DNA of 48,624 nucleotides, from the NCBI GenBank assembly GCA_013178165.1, contig JABLXG010000012.1:1-48624 (forward strand). Reading direction: 5' to 3'. The notes beneath the pieces are model-generated. The model saw only the letters and a list, made by a program, of their open reading frames with translations. It was not told the DNA's origin and did no database searches. The position numbers were made by a program, and so were the translations under genes. The stretch comes from Anaerolineae bacterium. GTDB taxonomy: Bacteria; Chloroflexota; Anaerolineae; Aggregatilineales; Ch27. Shown here piece by piece: positions 1-48,624 of this stretch. Position 1 is the first letter of the stretch, and each line of letters opens with the position of its first letter.

Positions 1-107
1 CCCTGGGGCTCATCCGGTTGTTGAAGTTCGACTTCATTCCCCAAGCACGCCGCTTCTTCAATGCTCGGCTCGACCTGGCGCTTGACCTGCTTCTGGCTCC
101 TCCCTGA
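1..107 (+). CDS. 3' end of an unidentified gene (partial)
   Basis: An open frame enters from the left edge (first full codon at base 3) and ends at a TGA at 105-107, giving about 34 C-terminal residues. The tail has the segment LGLIRLLKFDF, then a leucine-rich amphipathic end (LDLALDLLL) and terminal APP. Third codon positions are mostly G or C, as in the neighbouring genes, which supports a real coding end. No family can be recognised from so little. The next gene starts 111 bases downstream on the same strand. Confidence 0.42.
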   Translation, partial: LGLIRLLKFDFIPQARRFFNARLDLALDLLLAPP

Positions 108-218
108 CAACTTTGCAACAGCCGTGTTTCCGCCGGCTGCTCCGTTCCCGGCCAGCCGCCGGTGTGGTATGCTTGGAATGCCGGGCAGCTTCCGGATTAG
201 CGTCAGGGAGGCAAGGGG

Positions 219-539
219 ATGGACTTTCTCAAGCGATTGTTTGGCGGCGGCGCGTCGCGCGACACCAGCGGTATGTACTTCTACATCCGCAGCCGGCGCA
301 GCGGCGAGATCATCCGCCTGCGCCTGGACCTCAACCAGCTTTCGCCAGAATACGAGGGCGAACGCATCTCCGGCTATTACACTCACAAGACACTCGTCGG
401 GCAGCGTAGCTTCGAGCGGCTGGAGGCCGACTTCACCTTTGACGCCAGCAAGCGCCTGCTGGAGAAATCGGTTACCGGCGGCGAATTCGTCACCCGTGAG
501 GACTGGCTGGCCCAGCAAGAAGGAGGCCACGAGTCGTGA
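219..539 (+). CDS. small conserved-looking hypothetical protein (106 aa)
   Basis: A short soluble protein of unknown function. The N-terminus MDFLKRLFGGG is a small basic amphipathic stretch, followed by a mixed alpha/beta region with many charged residues and no signal peptide or membrane segment. Residues 20-80 alternate basic and hydrophobic positions (YFYIRSRRSGEIIRLRLDLN), which looks like a small beta-sheet fold. The start is supported by GGGAGG at 206-211, seven bases before the ATG. G/C-rich third positions fit real coding. It may follow the truncated upstream gene in one transcript. I do not recognise the family with certainty, and no function is assigned. Confidence 0.6.
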   Translation: MDFLKRLFGGGASRDTSGMYFYIRSRRSGEIIRLRLDLNQLSPEYEGERISGYYTHKTLVGQRSFERLEADFTFDASKRLLEKSVTGGEFVTREDWLAQQEGGHES

Positions 540-651
540 GTCGCCTTCCCGACCCTGAGCAGTGAGAAGCATCCGACCGATCCGCTTGCAAAGCCATGCG
601 GCTTCGTCATATCGCCGGTATCGCCGGGCCGACTATACTGCACTGAGCGAT

Positions 652-680
652 TTGACAATCTGGCGTCCTCATGCTACATC
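652..680 (+). promoter_or_regulatory. promoter candidate for the aap operon
   Basis: The gap 540-833 has no convincing gene. It holds a perfect -35 TTGACA at 652-657, a 17-base spacer, and TACATC at 675-680 preceded by TGC (672-674), an extended -10 arrangement. The start codon of aapJ lies at 834, so the leader would be about 150 bases. No known riboswitch was recognised in that leader. Confidence 0.5.
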
Positions 681-833
681 TTAACCATCAACACCGGATA
701 AATTAACTCACAATACTCTGTTGGTTGTTGTGCAGGGCGGCGGTTGTGCCGCTACCGAGAGTTCTTTCTTGTTGATGGGTGCCTTCCCTCCCATACCGGG
801 CGGGATTGTTCAATATTCTTCATGGAGGATCCA

Positions 834-1910
834 ATGCTTCGTCACACACGCTTCTTGTTTCTCACCATCGTGACCCTGGCCCTGCTGGCCGGGGCGGTTT
901 CCGTCCTGGCACAGGAGGGCGGCACGCTCCAGCTTGTGCGTGATCGCGGCAAGTTGATCTGCGGTGTCAACCAGGAACTGCTCGGCTTCGGGTATCTTGA
1001 CCCCAACACTAGCGAAATTGTCGGCTTCGACATCGACTTCTGTAGGGCATACGCCGCTGCTATTTTCGGTGAGGCCAGCGCCGCCACCCTGGAACTGAAC
1101 GTCGTCAGCACGCAAAACCGGCTCACAGCGCTGGCCGCTGGCGAGATCGATGTGCTGGTTCGGAATACCACCTGGACGCTCACCCGTGACACGGAGAACG
1201 CCCTGGACTTTGGCCCGACCAACTTCTACGACGGTCAGACGCTGATGGTCCGCGTGGGCGAAGGCCTGGAAGATAACTGGGACGCCCTCAACGGTGTGAC
1301 GATCTGCTCCACCGCTGGGACAACCACCGAGAAGAACATCACCGACGCTATGAATGCCCGCGGCCTACAGTTCGAGCTGCTGACCTTCGAGAGCACGGCT
1401 GACACCATGTCAGCTTTTGTCGATGGCCGTTGCGATGTGGAGACTTCTGACCGTTCGCAGTTGGTTGCCTTGCGTGCGGCTCAGGCCGACCCTGCTGCCT
1501 ATTACATCTGGCGGGAGAATATCTCCAAAGAACCGTTGGGGCCGGTTTACCGGCAAAACGACTCGCAGTTCGCCGACATCATCAACTGGACAACCTACGG
1601 CCTGATCCAGGCAGAGGAATTCGGTATTACCTCGGCCAACCTCGATCAGTTCCTCCGCCAGGATGGTGAGAATGACGAAGCCTACACCGCCCGTGTCGGC
1701 GCGCAGATTGCCCGCTTCCTGGATGGCTCGTTGGGCATCGGCGGCAAACTGGGTTTGGCCAATGACTTTATGGCCAACGTCATCCGCGCAGTAGGTAACT
1801 ACGGCGAGATTTTCGAGCGTCATCTGGGGGCGGACGGCCTGGGCATGGCGCGCGGCTACAACGCCCTGTGGAGCCAGGGCGGCCTGCAGTACGCGCCTGC
1901 CTGGCGCTAA
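834..1910 (+). CDS. aapJ: general L-amino acid ABC transporter, substrate-binding protein (AapJ/BztA type)
   Basis: Extracytoplasmic solute-binding protein of family 3 (358 aa) that would capture amino acids and deliver them to the AapQM channel. A signal peptide covers residues 1-26 with cleavage after VLA. The mature start (GKLICGVNQELLGFGY) and the segment DFCRAYAAAIFGE are typical of the AapJ/BztA subgroup, which is longer than ordinary family 3 proteins. I chose the ATG at 834 because it gives a clean signal peptide and has GGAGG at 824-828, five bases upstream. An in-frame ATG at 744 would add 30 residues that spoil the signal sequence. It is first of four genes in aapJQMP order, followed by a strong stem-loop before aapQ. 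Substrate range cannot be read from the sequence. Confidence 0.92.
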   Translation: MLRHTRFLFLTIVTLALLAGAVSVLAQEGGTLQLVRDRGKLICGVNQELLGFGYLDPNTSEIVGFDIDFCRAYAAAIFGEASAATLELNVVSTQNRLTALAAGEIDVLVRNTTWTLTRDTENALDFGPTNFYDGQTLMVRVGEGLEDNWDALNGVTICSTAGTTTEKNITDAMNARGLQFELLTFESTADTMSAFVDGRCDVETSDRSQLVALRAAQADPAAYYIWRENISKEPLGPVYRQNDSQFADIINWTTYGLIQAEEFGITSANLDQFLRQDGENDEAYTARVGAQIARFLDGSLGIGGKLGLANDFMANVIRAVGNYGEIFERHLGADGLGMARGYNALWSQGGLQYAPAWR

Positions 1911-1938
1911 CCCATCAGTCGTCATAGAGCAGCACTTC

Positions 1939-1971
1939 CGGCAGGGGCAGCCCGCAACGCTGCCTCTGCCG
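1939..1971 (+). other. intercistronic stem-loop between aapJ and aapQ
   Basis: Arms 1939-1951 and 1959-1971 pair over 13 positions (one G-U) around a 7-base loop. There is no T-run after it, only a C-tract, so it looks less like a full terminator than like an RNA-stabilising or partially terminating element. Such elements commonly raise binding-protein expression above that of the permeases. Confidence 0.6.
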
Positions 1972-2037
1972 TATTCCCCCCCTGGGCCTTCCTCTGCCGA
2001 TGACCGGGGAGCTTCTTCATGACAAGGATAACAACGT

Positions 2038-3261
2038 ATGGAGAGACGCCCGCGCACATTTGACGTGACCGTCCACCAGGTTATTCCCTTCTGGCGGGAC
2101 ATCCGGGTCATTCAGATCGCAGCCCAGTTTATCTTCGCGCTCGTGACGATCCTGATCATCCTGACTCTGGTCAACAACATCTTGACCGCCCTTGCCGCCA
2201 TCGGCCAGCGTCCCAGCCTGGACTTCTGGCAGTCGCCAGCCGGTTTTGACTTCGCCGAGGGGCCGGGCGTCCGTGCTACCGACACGACCCTACGGGCCTT
2301 CACTGTCGGCCTGATCAACACATTGCGGGCGGTCGGCGTCGGGCTGGTCGCTGCCACCATCCTGGGTATACTGGTCGGGGTTGCCCTGCTTTCCCGCAAC
2401 TGGCTGCTGCGCACCCTGACCCAGGCTTACGTGGAAATCTTCCGCAACACGCCCCTGCTGGTGCAATTGCTCTTCTTCTACCAGGGCGTCTTCCGCGCTC
2501 TACCCCAGATTCAGGAAGCAACGGTGTTGCCCGGTCCGGTCTACCTCAGCAACCGGGGATTGGTCATCCCGGCAGTTTTCACAACGGAGACTTTCCCACT
2601 GTGGTTGACCTATGTCCTGGTCGGGATGGTAGCGGGGATGGTGGTCTGGTATGTACGAGCGCGCTACCAGCGGGACACCGGCCAGCCTGGCCACCAGTGG
2701 TTGCTTGGTCTGCTGGCGGTCATCCCCTTTGCCGTAGTAGGCTGGCTGGTGATTGGCCCACCTCCATTCGGGATCAACCTGCCCCAGCCCACTCTGTTCG
2801 AACGGCCCGACGGCGTGACCGTAATTCGGCGCATTGAAGGCGGGGAGATGATCACGCCGGAATACGCCTCGCTGGTGGTCGGGCTGGTGCTCTATACAGC
2901 GGTGTTCATTGGCGAGATCGTACGGGCGGGAATCCAGGCCGTCCCTTACGGGCAGATCGAGGCCGCCCGAGCCCTGGGTCTGACTTATGGCCAGACGCTC
3001 CAGCTCGTGGTGTTGCCGCAGGCGCTGCGCGTGATCATACCGCCGCTGGGTAACCAATACCTGAACCTGGCCAAGAATTCCAGCCTGGCCACGGCCATCG
3101 CCTACGCCGATGTCTTCCAGATTTCCAAGACCCTGATGAGCCAGACCGGCCAGGTGGTGACATTATTCGCCTCGGTCATGCTTGCCTACCTGACCATGAG
3201 TCTGTCGATCTCGGCGGTCATGAACTGGATCAATGCGCGACTCAAGCTGAAGGAGCGCTAA
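2038..3261 (+). CDS. aapQ: general L-amino acid ABC transporter, permease (AapQ/BztB type)
   Basis: Inner-membrane permease (407 aa) forming half of the amino-acid channel with AapM. An N-terminal helix (about 24-55) is followed by a soluble stretch (about 60-90). The transport core begins near residue 85 (TVGLINTLRAVGVGLVAA) and contains the LVQLLFFYQGVF segment. The EAA-type loop that contacts the ATPase is near 300-330 (GQIEAARALGLTYGQTLQLV). The long loop between the core helices, with two extra helices near 180-240, is a feature of the Aap/Bzt subgroup. The ATG at 2038 is preceded by AAGGA. The stop codon is one base before the GTG of aapM, so the two are probably translationally coupled. 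Confidence 0.9.
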   Translation: MERRPRTFDVTVHQVIPFWRDIRVIQIAAQFIFALVTILIILTLVNNILTALAAIGQRPSLDFWQSPAGFDFAEGPGVRATDTTLRAFTVGLINTLRAVGVGLVAATILGILVGVALLSRNWLLRTLTQAYVEIFRNTPLLVQLLFFYQGVFRALPQIQEATVLPGPVYLSNRGLVIPAVFTTETFPLWLTYVLVGMVAGMVVWYVRARYQRDTGQPGHQWLLGLLAVIPFAVVGWLVIGPPPFGINLPQPTLFERPDGVTVIRRIEGGEMITPEYASLVVGLVLYTAVFIGEIVRAGIQAVPYGQIEAARALGLTYGQTLQLVVLPQALRVIIPPLGNQYLNLAKNSSLATAIAYADVFQISKTLMSQTGQVVTLFASVMLAYLTMSLSISAVMNWINARLKLKER

Positions 3262-3262
3262 C

Positions 3263-5110
3263 GTGGCCGGGATAGATTACTACGTTGAAACCGCCCCCCC
3301 GCCCACGCGCAAGCCACCCGTGGTGGAGACGGGCGTGCTGGGCTGGCTGCGGGAGAACCTGTTCAGTTCATGGGGCAACAGTGTGCTCAGCATCCTGACT
3401 GCCGCTTTTCTAGTCTGGTCGCTCGCGGCGGTGCTGCGCTGGGCCATCCAGCAGGCCAACTGGGCCGTGATCACCAGCAACCTGCAACTCTTTGCTCTAG
3501 GTCGCTACCCACAGGATCAGGCCTGGCGCCCGCTGATCGGCGCGGCAGTGCTGATGTTCCTGATTGGGCTGGCCTGGCGGCTATGGGGCCGCGCCGGGTG
3601 GGTGGTGGTGGCGGTGGCGGTCGTGAGCCTGGCCCTGTTGTTCATCTTCCCGGTGGTGGCTGCCAGCTTACCGATCCCCGACGTGCATCTGCTGATCGGC
3701 GGCCCTACCACCGAGCCGCTGCCAGTCCTGGCCTATACCGCGCAGGCAGGCCAGACAGTCACCTTCACCTTGCAGCCCACCTCTTTTGAGACGCCACCGC
3801 CAAAAGGCTTCATCGATTCTGCTTCGCTGACGGTCTACGGCCTGGGGCGGCAGAACATGCGCGCAGCACAACTTCAGGCGGAGCGCGCCCGCGCCGCAGG
3901 GGAGGAACCGCCAGCGGAGATACCGCCAGATCTGGTGGCGACAGTCATCCTGCGCAACGCGGCGGGCGAGACGCTGGTCTCCCTGGCCGCCGGCCCTGCC
4001 CCGCGGTCGGCAACGCTGACCTGGACCTTTCCGGAAGGCGGCTGGTACCTGTTGGAGCTGGCAGGAGAGGGAGAAGCCGGCGCCTTCTGGCTGGACATTT
4101 CGGCTATCATGCCGCTTTCCACGGCTGGCGGGGAAATCACGGCACGTGAGGCGCTCTACGGGCTACCGCCGACGCTGGAAGGCCGCCGTGTCCGAGTGAT
4201 GGATACGTCCTTGCTGGGCTTTCAGGGCTTGGCCACCCTGAGCGATTACGTCAAGCTGCACCTGGGGCCGATCAGCCTGGCCCTGCGCGACTTCGTGCTG
4301 GTCATGATCATAGTCACTGCGGCAGGCTATGGACTGGGCGCCCTGATCCGGGGGCAGTGGTGGGCCAAACGTGTTGCTTTGGCCGCCTGGACAATCTCAT
4401 CGGTGCTGATCTTCATCCTGATCCTGGGCGTGGAAGGCGCGCCCTCCCTGCCGGTCGTGAGCATGGAGCGCTGGGGCGGGCTGCTACTGACGGTGACACT
4501 GACCGTGGTGGGCATTGTCGCTGCTTTCCCGATCGGCGTACTGCTGGCGCTGGGCCGTCGCAGCGAGCTACCGGTGGTACGCATCTTCTGCACGCTGGCC
4601 ATCGAGCTGGTGCGTGGCGTGCCGCTGGTCACGATTCTGTTCATGGCCTCGTTGCTGGTCCCGCTGCTCGATCCCCGCCTGTCCAGCGTGGACAACGTGA
4701 TCCGGGCGATGTTCGGCATCACCTTCTTCAGCGCGGCCTACCTGGCGGAGATTGTACGCGGCGGGCTGCAGGCCGTGCCTTACGGCCAGACGGAAGCGGC
4801 CAAGGCGCTGGGGATGCCCGGTTGGCAGATCATCGCCTTGATCGTGCTGCCACAGGCACTGCGGGCCGTGATCCCGGCGATCATGGGCCAGTTTGTCAGC
4901 CTGTTCAAAGATACATCGCTGGTGCTGATCATCGGCCTGCTCGACCTGCTGGGCATCGCCCGCTCGGTGATCAACCAAGCCGAATACATTGGTCTGCAGC
5001 GGGAGACACTGGTCTTCATCTCTGTGATCTATTTCGTCATGAGCTACCTGATGTCGTGGGTTAGCCGCCGCCTGGAGGCGACCGGCAGCGGAGTGGTGCG
5101 GCGCGGATAA
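3263..5110 (+). CDS. aapM: general L-amino acid ABC transporter, permease with large extracytoplasmic insert (AapM/BztC type)
   Basis: Second channel subunit, 615 aa, against roughly 380-430 aa for typical AapM. The N-terminus has three hydrophobic helices (about 40-60, 88-106, 112-136). A mostly non-membrane region at about 138-335 follows, containing a beta-rich part ([30 protein letters not shown]) and an Ala/Glu/Arg-rich helix near 198-220. The conserved permease core starts near 340 and includes the EAA loop (about 508-532, [14 protein letters not shown]). Translation starts at GTG 3263, with AAGGAG seven bases upstream inside the end of aapQ. The insert is the odd part. It lies between membrane helices and would face outside, where it could contact AapJ, but its role is unknown. 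Confidence 0.88.
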
Positions 5111-5150
5111 GGCCCGCCGCCTGCCCATCAGTAAGTGGGGAGTTGAGGCA

Positions 5151-5915
5151 ATGGTCAGCACATCACTACAGGACGACTTCCGGGACGAGCCAATCATCAT
5201 CTGCCGCCAGGTCAATAAATGGTTCGGCGATTTCCATGTCCTCAAGGACATTTCCGTGGAGATTCTGCCGAAGGAAGTGGTAGTCATTATCGGGCCATCC
5301 GGCTCCGGCAAGTCTACCTTCATCCGTTGTATCAACCGTCTGGAGGAGCACCAGACCGGCCAGATCATCGTCGACGGGATGGAACTGAGCAACGACATCC
5401 GTAACATCGCCGCCATCCGCCGTGAGATCGGTATGGTCTTCCAGCAGTTCAACCTGTTCCCCCACCTGACCGTGCTGGATAACATCACCCTGGCCCAGCG
5501 CTGGAGTCGGCGGCGGCCCAAAGCGGAAGCCGAACAGCGGGCGATGCAGCTTCTGGAGCGGGTGGGCATCCCGGAGCAGGCGGCCAAGTACCCCGGCCAG
5601 CTTTCCGGCGGGCAGCAGCAGCGGGTAGCGATCGCCCGCGCCCTGGCCATGGACCCCAAGATCATGCTCTTTGACGAGCCGACCAGCGCGCTTGATCCGG
5701 AAATGATCAAAGAGGTGCTGGATGTGATGAAAGAACTGGCCCTGAGCGGAATGACCATGATCGTTGTCACCCATGAGATGGGCTTCGCCCGCGAGGTGGC
5801 TGACCGTGTCCTGTTTATGGATCAGGGGCGCATCGTGGAAGCGGGGACGCCACAGCACTTCTTTGAGAACGCGCAGCACGAACGCACCAGGCTCTTCCTG
5901 AGCCAGATCCTCTAA
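5151..5915 (+). CDS. aapP: general L-amino acid ABC transporter, ATP-binding protein
   Basis: Cytoplasmic ATPase (254 aa) that powers the AapQM channel, of the polar amino-acid (GlnQ/HisP) class. All nucleotide-binding motifs are intact: Walker [10 protein letters not shown] at 48-56, Q-loop Gln98/99, signature [15 protein letters not shown] from 151, Walker B IMLFDE at 171-176 and switch His208. The sequence [12 protein letters not shown] at 101-112 is typical of this class. It lies 40 bases after aapM with GAGG just upstream of the ATG and closes the operon. A hairpin at 5939-5968 between it and the convergent gene could terminate transcription from both sides. Confidence 0.93.
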
Positions 5916-5938
5916 CCGCCAGGGCGGCGCAAACGACA

Positions 5939-5968
5939 GGGGCGCAGCCAGTGCTCTGGCCGCGCCCC
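5939..5968. terminator. bidirectional terminator-like hairpin, copy 1 of a repeated element
   Basis: GGGGCGC and GCGCCCC form the outer stem. GCCAG and CTGGC form the inner stem around a TGCT loop, with one A/C mismatch between them. It lies 17 bases beyond the stop of the minus-strand gene 5986-6396 and 24 bases beyond aapP. The 30-base unit recurs at 6493-6522 with a single base change. There is no T-run. Confidence 0.55.
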
Positions 5969-5985
5969 CTGGATGATTGGCCCGC

Positions 5986-6396
5986 TCAGAGCGTCTCCTC
6001 CAACGGCCATTTGAAGACGAGCAGCACCACCAGAATCGCCACATTGATCAGGACGCCCAGCAGCCCTTTTTCCACCAGTTGCTGCATTCCCCCATCCCAG
6101 AAAAGCACAAGGCTGGCGGTGGAGATCACCGCTGCGCCCACCAATACCGGGCGCCACCAGCCTGCCTTCACCAGGATACCTACCCCGCCCAATACAAATA
6201 CCAGGGTCGCCACGATGAAGGCAACGCTGGCAAGAGCGCGCGTGGCCGGTTCTCCCAGCAAACCGGTGAACAACCACGAGTTGCCTGACCAGCCCATCTC
6301 CGGCTTGAACTCGGTCAGTCCCAGGCTCAACGTGACCGGCCACAGGTGAACCAGCCCATGCAACACCATGAAAGCGCCAAGTGCAATTCTGAGCAT
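5986..6396 (-). CDS. small four-helix membrane protein, DoxX-like
   Basis: A 136-residue hydrophobic protein with about four predicted membrane helices: 1-25, 55-80, 83-102 and 112-130. The first helix holds two histidines close together (VLHGLVHLWPV). Size and topology resemble DoxX-type or small quinone-associated membrane proteins, but no diagnostic motif is present, so the family name is tentative. The start is supported by GGAGG on the minus strand (6406-6410), nine bases before the ATG. It lies downstream of the DUF3160 gene on the same strand, with a terminator-like hairpin between them, so it may have its own promoter. It is convergent with aapP. Confidence 0.6.
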   Translation of the reverse strand: MLRIALGAFMVLHGLVHLWPVTLSLGLTEFKPEMGWSGNSWLFTGLLGEPATRALASVAFIVATLVFVLGGVGILVKAGWWRPVLVGAAVISTASLVLFWDGGMQQLVEKGLLGVLINVAILVVLLVFKWPLEETL

Positions 6397-6492
6397 TCTG
6401 AATTACCTCCTTATAGAACCGAGTGACGGCGAAGTAATACGCAAGCGGCACACGCCGGGTTTCAGACCATGGCACGCTGTAGGAGATCAAAC

Positions 6493-6522
6493 GGGGCGCA
6501 GCCAGTGCTCTGGCCGCACCCC
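6493..6522 (-). terminator. terminator-like hairpin, copy 2 of the repeated element
   Basis: The same 30-base hairpin as at 5939-5968 with one change near the end, which breaks one outer base pair. It starts 16 bases after the stop codon of the DUF3160 gene on the minus strand and is followed there by GTTTGATC. Its position fits transcription termination. Confidence 0.5.
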
Positions 6523-6538
6523 TTCATCTTCCCCCGCT

Positions 6539-9112
6539 CTACTCGCCGAAGTACAGGCTGGTCCAGGCATGGCGCGGCGGCAACTCGCCAGCGGCCACCA
6601 TCGCCCGCCAGTCGTCATCGGTCAGGCGGTTATCGATCGGCTGGATGAACTCGTACTGGCTGTAGACCGCGCCGCGCGTCAGGTGCAGGCCGTGCGGGCC
6701 ATTCGCCACCACGTAGATCAGGTCGACTTCTCCGATCGCCTCCTCCAGCACCGTGCCGGCGGACGGGTTGCTGGCCACGTCAGCCACCAGCGCTACTGTC
6801 TCCGGCGGCTCCGGGATCCACTGCTCGACCTCATAGCGGATGTACCACAGCGTCTGCCCGAACTGCTCCTGCAGGAAGTAAAGCTCGTCGTAGGTCAGTT
6901 CCTCGCCGGCGATCTCCTTGCGGGCCATCTCGGCCAGGCGGGCGGCCAGCACGGCCAGGTTGCGCAGGGCGCCGTTCACAGCGTCGATCGGGCGGCCTGA
7001 CCAGCCTTCCTGCAGGTAGCCGCGCTGATCCAGGCCCTGGCTGAGCGCCGCCGCTACAATCGCGATCCGGGCGAAGACCTCCGGATTCGGCTCCACGATG
7101 CTGGTGCTGGTCACGGGTGGCGTCCAGCCGCCCCCGCCCAGCCCGCCGTACGGCTGCTCGGCGTAGAGCAGTGTGGCATGCTTCAGTTCCGTCCAGCTGC
7201 CCAGCGTGGTGAGGATGTCCTTGTACTTCCAGGCGTCGGTCTGCATCAACGGCGGGACGAGCACTGGATCGCGGGCGAGCAGCGGTTGCAGCGCCCACAG
7301 CCAGCCGCCGTACAGATTCTCCAGCCAGGCCTCCGCCGCCATGCCGTTGACCTCACTGCGCAACGCGGCCAGATTCTCCGTATAGTTCTGGAAAGCGGTC
7401 GCGCCGGCCTGGTCGGCCAGGACATAGGCATGGTCAGAACCGAGCGCGGCGGCGACATCCAGGCCGAGCGGCAGCGCCCGCGACTGCTGCGCCGTGCCAA
7501 CCTCCGGGTAGATCAACTGCTGCATGATGTAGCCATCCAGCGTGAAGCGCTGCCCGAACAGGCGAAAGCCCCGGGTGAACTCGTCCACCTGCTCGGCGGT
7601 GATGCCGATCGGCAGCGGCAGACTGTTGACCCGCGGGCCAGGCAGCGCCGCCACCCCCGCCAGGAAAGTGTCCAGGCGGGCCGGATCGGCCAGCGTGTCC
7701 AGCGGCAGCCCGGCGCCAAAGATTTGCGCCGCCAGCGGCTCATACTCAGCCGGGCTGAGATCGTCCATCGGCCCGACCATGAAGGCCAGCGTCTCGGCCA
7801 TCGCCTGCCAGCGGTCGTAAGCGCCGCTGTTGAGCAGGGCGCGCAGTGCCAGCAGGCCGGTCAGGGTGTCGACCTCGCTGCGGGCCTTGAATGTGATCCG
7901 CCCCAGCCACATCATCGCCCGGAAGTACGATTCCAGCACCGGATTACCGGCATAGTAGCCACGTACCTTGTACTGGCTGAAATCCTCTTCCAGATCATCC
8001 AGAATCGGCACATCCAGCCGACCCTCCGCCGCCCGGATCAGAGCCACGATCGGCTCCGCCTCAGCGCGGATGGCTGGATTCATCACCCTGAGACGGGCTG
8101 AAGGGATGACATCTCCCTCGCTGAAAAGCGTCTCCTGGTTCAACGCGTTGACGTAGCTCGACTCGCCATCGGCCAGCAGGATCAACGGCACGGCGTAGTA
8201 GATTGCTGCACGGCGAGCATTCTCCTCCAGGGGCGTGCCGGTGGTCTGCGCCCACTGCTGCTCAGCCGCCGCATAGCCACCGCCCACAAAAGCAGCGACC
8301 TGCCCATAAAAGCCGCCCTGTTCCAGGAACATCAGCGCGTTCTGATAGGTCAGGAACAGCGCGTGCAGCAGGGCATCGGTGGTGACGAAATCGCCTTTGC
8401 CCTCTTCTTGCGGCCAGGTGCCGTCGGTGTAGACCTGATCAAACTGCGCGTAGCCGCCCGGCACAACCACAAACCCGTTCTGCGCCAGCAGGGCCAGCTG
8501 GGTGTTGCTCAGCCCGGCATCCACCACAAAACGCACCTCGCTCAGGTTCACCGGAGGGACGGGGAAATCGCCCGCGTAAACGTCCGGGAGCTGCAGGGCC
8601 AGCGGGTCTGGGCCGGTGTCATAGCGATCCGCCAGGAAAGCTTCCCAGTCCCAGCGAGCAAAGCCACCGCTCAGCACAGCAGGCCGTCCTGCCGGGACAG
8701 CGGCGGGCAGCGGCACCTGCGGCGTCGTGATCACTGGCGGGGTCAGCGGCACATTCAACACAACGGGTGGCTCCGGTACGAAAGCGTACGGCTCCACCCA
8801 GTACTCGCCGTTCGCGCCCTCAGCGACCCAGACAGCGCCCGCCATCATCGTGTTGACCTGCCACCAGTTAAGACCGGCGATACAGCGCGGGCCATCCAGC
8901 ACTTCCAGCAAATCCCCCTCTTTCAGCTGCCCGACCAGGGTGGACTCCGTACCAGGCTCCTGCCGCGCATTGAGCAACGCCCCCTGTGGAGTCACCACTG
9001 CATAACGTCCAATAGTCAGGCGCGCTGGCAGCGCGCAGCTGCCTTCCTGCGCCCCAACCGGCAGGGCCGCCAGCAATATCCCCACAACCACCAGCAACGA
9101 AAGATAACGCAT
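6539..9112 (-). CDS. secreted DUF3160 protein with N-terminal SH3b-like domain
   Basis: An 857-residue exported protein. Residues 1-21 form a signal peptide ending VGA, before QEG. Residues about 35-105 look like a bacterial SH3 (SH3b) module (TPQGALLNARQEPGTESTLV, NWWQVNTMMAGAVWV). The rest (about 185-840) matches the DUF3160 family, which is common in Chloroflexota and has no established reaction. Family-like segments include VTTDALLHALFLTYQNAL, YKDILTTLGSWTELKHATLLY and a C-terminal region rich in aromatic and acidic residues. The start has AAGGAG and GAGGGG just upstream on the minus strand. A TACAAT -10 candidate lies about 50 bases upstream. It stands alone in its transcript, ending at the hairpin 6493-6522. 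An envelope or cell-wall role is only a guess from the SH3b module. Confidence 0.85.
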   Translation of the reverse strand: MRYLSLLVVVGILLAALPVGAQEGSCALPARLTIGRYAVVTPQGALLNARQEPGTESTLVGQLKEGDLLEVLDGPRCIAGLNWWQVNTMMAGAVWVAEGANGEYWVEPYAFVPEPPVVLNVPLTPPVITTPQVPLPAAVPAGRPAVLSGGFARWDWEAFLADRYDTGPDPLALQLPDVYAGDFPVPPVNLSEVRFVVDAGLSNTQLALLAQNGFVVVPGGYAQFDQVYTDGTWPQEEGKGDFVTTDALLHALFLTYQNALMFLEQGGFYGQVAAFVGGGYAAAEQQWAQTTGTPLEENARRAAIYYAVPLILLADGESSYVNALNQETLFSEGDVIPSARLRVMNPAIRAEAEPIVALIRAAEGRLDVPILDDLEEDFSQYKVRGYYAGNPVLESYFRAMMWLGRITFKARSEVDTLTGLLALRALLNSGAYDRWQAMAETLAFMVGPMDDLSPAEYEPLAAQIFGAGLPLDTLADPARLDTFLAGVAALPGPRVNSLPLPIGITAEQVDEFTRGFRLFGQRFTLDGYIMQQLIYPEVGTAQQSRALPLGLDVAAALGSDHAYVLADQAGATAFQNYTENLAALRSEVNGMAAEAWLENLYGGWLWALQPLLARDPVLVPPLMQTDAWKYKDILTTLGSWTELKHATLLYAEQPYGGLGGGGWTPPVTSTSIVEPNPEVFARIAIVAAALSQGLDQRGYLQEGWSGRPIDAVNGALRNLAVLAARLAEMARKEIAGEELTYDELYFLQEQFGQTLWYIRYEVEQWIPEPPETVALVADVASNPSAGTVLEEAIGEVDLIYVVANGPHGLHLTRGAVYSQYEFIQPIDNRLTDDDWRAMVAAGELPPRHAWTSLYFGE

Positions 9113-9162
9113 TCCCCTCAGCTCCTTCTACGATGACCACAAGCGACATTCGTGCATGCTTC

Positions 9163-9171
9163 ATTGTAGCC
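9163..9171 (-). promoter_or_regulatory. -10 candidate upstream of the DUF3160 gene
   Basis: On the minus strand the sequence reads GGCTACAAT. The hexamer TACAAT at 9168-9163 lies about 50 bases before the start codon of the DUF3160 gene. No convincing -35 hexamer was seen 17 bases further upstream. The same GCTACAAT core recurs before several other genes here. Confidence 0.4.
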
Positions 9172-9244
9172 GAATCCGCACCGGGCGATTTGACGCCTGC
9201 CCACCCTATGGCCGTCGCGATCCCGACGCAGGCACCGGCGCAAC

Positions 9245-9274
9245 AAAAAGCGCCGCCGGAATATCCAGCGGCGC
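9245..9274 (-). terminator. rho-independent terminator after the DUF4342 gene
   Basis: On the minus strand GCGCCGC and GCGGCGC form a 7-bp GC stem around an 11-base loop, directly followed by TTTTTG. It begins about 45 bases after the DUF4342 stop codon. Confidence 0.8.
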
Positions 9275-9319
9275 CCGGTTACCTGGCGGTTGCCATACCG
9301 CAGACGGCGATGAAACGAC

Positions 9320-9703
9320 CTACTCCTGTTTCTCCTCCGGCTCCTGCGGGATTTCCATATCGTTGCCCTTGTCGGAGCGCTCGATCACCACGGTGACCTT
9401 GCTGACGGCCGCCGCCAGCGCGGCGACCGCGGCTAGCAGCACCGCCGGGAACGGGGCGAAGATTGCCAGTGCGCCAGCGCCGACCACGCCCAGCGTCAAC
9501 GAGACTTCCAGCAGAATCTTATCATCCTGCTTGATGATCAGGCGGCGGACGTTGCCCTCACTGATCAGACGCTCAACTTCGCGGACAAGCTGGCTGCCCG
9601 CAACCGTCAACTCCTCAATGAAACCGCCTTCTTCCTTGGCCGGTGTGCCGCTGGTTTCCTCTTCCATCTCTTCGGTGGGAACCGGGTTTTCCATATCCGA
9701 CAT
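9320..9703 (-). CDS. DUF4342 domain protein
   Basis: A 127-residue protein. An acidic N-terminal tail (1-27) leads into the DUF4342 core: a helix holding VREVERLISEGNVRRLIIKQ at about 40-59, a short beta strand ILLEVSLTLGVVGAGALAIF, and a hydrophobic, probably membrane-inserted stretch at about 72-100 (APFPAVLLAAVAALAAAVS). It ends with the VTVVIER strand and a charged tail. The family is widespread, small and of unknown function. Its link to stress or membrane association is not established. The ATG has GGGGAGGAA upstream on the minus strand. It is divergent from the HEAT-repeat gene and ends at a good terminator. Confidence 0.85.
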   Translation of the reverse strand: MSDMENPVPTEEMEEETSGTPAKEEGGFIEELTVAGSQLVREVERLISEGNVRRLIIKQDDKILLEVSLTLGVVGAGALAIFAPFPAVLLAAVAALAAAVSKVTVVIERSDKGNDMEIPQEPEEKQE

Positions 9704-9855
9704 TGCTTATTCCTCCCCTGCTTTTTGATCTGCCAACGAATGGGCAGGCTCTATAGCGCTTGCTTTACATCATTGTATACGCAAGCTGTAGAGGAAGGTT
9801 GCGGCAACCCGGCCAGTCAGTCCCTCAACGAGAATCAGGCTGTGCTACAATGCCG

Positions 9856-10632
9856 ATGGGGAAACAAACACGGAGTCTCCGCAGCGTGGAAACACAGCCA
9901 ATCTCCTATGTCAACGTCCGGCGGCTACAGGCCCGCCATGATATCGACGGCCTCATCGACGCCCTGCGCCACAACGATCCGATCGTCCGCAAAGAAGCTG
10001 CCAGCGCCCTCCGCCAGCTGGGGGCCGTAAGCGCCGTCCCCGCTCTGATGGCTGCCCTGGCGCTGGAACACAACTGGCAGGTGGTGGCCAGCCTGTCGAT
10101 CGCCCTGAATAGCCTGCAACAGGCCAGCACTCCCGACGACCTGGCGGCGCGGCGGGATGTAGCGGGTCTGATCGCCCTGCTGGACAGCCCCAACGATGCG
10201 GATGTTCGCGCCGCGGCCCGGCTGCTGGGCGAACTAGGCGACAGGCGCGCGGTGGAACCGCTGCTGGCGGCCTTTTCCCGCGCCACCACCCCCGATGACG
10301 TGCGTTATGTGATTGTGGAAGCGCTGCTGGCCCTCAAAAGCGCGCCGGATGTGCTGGCTCTGGCCGGGGCGTTGCGCCATCACGATTGGCAGGTACGTCG
10401 CCGGGCCGCCGCTGTGCTGGGCCAGATTGAGGCGCGCTGGGCCGTGCCGGGGCTGGCCGCCGCGCTGGAAGACGACGATCCCCGCGTGCGCCAGGTAGCA
10501 GAGGCTGCCTTGCGCCGCATCAACAGCCCGCTGGCCCGCCAGGTGCTGATCGGCGACGGGGCCACCCGCCGCCTGATTCCGGGCGCTCCTCGCCCTGCGC
10601 CGGATGAGGACGATCTGCTCACTCTCGACTGA
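9856..10632 (+). CDS. HEAT-repeat protein
   Basis: About 258 residues made mostly of HEAT/PBS-lyase-type helical repeats. Repeat units include DIDGLIDALRHNDPIVRKEA, DVAGLIALLDSPNDADVRAA, DVLALAGALRHHDWQVRRRA and AVPGLAAALEDDDPRVRQVA, each a pair of antiparallel helices. Such proteins are protein-interaction scaffolds, and no catalytic site is visible. The C-terminus is a Pro/Asp tail (APRPAPDEDDLLTLD). The start is uncertain. ATGs at 9850 and 9856 lack a ribosome-binding site and touch a -10-like TGCTACAAT at 9843-9851. A GTG at 9886 with GGAG ten bases upstream would suit a transcript from that promoter. It is convergent with a lipoprotein gene only seven bases away. Confidence 0.83.
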   Translation: MGKQTRSLRSVETQPISYVNVRRLQARHDIDGLIDALRHNDPIVRKEAASALRQLGAVSAVPALMAALALEHNWQVVASLSIALNSLQQASTPDDLAARRDVAGLIALLDSPNDADVRAAARLLGELGDRRAVEPLLAAFSRATTPDDVRYVIVEALLALKSAPDVLALAGALRHHDWQVRRRAAAVLGQIEARWAVPGLAAALEDDDPRVRQVAEAALRRINSPLARQVLIGDGATRRLIPGAPRPAPDEDDLLTLD

Positions 10633-10639
10633 GCAGGCC

Positions 10640-12025
10640 CTACCCGTCCCCCTGTGGCTCGTTGGTGCACGCCCCCAGACAGATGTAGCGGATGGTATAG
10701 GTGCCGCCCCCGCCATCGGCGTCGCGGATGGTGATCCGCCAGTCGCCGCCGCTGCCCGCCAGCGAGGCCCGGTAGCGCTCTGTCCGGTCGGCCATGCTAT
10801 CGTACTCCGGCACGTAGACGCCCCACGTGGCTGACTCGATGGTCAGGATCGGGTCCCAGTCACTGAGCGCCGTCACTTCAAAGGAATCCACTGCCGCGGG
10901 CGCCAGCCCGCGCGGGGTAAATACCCAGCTGTCGCTTCCGCCAGGGGGAACCGTCCCGGTTGCCGTCGTGCCTGGCTCCAGGCGCTTACCGCTGAAGGTC
11001 AGGTAGATTCCGCCGGGCGGAGTTCCCACGAACGGCACCAGCGGCGTGGCGGTCGGGATGGGCGTGCGTGTTGGCGGACGGACAAAGCGTATCTCCGTCG
11101 CCTGCACTGGCTGCGGCGTCTGCAACACTGGCAGGCTGACAGCCACCGCACGCGGCAACGCCGCCAGCGGCAGGGCAGCCCGGTTCTCCTCGCTCAGCGG
11201 CTGGAGCGTCAGCGGACCGACTGGCTCAAAGCCGCTGGCCCCGCCCAACGTCGTGTAGACCTGCGTCCCGGCGGGCATCTCGATCCCGCCGTCAGCCGTG
11301 CTGACCTCCGCCCGTCCGCTGAGCAGGGCCAGCACCATGGCAGCGCGAGCCGGGGCGCGAATCAGCAGTGTCCCCTGCAGGCGCACCAGCACGCCGTTGA
11401 TCAGATGGTCAGATGTCGCTCCCGGCGGTGTCTGCAGGATCACGGCGGGCAAAGGCCCCCCGGTGCAGTAGGGATCGGGCAGGCCGGTCAGGACGACCAT
11501 GTTCTGGAAGAAGCCGTTCCCGCCGCCGATGTCAACCACCGTGGCGTCGCCATAGAGCAACACCCCCACAGCCTGATCAGGCCTGATGCCGGGTCGCGTG
11601 GCGACAGAAAGCAGGGCCATCCCCCATGAGTTGGTCGCCGACTCATAGGGAAAGGTGCGAATCTGGCTGAACAGCGTCTGCATGATGCGATCGCCTGGCG
11701 CGCTGAAGACCGGCTGGCCGGTGACCGGGCGGAGAATCACCTCAACACGCGGGCTGATGTAGCAGGCCTCACCGGGGGATAGACCGGCGCATAACGTCTG
11801 GACTTCCCGCGCCGTCGCCGCGATTACCTCCCCGCAGGAAAGCACTCGCTGCGGCGCGGGCGTCCAGGTGGGGGGCGGCGTGATCGTCGGCGTCACCGGC
11901 AGCGGCGTTGGCGTGACCGTCGGCAAAGAGGCCACCGTCGGGATGGCCGCGCTGCCACCAGTACAGCCGATTGCCACCAGCAGCACAAGCAGTCCGGGGA
12001 TAAGAGCAAGCCTCCGGGGGGTCAT
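10640..12025 (-). CDS. putative lipoprotein with Pro/Thr-rich linker and C-terminal beta domain
   Basis: A 461-residue exported protein. The signal LIPGLLVLLVAIGC ends in a lipobox with Cys21 as the lipid-anchored residue. A Pro/Thr linker (about 30-58) is typical of Chloroflexota surface lipoproteins. The middle region (about 70-290) has a segment ATVDIGGGNGFFQNMVVLTG and a FecR-like part with SGRAEVSTADGGIEMPAGT, suggesting beta-sheet sensor or decoration modules. The C-terminal part (about 335-455) resembles a pre-peptidase-type beta-sandwich (GTVPPGGSDSWVFTP, YRASLAGSGGDWRITIRDAD). No catalytic motif is seen and the function is unknown. The start has GGAGG upstream on the minus strand. 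It is divergent from the GyrI-like gene. Confidence 0.75.
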   Translation of the reverse strand: MTPRRLALIPGLLVLLVAIGCTGGSAAIPTVASLPTVTPTPLPVTPTITPPPTWTPAPQRVLSCGEVIAATAREVQTLCAGLSPGEACYISPRVEVILRPVTGQPVFSAPGDRIMQTLFSQIRTFPYESATNSWGMALLSVATRPGIRPDQAVGVLLYGDATVVDIGGGNGFFQNMVVLTGLPDPYCTGGPLPAVILQTPPGATSDHLINGVLVRLQGTLLIRAPARAAMVLALLSGRAEVSTADGGIEMPAGTQVYTTLGGASGFEPVGPLTLQPLSEENRAALPLAALPRAVAVSLPVLQTPQPVQATEIRFVRPPTRTPIPTATPLVPFVGTPPGGIYLTFSGKRLEPGTTATGTVPPGGSDSWVFTPRGLAPAAVDSFEVTALSDWDPILTIESATWGVYVPEYDSMADRTERYRASLAGSGGDWRITIRDADGGGGTYTIRYICLGACTNEPQGDG

Positions 12026-12140
12026 GACGGCCTCCTGCGCAGCACAATAACGGGTGCAGATGTGTTCACCCCCAAGTGTACGTCACATCCCGGCGCTGCG
12101 AAAACCACTATACTTTGTGTAAGCATCCAGGGGGAAAAAC

Positions 12141-12785
12141 ATGAAGAAACTGGACTTCAAAAAAGACCTCAAGCACCTTTACCAGCCGGGCAGCAGGGAT
12201 TTCGCCATCGTGGATGTACCGCCCATGAACTTCCTGATGATCGACGGGCAGGGCAACCCCAACACCGCCCCCGCCTACACACAGGCGCTGGAAGCGCTGT
12301 ATGCTGTTGCCTACGCCCTCAAGTTCATCTGCAAACGCGAGTACAGCGTAGATTTCACGGTCGGGCCACCGGAAGGGCTGTGGTGGACAGCAGACATGGG
12401 CGCCTTTTCCCTGGCGGACAAAGACGCCTGGCTCTGGACGATGATGATCATGCAGCCGGAGCCGGTCACGGCGGCGCTGGCAGCGCGAGCAATAGAGGAG
12501 ACACGCCGCAAGAAGGCGTTGCCCGCGCTGGACAGACTGCGCTTTGAGACGTACCACGAGGGGCTTTCCGTGCAGATCATGCACATCGGCCCGTACGAGG
12601 CCGAAGCGCCGACGCTGGCCCGCTTACACGATGAATATTTACCGGCTCACGGGCTGGCCCCGGCTGGCAAGCATCACGAGATCTACCTGAGCGATCCGCG
12701 CCGCACCGCCCCGGAGAAAATGCGCACCATCCTGCGCCAGCCCGTGCAGCGGATAGCAGAAGACCAGCCGGGGAATGTGGCCTAG
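12141..12785 (+). CDS. GyrI-like small-molecule-binding domain protein
   Basis: A 214-residue soluble protein of the GyrI-like/SOUL ligand-binding superfamily. The start [16 protein letters not shown], the strand [17 protein letters not shown] at 25-41, and the later strands [20 protein letters not shown] and [20 protein letters not shown] are characteristic of stand-alone GyrI-like proteins. Members bind or hydrolyse small hydrophobic compounds, but the ligand here is unknown. There is no DNA-binding domain, so it is not a full BmrR-type regulator. A TATACT hexamer at 12109-12114 and a GGGGG run before the ATG support local transcription and translation. Its stop overlaps that of the convergent PIG-L gene within the palindrome CTAG. 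Confidence 0.85.
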
Positions 12786-13585
12786 CCGGTCAGCGCCTCG
12801 GCTTCTGTCTCCGGCTGCGGGCATTCTTCCGGCAGGACATGCCCCTTGCAACGCGCCCATTCTTCATCGGTGCGCAGGGTGATCACCCGGAACGATTCCG
12901 CGTAGGCGATCTCCAGCCCTCTGGCGCGTTCGGCAGCCCACTGCTTGATCCGTTCGGTAGGGTCCCAGCCGCCCATCTGGCTGACATGCTGTTTGAGCGC
13001 CGCGATCTTGAGGTCGATCGTCTCGGTGATATCAACGAATGTATCGGCGTGCTGCCAGGTACTGACATAGACCTTGCGCGTCTCGTGAGCGGTCAGGCCT
13101 TCGGCCTCCAGTTCGCGGAAAAGCGCCGGCATCCCTGCCGCCGGGAAGACGGCATCCAGGGCCGCGCTGCCCGCCGCGCGGTGATCGGGATGGTTGATGT
13201 AACTCTCGCCCACAAACAGCGCCGTCGGGTCCTGGGTGATCAACACCTCCGGACGGAAGCGCCGGATCTCGCGCACCAGCTCGCGGCGCAAAGCGATGGT
13301 GTTCTCCAGCAGACCATCCGGATGGCGCAGGAAGACCACTTCCTCCACGCCGACAACGCGGGCGGCAGCGGTCTGTTCCGCCTCGCGGATGGCCGCCGCT
13401 TCCTCCGGCGTGACGGCGGGGTCTTTGATGCCCACCTGACCGCTGGTGCAGAGGATATAGCGTGCCCTGGCCCCGTCCCGCACCCAGCGGGCGATCGTCC
13501 CGGCCACACTGAACTCGATGTCATCCGGATGCGCCACAATGACCAGCACACGCTCCGGGGTATACCGCCTGTTGTTGGTGCCCAT
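12782..13585 (-). CDS. PIG-L/LmbE-family zinc deacetylase
   Basis: A 267-residue member of the PIG-L family, zinc hydrolases that remove acetyl groups from N-acetylglucosamine-containing substrates (MshB and BshB in mycothiol and bacillithiol synthesis, among others). The metal and catalytic motif AHPDD is at 18-22 (His19, Asp22 as ligands; Asp21 as likely base). The second motif NHPDH at 131-135 supplies His135. The region [20 protein letters not shown] also fits the family. No signal peptide. The true substrate cannot be deduced, since no partner gene for a thiol or antibiotic pathway is nearby. The ATG at 13585 follows a GCGAGG stretch. A TGCTACAAT -10 candidate is about 50 bases upstream. 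Confidence 0.88.
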
Positions 13586-13634
13586 TCGCCAACCTCGCCT
13601 TGCCTTCTGCTATGGATAGCCGATGTGCCCGGCG

Positions 13635-13643
13635 ATTGTAGCA
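13635..13643 (-). promoter_or_regulatory. extended -10 candidate for the PIG-L gene
   Basis: The minus strand reads TGCTACAAT, an extended -10 with TGC before TACAAT, about 50 bases upstream of the PIG-L start codon. A second identical TGCTACAAT in the same direction lies at 13735-13743. No clear -35 is visible for either. Confidence 0.4.
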
Positions 13644-13826
13644 CAGGCGACTCGCCCCGGCAGCGAATTCCCGGCAGTGGACAGACAAAGGGGGAAAAAT
13701 GTACGGCTAAATAATTTATGAAAAATATAGGAAGATTGTAGCATAAGCTGAACCTCACTTTATTCTCGTGCTAAACTAAAAGTGATTGAGATCCGCCGCA
13801 AGCCTGATGGCGGGAGAGATGGCATC

Positions 13827-14195
13827 ATGGGCAAAGTGCTGGTAATCGAGGACAACAGCGCGAATCGCACCCTGGTTCGCCGCATCCTGGAAGCTGAGGG
13901 CCTGGAAGTCATCGAAGCGGAAAACGCCGGAACCGGGATCGCCCTGGCCAAAGAGCTGACGCCCGACCTGATTCTGATGGATCTGAGCATGCCGGAACTG
14001 GATGGCCTGGCGGCCACCCGTACCCTGCGTCAGATTCCGGCGTTACAGGCTGTGCCGATTGTCGCCCTGACCGCCAATGTTATGCCTGAGGAACGCACCC
14101 GCGCCCTGCAGGTTTGCGACGGGTACATCCCCAAGCCTATCGATGTTGACAGGTTCCCACTTGAAGTGCAACATTACCTGCGGAGGGGTGGATGA
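13827..14195 (+). CDS. single-domain response regulator (CheY-like receiver)
   Basis: A 122-residue stand-alone receiver with no output domain. The acidic pair is Glu8-Asp9 (VLVIEDN), the phospho-acceptor is Asp52 (LILMDLSMPELDG), the switch Thr is Thr82 (ALTAN), and the conserved Lys is Lys103 (YIPKPID), so all phosphotransfer residues are intact. It resembles the DivK class of diffusible receivers. I start it at ATG 13827, with GGGAGA at 13812-13817. Fifteen further in-frame residues upstream lack conservation. It is the first gene of a five-gene operon and overlaps the next by four bases (ATGA). The AT-rich stretch before it (13700-13780) probably holds the promoter, but no strong hexamer pair stands out. 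Confidence 0.88.
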   Translation: MGKVLVIEDNSANRTLVRRILEAEGLEVIEAENAGTGIALAKELTPDLILMDLSMPELDGLAATRTLRQIPALQAVPIVALTANVMPEERTRALQVCDGYIPKPIDVDRFPLEVQHYLRRGG

Positions 14196-14623
14196 ATCCT
14201 GGCCTGCCTGTGCTTGACCAGAATCTGAGCGATGCCTGGATTCTGGTCGTAGAAGACAACGTCCCCAATTTCGTGCTCCTGGCCCGCCTGCTGGCGGCGA
14301 TGGGCATCCGCAACTGCGAATGGAAGACCAGTGGCTGGCAGGTAGTGCAGTATGCGGATACCCTGCCGCGCATTGACCTGATCCTGATGGATCTGCGGCT
14401 GCCCTATGAAGATGGCTACCAGGCGCTCCTCAAACTGCGCAGCAGCCCGCGCCTGGTCAAGACGCCGATCGTCGCCATGACCGCTGAGGCCAGCGAAATA
14501 CAGATGCTCAAGGCCCGGCGTGCCGGTTTTAACGGCTTTCTGGGCAAGCCGCTCGACCCCGACCGTTTCCCGGACCAGATCCGGCGCATCCTTAATGGTG
14601 AACCGGTCTGGGAGTGGCGCTAG
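14192..14623 (+). CDS. single-domain response regulator (receiver)
   Basis: A 143-residue stand-alone receiver. Glu21-Asp22 (VVEDN), Asp67 (LILMDLRLPYEDG), Thr97 (AMTAE) and Lys119 (GFLGKPLD) are all present, so it can be phosphorylated. Residues 30-60 differ from a usual receiver: the second helix is followed by CEWKTSGWQVVQYA, a slightly atypical helix 2 and strand 2 that may set partner specificity. It begins inside the stop of the previous receiver gene (ATGA at 14192-14195) behind GGAGGGG, pointing to coupled translation. It ends 35 bases before the large kinase. No DNA-binding or enzymatic output domain is attached. Confidence 0.86.
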   Translation: MNPGLPVLDQNLSDAWILVVEDNVPNFVLLARLLAAMGIRNCEWKTSGWQVVQYADTLPRIDLILMDLRLPYEDGYQALLKLRSSPRLVKTPIVAMTAEASEIQMLKARRAGFNGFLGKPLDPDRFPDQIRRILNGEPVWEWR

Positions 14624-14658
14624 CTGGCCGCCCCCCCCGGACCCAAGGAGTTGCCGCT

Positions 14659-17600
14659 ATGACCGCACCGCCTTCCCCTGCATTGATCCCTGCGCTGACA
14701 ACCGCGCTGGCTGCCGCCGCCCGCCGCTATGCCTTCACTCCTGCGCTGGCGTCGGGGTTGCTGGACACGCTGCTGGCCAACCTGCCGCCGCTGGATAGCA
14801 CGGCGCTGGTTGACTGGGACGGCCAGCACATCACCCGCCGGGCCTGGCGCGGGGTGGAACCGCTGGCGCCCGCCGTCCTGACGGCCGCCGAACACCCCGC
14901 TCTGGCGGAAGCGCTTCAGCGTAAGGCGCCGGCGATCCTGGCTGGGGAACGCGAAAACATCGGCATCTATCCCGTACTGATCAGCGACGCGCCCAACGTC
15001 GCTCATGCCCTGCTGGTACGCCTGCCTGCCGGGCTGACCATGCCCGCCGCGGTCGATGAGGCGCTGCAGACGGCCGCCAGCGTGATCGGCCTGGCCCTCA
15101 GCCAGGACCTCCTGAAGCCGGGCGCCGCTGGCCTGCCGCTGAGCGCGTTGCCAGCAACGCCAACTCGCCAGATTCTCTGGCAGACCGAGCGGCTCTACAG
15201 CGCCAGCCAGGCCCTGCGCGACGCCGGTTCCGTTGAGGAAACGCTAGCCGTGCTGCAAAGCCTGCTGGCCGCCGACTACGCGCCATCCCACCTGGATATC
15301 TACCTGTTGGTTGAGGACACTTTCCAGCATCTCCACCACTGGCATGCTGACGGCGCTGACTGGCCGGGCGATTCCGCGCTGGCTGAGATCGATCTGGCGC
15401 AGGCCTTTGACCATCCGGCTTGCTACGTGGAAAACGCTACCAGCGCCCCCGAAACAGACGCCCTGCCTGCCGTTGAGCGCCTCTACCTGGCCGCAACCGA
15501 CGGGCAGGCGCTGATCTCCCTGCCGCTTTACCTGCGCGACAAAGTCATCGGTCGCCTGCTGATGGCCCTGCCCGTGGCACGGCACTTCCTGCCGGATGAG
15601 CGCAACTATCTGGTGACACTGGCCGACCAGGCCACCATGATCATCAACAACTGGACGCTGCTACGCCAGACCCAGGGTTCGCTGGAAGAGGCCCGTATCC
15701 TCTATGAGGCCGCCAGCCGGATTGCCGATGTCAGCAGTGTGCAGGATATGCTTACTACGCTGGCCCGCGCCGCTGCCGCCTCGGAGGTCAGCGCAGCGCA
15801 GTTGTTCCTGCTGCATGGCCGAGGCTGGGACCGACCGGAAGCCGAGGTCGAGATCGCGGCGGTCTGGTCGCAGGATGGAAGCCTGCCCGACCTGAGCGGG
15901 ATGCGTTTCACCGCCGCTCAGTACCCGCACTGGCCGGAACTGGCCACGCCGACCCTGCTGGCGATCGATGATATCGCAACGGATGCCCGGCTATCCGAGG
16001 AAAGCCGGCTATCGTACCTGGCGCTGGGAATCGCCGCGCTGGTGGTCGCCCCGCTGGAAATGGGCGGCACGCCAGCGGGCGCGCTGCTGTTCGGCGCGCC
16101 GCACCCCCGTCGCTATAGCCCGCGTGAACTGCGCATTTACCAGAACCTGGCGGAGATGGCGACCATCTCCCTGCAGAATCTGCGCCTGCTGCGCCAGACC
16201 CAGCATCGCGCCCGCCAGCTGCAGACTTCCGCCCAGGTCAGCCGCGACGCGATCTCCATCCTGGACGTCAACGTCCTGCTGCCCCGCATCGTCAACCTGA
16301 TCCGCGATTCGTTCCAGTACGACCACGTCCAGATCTTCCTGCTGGACGACGCGCGGGAAAACGCCGTGCTCAAAGCCAGCACGGGCGAAGCCGGGCAGAT
16401 TCTGCTGAGCATCAACTGGTCGCTGCCGGTCGGCTCCAACTCCGTGATCGGGCAGGTTACTGCCCGTGCGGAGCCGGTCATCGCACTGGATACGTCCGAT
16501 GCCCGCGTGATCCACCGCCCCAACCCCTACCTGCCGGATACGCGCTCGGAAATGGCCCTCCCGCTGATCTCGCGGGGGCAGGTGCTCGGCGCGCTGGACG
16601 TGCAGTCGCGCCAGCCGGGCGCCTTCACTGACGAAGATGTGGCCATCCTGACCTCGCTGGCCGACCAGATCGCCATCGCTCTGGCCAACGCCCGCCTGTT
16701 CGAGCAAACCCAGCGTTACACGGAAGCGCTCTCCCGGCAGGTGCTCAGCCTGCAGAGCCTGCTGGAAGCCAGCCAGGGGCTGGCCACCCTGCTCGATGCG
16801 GACGAGATTCTCAATGCTGCGGCCCGTTACCTGGCGGCCGAATTCAAAGTCGACCATGTTGGCATCGCCACAGCTATGGAGCAGAACCCTGAACTGGGCA
16901 TCGTGCGCGCCGAGTACCCTGACACCGGCACGCGGGGCATCGTCCTGCCGCTGGAAGGCACCTGGTGGACCGAAGTCTACCGTTCCACCCGCCAGCCGGT
17001 CGTTGTGCCCGATGTCCGCAGCAGCCCGTTGCTGGACGAAGCGACCCGCGGGGCGCTGCTGGGCGTCGGGATCAACGAGCTGGTGCTGGTGCCCTTCCTC
17101 ACCCACGACGAGCACGTCCTGGGGTCGATCGGGCTGGACATCTACGCGGGCGGGCGGGAATTCACCACCGAGGAACTGACGCTGATCCAGCTTTTCGCTA
17201 CCCAGGTCACCACCGCATACCGCAATGCCCAGCTCTTCGCCCGCACACAGCAACAGGCCGAGGATATGGCCTTCCTGTTCAACGTCACCACCCTCGCTGC
17301 AGAGACGCCCGGCCTGGAAGCCAGCATGGAAACCGTGGTCAATCAGCTACGCGGCGTGCTTCCGGCAGATGCGGTTGGCGTCTACCTGGCTTCTCCCGGC
17401 GGTGATAGCCTGCAGCGGGTAGCGGCGCACTGCAATCCCGGCTATGCCATTTCGGAGCGAATCCCGCTGACCGGCTGGATCGCCCGCCAGGCGCTCCGCG
17501 AGCGCCGGCCTTTCCTCCTGCCCGACCTGCATGACCTGGTCGATGGCCCCGGCATCATCGCCACCAACCTGCGCAGCCTGATCGCCGCGCCACTCCTGAG

Positions 17601-19386
17601 CGGCAACACCATGCTGGGCTTGATCGTGCTCTTCAAGGAAGAGACAGGTGTTTACCACGAAGGCAACCTGCGCTTGCTCCAGGCGCTGGCCGGGTCGATC
17701 AGCGCCGTGGTGCAGAACATCCGCCTGCTGGAAGAAGTGCAGGCGGCCAATGTGCGGCTGCGCGAACTGGACAAAGTCAAGAGCCAGTTCCTGGCCAATA
17801 TGTCGCACGAACTGCGCACACCGCTCAACTCGATCATCGGCTTCAGCCGGGTGATCCTCAAGGGCATCGACGGCCCGCTGACTGACCTGCAACGCCAGGA
17901 CCTGGAGACCATCCACGCCAGCGGCCAGCACCTGCTCAACCTGATCAACGACATCCTCGACCAGGCCAAGATCGAGGCTGATAAACTGGCCCTGACGATC
18001 AGCGAATTCGACCTGCGCCCGGTGATCGAAGCAGCCCGTTCGATGAGCGTTGGCCTGCTCAAGGACAAAGCCGTCCGCCTGCATGTCGAACTGGAAGACA
18101 ACCTGCCCCGCGTCTGGGGTGATGAAATCCGCACCCGCCAGGTGCTGCTTAACCTGCTTTCCAACGCTGCCAAGTTCACCCACGAAGGCTCAATCACCAT
18201 CTCGGCCTTCAATGTCCAGCGGGAGGATGGCCCGTACATCCAGGTCAGCGTGACCGATACCGGCATCGGCATCCCGGAAGACAAGCAGGAGACGATCTTC
18301 ATCGCCTTCGAGCAGGTTGACGGCTCCCTGACCCGCGCCAGCGGCGGCACAGGGCTGGGCTTGCCGATCTCCCGCAGCCTGATCGAGATGATGGGCGGCG
18401 AGTTATGGGTGGAAAGTACGCTCAACGTTGGCTCCACCTTCAGCTTTGTTATCCCGGCCTTCCCCAAGCAGGCGGCAGCCAGCCAGCCCGCCGGGCAGAC
18501 CGGCGCCACCCCGCGCCCGGAGGCTGCCCTTTTGACCGGCCCGGCAGCCGCCGCCGCGCCCGCTGAACCGGCGCCTCCGCCCCGGCCACTCGCACCGCCC
18601 CGGCGTAAGATCGTGCTGGTGGTGGACAGCGAACTGGCCATGCATCAGGCCTACCGCCGCCACCTGAATAAGCACGGCTACACCGTTGAAGCCACTGCCG
18701 CCCACGACCGAGTCGGCGACCTGCTTCAGGCCGTCCAGCCGGATATCATCCTGCTCGATGTGCGGACACCCGCCGGGGCCAACTGGTCGCTGCTGGAGCG
18801 GCTGCGCAGCAGTGCGGATAGCGCCCACATCCCGGTGATCGTCTGCACGCTGGAGCCAGATCGGGCGCGCGCGCTGGCGCTGGGCGCAGCAGCTTACGTG
18901 GCCAAGCCCTTCCTGGAAGAAACCCTGCTCGCCGCCGTGCGCCAGGTCGATACACTCCCTGCCCGCCGCAATGTACTGCTCATCGACGGCCAGCCGGAAT
19001 CAGCCAGCGCCATCGCCGATCTGCTGCGAACCAAGGGCCGCTGCCTGGTGGAAATCGCCGATGATGTCGAGCGCGGCCTGGATACAATCGTCCGCCAGCA
19101 GCCCGACCTGCTCCTGCTCAACCTGACCGCGCCTGAAACTGGCTCGCGGATCGACAGCAGCGAGATTCACAGCCGCCTGCGGGCAGACCCGTTGACGCAC
19201 CAGCTGCCCATCCTGATCATCGCCGGCGGGCACACCCCGGCCGCCGATGACGCCCGGCCCGATGGCCTGACCCTCATCCGGCGGAGCGACAGCTTCGACG
19301 AGGCAGAACTGCTAGCTGACATTCAGGCGTTGCTCGGCGATAATAGGGGTGGTCAACATTCCAGCAACGGAGAGACTGCCGCGTGA
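14659..19386 (+). CDS. soluble hybrid histidine kinase: six GAF-like modules, HisKA, HATPase, two receivers
   Basis: A 1575-residue cytoplasmic sensor kinase without signal peptide or membrane helix. Six successive GAF-like modules span roughly residues 1-150, 170-345, 347-515, 527-690, 694-867 and 868-1028. The phosphorylation helix has MSHELRTPLNSII with His1050. The ATPase domain includes NLLSNAAKF near 1165 and the G-boxes DTGIGIP and GTGLGLPIS. After a Pro/Ala-rich linker, receiver 1 (about 1315-1433) keeps Asp1367. Receiver 2 (about 1436-1555) has Asn1488 at the acceptor position and lacks the usual Lys-Pro, so it is probably a pseudo-receiver. I start at ATG 14659 behind AAGGAG (14645-14650). 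An in-frame GTG at 14614 overlaps the previous gene. The TGA overlaps the GTG of the next gene. Ligands are unknown. Confidence 0.9.
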   Translation: MTAPPSPALIPALTTALAAAARRYAFTPALASGLLDTLLANLPPLDSTALVDWDGQHITRRAWRGVEPLAPAVLTAAEHPALAEALQRKAPAILAGERENIGIYPVLISDAPNVAHALLVRLPAGLTMPAAVDEALQTAASVIGLALSQDLLKPGAAGLPLSALPATPTRQILWQTERLYSASQALRDAGSVEETLAVLQSLLAADYAPSHLDIYLLVEDTFQHLHHWHADGADWPGDSALAEIDLAQAFDHPACYVENATSAPETDALPAVERLYLAATDGQALISLPLYLRDKVIGRLLMALPVARHFLPDERNYLVTLADQATMIINNWTLLRQTQGSLEEARILYEAASRIADVSSVQDMLTTLARAAAASEVSAAQLFLLHGRGWDRPEAEVEIAAVWSQDGSLPDLSGMRFTAAQYPHWPELATPTLLAIDDIATDARLSEESRLSYLALGIAALVVAPLEMGGTPAGALLFGAPHPRRYSPRELRIYQNLAEMATISLQNLRLLRQTQHRARQLQTSAQVSRDAISILDVNVLLPRIVNLIRDSFQYDHVQIFLLDDARENAVLKASTGEAGQILLSINWSLPVGSNSVIGQVTARAEPVIALDTSDARVIHRPNPYLPDTRSEMALPLISRGQVLGALDVQSRQPGAFTDEDVAILTSLADQIAIALANARLFEQTQRYTEALSRQVLSLQSLLEASQGLATLLDADEILNAAARYLAAEFKVDHVGIATAMEQNPELGIVRAEYPDTGTRGIVLPLEGTWWTEVYRSTRQPVVVPDVRSSPLLDEATRGALLGVGINELVLVPFLTHDEHVLGSIGLDIYAGGREFTTEELTLIQLFATQVTTAYRNAQLFARTQQQAEDMAFLFNVTTLAAETPGLEASMETVVNQLRGVLPADAVGVYLASPGGDSLQRVAAHCNPGYAISERIPLTGWIARQALRERRPFLLPDLHDLVDGPGIIATNLRSLIAAPLLSGNTMLGLIVLFKEETGVYHEGNLRLLQALAGSISAVVQNIRLLEEVQAANVRLRELDKVKSQFLANMSHELRTPLNSIIGFSRVILKGIDGPLTDLQRQDLETIHASGQHLLNLINDILDQAKIEADKLALTISEFDLRPVIEAARSMSVGLLKDKAVRLHVELEDNLPRVWGDEIRTRQVLLNLLSNAAKFTHEGSITISAFNVQREDGPYIQVSVTDTGIGIPEDKQETIFIAFEQVDGSLTRASGGTGLGLPISRSLIEMMGGELWVESTLNVGSTFSFVIPAFPKQAAASQPAGQTGATPRPEAALLTGPAAAAAPAEPAPPPRPLAPPRRKIVLVVDSELAMHQAYRRHLNKHGYTVEATAAHDRVGDLLQAVQPDIILLDVRTPAGANWSLLERLRSSADSAHIPVIVCTLEPDRARALALGAAAYVAKPFLEETLLAAVRQVDTLPARRNVLLIDGQPESASAIADLLRTKGRCLVEIADDVERGLDTIVRQQPDLLLLNLTAPETGSRIDSSEIHSRLRADPLTHQLPILIIAGGHTPAADDARPDGLTLIRRSDSFDEAELLADIQALLGDNRGGQHSSNGETAA

Positions 19387-21023
19387 GTAGCAAGCACATC
19401 GAACTGGTCTGCGTGCACTGCGGGCACCGCATGGCTTACAACCGTCCCATGCCAGCGTGCCCGCAGTGCGGTGAAGATATCCTGCGCGCCGAGTACGATC
19501 TTGAACCGCTCAAGTATGGCAACTGGCTGCGCCGCCTAGACGGCCGCTGGCATGATATCTGGCGGTACCACGAACTGCTGCCGCTGCACGATACCGCCAA
19601 CATTGTCACCATGGGCGAGGGCGGCACACCGCTGATCCCTGCCCCGCAGCTTGGCGCCATGCTGGGCCTGCGCCATCTTTACCTGAAAGACGAACGTCAG
19701 GGGCCGACCAACAGCTTTAAGGACCGCCAGGCGTCGGTTGCCATCAGTGTCATGCGCGAGATGGGCATCACCGAAGCTGTCGTCGCCAGCACCGGCAATG
19801 TGGCCATGGCCTACGCCGCCTATGCCGCCCGCGCCGGGATCAAGCTCTGGGTCTTCCTGACCAGCCTGGCTTCCAGCGAGAAAATGCGGGAGGTCGCCCT
19901 GTATGGCGCGGAAGTGGTCAAGGTCACCGGCACCTACGACCAGACCAAACTGGTCGCCAACCGCTTCGCCCGGCAGAAGGGCCTGTATGAAGATCGGGGG
20001 ATCAAGTCCATCGCCGCGGTGGAAAGCATGAAGACGCTGGCCTTTGAGCTGGCCGAGCAACTTGATGGCCGGGCGCCGGACTGGTATATCCAGGGCGTTA
20101 GTGGGGGGATGGGGCCGATCGGGGTTGTCAAGGGCTTTGAGGAACTAAAGGCCCTGGGCCTGATCGACCGTGTGCCGGCGATCGGCATCATCCAGAGCGC
20201 CGGCTGTGCGCCGATGGTCACCGCCTGGAAGGCCGGGCAGCCCATCGCCACCCCGGTCGACGAGCCAGCAACCATTATCGCCACCCTCAGCACCGGCAAT
20301 CCGGGCCGCGCTTACCAGCTCCTGTGGGAGATCATGCAGCGTTATGGCGGGGCCGCCGAGAGCGCCACCGATGAAGAAGCCTTCAACGCCATGCGCATCC
20401 TGGCCCGCACGGAAGGCATCAGCGTGGAACCGGCCACCGCCGTGACCTTCGCCGGGTTGTTCAAGCTGGCTCAGAGCGGCCAGATCCGCCCCGACGATGT
20501 GGTGGTCGTCAACTGCTCCGGCCACGCGATGCCGGTGGAAAAGCACATCCTGGGCGAACAGTGGCAGCGCGAACTGGACATCGCTTCCGCCAGCGGGCGG
20601 ATCAACCTGCCAACAGAGGGCCTGCTCAGCGCACTGGAGGGGGTGCATAGCGACCTCAACCGGGTGCTGATCATCGAAGACAACCCGGATGCCGCCCGCC
20701 TGATCCAGCGCATCCTGCAAACCCGCGGCAATTTCGCCGTCGAAATCGCCCGCGATGGGGCCGAAGGACTGCGCCGCATCCAGCAGGAACACCCCGATCT
20801 GGTGATCACCGACATCATGATGCCCCGCATCGATGGCTTCCAGGTGATCGAAGCTGTCCACAACGACGAATCCCTGCGTCACATCCCGATCATCGTACTG
20901 ACCGCCAAGGAACTGACCGCCTGCGAACGGGAACGCCTGAACGGTCAAATCGCCGCCTTGCTGCAAAAAGGCTCGTCCATGGACGAAAAGCTGCTTCAGA
21001 ACATCCTGGCGGCGCTGAACTGA
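19383..21023 (+). CDS. threonine-synthase-family PLP enzyme fused to a C-terminal receiver domain
   Basis: A 546-residue fusion. Residues 1-30 form a zinc ribbon (Cys10, 13, 26, 29), and about 60-400 is a fold-type II PLP enzyme of the threonine synthase/cysteate synthase group. Lys113 in NSFKDR is the Schiff-base lysine. STGN at 136-139 and the glycine loop SGGMG at 240-244 would hold the cofactor. NPGRAYQLL, EGISVEPATA and CSGHAMP match later family motifs. Residues about 425-545 form a receiver with every key residue: Glu432-Asp433, Asp477 (VITDIMMP), Thr507 and Lys529. The GTG start (19383) overlaps the kinase stop and has GGAGAG eight bases upstream. The reaction is not proven, since threonine synthase is a family name. 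No other threonine-pathway gene is nearby, so regulation of, or by, the enzyme through phosphorylation is inference. Confidence 0.88.
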   Translation: MSSKHIELVCVHCGHRMAYNRPMPACPQCGEDILRAEYDLEPLKYGNWLRRLDGRWHDIWRYHELLPLHDTANIVTMGEGGTPLIPAPQLGAMLGLRHLYLKDERQGPTNSFKDRQASVAISVMREMGITEAVVASTGNVAMAYAAYAARAGIKLWVFLTSLASSEKMREVALYGAEVVKVTGTYDQTKLVANRFARQKGLYEDRGIKSIAAVESMKTLAFELAEQLDGRAPDWYIQGVSGGMGPIGVVKGFEELKALGLIDRVPAIGIIQSAGCAPMVTAWKAGQPIATPVDEPATIIATLSTGNPGRAYQLLWEIMQRYGGAAESATDEEAFNAMRILARTEGISVEPATAVTFAGLFKLAQSGQIRPDDVVVVNCSGHAMPVEKHILGEQWQRELDIASASGRINLPTEGLLSALEGVHSDLNRVLIIEDNPDAARLIQRILQTRGNFAVEIARDGAEGLRRIQQEHPDLVITDIMMPRIDGFQVIEAVHNDESLRHIPIIVLTAKELTACERERLNGQIAALLQKGSSMDEKLLQNILAALN

Positions 21024-21042
21024 GCGCCGGGGAGCGTGCGCG

Positions 21043-22314
21043 ATGGCCGCAGGCAAACGCCCGACTATCCTCTACATCGAAGATGACGCCGGTAGCCAGC
21101 TGCTGGTGTTGCGCACGTTGCAGCATGCCGGTTACGAGGTGTACATCGCGCCTAACGGCCTATCCGGAATCGACATGGCCCGCATCCACCAGCCGGACCT
21201 GATCCTGATGGACATCAACCTGCCCGATCTTTCCGGTCGGGAGGTCACTACCCGTCTGCGGGCGCTACCCGACTTCAAGCACACCCCGATCGTCGCGCTG
21301 ACGGCCCTGTCCCATACCGGTGAACGCGAGAAGGCCATCGCCGCCGGGCTAACCGGTTACATCGCCAAGCCGCTGGATATCGACGCGCTCCCTGCCCAGA
21401 TCGCCGAATACCTGGCCGGGAAACGGGATCAGGTGGATCCGCAGGCCCTGGCGGAGGCCCGCACCGCCTATTCCCAGGAAGTTGTCGAGCGGTTGGAGAG
21501 CAAGATCCGCCAGCTGGAGCGCGCCTATAGCGACCTCAAGCGGCTGGACAGGATGAAGGAAGCATTCATCCAGCTGACCTCCCACGAGTTGCGCACCCCG
21601 CTGACGGTGATCTACGGCTACGGGCGCCTGTTGCAGGAAAGCCCGGTGGTGGCCCGCCTGGCCCAGGAAGACAGCGAGTTCGCCGCTCTGGTCGATACGC
21701 TGCTGGAAGGCATCGAGCGCATGGCCGCCGTGATCAACGAAATCCTGCTGGTCAGCCGGATTGCCTCCGGGCGCATCGAACTGGTCGTCAACCCGGTGCA
21801 GGTGGGAGCGCTGATCGAGAAGGTGGTGGCCGATTACGCCCGCGCCATCGAGCAACGCCGCCAGCGGGTGATCGTGGACACCACCCAGGCCCGCGTGCGC
21901 ATCTACGCCGACCGCGACCTGCTGGCGCTGGCCCTGGCTAACCTGCTCAGCAACGCGATCAAGTACACGCCCGACGGTGGCACGATCACGTTGCGGGCCA
22001 TGCTGCATGGCGATCATGTCCTGATCACCGTGCAGGATACCGGCATCGGCATCGACAAGGCGGAACAGGCCCTGATCTTCGAGCGATTCTACACGGCGGG
22101 CGATACCCAGCTCCACGCCTCCAGCAAGGTAGCCTTCCGGGGCGGCGGGCTGGGGCTGGGACTGGCCATCTGCGCTGAGATCGTCAAGGCCCACGACGGG
22201 CGCATCTGGGTTGATAGCCCTGGCCGGGATGAGCAGCGCCTGCCCGGCAGTGTGTTTTCCATCGCCCTGCCCACGCGCAGCAAGCTCAGCGAGCCATACC
22301 TGGAAGAAGCCTGA
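21043..22314 (+). CDS. receiver-histidine kinase (REC-HisKA-HATPase)
   Basis: A 423-residue soluble kinase with an N-terminal receiver instead of a sensor. Receiver: Glu13-Asp14-Asp15, Asp57 (LILMDINLPDLSG), the switch threonine in ALTALS, and Lys in YIAKPLD. A coiled-coil stretch (about 140-172) leads to the phosphorylation helix TSHELRTPLTVI with His181. The ATPase domain has NLLSNAIKY, DTGIGID and GGLGLGLAI. Such proteins receive phosphate from another kinase and change their own activity, linking two relays. It begins 19 bases after the PLP-receiver fusion with GGGGAG eight bases before the ATG. It is the last gene of the signalling operon and is convergent with a methyltransferase gene 15 bases away. 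Confidence 0.9.
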   Translation: MAAGKRPTILYIEDDAGSQLLVLRTLQHAGYEVYIAPNGLSGIDMARIHQPDLILMDINLPDLSGREVTTRLRALPDFKHTPIVALTALSHTGEREKAIAAGLTGYIAKPLDIDALPAQIAEYLAGKRDQVDPQALAEARTAYSQEVVERLESKIRQLERAYSDLKRLDRMKEAFIQLTSHELRTPLTVIYGYGRLLQESPVVARLAQEDSEFAALVDTLLEGIERMAAVINEILLVSRIASGRIELVVNPVQVGALIEKVVADYARAIEQRRQRVIVDTTQARVRIYADRDLLALALANLLSNAIKYTPDGGTITLRAMLHGDHVLITVQDTGIGIDKAEQALIFERFYTAGDTQLHASSKVAFRGGGLGLGLAICAEIVKAHDGRIWVDSPGRDEQRLPGSVFSIALPTRSKLSEPYLEEA

Positions 22315-22329
22315 TCCTCTGAGGCCGGT

Positions 22330-23070
22330 CTACCTGCTGGCCGTCCGCCGCAGCAGCGCGTACAGGTTGGAGTCGCCGCTGCGCCCATCGGCACGGTAGA
22401 TCGCGGCGACTTCCAGGTCGGTCGCGGCGATCAACGCGGCGTGCTCGGCGTCATCCACGTAGTGGCAGTAGCGTAGAGCGGAAGCACCCTGCCGCCAGTC
22501 CAGCAGGTAATCGCCCGCCTCCACCTGCCCCGCCAGGTCATCCGGCCAGGGGACGATCCGTGCCCGGAAGCGGGCGTACTCGTAAAAGCGCCAGCAGGTG
22601 AAGGCCAGTAGCCCCCCCGGCGCGACGCGCTCCGCCAGCGCCCGCAGCAGAGCCAGACGCGTAGCGCGCCCCGGTACATGATGCAGCACGCCGAACAGCG
22701 CTACCAGATCATAAATTCCTGCCTCAGGTGGGCAAGCGATGATGTCGCGCTGCTCCAGAATCGGCGCGACCCCGTGCCCGGCCAGCGCCTGTGCCGCCCG
22801 ATCCAGCAGCGAAGCATCCGTATCCAGCCCGTGATAGTGCAGCGCCACACCTGCCGGCAGCCGTTCCGCCAGGAAAAGCCCCAGCCGCCCGTTACCGCAA
22901 CCGACATCCAGCACGGAAAAAACGCCCGGCGCAGCCGGTACAGCCAGATGTGCCCACAGGATCAGCCAGCCGGGCCAGGGTTGGCCGCGTGTCCGGTCGA
23001 ATTCCTCTCCGACCGTGCGGTAGAAGTCTCGGTTGAGCTGCGTCAGGCGGCGGATGGTGGTCTCGTCCAT
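22330..23070 (-). CDS. class I SAM-dependent methyltransferase, Trm9/ALKBH8-like
   Basis: A 246-residue methyltransferase. The SAM-binding motif VLDVGCGNG is at 53-61, the acidic second strand is LDTD, and the fourth-strand motif is YDLVALFGVLHHV. The N-terminal LNRDFYRTVGEEFDRTR with PWPGW, and the C-terminal DYLLDW and RYCHYVDDAEHAALI, resemble Trm9/ALKBH8, which methylate wobble uridines in tRNA. Bacterial relatives are mostly uncharacterised, so the substrate is a suggestion. I prefer ATG 23070. Upstream, a TTG at 23127 would add 19 poorly conserved residues. A TACAAT -10 at 23083-23078 lies seven bases before the ATG, which would give a leaderless message. It is convergent with the signalling operon and divergent from the kinase at 23315. 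Confidence 0.82.
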   Translation of the reverse strand: MDETTIRRLTQLNRDFYRTVGEEFDRTRGQPWPGWLILWAHLAVPAAPGVFSVLDVGCGNGRLGLFLAERLPAGVALHYHGLDTDASLLDRAAQALAGHGVAPILEQRDIIACPPEAGIYDLVALFGVLHHVPGRATRLALLRALAERVAPGGLLAFTCWRFYEYARFRARIVPWPDDLAGQVEAGDYLLDWRQGASALRYCHYVDDAEHAALIAATDLEVAAIYRADGRSGDSNLYALLRRTASR

Positions 23071-23077
23071 GGCGGTG

Positions 23078-23086
23078 ATTGTAGCC
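23078..23086 (-). promoter_or_regulatory. -10 candidate immediately before the methyltransferase start
   Basis: The minus strand reads GGCTACAAT then seven bases then ATG. If TACAAT (23083-23078) is used, transcription would begin at or next to the start codon. No ribosome-binding site is visible, which agrees with a leaderless transcript. No convincing -35 was found. Confidence 0.4.
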
Positions 23087-23134
23087 TGTTCTGGAAAGGC
23101 GGCGGAAACACCCAGAACAGATAACAAGGGGCGA

Positions 23135-23164
23135 TTTTCATTTGATCGCCTGTAGAGATATAAT
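23135..23164 (+). promoter_or_regulatory. promoter candidate for the PAS/GAF kinase gene
   Basis: A perfect TATAAT lies at 23159-23164 in an AT-rich patch, with TTTTCA (4 of 6) 18 bases upstream at 23135-23140. The kinase ATG is 150 bases downstream. The rest of the gap (23165-23314) shows no gene. Confidence 0.4.
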
Positions 23165-23314
23165 AATTAATTTAGCGAGAGCGTGAACATGACTCAATGA
23201 ACCAACAATGGTGGCCAGATTGACTGGCCCCGAGTCTTCCGGTAGGTGCGGCAGGGGTGAATAGGCGCATACTACGCCGGCAAACGCTGCTCTGACTGCA
23301 AGGACTACCCCCAT

Positions 23315-26300
23315 ATGGTTCGACCATTGCCTTCCCGTTCACTGATGGTGATTCTGGTCCTGGTGTTGCTCGGTGTGCTGGCCGGGGGCGGCGTGCTGTA
23401 CTACACCCAGTACCAGCACCTGCTGAATATGGCCAGACAGGAACTTCAAACCATTGCCCGGCTGAAGGTCGACCAGATTATGGCGTGGCGACAGGACCAT
23501 CTGGCGGACGCCGCCGCGTTCAGCGAGACCCTCTTCAGCGAAGTCGTGCAGTATTGGATGAACAACCCTCAGGACTCGGCTATTGAGGCTCTCCTCACCC
23601 GCTTTCGTGCCCTGCAGGAGTACGACAGCTATGATGATGTGCTTCTGGTCGATGCAGCGGGTACCGTCCGCCTGAGCCTGAGCGGAGACCTGACCCCCCT
23701 CCCCGGGGAGAGCGCCCAGGCCCTGGCTACCGCCTGGCGTGAGCGGCGGCCGGCGTTGACCGACCTGCACGTCGATTCGGTGGGTTCGCCGCCCCACATT
23801 GATGTTATCGCCCCGCTGTTCGCCAGCAGAGCAACCAGTGCTGAACCGATAGGCGCGGTGATCCTCCGCAGCAACGCAGCTGATTACCTCTACCCCCTGA
23901 TTCAATCCTGGCCCACGCTCAGCCAGAGCGCCGAAACCCTGCTCGTGCGGCGGGATGGCGACTCCGCGCTCTTCCTGAACGAGTTGCGCCACCGCTCCGG
24001 CACAGCGCTTACCCTGCGCATCCCCCTGACCGAGATGGACGTTCCGGCGGTCAGAGCGGTGCTGGGGGAAGAAGGCGCCTTCGAAGGGAAAGACTACCGC
24101 GGAGTCGACGTGATCGCCTACCTGCGGGCCATCCCGGGTTCATCCTGGCACATAGTCGCCAAGGTGGACAGGGCGGAAATCCTGGCCGAATGGGATACCC
24201 GTGCTGTCTTGATTCTGGGCCTGATTTTGGGGAGTGTGACGACGGCGATCATGCTGATTGGCATGATCTGGCAGCGCAACGAAAAAGCGCATTACCGCAA
24301 TCTCTACCGGGCGGAAAAGGCGCGCCAGGAAAGTGAAGCCCGCTACAGGGCAGTGCTGCTGAGCATTGGCGACGCCGTGATCGTGACCGACCTCGAAGGG
24401 CGGGTGGAACTGCTCAACCCGGTTGCTGAGGCGCTCACCGGCTGGCGCCGGGACGAAGCCCAGGGCAGACCGCTGGAGGAGGTCTTCCGGATTGTCAGCG
24501 AAGAGACACGCCAGCCGGCCGCCAGCCCGGTACAGCGAGTCCTGCAGGAAGGGATCGTCGTCGGGCTGGCCAACCACACCCTGTTACTGGCCAGAGATGG
24601 CCGGGAAATCCCCATCGCCGACAGCGGCGCGCCTATCTTTGATATCGACGGCAACATCACCGGCGTGGTGCTGGTCTTCCGGGATCAAACGGAAGAGCGC
24701 GCAGCGCAAAAGGCGCTGGAGGAAAGCGAAGCATACATCAGGACCATTCTGGATAACCTCCCCATCGGCGTGGCCGTCAACTCCGCCACCCCCAACGTCA
24801 CGTTTGACTACATCAACGACAACTTCGTCAGGTTGTACCGCACCACGCGGGAGGCGCTCAGCAAGCCTGACGCCTTCTGGGAAGCCGTTTACCAGGACGC
24901 CGCCTTCCGGGAAGCGATCCGGCAGCGCGTGCTGGAAGATATTGCCAGCGGCGATCCGGAACGCATGTACTGGGAAGATGTGCCGATCACCCGTGAGGGC
25001 GAAGAAACAACCTACATCAGCGCTGCCTACACCCCGATTCGCGGCACCGACCTGATGTTGTCGACAATCTGGGATACTACCGCCCGCAAACGGGCGGAGG
25101 AGGCGTTGCGCGAGAGCGAGGAGCGTTACAGAAGCCTCTTTGAGAACAACCATGCCGTGATGCTGATCATCGATCCGGCTACCGGGGCGATCATCGATGC
25201 CAACCCGGCGGCCAGCGCCTACTACGGCTGGACGCGGGATGAACTCCGCCAGATGCGAATCGACCAGATCAATACGCTCCCGCCGGACGAAATACGTGCT
25301 GAGATGCAACGCGCCAAAGCGCAGGAGCGCAACCATTTCCTGTTCAAGCATCGCCGCGCTGACGGCACGATCCGGAATGTGGAAGTCTACAGTGGGCCGA
25401 TTGAGATTCACGGCCAGAAGATGCTCTATTCCATCGTTCACGACATCACCGACCGCGTGCTGGCCGAGGCTCAGGTGCGGCTCAACGAAGCGCGGCTGCA
25501 AAGCCTGGTCCATCTCTCCCAGAATGACATCGCCAGCATCCAGCAACTCCTGGAACATGCGTTGAATGAAGCTGCCCGGCTGATGGAGAGCCAGATCGGC
25601 TACCTGTGCCTTTATGACGAAGATAGCCAGACCTTCTCCCTGACCACCTGGTTCGGGGAAGCGCAGCAGGCAGCCGCTATGCCCGCAGCGCCGACCACCG
25701 GCATGCCGGATGTCACAGACCTCTGTCAGCAGGTCATCCGCCAGCGCGCGCCGGTCGTGGTCAACACGAATCCAGTATTGCTGCCGTTGGCCTCCCCGGC
25801 AGAAGGAGTCGTCCTGACCAGGCAGATGAGCGTCCCGGTCTTCAGCGGGGAGAAGATCGTCGCGGTCGCCGGGGTGGGTAATCGCGAACCGGACTATACC
25901 CCGGCCGACGCCACGCAACTTGCCCTGCTGATGGATTCGGTCTGGCGAATCGTCGAACGCAGGCAGGCGGAGGAGGCCGAGCGTGAACATCACCGGCTGA
26001 CTGAGGCCCTGCGCGCCACTGCCGCAGCGCTGATCGGCACTTCCGACCTGCAAGATGTGATGGCCACCCTGTTGGAGAATATCGCGCAGGTCATCCCCCA
26101 CGATGCCGCCGATATCATGCTGATCACGGAAGACCAGGCGCGGATCGTCTACTGGCGTGGCTACCCGCCGGAGATCGCCCCCGCCCTGCACAACATATGC
26201 TTCCCCGTGTCTCAGACCCGGAACCTGCAGCAGATGTCGGTTACCGGCCGGCCTGTCCTGATCGCGGACACCAGTCAATATGCTGACTGGAGGCCCGAAC

Positions 26301-27643
26301 CGCTGACCGGCTGGATCAGGTCCCACATCGGTGCGCCCATCCACGCGCGCGGCAAACTGATCGGCTTCCTGAATCTGAATAGCCATACCCCCAACTTCTT
26401 CAACGAGAATCACGCTGACCACCTGAAGATGTTTGCCGATCTGGCATCAGTCGCCGTCGAGCGCGCCCGGCTCTTCGAACAGGTTCAGCGTTATGCAGAC
26501 GAACTGGAACAACGGGTCATCGAACGCACCGCCCAGCTCAACCACGCTAAAGAGCGCACCGAGGCCATCCTCAACAGCAGCAGCGACGTGATCATCCTGT
26601 GCCGCCCGGAGGGCACCATCAGCCAGGCCAACCCGGCTTTTGAAGCGACCTTCGGATGTCAGGTGGAAGAGATGCTGAACCAGCCATTTGTTGCGCTGTT
26701 CCTGCCTGACCAGGCGCCGCAGGTGGAACAGGCCCTCGCCGCCGTCCTCGAGACCTGCCAGCCGGGGCGGTTGGAAGCCACCGCGGTATGCACCAGATCG
26801 GGCAATACCTTTGACGCCGACATCGCGCTTTCCCCCATCGTCGAACAGGGGGGACGCCTGGCGGGCATCATATGCACCCTGCGCGATATCAGCCTGCGCA
26901 AGCAACTGGAAGCGCAGCTCCGCCAGGCCATGGAACAGGCCATGAAGATGAATGAGATGAAATCGCGCTACCTGTCGATGGCTGCCCACGACCTGCGCAA
27001 CCCCCTGGCCGTTATTCAGAGCGCGGTCACATTGCTGGAGCGTTACTGGGATCGCCTGTCCCAGGAGAAGAAGCAGGAAAAGTACGCCGCGATACGGGAT
27101 AGCGTCAGACGTATGGTGGAGCTACTGGATGATATCCTCGTTCTCGGGCGGGCTGAATCTGGCAAGCTTACCTGCAACCCTGCCCCGGTAGACCTGGTTA
27201 CCTGCTGCCAGGACATCATCACGGAAGTCAGCCAGGCAAGTGATGCGACGCACTTTATTGATTTTTCTTGCCGGGGTGCTGACGTTCTTCCATTGCTGGA
27301 TGTCAAGCTGTTATGGCATATTCTCAGCAATCTCCTTTCCAACGCGATCAAGTATTCTCCCGCAGGGAGCACGATCACCTTCACTGTGGACTGTGAGCCG
27401 GACGTCGTGACATTCCGCATCCAGGATCGAGGCATCGGCATCCCGGAGGATGCCAAAGCGCATATGTTTGAATCGTTCTATCGCGCCCCCAATGTGGGCT
27501 TCACCCCCGGCACCGGTCTGGGCCTGGCGATCGTCAGGCAACTGGTCGAGTTGCATGGCGGCACCATCACCTTCGAGAGTCAGGAAGGAATCGGAACCAC
27601 GTTCACTGTGAGTATTCCCCAACCAGCGAAAAGAAAAGCCTGA
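23315..27643 (+). CDS. membrane-bound multi-PAS/GAF sensor histidine kinase
   Basis: A 1442-residue kinase. Helix 1 (about 9-30) and helix 2 (about 295-318) flank a roughly 260-residue extracytoplasmic sensor of Cache type (ARLKVDQIMAWRQDHL after helix 1). Inside follow three PAS domains (about 340-460, 470-590, 600-718), two GAF domains (about 725-885 and 900-1055), a coiled coil and a fourth PAS (about 1085-1205). The phosphorylation helix reads AAHDLRNPLAVI with His1225. The ATPase part has NLLSNAIKY, DRGIGIPEDA and GTGLGLAIV near 1340-1410. All catalytic boxes are present. AAGGA precedes the ATG by about ten bases. It is followed after 42 bases by a CheY-like receiver, its probable partner. 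The signals are unknown. Confidence 0.91.
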   Translation: MVRPLPSRSLMVILVLVLLGVLAGGGVLYYTQYQHLLNMARQELQTIARLKVDQIMAWRQDHLADAAAFSETLFSEVVQYWMNNPQDSAIEALLTRFRALQEYDSYDDVLLVDAAGTVRLSLSGDLTPLPGESAQALATAWRERRPALTDLHVDSVGSPPHIDVIAPLFASRATSAEPIGAVILRSNAADYLYPLIQSWPTLSQSAETLLVRRDGDSALFLNELRHRSGTALTLRIPLTEMDVPAVRAVLGEEGAFEGKDYRGVDVIAYLRAIPGSSWHIVAKVDRAEILAEWDTRAVLILGLILGSVTTAIMLIGMIWQRNEKAHYRNLYRAEKARQESEARYRAVLLSIGDAVIVTDLEGRVELLNPVAEALTGWRRDEAQGRPLEEVFRIVSEETRQPAASPVQRVLQEGIVVGLANHTLLLARDGREIPIADSGAPIFDIDGNITGVVLVFRDQTEERAAQKALEESEAYIRTILDNLPIGVAVNSATPNVTFDYINDNFVRLYRTTREALSKPDAFWEAVYQDAAFREAIRQRVLEDIASGDPERMYWEDVPITREGEETTYISAAYTPIRGTDLMLSTIWDTTARKRAEEALRESEERYRSLFENNHAVMLIIDPATGAIIDANPAASAYYGWTRDELRQMRIDQINTLPPDEIRAEMQRAKAQERNHFLFKHRRADGTIRNVEVYSGPIEIHGQKMLYSIVHDITDRVLAEAQVRLNEARLQSLVHLSQNDIASIQQLLEHALNEAARLMESQIGYLCLYDEDSQTFSLTTWFGEAQQAAAMPAAPTTGMPDVTDLCQQVIRQRAPVVVNTNPVLLPLASPAEGVVLTRQMSVPVFSGEKIVAVAGVGNREPDYTPADATQLALLMDSVWRIVERRQAEEAEREHHRLTEALRATAAALIGTSDLQDVMATLLENIAQVIPHDAADIMLITEDQARIVYWRGYPPEIAPALHNICFPVSQTRNLQQMSVTGRPVLIADTSQYADWRPEPLTGWIRSHIGAPIHARGKLIGFLNLNSHTPNFFNENHADHLKMFADLASVAVERARLFEQVQRYADELEQRVIERTAQLNHAKERTEAILNSSSDVIILCRPEGTISQANPAFEATFGCQVEEMLNQPFVALFLPDQAPQVEQALAAVLETCQPGRLEATAVCTRSGNTFDADIALSPIVEQGGRLAGIICTLRDISLRKQLEAQLRQAMEQAMKMNEMKSRYLSMAAHDLRNPLAVIQSAVTLLERYWDRLSQEKKQEKYAAIRDSVRRMVELLDDILVLGRAESGKLTCNPAPVDLVTCCQDIITEVSQASDATHFIDFSCRGADVLPLLDVKLLWHILSNLLSNAIKYSPAGSTITFTVDCEPDVVTFRIQDRGIGIPEDAKAHMFESFYRAPNVGFTPGTGLGLAIVRQLVELHGGTITFESQEGIGTTFTVSIPQPAKRKA

Positions 27644-27685
27644 CGGCATCAGCATGTATCTCTCACACGCTGAAAAGGGGGGATT

Positions 27686-28051
27686 ATGAAAAAGATACTG
27701 GTCATCGATGACGACAAAAACCTGCAGTCCGATCTCCTGACCATCCTCAAGCTTGAGGGATATGAAGCGTTCGGAGCCGATAACGGGCGGGAAGGACTGC
27801 TTGCCGCAAAGCGCTATAAACCGGACCTGATTCTCTGCGATATCACCATGCCCATGTTGAACGGGTTTGATGTGATCGCCGGCTTACGGCAGGATGCACA
27901 GACTGCAGCCATCCCCGTGATCCTGCTGACTGCCCACAACAATCCGATCTTCGTCCGCCGCGGCAAGGAACTGGGGGCAGTTGATTATATCGCCAAGCCC
28001 TACGACCTGGACGAGCTGCTGGCGGCGATCAGGACTCAGCTTGGCGAATAA
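27686..28051 (+). CDS. single-domain response regulator paired with the PAS/GAF kinase
   Basis: A 121-residue receiver without output domain. The acidic triad VIDDD (Asp8-10), phospho-acceptor Asp53 (LILCDITMPMLNG), switch Thr in LLTAH and Lys in YIAKPYD are intact. A G-rich ribosome-binding site (27677-27683) precedes the ATG. It lies 42 bases after the kinase gene on the same strand, so they are probably co-transcribed and form one phosphotransfer pair. The downstream target is not encoded next to it. Confidence 0.9.
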   Translation: MKKILVIDDDKNLQSDLLTILKLEGYEAFGADNGREGLLAAKRYKPDLILCDITMPMLNGFDVIAGLRQDAQTAAIPVILLTAHNNPIFVRRGKELGAVDYIAKPYDLDELLAAIRTQLGE

Positions 28052-28082
28052 ACACCCGGCTGGCGACACTGTATCCCCCTGC

Positions 28083-28105
28083 AGCGGTCAAATCTCCCGA
28101 CCGCT
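28083..28105 (+). terminator. weak terminator-like hairpin after the kinase-receiver pair
   Basis: AGCGGTC and GACCGCT form a perfect 7-bp stem around a 9-base loop, 31 bases after the receiver stop. No T-run follows. The adjoining bases to 28160 are C-rich, with C8 tracts at 28127-28134 and 28151-28158, and contain no gene. Confidence 0.35.
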
Positions 28106-28193
28106 CCTGACCACCTGACCTTCCGGCCCCCCCCGGTCTCCGCTGCTGCTCCCCCCCCTGCCAGAGTTGCCGCAGATTTTGCCGGGTTGTCAT

Positions 28194-28249
28194 TTGCGTA
28201 AGTTGCTTATTCACAGTATAATGGATATATCTCATCTAAAATATGAGAT
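28194..28249 (+). promoter_or_regulatory. promoter with overlapping dyad before the ScyD/ScyE-like gene
   Basis: A perfect TATAAT is at 28217-28222, 17 bases after TTGCGT (28194-28199). Just downstream, where transcription would start, an inverted repeat ATCTCAT-N7-ATGAGAT spans 28229-28249, an operator-like site for a dimeric regulator. The gene starts at 28362, so the leader is about 130 bases. The rest of the 28052-28361 gap has no supported ORF. Confidence 0.5.
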
Positions 28250-28361
28250 TTCGCAGCCTTTGTTCTGCTGGCCAGGGTCAGCAAAGGGGGTGTCTGTTCC
28301 ATCGTCGCAACATCGCAGCAAAGACAGTCTCTTCTCTTCAAAGACAAAGGAGCATAGTTTC

Positions 28362-29393
28362 ATGTTTCGTAAGATCGTAGTTCTGGCGTCGGTGATCTTG
28401 TTAGTGGCTCTGGTAGCAGCGCAGGCATCGGCGCAGGGCGGCCCGCCCCTGCCTGGCGAAGTAGTGATAGCCAATCTGGGTGCGCCGCGCGGCCTGGCCT
28501 TTGACTCCAGCGGCAACCTGCTCATCGCCGACGCCGGTGAAGGTGGCACGGTAGAAGCCGTCCTGCCGGGTCCGGAAGGCGAATCGACCGTCAAGATGGG
28601 CCTCAGCGGGCGGGTGATCTCCGTCGCTGCCAACGGCACAGCGACAGACTTTGTCGCCGGCCTGCCAAGCTACAACACTGGAACCGAAACGCTCGGCGTC
28701 TACCGGGCTATTCCCCACGGGGATTCCCTGTGGGTCGTCTTCAGCGGCACCGGCGCCGGTGCGTTTGGCGCCTTCTGGACCGACTCGGTGGTTGAACTTG
28801 ATGCAGCGACCCTGCGGGTCCGCCGCGTGATCAACCTGCAACCCTTTGAAATCGCCAATGATCCGGATGGCAACGGCTATGACACCAATGTCTCCGACAT
28901 TGCCTGGGGGCCGGATGGCACGCTCTATATCACCGACGCCGGGGGCAATGATCTGCTGTCCTGGACGGAGGCGGATGGCCTGCAGCTGGTCGCTGTGTGG
29001 CCCGATAACCCCGTGCCCACCTCGGTTGAAGTCGCGGCGAACGGGGATCTGTACGTCGGTTTCCTGGGCGCTGGCCTGGCGCCAGGCGCGGCCAAGATCG
29101 AGCACTGGTCAGGCGGCCAGCTGGTGCACACCTACAGCGGCCTGAACGCCGTCAGCGACATCCTGCTTGATGGCGATACCCTGTACGCGGTCGAACTGGT
29201 GATCTTTGGTGAGGCCGGCCCCGGACCGGGCCGGGTTATCATGGTCGATTCATCCGGCGCCACACCTGTCGCTGAAGGGCTGCCAGCGCCGTTTGGCCTG
29301 GCCAAGGGGTCGGATGGCGCGCTGTACGTCAGCTTCGGCACCATCCCGCTCGGCCCCGGGATGACCGGCGGAGTCATCAAGTTGCCCATGTAG
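28362..29393 (+). CDS. secreted ScyD/ScyE-family beta-propeller protein
   Basis: A 343-residue exported protein. The signal peptide (1-24) ends ASA before QGG. The mature part consists of repeated beta-propeller blades with NHL-like units: LGAPRGLAFDSSGNLLIADA, VSDIAWGPDGTLYITDAGGN, PTSVEVAANGDLYVGFLG and PAPFGLAKGSDGALYVSF. This matches proteins named after ScyD/ScyE of the scytonemin cluster. Outside cyanobacteria these are secreted propellers of unknown role, and no scytonemin pathway is present here. AAAGGAG at 28346-28352 sets the ATG at 28362. Longer in-frame extensions upstream are noncoding leader. No catalytic residues can be named. Confidence 0.85.
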   Translation: MFRKIVVLASVILLVALVAAQASAQGGPPLPGEVVIANLGAPRGLAFDSSGNLLIADAGEGGTVEAVLPGPEGESTVKMGLSGRVISVAANGTATDFVAGLPSYNTGTETLGVYRAIPHGDSLWVVFSGTGAGAFGAFWTDSVVELDAATLRVRRVINLQPFEIANDPDGNGYDTNVSDIAWGPDGTLYITDAGGNDLLSWTEADGLQLVAVWPDNPVPTSVEVAANGDLYVGFLGAGLAPGAAKIEHWSGGQLVHTYSGLNAVSDILLDGDTLYAVELVIFGEAGPGPGRVIMVDSSGATPVAEGLPAPFGLAKGSDGALYVSFGTIPLGPGMTGGVIKLPM

Positions 29394-29428
29394 GTGCTCA
29401 TATTTTTACGTAGCGCCGACTAGAAATG

Positions 29429-29462
29429 CAGGCGGATCAACCGGGGAGGGATGATCCGCCTG
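29429..29462 (+). terminator. strong stem-loop after the ScyD/ScyE-like gene
   Basis: CAGGCGGATCA (29429-29439) and TGATCCGCCTG (29452-29462) pair perfectly over 11 bases around a 12-base purine-rich loop containing GGGGAGGG. It lies 35 bases after the stop. The sequence after it (TATACCC) is not a T-run, so termination may be partial and some transcripts may read into the cytochrome gene. Confidence 0.55.
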
Positions 29463-29474
29463 TATACCCATAAG

Positions 29475-29912
29475 ATGACTACAATGATAACCAGACGCTT
29501 TGTCGCAACCGTGATACTGACTATGCTAGCTCTGATGGGCTGCTCCGGCGCAAACACCTTCCTGGCGCACCTGGCAGGTAGACCGGCCCCGGCGATGGAA
29601 GGCGATCCGGCGCATGGCGAGCAGGTATTCCGGATAGGCGTGGAAGGCGCGCCGCCCTGTTCGGCCTGTCACCAGGTGGCCGCAGGCAGCGCGGGCTTTA
29701 GCCTGGCGCCAAACCTGGCCGGGATCGCCTCCCGCGCCGCGGAGCGCATCCCCGGCATGACTGCGGCACAGTACCTTGAAGAAAGCATCCTCCATCCCGC
29801 CAGCCATGTCATCCCCGGCTATCACGTCAGCATGTTCACCGGGTACGCCGCCTATCTTTCCCCGCAGGACCTCAGCGACCTGATCGCTTACCTGATGACC
29901 CTGCGCGGGTAA
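29475..29912 (+). CDS. c-type cytochrome lipoprotein (monoheme)
   Basis: A 145-residue exported class I cytochrome c. The hydrophobic signal ends in the lipobox LALMGC (Cys23), so it is probably membrane-anchored. The heme site is CSACH (Cys62, Cys65, His66). A PNLAGIASRA loop and the C-terminal AYLSPQDLSDLIAYLMTLRG helix are typical. A methionine in HVSMFTGY is the likely sixth ligand. It would carry electrons outside the cytoplasmic membrane. The start is uncertain. ATGs at 29475 and 29484 lack a ribosome-binding site. A purine-rich stretch at 29442-29449 lies in the loop of the preceding hairpin, too close to an earlier ATG at 29451. No partner oxidase is adjacent. Confidence 0.85.
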   Translation: MTTMITRRFVATVILTMLALMGCSGANTFLAHLAGRPAPAMEGDPAHGEQVFRIGVEGAPPCSACHQVAAGSAGFSLAPNLAGIASRAAERIPGMTAAQYLEESILHPASHVIPGYHVSMFTGYAAYLSPQDLSDLIAYLMTLRG

Positions 29913-30015
29913 CGCCAGCCAGACGAATCACCCGTCTTCCCGTACCAAAGACAGAGCTGCCATCTGCCCCCCACAGGGACATGTGGCAGCCCGTGTCCTA
30001 CCGCAGCGCCTGCAA

Positions 30016-30048
30016 GCGGGGGCGGTCTTTACGCCGCCAGCGTCCCGC
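30016..30048 (-). terminator. hairpin abutting the end of the sugar ABC operon
   Basis: GCGGG-GGCGG and CCGCC-CCCGC arms (30016-30025 and 30034-30048) pair with an internal bulge directly after the stop codon of the last permease gene. There is no T-run. The gap 29913-30015 is otherwise empty of genes. Confidence 0.35.
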
Positions 30049-30945
30049 CTATCCCTTCAGCCCGGTCATGACGATACCTTTGATAAAGTAACGCTGGGCA
30101 AAGAAGAACAGGATAATCACCGGGACAATCATGGCCGTGGAGGCCGCCATGAGCAGTTCCCAGCGGGTGGCCAGCACACTGCGGAAGGTGGCCAGACCGA
30201 CCGCTACTGTGAACTTGTCCGGCGAATTGAGATAGATCAACGGGCCGAAGAAATCGTTCCACGATCCCAGGAAAGTGAAGATACCCACCGTAATCAGTGG
30301 CGGCTTGGCCAGCGGCAACATGATCCGCCAGAAGATCTCGAACTCGCCAGCCCCGTCGATACGGGCAGCATCGGAAAGCTCCTCCGGGATGGTGCGGAAG
30401 AACTGGCGCAGCAGGAAGATGTAGAACGATCCCCCACCAAAGAATTGCGGGACAGTCAGCGGCAGGAAGGTATCCACCCAGCCCAGGCGCGAAAACAGGA
30501 TGAAGGTCGGCACGACCAGCACCACGTACGGCATGATCATCGTGCCGATGACAATAGCGAACCAGAAATCGCGGCCCGGAAAGCGCAGCCGGGCGAAGCC
30601 ATAGGCGCACAGCGAGGCCGTCCCCAGCGTGGCAATCTCATTCAGGATAATGATCAGCAGGCTGTTGCGCAGGTAGAGGTGAAACGGCTTGTAGGTCAGC
30701 GCGTTGACGTAGTTGTCCCATTGCACCGGGTTAGGGATCCACTGGGGTGGGTACTGGAAAATCTGGTGCTGTTGCTTGAGCGAGCTGCTCACCAGCCAGA
30801 CAAACGGCAAAAACATCACAATCGCAACCGCGATCAGGATCGCGATCGTGGCCAGCCGCCAGATAAAATCGACGCTGAGGTACTTCTCCCTGAAGTGTGC
30901 CTGCGCCGTCCGGGTGGAGATCGTTGTGCTCATGCTGTTTCCCAT
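30049..30945 (-). CDS. carbohydrate ABC transporter permease (MalG-type, CUT1)
   Basis: Inner-membrane permease, about 298 aa, with six predicted helices. The first is near 25-45 ([20 protein letters not shown]). The segment [19 protein letters not shown] begins the conserved core, and the EAA loop (about 190-210) reads [19 protein letters not shown], the CUT1 form. It ends with [21 protein letters not shown], typical of MalG-type subunits. It pairs with the MalF-type subunit encoded just upstream. I start it at the ATG at 30945, one base after that gene's stop. ATG 30933 is also possible and no strong ribosome-binding site decides. No ATPase gene is present, so a shared MsmK-type ATPase elsewhere is expected. 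Confidence 0.88.
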
Positions 30946-30946
30946 G

Positions 30947-31897
30947 TCATACATTCTCGTAGTAAACCTGACTGCCGTAGTACTTGAAAACCAGGAAGGT
31001 GAAGATGGCAATGATGCCAAACAGCACCCAGGACAGCACGGCAGCGTACCCCATATTGAGGTACTCAAAGGCGTTGCGGTAAATGTATAGCACCAGGAAC
31101 AGCGTGCCGTTCTGCGGGCCGCCGTCCGTGATCAGGAAACCGGCGGTAAACACCTGGAATGAGCCGATGATGCCCATGATCAGGTTGAAGAAAATCACCG
31201 GCGACATCACCGGGATGGTGATGTAACGCAATTTCTGCCAGCGGCCAGCCCCATCGATCTCCGCAGCTTCGTAGTAGATATCCGGGATGCCCTGCAGGCC
31301 AGCCAGAAAGACGATCATGGCGCTGCCCACGCCCCACAGGCTCATGACGATCATCGCCACCAGCGCCCAGCCCGGCTCCTGTAGCCACTTGACCTTGTTC
31401 AGGCCGATCGCCCTGAGGACGACATTCAGCAGGCCGAACTCGGTATTGAAGATCCAGGCCCACAGCACGGCATTGGCTACCGCCGGCACAATACTGGGCA
31501 GGTAGTAGATCGTCCGGAAAAAAGCGATGCCGCGAATCTTGGTGTTGATCAGCAACGCCAGCAGAAAGCTCATTGTCAGCCCCAGCGGCACCGAGGCAAA
31601 CGTATAAATCGAGGTGACCTTAAGCGACTGCCAGAACAAGGCGTCTTTGGCCAGATCCTCAAAATTCTTCAGCCCAACGAATTGCGGCTCCGCAATCATG
31701 TTCCAGCGGGTGAAAACCAGATACACCGCTGTCAGCGCCGGGAGGATGAAGAACAGGAAGAACCCCAGGATAAACGGCGAAATGAACAGGTAGCCGGTGA
31801 TTGTCCGCCGCTGGGACAGCGTCAGGTTTTGTAACCAACCGAAACCACCTGCTGGCCTGCCTCCGGCTGTGGGTGCAGTAGAACTGGTCGCGGTCAT
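30947..31897 (-). CDS. carbohydrate ABC transporter permease (MalF-type, CUT1)
   Basis: Inner-membrane permease of 316 aa. The first helix is near 35-58 ([20 protein letters not shown]), followed by [20 protein letters not shown], characteristic of MalF/UgpA-type subunits. The EAA loop (about 210-230) reads [19 protein letters not shown]. The [28 protein letters not shown] region closes the core. I start at ATG 31897, since the in-frame TTG at 31924 is less likely. AGGA lies about ten bases upstream. It sits between the binding-protein gene, with a strong stem-loop in the 93-base gap, and the MalG-type permease gene. Confidence 0.89.
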
Positions 31898-31930
31898 GGT
31901 GGGTATTCCTGGCTGTAAGGCCAATAAGAG

Positions 31931-31969
31931 GGGGAAGAAGGGGCTAATCCTCAGGCCCGCTTCTTCCCC
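31931..31969 (-). other. intercistronic stem-loop between sugar-binding-protein and permease genes
   Basis: GGGGAAGAAG (31931-31940) and CTTCTTCCCC (31960-31969) pair perfectly over ten bases, with an inner GGGC/GCCC stem. It lies 21 bases past the binding-protein stop and 33 before the permease ATG on the minus strand. After it the minus strand reads CTCTTATTGG, not a T-run, so an RNA-stabilising or partly terminating role is likely. Confidence 0.6.
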
Positions 31970-31990
31970 GTTGCTTCTTTTACACTGCCG

Positions 31991-33376
31991 CTAGGCGTTG
32001 ATGTACTCTGCAGTCAGGATGGCGTTCGCTTCCGCAACGGCAGGCGGGATCAGCTCTGCAGCTGGGCCTTCGCCATTCATGACCCGCTCCAGCGCCGGGT
32101 AGAAGATCGACTGCGCGCGTGGGAAGCCCGCCGGAACCAGGGTCGGACTCATGTGCTTGGGGATGTACTCGGACACGAACTTGCGATAGTTGGCCGGGTG
32201 CATGCCCTCCGTGATCCACTCGTCCATGCCCTCTTCCGTCAGCATGGCAGTCTGGTTGGGGATCCACAGGCCCAGCTTGCAGAAATGGGTCTGGTAGAAC
32301 GGCGTCGCCAGGAAGCGCAACCACTTCCAGGACGCTTCGACCTTCTGAGTGCCCTTCAGGATGCAGTGCAGGTGACCCTGGCCGGAGGCCTGCCCATTGG
32401 GGCTGAGCACCGGCACCGGCCCTACACCCAGCGACGGCACGACATACATGTAGGACAGCGCCCACGAGCCATCCAGCACCATAGCCAGACGCCGGGTATC
32501 GAGCATCTGCGTGGCGCTCATGCCCAGCTCGTTGAAGAACACCGCCTGCGGCATGACGTGATGGACATGAATCAGGTCGGCAAAGGCCTGGATGCCGGCC
32601 AGCGCCTCCGGGGTGTCCAGCGTCAGCAGCTGGCCATCCGAGAGCGCACCGCCGTTGACCTTGGCCAGCTGGTCGAAGGTCATCCACCAGCTCGTGTCGT
32701 AGTAGAAGCCCCACTGAACGACATTGTCGAGATCAAAGCCGGCATCGCCGGGGTGGCGGCCATTGGCATCCTTGGTCAGCAGGCGCGCGGCTTCCAGGAA
32801 GGTATCCCAGTCCCAGATCTTGTCATCATCAAAATCAGGGGGTTCGATGCCCGCTTCCTCAAAAAGGTCTTTGTTAATGAACAGGTGATTGGCCGTCCAG
32901 GTGGAGCCAATCCCGTGCCAGCGACCGTTTTCGTCGGTGCAGCGTTGCGTCTCCTGCGGCTGAACGAAGTAGTTTTCCTGGCTCAGCAGCGGATCGCTCA
33001 TGACAAAGTCGGTGATGTCGGTAGTCAGGCCGTCATGCACCAGTGTCCTGAATTGCGACTGGCTGATGAAAGCAGTATCAGGCGGCGTCCCGGCGGCGAC
33101 ATTCGCCAGCAGCTTCTCATTGTAGTTATCTGGCGTATGCATCCAGGTGACGCGGACTTCATCCTGCTCGGCCTCAAACACCGCGATGGCGGCCCGCACC
33201 CCTTCATCTTCTGCCACGTCGCCCCACCCCATGAAGGTGATCGTGGTAGGGCCTTGTCGGTTGGGCGCCGCAAAGACCGGACCGCCCCTGAGGAATTGCG
33301 TCCCGGCCGCAGCCGACGCCGCCGAAACTCCCATCAGCTTGATGAAGTCGCGACGAGACAATCTTGTCCTGGCCAT
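31991..33376 (-). CDS. sugar ABC transporter substrate-binding protein (family 1, Tat-exported)
   Basis: A 461-residue extracytoplasmic binding protein. The N-terminus MARTRLSRRDFIKLMG has the twin-arginine motif (Arg8-Arg9), then a hydrophobic stretch and an Ala-rich cleavage region, so it would be exported folded by Tat. The mature protein begins near TITFMGWGDVAEDEG and has the family 1 layout (AVFEAEQDEVRVTWMHTPDN, LLTKDANGRHPGD, VDVPAAF-like C-terminal lobe with many Trp and Tyr). Aromatic richness fits oligosaccharide binding, but the sugar is unknown. The start has AAGGAG upstream. It is the first gene of a three-gene operon divergent from an AraC-type regulator. Confidence 0.88.
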   Translation of the reverse strand: MARTRLSRRDFIKLMGVSAASAAAGTQFLRGGPVFAAPNRQGPTTITFMGWGDVAEDEGVRAAIAVFEAEQDEVRVTWMHTPDNYNEKLLANVAAGTPPDTAFISQSQFRTLVHDGLTTDITDFVMSDPLLSQENYFVQPQETQRCTDENGRWHGIGSTWTANHLFINKDLFEEAGIEPPDFDDDKIWDWDTFLEAARLLTKDANGRHPGDAGFDLDNVVQWGFYYDTSWWMTFDQLAKVNGGALSDGQLLTLDTPEALAGIQAFADLIHVHHVMPQAVFFNELGMSATQMLDTRRLAMVLDGSWALSYMYVVPSLGVGPVPVLSPNGQASGQGHLHCILKGTQKVEASWKWLRFLATPFYQTHFCKLGLWIPNQTAMLTEEGMDEWITEGMHPANYRKFVSEYIPKHMSPTLVPAGFPRAQSIFYPALERVMNGEGPAAELIPPAVAEANAILTAEYINA

Positions 33377-33938
33377 CCCTCTTCTCCTTAACTCATGCTA
33401 GGTGCGCTGAAACCGGACGGATGCGTGCCGGGCAGGGCACGCGCTCTGTGCATCACCGCGATGCACGTTTCACACCACACACCAGGGAAGTCACAAACGG
33501 GGACGCCCGGCCTGACTGCCAGCTGCCAGGCCGGAAAGCGTGCCGGTTGCTGCACGCGCCAGATTCGCCCCGGAAGGCTGCTTTGAAGCGGGACGCACTC
33601 TCCTGTGGCTGTCACTGCCGCTTTTCCCTTCACCATGGGGGCAGGCAGACGCCCCCGGAACCAACCAGGAGCCTATCCACAAACATCCTGCTCTGGCATG
33701 TAACAGTGCCGGATAGACGCCTGAACAGCCACCGACTGGGGGAAAAATCAGGGTCCTGACCGCAGAATCGCCGCCAGGGCGGACACTTATGCCCTGTCTG
33801 CACGAGCAGCAGGTATCACCCTCAATGTCAACTTCGACCTTCCCCCAATGATCATTCTAGGGAGCTTTCAATTGCTTGACTACAAGCGAATACGTATAAT
33901 ATCAGCACAAAACCGACTTTAGCCCCCGGAGGGGGGAT
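33377..33938. other. 562-base divergent intergenic region with several stem-loops
   Basis: No convincing gene in either direction. It holds four inverted repeats: 33423-33442 (7-bp arms), 33448-33466 (GTGCATC-N5-GATGCAC), 33507-33534 (CCGGCCTG/CAGGCCGG) and 33637-33656 (GGGGGC/GCCCCC). All lie on the side of the sugar-importer gene and could form a structured leader or operator sites. The right part carries the promoter of the AraC-type gene. No recognised riboswitch was identified. Confidence 0.5.
33872..33900 (+). promoter_or_regulatory. promoter candidate for the AraC-type regulator gene
   Basis: A perfect TATAAT at 33895-33900 with TTGCTT (33872-33877) 17 bases upstream. An 8-base palindrome ATACGTAT (33890-33897) overlaps the -10, a possible site for autoregulation. 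The ATG follows 38 bases after the -10 behind GGAGGGGGG. Confidence 0.5.
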
Positions 33939-34763
33939 ATGCTGCGGCTGAGCAGGAATTGCCCCATCAGGGCGCAGAACGCTGGACTGTTCATTTCACG
34001 CGGCAATGGCAGGCACCCCACCCGCGTCATCTTCTCCCACGAATTGATCTTCATCAAGCGCGGCACGCTGGAGATGTGGGAAGATGACCATGTCTTTTCC
34101 CTCTCCGAAGGCCAGACCCTGCACCTGCAACCGCGGAAACGCCACGGCAGTGTCGGGGATATGCCGCCTAACCTGGAGTTTTACTGGATTCACTTCGAAA
34201 TTACGCCGGATTTCCCCTGTCCGGAGACCGCTGACGCTGTCGTTGAGATTCCCCAGGTCAAACAGGTGGAGCGCCCGGATCGGCTGGAGTACCTCTTCCG
34301 GTACTTCCTGGACGAACAGGAAACCGGGCAGTTGCAGCAGAGCCAGGCGAACTGGCTGACCATGCTGATGCTGCTGGAAGTTGCCCGGCACACCAGCCCC
34401 GGCAAGGAGAATTCCGACTCGACCAGTCTGCTGGCCACCCGCGCCCATACCTTCGTCCGGCTCAACTACGACCAACCGATCACCGCCGGCGATGTGGCCA
34501 AAGCGTTAGGGTACAACGCCGACTACCTGGGGCGGGTTTACCGCAAAACCTACGGCTGTACGCTGACGGAAGCCATCCACCGCCGCCGGATCAAGGTCGC
34601 CTGTCGCTACCTGCTTGACACAGACATGATCGTCGAAGAGATCGCCAAGGCCTGCGGCTATACTGACACCAACTATTTCCGGCGCGTCTTCCAACGGTTG
34701 ATGCACAGCACCCCGCGGGCTTACCGCAAGCAGTACGCCCACATGCACGTCAATACCCAGTAG
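33939..34763 (+). CDS. AraC-family transcriptional regulator
   Basis: A 274-residue regulator. The N-terminal half (about 15-100) is a cupin-like ligand-binding domain (FSHELIFIKRGTLEMWEDD, LHLQPRKRHGSVGDMPPN, YWIHFEI). The C-terminal half (about 165-268) holds two helix-turn-helix units: ITAGDVAKALGYNADYLGRV and IVEEIAKACGYTDTNYFRRV, ending with the signature PRAYRKQY. Such proteins sense sugars and activate transport or hydrolase genes. It is divergent from the sugar importer and upstream of the GH127 gene, so control of both is likely but inferred. The start is fixed by GGAGGGGGG ahead of the ATG. Confidence 0.92.
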   Translation: MLRLSRNCPIRAQNAGLFISRGNGRHPTRVIFSHELIFIKRGTLEMWEDDHVFSLSEGQTLHLQPRKRHGSVGDMPPNLEFYWIHFEITPDFPCPETADAVVEIPQVKQVERPDRLEYLFRYFLDEQETGQLQQSQANWLTMLMLLEVARHTSPGKENSDSTSLLATRAHTFVRLNYDQPITAGDVAKALGYNADYLGRVYRKTYGCTLTEAIHRRRIKVACRYLLDTDMIVEEIAKACGYTDTNYFRRVFQRLMHSTPRAYRKQYAHMHVNTQ

Positions 34764-34765
34764 GC

Positions 34766-34783
34766 GCGCCCCGGCGGCGCTTT
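34766..34783 (+). terminator. weak terminator-like hairpin after the AraC-type gene
   Basis: GCGCC and GGCGC form a 5-bp GC stem around a 5-base loop, followed by TTT and a C-run. It starts three bases after the stop codon. The stem is short, so termination may be partial. Confidence 0.3.
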
Positions 34784-34939
34784 CCCCCTATCCGGCAGCC
34801 GCCCGGCTGACCGGGCAATTCGTCTCGCCAGCCTTAAGTCGGATTAGTGCTGAAATTGTGCGCGGTTGCCCCGTAGTCATGGCTGCAATCTTGCCTGTAT
34901 AGTAATCGTAGTTGCCTCTATTCGTGAAGGATGAGGTAC

Positions 34940-36829
34940 ATGGTCACCCTACCCGGTCATACGCATGTGAGTCATTTTGAGCGCCTGCACGCGCTGCCCC
35001 TGACCGCCGTGGATATCCAGGCCGGATTCTGGAAGGGCAAACAGGCCGTCAACCGCCACAATAGCCTGCCCCATGGCTTTGCCATGCTGGAGGAATCCGG
35101 AGCGCTGGACAATCTGCGCATCGCTGCTGGCATGAAATCCGGTGAGCATCGCGGGATGCGCTTTCAGGATTCAGACGTCTACAAGTGGCTGGAGGCGGCC
35201 TCTTACGAACTGGCCAAAGCCGACGATCCGGCTCTCCGCCAGCAGGTCGATGCCGCCATCGATCTCATCGCCGCCGCCCAGATGGAAGACGGGTACATCA
35301 ACAGCTACTACCAGATCAAATTCAAGCCGGAAAACCGCTGGACGAACGAGGCGCATGATCATGAGCTATATTGCGCCGGGCACCTGATCGAGGCCGCCGT
35401 GGCCCATCACCGCGCCACCGGCAGCCGGCGGCTGCTGGATATCGCCTGCCGCTTTGCCGATCACATTGATACCGTGTTTGGCAAGGGCAAGCGGGAGGAA
35501 GCTCCCGGCCACCAGGGCGTGGAACTGGCCCTGATCGAGCTGTACCGCGAGACAGGTGAGATCCGCTACCTGGCTCTGGCGGAGTTCTTCATCAACGAGC
35601 GCGGCAAGAACACGATGAAAGGCTGGGCTTACTTCAGCCCCTCCTACTACCAGGATCGCGTTCCGGTGCGCGACAACGACCGCGTAGAAGGCCACGCCGT
35701 CCGCGCCATATACCTGACTTCCGGCATGGCCGATCTCTACCTGGAAACCGGCGAACAGGCGCTGCTGGATGCCCTGCATCGGCAATGGCATGACTTCACC
35801 AGCCACAAGATGTACATCACCGGCGGCGCTGGTGCCCGCCATTTCGACGAAGCTTTTGGCGAACCCTATGAACTCCCCGATGACACCGGCTACTGCGAGA
35901 CCTGCGCGGCCATCGCCAGCATCATGTGGAACTGGCGCATGTTGCGGATCACCGGCCAGGCGCGTTACGCCGCACTGATCGAGCGCACCCTTTATAACGG
36001 TTTTCTGAGCGGCGTTTCGCTGGATGGCCGGACCTTCTTCTACGTCAACCCGTTGTTTGTACGGGAAGCGCATGTCCGCCAGCCGTGGTTCCAATGTGCC
36101 TGCTGCCCGCCCAACGTCATGCGCCTGATCGCTTCGCTCAACCGCTACCTGGTCACGGTCAGCGCCGGGGAGCTGCAGGTGCACCAATACGCCGGGGCCG
36201 CCATCGCCGCCGACATCCCGGAGGCAGGGCCGCTTCACCTGACAATGGAGACAGCCTATCCCTGGGATGGAGCGGTCAGGATCACGGTCGATGATGCTGG
36301 AAGCGGCGATTGGCGGCTGCGGCTGCGCATCCCGGACTGGTGCAGTGCTCCACAGGTGCAGCTAAACGGCCAGCCTGTCGAGGCCGCGCTTGAGGAAGGC
36401 TACCTGCTCCTGGCGCAGCGCTGGCAGAGCGGCGATGTAATCGCGCTGGATCTGCCAATGGTTCCACGGCTCATGCGCGCTCACCCGTACGTGTCATCCA
36501 GCCGTGGGGCGCTGGCCCTGGAGCGCGGGCCGCTGGTATATTGCCTGGAAGGGGTCGACCAGCCTGAAGCAACCAACGTGCTGCAGGCCCAGCTTGATCC
36601 CAATACGGCCTTTCAGGTGGAACCGCGTCCCGATCTGCTGGACGGCACCGTGCTGATCAGCGGGTACGGCTTCCTGCCTGACCTGAGCGCCTGGGAAAAC
36701 CGGCTCTACCTGCCGCACCATGTCGCCAGCGTTCTGCCGCGCCGCCCGGTGGAACTGCACTTTGTCCCCTACCACCAGTGGGGCAACCGGGGAACCGGTC
36801 CGATGCGGGTCTGGGTGCCAATGGGCTAG
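34940..36829 (+). CDS. glycoside hydrolase family 127 (beta-L-arabinofuranosidase-like)
   Basis: A 629-residue cytoplasmic enzyme. GH127 members such as HypBA1 cleave terminal beta-L-arabinofuranose using a zinc-held cysteine nucleophile. Matching positions here are Glu320 and Cys322 (YCETC) and the Cys388-Cys389 pair (CACCPPN), of which Cys388 would be the nucleophile. The first 400 residues are an alpha/alpha barrel (SDVYKWLEAASYELAK, EDGYINSYYQIK, GHLIEAAVAHH). The rest is beta-sandwich. The length agrees with the family. I prefer ATG 34940, with AAGGA eight bases upstream, over the ATG at 34931 that overlaps it. A TATAGT at 34898-34903 may be its -10. The neighbouring sugar importer and AraC regulator suggest joint use of arabinose-containing glycans. 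Confidence 0.92.
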   Translation: MVTLPGHTHVSHFERLHALPLTAVDIQAGFWKGKQAVNRHNSLPHGFAMLEESGALDNLRIAAGMKSGEHRGMRFQDSDVYKWLEAASYELAKADDPALRQQVDAAIDLIAAAQMEDGYINSYYQIKFKPENRWTNEAHDHELYCAGHLIEAAVAHHRATGSRRLLDIACRFADHIDTVFGKGKREEAPGHQGVELALIELYRETGEIRYLALAEFFINERGKNTMKGWAYFSPSYYQDRVPVRDNDRVEGHAVRAIYLTSGMADLYLETGEQALLDALHRQWHDFTSHKMYITGGAGARHFDEAFGEPYELPDDTGYCETCAAIASIMWNWRMLRITGQARYAALIERTLYNGFLSGVSLDGRTFFYVNPLFVREAHVRQPWFQCACCPPNVMRLIASLNRYLVTVSAGELQVHQYAGAAIAADIPEAGPLHLTMETAYPWDGAVRITVDDAGSGDWRLRLRIPDWCSAPQVQLNGQPVEAALEEGYLLLAQRWQSGDVIALDLPMVPRLMRAHPYVSSSRGALALERGPLVYCLEGVDQPEATNVLQAQLDPNTAFQVEPRPDLLDGTVLISGYGFLPDLSAWENRLYLPHHVASVLPRRPVELHFVPYHQWGNRGTGPMRVWVPMG

Positions 36830-36851
36830 CGCAGCCATAACAGGCCACCTG

Positions 36852-36886
36852 CCAGGGCAGCCGGGGTGTGTCATCGGCTGCCCTGG
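36852..36886. terminator. bidirectional terminator hairpin between GH127 and M24 genes
   Basis: CCAGGGCAGCCG (36852-36863) and CGGCTGCCCTGG (36875-36886) pair perfectly over 12 bases around an 11-base loop, midway between two convergent stop codons. No T-run follows on either side. Confidence 0.65.
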
Positions 36887-36899
36887 TGTTGTCCCCCCC

Positions 36900-38177
36900 C
36901 TAACGCTGGCAGAGCGCCTCGACGGCGTCGATCTCCTTGACCGGGCCAGGCAGCAGTTCGTGCCCATGCTCGGTGATCACCACGCCGTCTTCGATACGCA
37001 CGCCGAAGCCATCATCGCGCATCATCAGGAACGGCTCGATCACCAGGACGACACCCGGTTCAAGCGGTTGCTCGCGGTCGTCCTGAAAGCGGCCATGCGG
37101 GTCATGAATGGTCAGCCCGATCGAATGGCCGCAGTTGCCATAGCTGTACTGCTCCACGCCGTAGCGCTTGAAGACGTCATAGATGGCGCGGTGAGCCTGC
37201 AGGATGGTCGCGCCTGGCCTGAGCACTTCAAAGGCCGCATGCTGAGCCTCCAGCACAATGCTGTAGATTTCCCGCTGGCGGGGGGTAAAGCGGCCGTTAG
37301 CCGGGAAAGTGCGGGTAATGTCCGCATAGTAGCCGTCATAACTGATGCAGCCGTCGATCAGCACCAGATCGCCATCCTGAATATCGCGGCTGTTGGCCAT
37401 ATAGTGCGGGATCAGGCTATTGGGACCGCTGGCAACCACGATGCCAGCCTCGTAGGCTTCCGCTGCCATGGAGCGATACCGTTTGCCCCGCCGCCCGACC
37501 TCGTATTCCAGCACCGCCTGGCCAAGCGATTCATTCTCGCCGGGCTTTAGAGCGCGCATGATCGCTTCAAAGATCTCGCTCTGGGCGGCAAACGCCTGCC
37601 GCAAGGCCGCGATTTCCCCCGCGTCTTTGACAAACCGCAGGTTATGGATCTGCCTGGCGATGTTCCTGACCTGCACCCAGCTGAAACGCTCCCGCAGGCG
37701 CTCAACATACGCCAGGTACGGCGACAGCGGTCGATCCAGCGGCGGCGCGCCGGGGACGTTGATCCAGAGTTCCCCGGCATCCATCAACGCCCGGCTGAGG
37801 ATGGCGTCCAGGCGGGAAAGCGGATAAACCCGCTCCACACCGCTTTGCGCCTTGATGTCCTCAAACGTGGCCTGATGACCGTCCATGAACGCCTGATGCG
37901 CTTCCTGTTCCCTGACAAACAGGATTTCGCAGACACGCCGCCCCCGCGCTAGTTCCGGGCCGCCGCGCGTTTCATCGTGCTCGACCATGATCCCGCCCGG
38001 CGCCAGCAACAGGATCGCGTCGCGCCCTCTATAGCCGGTCAGGTAGCACAGGTTGCGGTCGGCGAGCACAGGGTTGGGCGCCGTCCCGGCGGAATCGATC
38101 AGAATCAGGCTGCTGGAGCTGACTGTTGAGAGCAAAGCTTGGCGACGCGCCTGGTAGATAGCAGGTTGCCCGACCAT
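36900..38177 (-). CDS. M24-family metallopeptidase (Xaa-Pro aminopeptidase-like)
   Basis: A 425-residue pita-bread-fold peptidase. An N-terminal creatinase-like domain (about 1-170) precedes the catalytic domain. The two-metal site is complete: Asp275 and Asp286 (LIDGCISYDGYYADITRTF), His351 (GHSIGLTIHD), Glu381 (VIEPF) and Glu396 (RIEDGVVIT). This points to removal of an N-terminal residue ahead of proline, though dipeptidases of the same fold cannot be excluded. There is no signal peptide, so it is cytoplasmic. The start has GGAGGGG upstream on the minus strand. A C8 tract abuts the stop codon. It sits among sugar genes without obvious functional link, and is divergent from the secreted protein at 38428. 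Confidence 0.88.
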   Translation of the reverse strand: MVGQPAIYQARRQALLSTVSSSSLILIDSAGTAPNPVLADRNLCYLTGYRGRDAILLLAPGGIMVEHDETRGGPELARGRRVCEILFVREQEAHQAFMDGHQATFEDIKAQSGVERVYPLSRLDAILSRALMDAGELWINVPGAPPLDRPLSPYLAYVERLRERFSWVQVRNIARQIHNLRFVKDAGEIAALRQAFAAQSEIFEAIMRALKPGENESLGQAVLEYEVGRRGKRYRSMAAEAYEAGIVVASGPNSLIPHYMANSRDIQDGDLVLIDGCISYDGYYADITRTFPANGRFTPRQREIYSIVLEAQHAAFEVLRPGATILQAHRAIYDVFKRYGVEQYSYGNCGHSIGLTIHDPHGRFQDDREQPLEPGVVLVIEPFLMMRDDGFGVRIEDGVVITEHGHELLPGPVKEIDAVEALCQR

Positions 38178-38427
38178 CTTTCCGGTTCCCCTCCTGGGTG
38201 ATCACTGCGGCAAGAACGCTATACCCGAACTGTAGCCCAAAATGCGCCGCTGTCCACTACCCGGCGGCCAGCTGGCGGCTCATCCCCCATCTCCGCTGCC
38301 CTGCCGTGCGCCGGTGGCGTACACAGTCCGGTGACCGGGGCGCGGGCCTCATGCGGTTGCGCGCCACAGTGAACGCCTATGATGACAGGCGGGGCCTGAA
38401 ACATCCTCTCGAAAGGATACAGGTGGT

Positions 38428-39756
38428 ATGCGCAGGACATTCCTGCTGGTGGTTGTGCTCGCTCTGGCGGCAACCGCGCTGAGCGCCACGACAGTCGGGG
38501 CGCAAGGAGGCACAGGGAAATCCATCTATGTCACAGCGCGCTGGAGCGACTATTACAAGCGCATCGAAGCGGCGGGCTTTCAGCTGGGGTGCGACCTTCA
38601 CCTGCTCCCTTCCAGCCACCGTAATGATCTCAGTGCTGTGGCCGACCGGATTGCCTTGCTGGATCCGGCCACAGACGCCCTGATCATCATCAACGACAGT
38701 GGCGAAGGTCACTTTGATACCCTGGCGACCAGAGTGGATCAGTTTGTCTCTGCCGGGGGCAGGGTCGTCTGGTTGTTCGTCTTCTACTATATGTCCGACA
38801 ACAGCCTGAACAATGTCCTGCGCGACCGATTCGGAGTCATGGCCGATTACCGCTACCTGTTCTCAGGGCAAGTCACCCACCAGGGGCAGACACTCTCCCC
38901 CCTGTGGGACGGGCTTTTGGTAGGGCTTCCCGACGCGGTCAACCAGGGGCTGGCGAACAACATCGTCGTGCGTGACCGGAACGTGGTGCAATCGACTGTG
39001 GAAGGCCCGGAAGGCGAGATCATCACCTCCGCTCACGTGCAGAAAGGCGCAGGAGAGATCCTCTTCATCGCCACGCCATCCTTCTACGGTGGGAGCTTCG
39101 AAGCTGACAAGGGCATTTTTGCCGATGATGCGATCGGTCTGTATGACAACGCCGCGGCCCTTGACCGGGTGTGTCAGTGGCTGTCCGGCGCGGATATCGG
39201 CAGCCTGGCAGCCAGCGGGAAGTCCACGCCAGCAGATGCGCTATCCGACCCGACCCTGTTTACCACGCCGGCCTTCGCCCGGTCTGAGCACCTGGCCTGC
39301 GGCCCCAACGACACCTACTTCGTACTCACCTTTGGCGGGGCAGACGACGTGATGCCGCTGGGCGCTGCCAGTGTCACCGTGGCAGCGCTGGACAGCGATA
39401 CCACACTGGACATCATCCCCCTGGATGACATCAGCCGGGGGATTGATTATCAGGGTCTGATCATCGGCATTGGCGCAGAAATTCTGGAAGCGGGACCGCT
39501 GGGGATTGCCACCAACCTGCTACGCGAGATCGAAGCCTCCGTCGAGCGTCAGAGCAGGCTGGGCATCCAGCAGTTCAGGGTGTGGTCGCCAACGCACCTC
39601 TTTGACCCGCACCTCCGATTCCTGATCTGGGCCTCGCACCCGGCGGGCGGCGGAGTCAGCATCACATCGGAATGGCACCCCCATGCTTCGGAATTCCCGG
39701 CCCAGCAGGGCGGTTCTCTACCCGCACCTCTGGTGACCTATCCATGCCGCCAGTGA
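38428..39756 (+). CDS. secreted protein of unknown function (442 aa)
   Basis: A signal peptide (1-25) ends VGA before QGG. The first mature half has alternating strands and helices: ALIIINDSGEGHFDTLATRV, QFVSAGGRVVWLFVFYYMSD and GAGEILFIATPSFYGG. This recalls the Rossmann-like glutamine-amidotransferase-like fold of DUF4350-type proteins, with no catalytic Cys-His pair visible. The second half (about 255-430) starts after an STPADALSDPTLF linker and looks like a beta-rich domain (VTVAALDSDTTLDIIPLDD). Two cysteines near 288 and 440 may pair outside. The ATG at 38428 has GAAAGGA ten bases upstream. No known family can be assigned with confidence. It ends at a good hairpin and is convergent with the GH4 gene. 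Confidence 0.7.
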   Translation: MRRTFLLVVVLALAATALSATTVGAQGGTGKSIYVTARWSDYYKRIEAAGFQLGCDLHLLPSSHRNDLSAVADRIALLDPATDALIIINDSGEGHFDTLATRVDQFVSAGGRVVWLFVFYYMSDNSLNNVLRDRFGVMADYRYLFSGQVTHQGQTLSPLWDGLLVGLPDAVNQGLANNIVVRDRNVVQSTVEGPEGEIITSAHVQKGAGEILFIATPSFYGGSFEADKGIFADDAIGLYDNAAALDRVCQWLSGADIGSLAASGKSTPADALSDPTLFTTPAFARSEHLACGPNDTYFVLTFGGADDVMPLGAASVTVAALDSDTTLDIIPLDDISRGIDYQGLIIGIGAEILEAGPLGIATNLLREIEASVERQSRLGIQQFRVWSPTHLFDPHLRFLIWASHPAGGGVSITSEWHPHASEFPAQQGGSLPAPLVTYPCRQ

Positions 39757-39784
39757 AATTGCCCACCGCCCCAACGCTATTCCC

Positions 39785-39810
39785 GCAGCCGGGTTGCCTG
39801 ACCCGGCTGC
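39785..39810 (+). terminator. terminator hairpin after the secreted-protein gene
   Basis: GCAGCCGGGT (39785-39794) and ACCCGGCTGC (39801-39810) form a perfect 10-bp stem with a 6-base loop, followed by TTCTCGT. It lies 28 bases after the stop. It could also serve the convergent GH4 gene. Confidence 0.7.
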
Positions 39811-39939
39811 TTCTCGTCCCGTCCGGGCACCTGCTATCGCTGGCTGCCGGTCCCCCCGACGGATCCAGATCAACGATCGTACGATAACCGGCGCTGAGGC
39901 CAGCCTGATCGCGTTCATCCTCCAGGGAACGTGACAGGT

Positions 39940-41322
39940 CTACTGCCACTCCCCGACGAAAGCAGCGTGGGCCAGCAGATATTCATCGACCAGCGTCCGG
40001 GCGAGCGAGTAGGAGAGCACCAGCGGATGCGCCATCAACGCGTAAACCGCCTGCTGCCGGGAACGATTCAGCGTCGCTTCAACCGCGCGCCGTTCGTAGA
40101 GCTTGATACTGCGCATCAACAATTGCTGGTGCTCCGGCACGTCGCTAACCGGGATGGTCCGGATGCTGCCGTTTTCGATGACACAGGAGATTTCGACGAC
40201 ATCATCAGGCCGCATGAAGTCCAATGCGCCGGCGTTCGGCACATTGAGCGCCGTCCGGGCCGGTTCGCCGCTTTCAAGCGCCTGGATGATCTTGAGCGCC
40301 ACTCCGGCGTATCCCTCGCCGCCTTCCATGGAGATCGTGATCGGGCCTTCTGCCGCCATATCCGCTTCTTCCATCGAAGGGCCAGCGGGGTTGGCGTAGT
40401 GCATGTAAGTTGCCGCGCGGCGGCGATCATAAGCCAGGTAAGCGCGTAAGCCTTCCTCAGGATGGCGCTCCACGTCAATTGCCCGCAGGCGATCCAGCAA
40501 CTGGCGGTTGAGCCGCAGGACTTCTTCACCGCGGGTCAGTTCGTCCGCCTGGATGCTGGCCAGCGCCTTTTCGGCATAGTAGAAATAGAACAGATACTCG
40601 TTCAGGAACATCCCTAAGTGGCGAACCAGTTCAGGATCGAACATGCGTTGCGTGGTCGCGGCCAGAAAGGCGTCGTCCGCCAGCAACTCAGGCAGGATGT
40701 CGCGCCCGTCATGCAGCAGCTGTCTGGTCCACGAAAGGTGGTTCAGGCCAAAGACTTCAGCCTGTAACGAATCGGGCGAGACCCCCAGGAAGCGCGCGGC
40801 TTCGTGCTGCGCACCATTGGCGCTATCGCAGATGCCAACCGTTCGGGCAAAACCCCGATCGCGCAAGGCCTGGGTCACCAGCCCAGCGGGATTGGTGAAG
40901 TTGAAGATCCATGCGCCGGGTGCTCGTTTTTCCGCCAGCGCGGCGTAGCCGAGGATCGCCGGGATACTGCGCATGGCCATGGCGAAGCCGCCGGGGCCAG
41001 TGGTCTCCTGGCCCAGCACACCGTGCTTGAGGGCAATGCGCTCGTCATGAACGCGCCCCTGCTCCTCGCCGACGCGGATGGTGGTGATGATATAGCTCGC
41101 GCCATCCAGGGCTTCATCGGCGCTGGTGGTTGTCGTAATGCGCACCGGGCTGCCTTCACGCTGGCCAATATAGCGGCAAAGGGCGCCCAGCAGCGCCAGC
41201 TTCTCGGCATTAATGTCCATCAGGCATAGCTCGTCCATGCCGATACGGCCAGCCCAGCGCAGAGCGGAAGCCGTCAGCAGCGGCGAGCGTACCCCGGCGC
41301 CACCGATCACTGTGAGTTTCAT
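39940..41322 (-). CDS. glycoside hydrolase family 4 (NAD- and metal-dependent)
   Basis: A 460-residue cytoplasmic enzyme. GH4 enzymes oxidise the sugar at C3 with bound NAD and use a divalent metal to split glycosidic bonds. The N-terminal nucleotide fold is present (MKLTVIGGAGVRSPLL), with acidic LMDIN at the second strand. FNFTNPAG (141-147) contacts the substrate. Metal ligands are Cys165 (GICDSAN) and His195 (GLNHLSW). The sequence is nearest in style to the 6-phospho-beta-glucosidase subgroup, yet no PTS gene is near. The substrate (phosphorylated or not) is therefore open. It is divergent from the GH5-like gene and preceded by a LacI-type dyad at its predicted transcription start. Confidence 0.9.
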   Translation of the reverse strand: MKLTVIGGAGVRSPLLTASALRWAGRIGMDELCLMDINAEKLALLGALCRYIGQREGSPVRITTTTSADEALDGASYIITTIRVGEEQGRVHDERIALKHGVLGQETTGPGGFAMAMRSIPAILGYAALAEKRAPGAWIFNFTNPAGLVTQALRDRGFARTVGICDSANGAQHEAARFLGVSPDSLQAEVFGLNHLSWTRQLLHDGRDILPELLADDAFLAATTQRMFDPELVRHLGMFLNEYLFYFYYAEKALASIQADELTRGEEVLRLNRQLLDRLRAIDVERHPEEGLRAYLAYDRRRAATYMHYANPAGPSMEEADMAAEGPITISMEGGEGYAGVALKIIQALESGEPARTALNVPNAGALDFMRPDDVVEISCVIENGSIRTIPVSDVPEHQQLLMRSIKLYERRAVEATLNRSRQQAVYALMAHPLVLSYSLARTLVDEYLLAHAAFVGEWQ

Positions 41323-41426
41323 GGATTTCTCCTGCTGTATCTGCTACGCGGCACAGGTTGCTGCCAGGCCAGGGCGGGCCTACCCGGAGTGATATGCGCT
41401 AGCCAGGCAAGATAGAGAGGCACAGG

Positions 41427-41440
41427 CGTAAACGTTCACG
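41427..41440. promoter_or_regulatory. LacI-type operator candidate
   Basis: The 14-mer CGTAAACGTTCACG is a near-perfect dyad centred on AACGTT, close to the TGTAAACGTTTACA form used by LacI-family regulators of sugar genes. It lies in the divergent gap between the GH4 and GH5-like genes. No lacI-type gene is in the window. A further palindrome ATACGCGTAT lies at 41460-41469. Confidence 0.5.
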
Positions 41441-41442
41441 TG

Positions 41443-41451
41443 ATTGTAGCA
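41443..41451 (-). promoter_or_regulatory. extended -10 candidate for the GH4 gene
   Basis: The minus strand reads TGCTACAAT, with TACAAT at 41448-41443. Transcription would start at about 41436, inside the LacI-type dyad, the classic arrangement for repression. The start codon is about 115 bases downstream. Confidence 0.45.
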
Positions 41452-41580
41452 AAGGTCCCATACGCGTATCTACAGATGTGATCTTGTGCCGCGGCTCACC
41501 GGGGCACGTCCGCAATTTGGCATTTCCGCTGCCATTGCACTACAACAGGGCCTGTGACCGAACTTGCCGGAGGCAGACGT

Positions 41581-42747
41581 ATGCAACCGTTGAAAGACTA
41601 TGCGCATATCCGTGGCGTATGCCACAATCCCCGTCCCCAGCACGGGCAGGAACAGCTGGAACGAGAACTGGGGTATTGCCAGCGATTGCAGCTGAATTCC
41701 ATCCGCTTCTGGATGAACATGGACACCTGGGAACAGCAGGGCGACAGCTACTTTGACGCGCTGGATCACTTTATGCGCATAGCGTGGCGCTACGGTTTGT
41801 CCAGTATGCCGATCCTGTGGAATGGCAACTTCATCCGCGAATGGAGCGACCCGGACGAAGCGTGGTATGCCCGCGCCGAAGTCTATGCCAGGGCGTTCAT
41901 TGAGCGCTTCCGGGATGAACCTTTCATCCTGATGTGGGATGTCATCAACGAACCGTTCTGCAACGACTACATGCACCACGGCCCGGCGGAGGAATACCAG
42001 GCGCGCTTTGACAACATCCGCCGCTATGTTCGCCGGCTGTGTGAGATTGTGCGCCGATGCGATCCTGACGGCTGTATAACCGTTGGGCATGAGGCGGTGC
42101 CGCATTGCGTATCGACCAACGATCTGGTCGATGTCATCTCCTTCCACGATTACCTCCCCACCCGCCGCCAGATCGAGGGCGCTATCCTTGCTGCTAAAGC
42201 CATGGGCGCAGAATGGGGGAAGCCCATCCTGAACACCGAAACCGGTTGTGTGGGCCGCGCCAATCCCTATGAGGTGGAACTGGAACTGCTGCACAAGCAC
42301 CACATTGGCTTCTACCTCTTCAACCTGATCAGCGAAGGTTTCTGGGGAGATATCCACGGGCTGGTGTACCCCGACGGCACTATCCGCGACCCATCGGTGA
42401 TCGCTGCGCTGTTTGGCTTCTTCCGCAACCGCACGGAAAACCGCATTCTGGTCAACGCCAACAAAGAAGGGCATGCCTATCGCGCCGTCAAGGCGGTGGA
42501 AGAGGCGCTGCGGGTCGAGCAGACCACGCTGTTCATGCAGAAGCCCAAGACCACCGACGACATTCTTGAGGCGGCGGAATACTGCGTGAACCTGCTTGAA
42601 GCCGCGGAGATGGTGCCTATGTGGGATGCGCCCAGCGCGAGGATCGCCATCTGGCGCGCCCAGCCTGAAGAGCAGCGCGATATCCACGCCATCCGCCGTT
42701 TTGCCTATGAGATGGCCCGGCTGGTGCGCGAGAACTGCCTGTTGTGA
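41581..42747 (+). CDS. GH5-like glycoside hydrolase (clan GH-A barrel)
   Basis: A 388-residue cytoplasmic (alpha/beta)8 enzyme of the retaining clan GH-A. Glu124 in DVINEPF is the likely acid/base and Glu220 in ILNTETG the likely nucleophile. LNSIRFWMNMDTW and VISFHDYLP lie on the barrel strands in the usual places. The closest description is GH5-like cellulase or mannosidase. The exact family and substrate are uncertain, and the C-terminal 90 residues have no obvious module. GGAGG at 41569-41573, seven bases before ATG 41581, fixes the start against an in-frame GTG at 41554. No signal peptide, so it acts on imported oligosaccharides. It precedes xylulokinase by 91 bases on the same strand. 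Confidence 0.82.
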   Translation: MQPLKDYAHIRGVCHNPRPQHGQEQLERELGYCQRLQLNSIRFWMNMDTWEQQGDSYFDALDHFMRIAWRYGLSSMPILWNGNFIREWSDPDEAWYARAEVYARAFIERFRDEPFILMWDVINEPFCNDYMHHGPAEEYQARFDNIRRYVRRLCEIVRRCDPDGCITVGHEAVPHCVSTNDLVDVISFHDYLPTRRQIEGAILAAKAMGAEWGKPILNTETGCVGRANPYEVELELLHKHHIGFYLFNLISEGFWGDIHGLVYPDGTIRDPSVIAALFGFFRNRTENRILVNANKEGHAYRAVKAVEEALRVEQTTLFMQKPKTTDDILEAAEYCVNLLEAAEMVPMWDAPSARIAIWRAQPEEQRDIHAIRRFAYEMARLVRENCLL

Positions 42748-42838
42748 GGCCTGGTCGGAAGAGGGCTGATCTGGTATTCCGGCGGCGGCTGGGGTACAAA
42801 GAAAGCGAGCTTCCTGCCATACCCGGGGGATAGACCTG

Positions 42839-44350
42839 ATGACCGATCAACCGCTGTTGTTGGGACTGGATATCTCTACCACCGGGGCCAAAGCCCTGCT
42901 GATCGATCCCGCCGGACGGGTGGTCAGCAGCGCCTCCACCCCGCTGACACTCTCCACGCCGCGCCCACTGTGGTCGGAACAGAATCCTGGGGACTGGTGG
43001 CGCGGCATGGTCAGCAGCATCCGCCAGGCGCTGGCCGGGGCCGGCGCGGACGGCCGCCGGGTCGCCGCCATCGGCCTGACCGGGCAGATGCATGGGCTGG
43101 TTATGCTTGACGCCGATGGGCATGTGCTACGCCCGGCCATCCTGTGGAACGATCAGCGCACCGGCCCGCAGTGCGACGAAATCCGGCGGCGGCTGGGCCG
43201 CCAGCGCCTGATCCAGATCACAGGCAACGACGCCCTGACCGGCTTCACCGCGCCCAAAATCCTGTGGGTGCAGCAAAACGAACCGGAAGTCTACGCTCGC
43301 TGCCGGCACATCCTGCTGCCCAAGGATTACATCCGCTACCGCCTGGCGGGCGAACCAGCCATGGACTGCGCCGACGGCTCCGGTACGATCCTCTTCGACC
43401 TCAAGACGCGCACCTGGTCGCCGGAGGTGCTCTCGGCACTGGGCATCCCCGCTGAATGGCTGCCGCCAACCTACGAAGGCCCGCAGATCACCAGCCGCGT
43501 CTCTGTGGAGGCGGCGGCGGAAACCGGCCTGCTGGCCGGGACACCGATCGTTGGCGGTGGCGGCGACCAGTCCGCCCAGGCGGTCGGCGTCGGCGCAGTA
43601 GAACCGGGCATTGTGGCCGTGACGCTGGGTACGTCGGGCGTCGTCTTCGCCGCAACGGAAGCCCCGCTGGTGGAGCCGGAGGGCCGCCTGCACGCTTTCT
43701 GCCACGCCGTACCGGGGCGCTGGCACTTCATGGGTGTGATGCTCAGCGCGGCGGGCAGCCTGCAATGGCACCGCGACACCCTGGCCCCTGGCACGGCCTT
43801 CGATACGCTGGTGAGCGAAGCCGAGGGCATCCCTGCCGGCAGCGAAGGGCTGTTCTTCCTGCCCTACCTGACCGGCGAGCGCACCCCTTACCCCGACCCG
43901 CTGGCGCGTGGGGCGTGGATCGGGCTGACCGTCCGTCACACCCGCGCCCATCTGACCCGCGCCGTGCTGGAAGGTGTGGCCTTTGGCTTCAAGGACATGT
44001 TCGCGCTGATACAGGGGGCCGGGCTGGGGGAAATCCGCCAGGTGCGCATCTCCGGCGGCGGGGCCAGGAGCCGCCTGTGGCGGCAGATCATGGCCGACGT
44101 GCTGAATGCCGAGCTGGTGACAGTAAATACGACGGAGGGCGCGGCCTTCGGCGCGGCGCTGCTGGCTGGCGTCGGCGCGGGCCTGTACCCGAATGTTGAC
44201 ACGGCCTGCCGGGCGACCATCCAGATCACCGGGCGGGCCGCCCCCGGCGCGGACGCCGCCCTCTATCCGCCCTACTACGAACGCTACCGCGCCCTGTACC
44301 CGGCCCTGGCCGGGGAGTTCAAGGCCATCGCCGCGGTCGTCGGCGCCTGA
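42839..44350 (+). CDS. xylB: xylulokinase
   Basis: A 503-residue FGGY-family kinase that phosphorylates D-xylulose to feed the pentose phosphate pathway. The N-terminal ATPase fold starts LLLGLDISTTGAKALLID. The xylulokinase-specific GQMHG is at 82-86 and ILWNDQRT at 101-108 follows the family. The catalytic base is Asp243 (GGGGDQSAQAVGVG). The second ATPase domain has VTLGTSGVVF, FLPYLTGERTPYPDP and the nucleotide-binding ISGGGARSRLWRQIMADVLN. The length is normal. GGGGGA lies eight bases before the ATG. Pentose use fits the arabinose-type hydrolase nearby. No xylose isomerase is in the window. A strong terminator follows. Confidence 0.93.
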   Translation: MTDQPLLLGLDISTTGAKALLIDPAGRVVSSASTPLTLSTPRPLWSEQNPGDWWRGMVSSIRQALAGAGADGRRVAAIGLTGQMHGLVMLDADGHVLRPAILWNDQRTGPQCDEIRRRLGRQRLIQITGNDALTGFTAPKILWVQQNEPEVYARCRHILLPKDYIRYRLAGEPAMDCADGSGTILFDLKTRTWSPEVLSALGIPAEWLPPTYEGPQITSRVSVEAAAETGLLAGTPIVGGGGDQSAQAVGVGAVEPGIVAVTLGTSGVVFAATEAPLVEPEGRLHAFCHAVPGRWHFMGVMLSAAGSLQWHRDTLAPGTAFDTLVSEAEGIPAGSEGLFFLPYLTGERTPYPDPLARGAWIGLTVRHTRAHLTRAVLEGVAFGFKDMFALIQGAGLGEIRQVRISGGGARSRLWRQIMADVLNAELVTVNTTEGAAFGAALLAGVGAGLYPNVDTACRATIQITGRAAPGADAALYPPYYERYRALYPALAGEFKAIAAVVGA

Positions 44351-44368
44351 ACTGTGCCATGCCTGCTG

Positions 44369-44402
44369 AGGCCGGTTCCCGTGGGAGCCGGCCTTCTGTT
44401 TT
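44369..44402 (+). terminator. rho-independent terminator after xylB
   Basis: AGGCCGG at 44369-44375 pairs with CCGGCCT at 44388-44394, extended by TCC/GGA, followed by TTCTGTTTT. It starts 18 bases after the xylB stop. Confidence 0.85.
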
Positions 44403-44415
44403 CCGGGTCATCTGC

Positions 44416-44847
44416 TCAGGCGATGAAGCGTTCGCCAGGATCGACGATCGTGCCGCGCCGGATGACCAGCCGCCCGGTCTCGTCCAGATCGACTTCAAAA
44501 TGCGGCAGGTCCGCGCGGGCCGGGCCGGAAAGCCGCTGCCCGTCCGGGGTGAAGCGGCTGCCATGGCAGGGGCAGACCAGCGCCTCCCCCTCGTGGGCGA
44601 TCAGACAACCCAGGTGCGGGCAAACCGCATCGAAGGCGTAGAAGCCCAGCCGGTCACGCCCCAGCCAGGCCCGTGCCTCCCAGATCAGCACCAAGTCGCC
44701 TGGCTGGTACCCGTCAGGCCGCCCGGCAACCGGCGCCGTCCGCCGTTCTGCCGGGCGGTTCGCGAGCGGTTGAGCTTCCGGCTGTGGCGTCCGGGCGACG
44801 CGCTGGATATCCCGGGCGCTGCGTTTGAAGAAGTCGCGGCGATTCAT
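44416..44847 (-). CDS. Rieske [2Fe-2S] protein
   Basis: A 143-residue Rieske protein. Cluster ligands are Cys76 and His78 (CPHLGC) and Cys92 and His95 (CPCHGS). Cys81 and Cys94 would form the disulfide seen in high-potential Rieske proteins of cytochrome bc/b6f complexes. It starts MNRRDFFKR, a twin-arginine-like motif, but no hydrophobic stretch follows. The next 35 residues are charged and proline-rich, so export is doubtful unless it travels with a partner. The ATG overlaps the stop of the nine-heme cytochrome gene (ATGA), and I use it rather than an in-frame upstream codon inside that gene. It is the last gene of the respiratory cluster. No cytochrome b of bc type is adjacent. Confidence 0.88.
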   Translation of the reverse strand: MNRRDFFKRSARDIQRVARTPQPEAQPLANRPAERRTAPVAGRPDGYQPGDLVLIWEARAWLGRDRLGFYAFDAVCPHLGCLIAHEGEALVCPCHGSRFTPDGQRLSGPARADLPHFEVDLDETGRLVIRRGTIVDPGERFIA

Positions 44848-46130
44848 TCCAGCGGTTGCTCCCGGTCGTAGGCATGGCAGGCATGGCAATAGTGGCTTTC
44901 CTGCTGATCCGGCTGCTGCTGGCAACCCGAACCCATCACCAGCGGCATCTCATACCGCTCCCCGCTGGCCTTGCCGGTCACGATCCAGGTGTCCCCTTCC
45001 TTCTGGACATGCCAGAAGGTCTCCCCTCGCCCGGTGTCGATCACCGTCGCGCCGAGCACCAGGTCAACGTTGGGGTTGAGGCTGGCCCGGATGTAGCCCA
45101 GGTCTTCCTCGCTGCTGATCACGGTCTCCAGTGGCGGGGAATCGAGCGTACCGTGGCATGTCCGGCACTGGATGTACTGGGCGGCGGTGCGGTTGTTGTA
45201 GAGCACGGCGTCGCCCATGATCTCCCGCCCGGTATGGCAATCGATGCAGTCCAGTTCCCACTCGCACAGCGTGAACTGGCCGATCGGCTGGTAGTACTCG
45301 TGCAGCCGCCGCGCCCGCTCGGAAAGACCCGCCGGGGCGGGCAGATCGTCGCGTTCCAGGTACGTCATGGTGCGCAGATCAAAGTTACCCCGGTTGTGGC
45401 AGTGGTTGCACTGCGTATAGGGAATGGCCAGGGTGAACTCGTGGCGGGCAGGGTGGCCCGGCTGGTCAGCAGGGATGGTCGGGTCCCCGCCGCGATACAG
45501 ACCGTCATCATTGTAAAGCACGTGGCAGGCGGAGCAGCCCGTGCTGCGATAGAAATAGTCGGCCTGGATCGCTTCCGCGTGCAGGTGGCAGGTCAGGCAA
45601 TCGGCGGCAAAGCGCTGCAGCGGCAGCGGATCCGCCGCTGTGGTCCTGAACGGCTCCAGGTGATCGATACCGACTACAGCGTAGTGCGCCGTATCGTCTG
45701 GCTGCAGGCCAAAGGCCCGCCGCACATAGCCGATCGCCCCGGCGTAGGTGGCCTGGATGCTGCGCGGCACGGTCACAATCTGGCGGGCGTGGCACTTGCC
45801 ACAGAATTGTTCGGCGTGCTCCAGCGCGCCGGGGTTGACTACCATCCCGGTGTGAGCCTGGTCAGCGCCTGTCGCCAGGGCTACACCGCCATGACAGGAC
45901 ACACAGCCAAAGGCTTCCGTTGGGTGGGAGGCGCTCATGGCCTCAATGCCCCGGTGACAGGTCAGGCAACGCTCCGGCTGGCCAGTGTTGGTCGGCACGA
46001 TCTCGATGATGTCCCGCGGCAACAGCACGCGCACCTGCGATAGCGACGCCAGCAGGGCCAGCAACAGCAGCAGCGCCAGCAATCGGGGCAGGCGTCGCCG
46101 GAATCGAGGCGCAGAGGGTGCGCTTTCCAT
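44844..46130 (-). CDS. nine-heme c-type cytochrome, membrane-anchored
   Basis: A 428-residue exported protein with one N-terminal membrane anchor (about 14-33). There are nine CXXCH heme sites, with first cysteines at 55, 76, 110, 178, 199, 241, 295, 322 and 415. Between hemes eight and nine lies a heme-free beta-like part (about 330-405, IDTGRGETFWHVQKEGDTWI). The first two hemes are closely spaced (CLTCH, CVSCH), typical of multiheme chains. No known catalytic family (nitrite, hydroxylamine or tetrathionate reductase) can be assigned from motifs, so an electron-transfer role is the safe reading. GAGGA precedes the ATG. Only 27 bases separate it from a hairpin, so its transcript probably starts further upstream. 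Confidence 0.88.
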   Translation of the reverse strand: MESAPSAPRFRRRLPRLLALLLLLALLASLSQVRVLLPRDIIEIVPTNTGQPERCLTCHRGIEAMSASHPTEAFGCVSCHGGVALATGADQAHTGMVVNPGALEHAEQFCGKCHARQIVTVPRSIQATYAGAIGYVRRAFGLQPDDTAHYAVVGIDHLEPFRTTAADPLPLQRFAADCLTCHLHAEAIQADYFYRSTGCSACHVLYNDDGLYRGGDPTIPADQPGHPARHEFTLAIPYTQCNHCHNRGNFDLRTMTYLERDDLPAPAGLSERARRLHEYYQPIGQFTLCEWELDCIDCHTGREIMGDAVLYNNRTAAQYIQCRTCHGTLDSPPLETVISSEEDLGYIRASLNPNVDLVLGATVIDTGRGETFWHVQKEGDTWIVTGKASGERYEMPLVMGSGCQQQPDQQESHYCHACHAYDREQPLE

Positions 46131-46157
46131 ATCCTTTCCTCACACAACACCAGCAAC

Positions 46158-46189
46158 GAAAGGGCGCAGCAGCGCCGCCGCGCCCTTTC
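46158..46189 (-). terminator. hairpin between diheme and nine-heme cytochrome genes
   Basis: GAAAGGGCGC and GCGCCCTTTC pair perfectly over ten bases around a 12-base loop. On the minus strand it is followed by GTTGC, without a T-run. Only 27 bases remain before the next start codon, so it is more likely an attenuator or processing site than a full stop. Confidence 0.5.
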
Positions 46190-46227
46190 CCTGATGATAC
46201 GGTCTTTCCGCCGGGGCAGCCAGGCGA

Positions 46228-46866
46228 TCAGCAGCCGCTGGCCAGGTTGGCGCCTTCCTTCAGCCAGGTGTACAGGCGGCGCATCAGGTCGATTCCCAGC
46301 GTTTCCAGGTCGTGCTCCGGCACATCGCCAGTCGTGGAACGCATCGCCTCCAGGAAGGCGTCAGCGCTGGAGGAGTAACCGGCCAGGGCTGGCGCTGCGC
46401 CACCCTGAGCAAACGCACCATGACAGCTATCGCAGCCGCTGCTGGTATAGACCTGGATGCCCAGCAGTTTCCCTTCTTCCAGAGCAACCGTCTGGGACGC
46501 CGCTTCCAGGCCCTGCAGCCACACATAGATGTCGCGTACGTCAGATTCGCTCAACTCAGCCTCGGAGAAGGCAGGTTTGGGCGGGCGCGTCTGGCGTACC
46601 GCCGCCGTGAAGGCCGCCTGGCTGATCGTCGTCCCCGCCAGCGATGGCCCGATTCCACCGCCCGCATTCCCACCATGGCAGTTAGCGCATTGCCAGTGGA
46701 CAAACAGGGCGGCCCCATGTGCAGCGTCGCCCGCCGGGTTGAGCGTCGGCTCCGGCGCGGGCGTCGGCACAAGCTCGGTCGGGCGTGGTGTGGGCGCCGC
46801 CTCAGCACACCCGGCCAGCAGGATGACCAGCCCGGCCAGGATCACCAGCAGGCGCAGGCGGCTCAT
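46228..46866 (-). CDS. diheme cytochrome c lipoprotein
   Basis: A 212-residue exported protein anchored by lipid at Cys20 (ILLAGC). A Pro/Thr linker (about 24-44) follows. Two cytochrome c domains hold CANCH (Cys60-His64) and CDSCH (Cys145-His149). FVHWQCANCHGGNAGGGIGPSL and VRDIYVWLQGL are typical of class I modules. It would shuttle electrons between the membrane complex and soluble or multiheme partners. Translation starts at ATG 46866, four bases inside the end of the cytochrome b gene (ATGA overlap). The in-frame stretch further upstream overlaps that gene and is not real. Confidence 0.9.
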   Translation of the reverse strand: MSRLRLLVILAGLVILLAGCAEAAPTPRPTELVPTPAPEPTLNPAGDAAHGAALFVHWQCANCHGGNAGGGIGPSLAGTTISQAAFTAAVRQTRPPKPAFSEAELSESDVRDIYVWLQGLEAASQTVALEEGKLLGIQVYTSSGCDSCHGAFAQGGAAPALAGYSSSADAFLEAMRSTTGDVPEHDLETLGIDLMRRLYTWLKEGANLASGC

Positions 46867-47696
46867 CGATCGCCTCCTGTTGGGACTGGCTCCGGCGCGG
46901 CGGAGCTTTCCTCGCCGGCGGCTTCCGCGGCAGCAAGCTGGCGCTGGTAGTGATCCTCCCAGGCAGCCTGTTCGGCCATCTTGCGCTCGTACCACTTGCG
47001 ATGATGCAGGTAAGCGTAGAGACCGTTGACCTTGCCGCTGAACATACTGAAGAACGCCTGGCGCTCCTCCGGCATGATCGCACCCATATAGACATGAATG
47101 ATCACCCCGGCGAAGACCCCGCCCACCGCGATGAAGTGGATCGGCATCGACCACTGGATCAGCCATTGCAGGCTGGTCGGGATCAACTCGCTGTAGGTCA
47201 TGATCAGGCCGGTCACGCCGATGAAGAACGTGCCGATCAGCACCAGGTAGCTGTACAGCTTCTGCCCACCGTTGTAGGCGTCCTGTGGCGGCAGTGGTCT
47301 GTCTTTCATCAGCCCGAACATCTGCAGCGGGCGGATCATCAGCCAGCGCCAGTCATCCTTGTCCATCCACATGCGGGTGGCGGCGAAGGGGATGAAGTAC
47401 TTGCGGAAGCCGAACAGCACGTTGAAGACCAGTACAAACAGCCAGATTTGCCCCCAGATGGCATGCCATTTGATCAGCGGAGCCAGCCCGCCGAACATAC
47501 TGCGTACCAGGTCGTTCCAGGCCTGCGGAACGAACGGATACGCCTTGCCCAGCAGGATGGCAAACCCGGTCGGCAGGAGCAGTAACCAGCTAAAGGCGTT
47601 GAACCAGTGAGTCAGGATGTTAGCCGTATGGTGCTTGACCAGGGTTTGCTGGCGCAGGGCTTCACGTTCTTCAAGCGTCAGTTTTTCGTGGCTCAT
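46863..47696 (-). CDS. cytochrome b subunit of a formate-dehydrogenase-type complex (FdnI/FdoI-like)
   Basis: A 277-residue membrane protein with about four helices (near 32-50, 75-97, 148-168, 186-206). Candidate heme ligands are His30, His78, His187 and His201. The last two are 14 residues apart, as in FdnI. KHHTANILTHWFNAFSWLL and PIHFIAVGGVFAGVIIHVYMG match the gamma subunit of formate dehydrogenase-N. It would pass electrons between the Fe-S subunit and quinone or cytochromes. The C-terminus (about 225-277) is soluble, charged and Ala/Glu-rich. It overlaps the diheme gene by four bases and lies 29 bases after the Fe-S gene, so the operon is tight. Confidence 0.88.
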   Translation of the reverse strand: MSHEKLTLEEREALRQQTLVKHHTANILTHWFNAFSWLLLLPTGFAILLGKAYPFVPQAWNDLVRSMFGGLAPLIKWHAIWGQIWLFVLVFNVLFGFRKYFIPFAATRMWMDKDDWRWLMIRPLQMFGLMKDRPLPPQDAYNGGQKLYSYLVLIGTFFIGVTGLIMTYSELIPTSLQWLIQWSMPIHFIAVGGVFAGVIIHVYMGAIMPEERQAFFSMFSGKVNGLYAYLHHRKWYERKMAEQAAWEDHYQRQLAAAEAAGEESSAAPEPVPTGGDR

Positions 47697-47725
47697 AGGA
47701 TTATCCCCATCTCAAGATCGCGCCA

Positions 47726-48463
47726 TCACGCGTCTTCGTACTCGTTTTCGCCCTTCAGGAGCTGGACGATGAACGCTGCCGCCTGCCCGGCAAACGTGGC
47801 CGCGATGGCCAGCTTGACCACCGGCAGCCCGATAGTGTGCCAGAACGTCTCCGCAGGCACCGGATCGCGTGGTGCAGGATTGACCTGGACAGCGCTGGCG
47901 TCCGGCGGAGTCAGGTAGAGCGTCATTGGCTGGGTGTTGACCTCATCCGTGATCGGGCGGTAAACGGCCCGCCCGGCGATGGCTTTGCTGACGGTGCTCT
48001 CCGGATCGTTGAGGTCGCCGAACATCCGCGCCCCGCCGATGCAGGTCGCCACGCAGGCCGGCTGCTCGCCCGCCGCCAGCCGGTGGAAGCAGGCCGAGCA
48101 TTTGTCCGCCTTGCCCGTCTCGACATTGCGGAAGCGGGCCTGGTAGGGGCAGGCATTGACGCACAGCCCGCAGCCGATGCAGGCTTCCTCATCGATCAAG
48201 ACAAGACCGTCTTCTTCCCGCTTGAAGGTCGCCCCGGTCGGGCAGGCATCCACGCACCAGGGATCGGCGCAGTGGTGGCACTGGGCGGGAACATAGGTCT
48301 GCATCAGGTTGGGGAAGGTGCCGCGCGGGCCATCACTGTGCACCCAGATGCGCGTCTGGCCGGGCGGCGTATTCCATTCGGCGCGGCAGGCCACCAGGCA
48401 GGCCCGGCAATCGATGCAGCGGGCCGGGTCGATCACAAAGGCATAGCGCTTCTTCTCTGCCAT
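47726..48463 (-). CDS. 4Fe-4S ferredoxin-type subunit with C-terminal membrane anchor
   Basis: A 245-residue electron-transfer subunit of a molybdopterin oxidoreductase. Sixteen cysteines form four [4Fe-4S] sites: Cys16, 19, 22, 26; Cys62, 65, 70, 74; Cys95, 98, 101, 105; and Cys122, 125, 137, 141. The order and spacing match the DmsB/FdhB/PsrB class. A single helix near 212-235 (PVVKLAIAATFAGQAAAFIV) would anchor it in the membrane, as in FdnH. No signal peptide. It would relay electrons from the catalytic subunit to the cytochrome b. The ATG at 48463 is three bases past the end of the upstream gene. Confidence 0.92.
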   Translation of the reverse strand: MAEKKRYAFVIDPARCIDCRACLVACRAEWNTPPGQTRIWVHSDGPRGTFPNLMQTYVPAQCHHCADPWCVDACPTGATFKREEDGLVLIDEEACIGCGLCVNACPYQARFRNVETGKADKCSACFHRLAAGEQPACVATCIGGARMFGDLNDPESTVSKAIAGRAVYRPITDEVNTQPMTLYLTPPDASAVQVNPAPRDPVPAETFWHTIGLPVVKLAIAATFAGQAAAFIVQLLKGENEYEDA

Positions 48464-48466
48464 GGC

Positions 48467-48624
48467 TTAGGCCCTTTCTACCGTGACAAACGTCTGCGTG
48501 AGCGCCTGGCTGCCGCTGACCGGGTCAGTGTAGGTCACGTGCAGATCGCTGGAGCTGACGCCCCGGTCATAGGCAACCTTCAGGCCGCGGCTACGGTGGC
48601 CAAAGCCCGGCGCCAGGTACACGC
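48467..48624 (-). CDS. molybdopterin oxidoreductase catalytic subunit, C-terminal end (partial)
   Basis: An open frame entering from the right edge and ending with TAA at 48467-48469 encodes about 51 C-terminal residues. The start VYLAPGFGHRSRGLKVAYD and the following VSSSDLHVTYTDPVSG have the pattern of the last beta-barrel domain (molybdopterin dinucleotide-binding) of the DMSO reductase superfamily. Its stop is three bases before the Fe-S gene, the usual catalytic-then-Fe-S order. Substrate (formate, polysulfide, tetrathionate, arsenic oxyanion or another) cannot be judged from this fragment. Confidence 0.7.
   Translation of the reverse strand, partial: VYLAPGFGHRSRGLKVAYDRGVSSSDLHVTYTDPVSGSQALTQTFVTVERA

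Follow-up and report, generated by a model that had tools for sequence, protein, structure and literature searches.

The 48,624 nucleotide stretch of Anaerolineae DNA analysed here, referred to below as the window, encodes a 615-residue protein which, judged by its sequence, is an AapM-type permease of a predicted type I amino-acid ABC importer. Inserted between its membrane helices 3 and 4 is a folded domain that is absent from ordinary AapM proteins. This elaborated form of a known permease family is real, is predicted with confidence and occurs in most of the examined members of one order, the Aggregatilineales (formerly SBR1031, according to excerpts of PMC8067394); it offers an order-wide example of an outer domain gained by the permease of a type I ABC importer. 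The anatomy and distribution of the domain are, in our judgment, close to certain. For its main function, the leading reading is docking of the solute-binding protein AapJ, to which we assign a probability of about 0.4.

The genes at the window locus are arranged in the order aapJ-aapQ-aapM-aapP. The features of the locus and the parts of AapM, with the evidence for each, are as follows.

834..1907, + strand: AapJ-type solute-binding protein (Pfam SBP_bac_3, 49.7 bits; N-terminus inspected)
2038..3258, + strand: AapQ-type permease, 407 aa, without extra domain (BPD_transp_1, 60.8 bits; alignment)
3263..5110, + strand: AapM-type permease, 615 aa, GTG start (BPD_transp_1, 64.8 bits; HEQRo_perm_3TM, 67 bits)
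3371..3667, + strand: AapM membrane helices 1-3, residues 37-64, 88-108 and 113-135 (AlphaFold2 model, hydropathy)
3668..4237, + strand: predicted extracytoplasmic PPC-like beta-sandwich domain with C-terminal linker, residues 136-325 (AlphaFold2, hhalign, 83-sequence alignment)
3818..3895, + strand: helical arm within the sandwich, residues 186-211 (models, alignment)
4238..4426, + strand: AapM membrane helices 4-5, residues 326-361 and 366-388 (whole-protein model)
4472..5086, + strand: conserved permease core, residues 404-608 (Pfam match at 422-604; 4yms_C structural match)
5151..5912, + strand: AapP-type ATPase (ABC_tran, 136.8 bits)

Assignment of the 615-residue protein follows from its core, which scores above the curated cut-offs of both BPD_transp_1 (64.8 vs 26.4) and HEQRo_perm_3TM (67 vs 42.2). 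The BPD_transp_1 match is confined to residues 422-604. No AapM-specific NCBIfam model was among the matches, and the protein fell under every cut-off of the equivalogs GltK, EhuC/D, GlnP and others, the best being GltK with 121.8 vs 318. The model of the whole protein superimposes on an amino-acid importer chain, 4yms_C, with a Z-score of 16.5 and an rmsd of 4.1 over 211 residues. With ordinary AapM/BztC proteins (AapJQMP/Bzt) it shares operon order, the BPD_transp_1 and HEQRo_perm_3TM core, a W..xNLF motif and extra N-terminal helices, and its core is 57-68% identical to those of domain-less Chloroflexota AapM (L005-L033). It differs from them in being about 200 residues longer and in the folded outer domain that separates its helices 3 and 4.

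AlphaFold2 modelled the isolated segment with a mean pLDDT of 93.0 and a pTM of 0.86, and the whole protein with values of 91.2 and 0.83; the two models agree. In both, the domain is a beta-sandwich with one helical arm, its strands falling within residues 141-280 and its helix at 186-211, and the models and hydropathy place a further small helix at 289-299. The arm is longer in many relatives, as seen in the alignment. An initial annotation, made from the letters of the DNA, had described an extra region at about residues 138-335 with beta-rich segments and an Ala/Glu/Arg-rich helix. Both elements are present, the helix being that at 186-211, and its boundaries were right to within about 10 residues. 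The same annotation had set the insert directly between the N-terminal helices and the core; three helices do precede it, but two further membrane helices follow before the core is reached. Hydropathy and the two models concur in placing the domain between helices 3 and 4, and we infer that it faces outside from the alternation of helices combined with the usual membrane orientation of the permease core; counts of loop charges left the orientation undecided. The confidently modelled beta-sandwich rules out an insert that is disordered or composed of membrane helices. Nor is it an artefact of assembly or reading frame, since 83 distinct sequences from many genomes share this architecture.

These 83 domain-bearing AapM proteins, all from the Aggregatilineales, with the window's included and some cut at a contig end, align over the domain. 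Presence and absence were judged by how many residues separate the N-terminal W..xN[LF] motif from the permease core, a spacing measured only in proteins with the motif. The distance is 368-885 residues in 81 domain-bearing AapM, compared with 168-194 in seven domain-less AapM of the Aggregatilineales. In 27 AapM of other Chloroflexota it is 165-176, and 66 of 74 loci from named genomes (L143-L217 without L146) give values of 122-265. The longest two of the named loci, L149 and L150, show additional hydrophobic stretches by eye and lack this domain. The possibility that the domain is a general feature of AapM/BztC is ruled out by these distances, and the insert is missing from the 27 other Chloroflexota proteins, the 66 named-genome proteins and family f96 of the Aggregatilineales. 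The earlier estimate of a protein about 200 residues longer than usual therefore holds, and the proposal of a built-in external domain is supported, since the insert is predicted to be folded and ordinary AapM lacks it. As binding partners of such a domain, the annotation had suggested substrate, AapJ or the envelope, and any of these would be conjecture on the present evidence.

Similarity searches gave a less direct view of the distribution. In a sample of the phylum, AapM matches at E<=1e-30 were obtained in 97 of 400 genomes; the best alignments, the window's own excepted, started at query residues 318-423, and the frames were mostly about 395-455 residues long. In a sample of the order, 131 of 151 genomes gave a match, many of them full-length. 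A BLAST match that starts near residue 320-400 is no proof that the domain is absent: several relatives known to carry it are likewise matched only from residue 303-400 onward (G240, for example, from 370). Absence was judged from the motif-to-core distances. When the domain alone was used as query, it detected relatives in 7 of the 396 genomes searched in the class, a count that includes the window genome itself. This query missed many genomes that the full-length AapM search had shown to carry the domain, and the low count therefore reflects fast divergence. A tblastn search of the domain against plasmids gave no match, and a first scan of genome contigs detected no relatives.

Within the order, the six AapM of family f96 that were inspected all lack the domain, and the remaining five f96 matches lie in open frames of 423-501 residues, too short to contain it. 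Open frames in family f92 were too short to judge, and family f95 had no AapM match. In a tree of permease cores, built by a quick method that leaves several forks open, 88 Aggregatilineales AapM form one clade with an SH-aLRT value of 99; 82 have the domain and six, all from f96, do not. The domain label requires two changes on this tree, which fits equally a single gain followed by a single loss and an early branching of f96. One further domain-less protein, L085 (G492:C49; family f2, genus g251), is the second AapM copy in its genome. Its core clusters with that of L164, from the Anaerolineales, on a long branch, and it is perhaps a transferred copy.

In two relatives of the window genome, G402 of the same genus and G410 of the same family, nothing matched AapM at E<=1e-30, and their best AapQ matches are distant (E 7.9e-24 and 2.2e-23). 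Unless the genes fall in assembly gaps, the operon seems to be patchy even within the genus. At the other extreme of size, the AapM frames of L070, L071, L121-L124 and L129, all from genus g251 of family f2, are 1131-1147 residues long, and L071 has roughly eight hydrophobic segments between outer domain and core, compared with two in the window protein.

The outer domain is probably a distant relative of PPC domains. As a reference we used 24 PPC domains from the window genome (alignment A3). Comparison of the domain profile with this reference by hhalign gave 93.3% (E 2.6e-7) over 45 columns of the second half, and after removal of the helical-arm columns, a cut chosen following inspection of the models, 96.3% over 82 columns in both halves. 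CARDB controls gave 0.5% and 4.4%, and 60 column shuffles gave at most 1.4%. The top structural neighbour is the collagen-binding domain of ColG (1nqj_A; Z 8.3, rmsd 2.6, 91 residues), and the PPC domain 5sv5 aligns with a Z of 7.8 and an rmsd of 2.4 over 90 residues; a Z of about 8 is shared with DeCLIC (9ev7_C, Z 8.0) and is near the level of unrelated beta-sandwiches. Foldseek returned no match at E<=0.001, and the domain profile, run against the sequences of solved structures, reached a lowest E of 0.47. Pfam reported no family at E<=1 for the window domain, which hence lies under the PPC (PF04151) cut-off, and weak PPC matches in 3 of 83 domain members, with a best E of 0.045. D42 and D60 of A3, two acidic residues shared by all 24 PPC domains, are absent at the aligned window sites. 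Because the domain falls short of the curated cut-off and lacks these residues, it is PPC-like and not a member of the PPC family. It has in common with PPC and collagen-binding domains a predicted beta-sandwich, and with PPC domains a profile match; both kinds are among its best structural neighbours, at scores tied with DeCLIC. It differs in that about 40 residues with the helical arm are inserted and that the domain sits inside a membrane permease.

A PPC domain in the same loop was found elsewhere in the phylum. L141, an AapM from Chloroflexi bacterium SB0664_bin_6, contains a PPC domain at this site that scores 31.8 bits vs a cut-off of 25.9. Unlike the window domain, it is a true PPC domain by Pfam, and the AapJ of this locus carries a lipobox. 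L141 lies on a separate branch of the core tree, and its sisters L216 and L217 have no PPC domain, which argues for a second, independent insertion. Direct kinship between the two domains found no support in a profile comparison (0.3%), which has little power with a single sequence.

A large outer domain in an ABC importer permease has a precedent in MalF of the E. coli maltose importer, where the P2 domain comes after the third helix. Both are domains of roughly 180 residues in an outer loop among N-terminal helices ahead of the permease core, and AapM differs in having two more helices between domain and core. According to excerpts of PMC3150292, MalF-P2 comprises MalF residues 91-271. The window domain has no Pfam match and therefore none to MalF_P2 (PF14785), and its profile gave 0.1% against one P2-like loop from the same genome, a comparison of little power since it involves a single sequence; homology with MalF_P2 is thus unsupported. 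MalF P2 was not among the 50 structural neighbours listed, an observation that carries no weight against kinship. In excerpts of the literature on AapM/BztC, PPC permeases, MalF P2 and Aggregatilineales, we found no account of an AapM with such an outer domain.

The function of the domain was considered together with the presence or absence of a lipobox on AapJ. Lipoboxes were called by a custom pattern and a hydrophobicity rule, not by SignalP; applied to reference AapJ, the rule called a lipobox in 0 of 31 from Pseudomonadota and in 4 of 4 from Bacillota. The signal peptide of the window AapJ (..GAVSVLAQEGG..) has no lipobox. In the wider census, duplicate AapJ were counted once, and seven loci were left out because the N-terminus of their AapJ was cut; in two loci, L130 and L134, AapM lies outside the locus, and its domain was identified from L035 plus G423:C822, and from L054. 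Of 45 distinct loci with a domain-bearing AapM, 44 have an AapJ without lipobox, the exception (L071) being ambiguous. AapJ of other Chloroflexota had a lipobox in 48 of 48 cases, and AapJ beside domain-less AapM of the Aggregatilineales (L077, L085, L086 and L292) lacked one in 4 of 4. Omp85 gave no match in the window genome and matched in 7 of 14 control genomes; excerpts of PMC10608941 group the Chloroflexota in the Terrabacteria with other monoderms. In control genome G005, from the same class and another order, all six binding proteins recognised in the fetched regions have a lipobox. Across loci L315-L352 of the window genome, a lipobox was called in none of the 30 SBP_bac_1 proteins fetched, of 39 matches, and in one of five distinct SBP_bac_3 proteins (L347).

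In the docking reading, the domain would sit next to or over the external opening of the AapQ/AapM pore, would contact AapJ and thereby raise its local concentration, and might orient AapJ for hand-over as MalF P2 does for maltose-binding protein. Holding AapJ could be useful because, without a lipobox and in a genome without an Omp85 match, loose AapJ might be lost. Several observations stand against it. The four lipobox-less AapJ found beside domain-less AapM imply that the domain is unnecessary for a free AapJ. The window genome widely uses lipobox-less binding proteins, yet 97 of the 104 permease matches examined there, of 117, lack an outer loop that reaches 100 residues, AapM being one of the seven that possess one. 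G005, with its lipidated binding proteins, is proportionally at least as rich in such permeases (5 of 45 examined, of 49 entered and 50 listed), and a general gain of outer domains in genomes with unlipidated binding proteins is accordingly unsupported. Finally, L141 combines a PPC domain at the same loop with an AapJ that does have a lipobox. A broader scenario, in which the Aggregatilineales dropped lipid anchoring of solute-binding proteins, even though the single genome searched gave no Omp85 match, and the PPC-like domain of AapM tethers AapJ instead, with a parallel PPC insertion elsewhere in the Chloroflexota, strikes us as doubtful.

Of the alternatives to docking, the most credible, though still rather unlikely, is a structural role: with no specific binding of AapJ, the domain would keep the AapQ/AapM pair stable or cover the pore on its outer side. 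Extra membrane helices in AapM of many Aggregatilineales and in several AapQ suggest remodelling of the entire membrane part, and loose conservation of the domain, with a mean column identity of 22% over 83 sequences, is in keeping with such a role. Against it, the longer AapQ proteins, several of which belong to f2 and f97, gained helices and not a partner domain (in the 11 AapQ aligned, all extra length is membrane helices, so that none is a second carrier), and the window AapQ has no such gain. Binding to envelope or surface polysaccharide, so as to anchor the transporter in wall or matrix, appears unlikely and slightly less credible than a structural role. PPC, collagen-binding and carbohydrate-binding beta-sandwiches anchor secreted enzymes; the nearest folds are of the collagen-binding/PPC type, and carbohydrate-binding modules are among the Foldseek rows. 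A match in fold shows no function, however, the PPC acidic residues D42 and D60 are missing from the window domain, and such binding leaves unexplained why AapM in particular should need it. Least probable is neutral growth, with an insertion at a permissive loop that drifted and expanded without a specific role. The wide range in length of the N-terminal part (motif-to-core 368-885) and the survival of f96 without the domain fit this idea. So do the summed dN/dS of the domain, 0.439 (29 pairs) against 0.241 in the core (33 pairs), and values above 1 for the domain in two distant pairs, where synonymous change is near saturation. The sums for helices 1-3 and helices 4-5 are 0.449 and 0.478. 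Close pairs of AapM nevertheless show purifying selection on the domain: among 33 independent pairs, the eight closest give it a dN/dS of 0.055-0.331, comparable to helices 1-3 and above the core. Two domain columns, a W and a P, are invariant in the 83 sequences and six more are nearly so, and the domain is kept in 82 of 88 clade rows, all of which speaks against drift alone. The domain-less sisters and the independent instance in L141 provide natural controls for this gained domain. With the AapJ lipobox also missing, the case opens to experiment the question of how solute-binding proteins stay at the membrane in bacteria where no outer-membrane assembly protein has been detected.

Several other transport proteins were observed in passing. 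In the window itself, an SBP_bac_1 protein encoded at 32300-33214 on the minus strand has an N-terminus that resembles a twin-arginine signal (SRRDFIKLMG), and its gene is adjoined by two permease matches at 30073-31582. Among the long-loop permeases of the window genome, L384 (G000:C4:369161-369688) has a 377-residue outer loop with no Pfam match, and L387 (G000:C23:31628-32242) gives a weak MalF_P2 match of 24.0 bits vs a cut-off of 34.4. The 195-residue outer loop of the ABC permease L390 (G000:C3:132744-133337) contains bacterial SH3_3 repeats (44.4 bits), and that of L417 (G005:C1:1068717-1069259), a permease of G005, has a CxxCH motif (CASCH) like those of cytochromes c.
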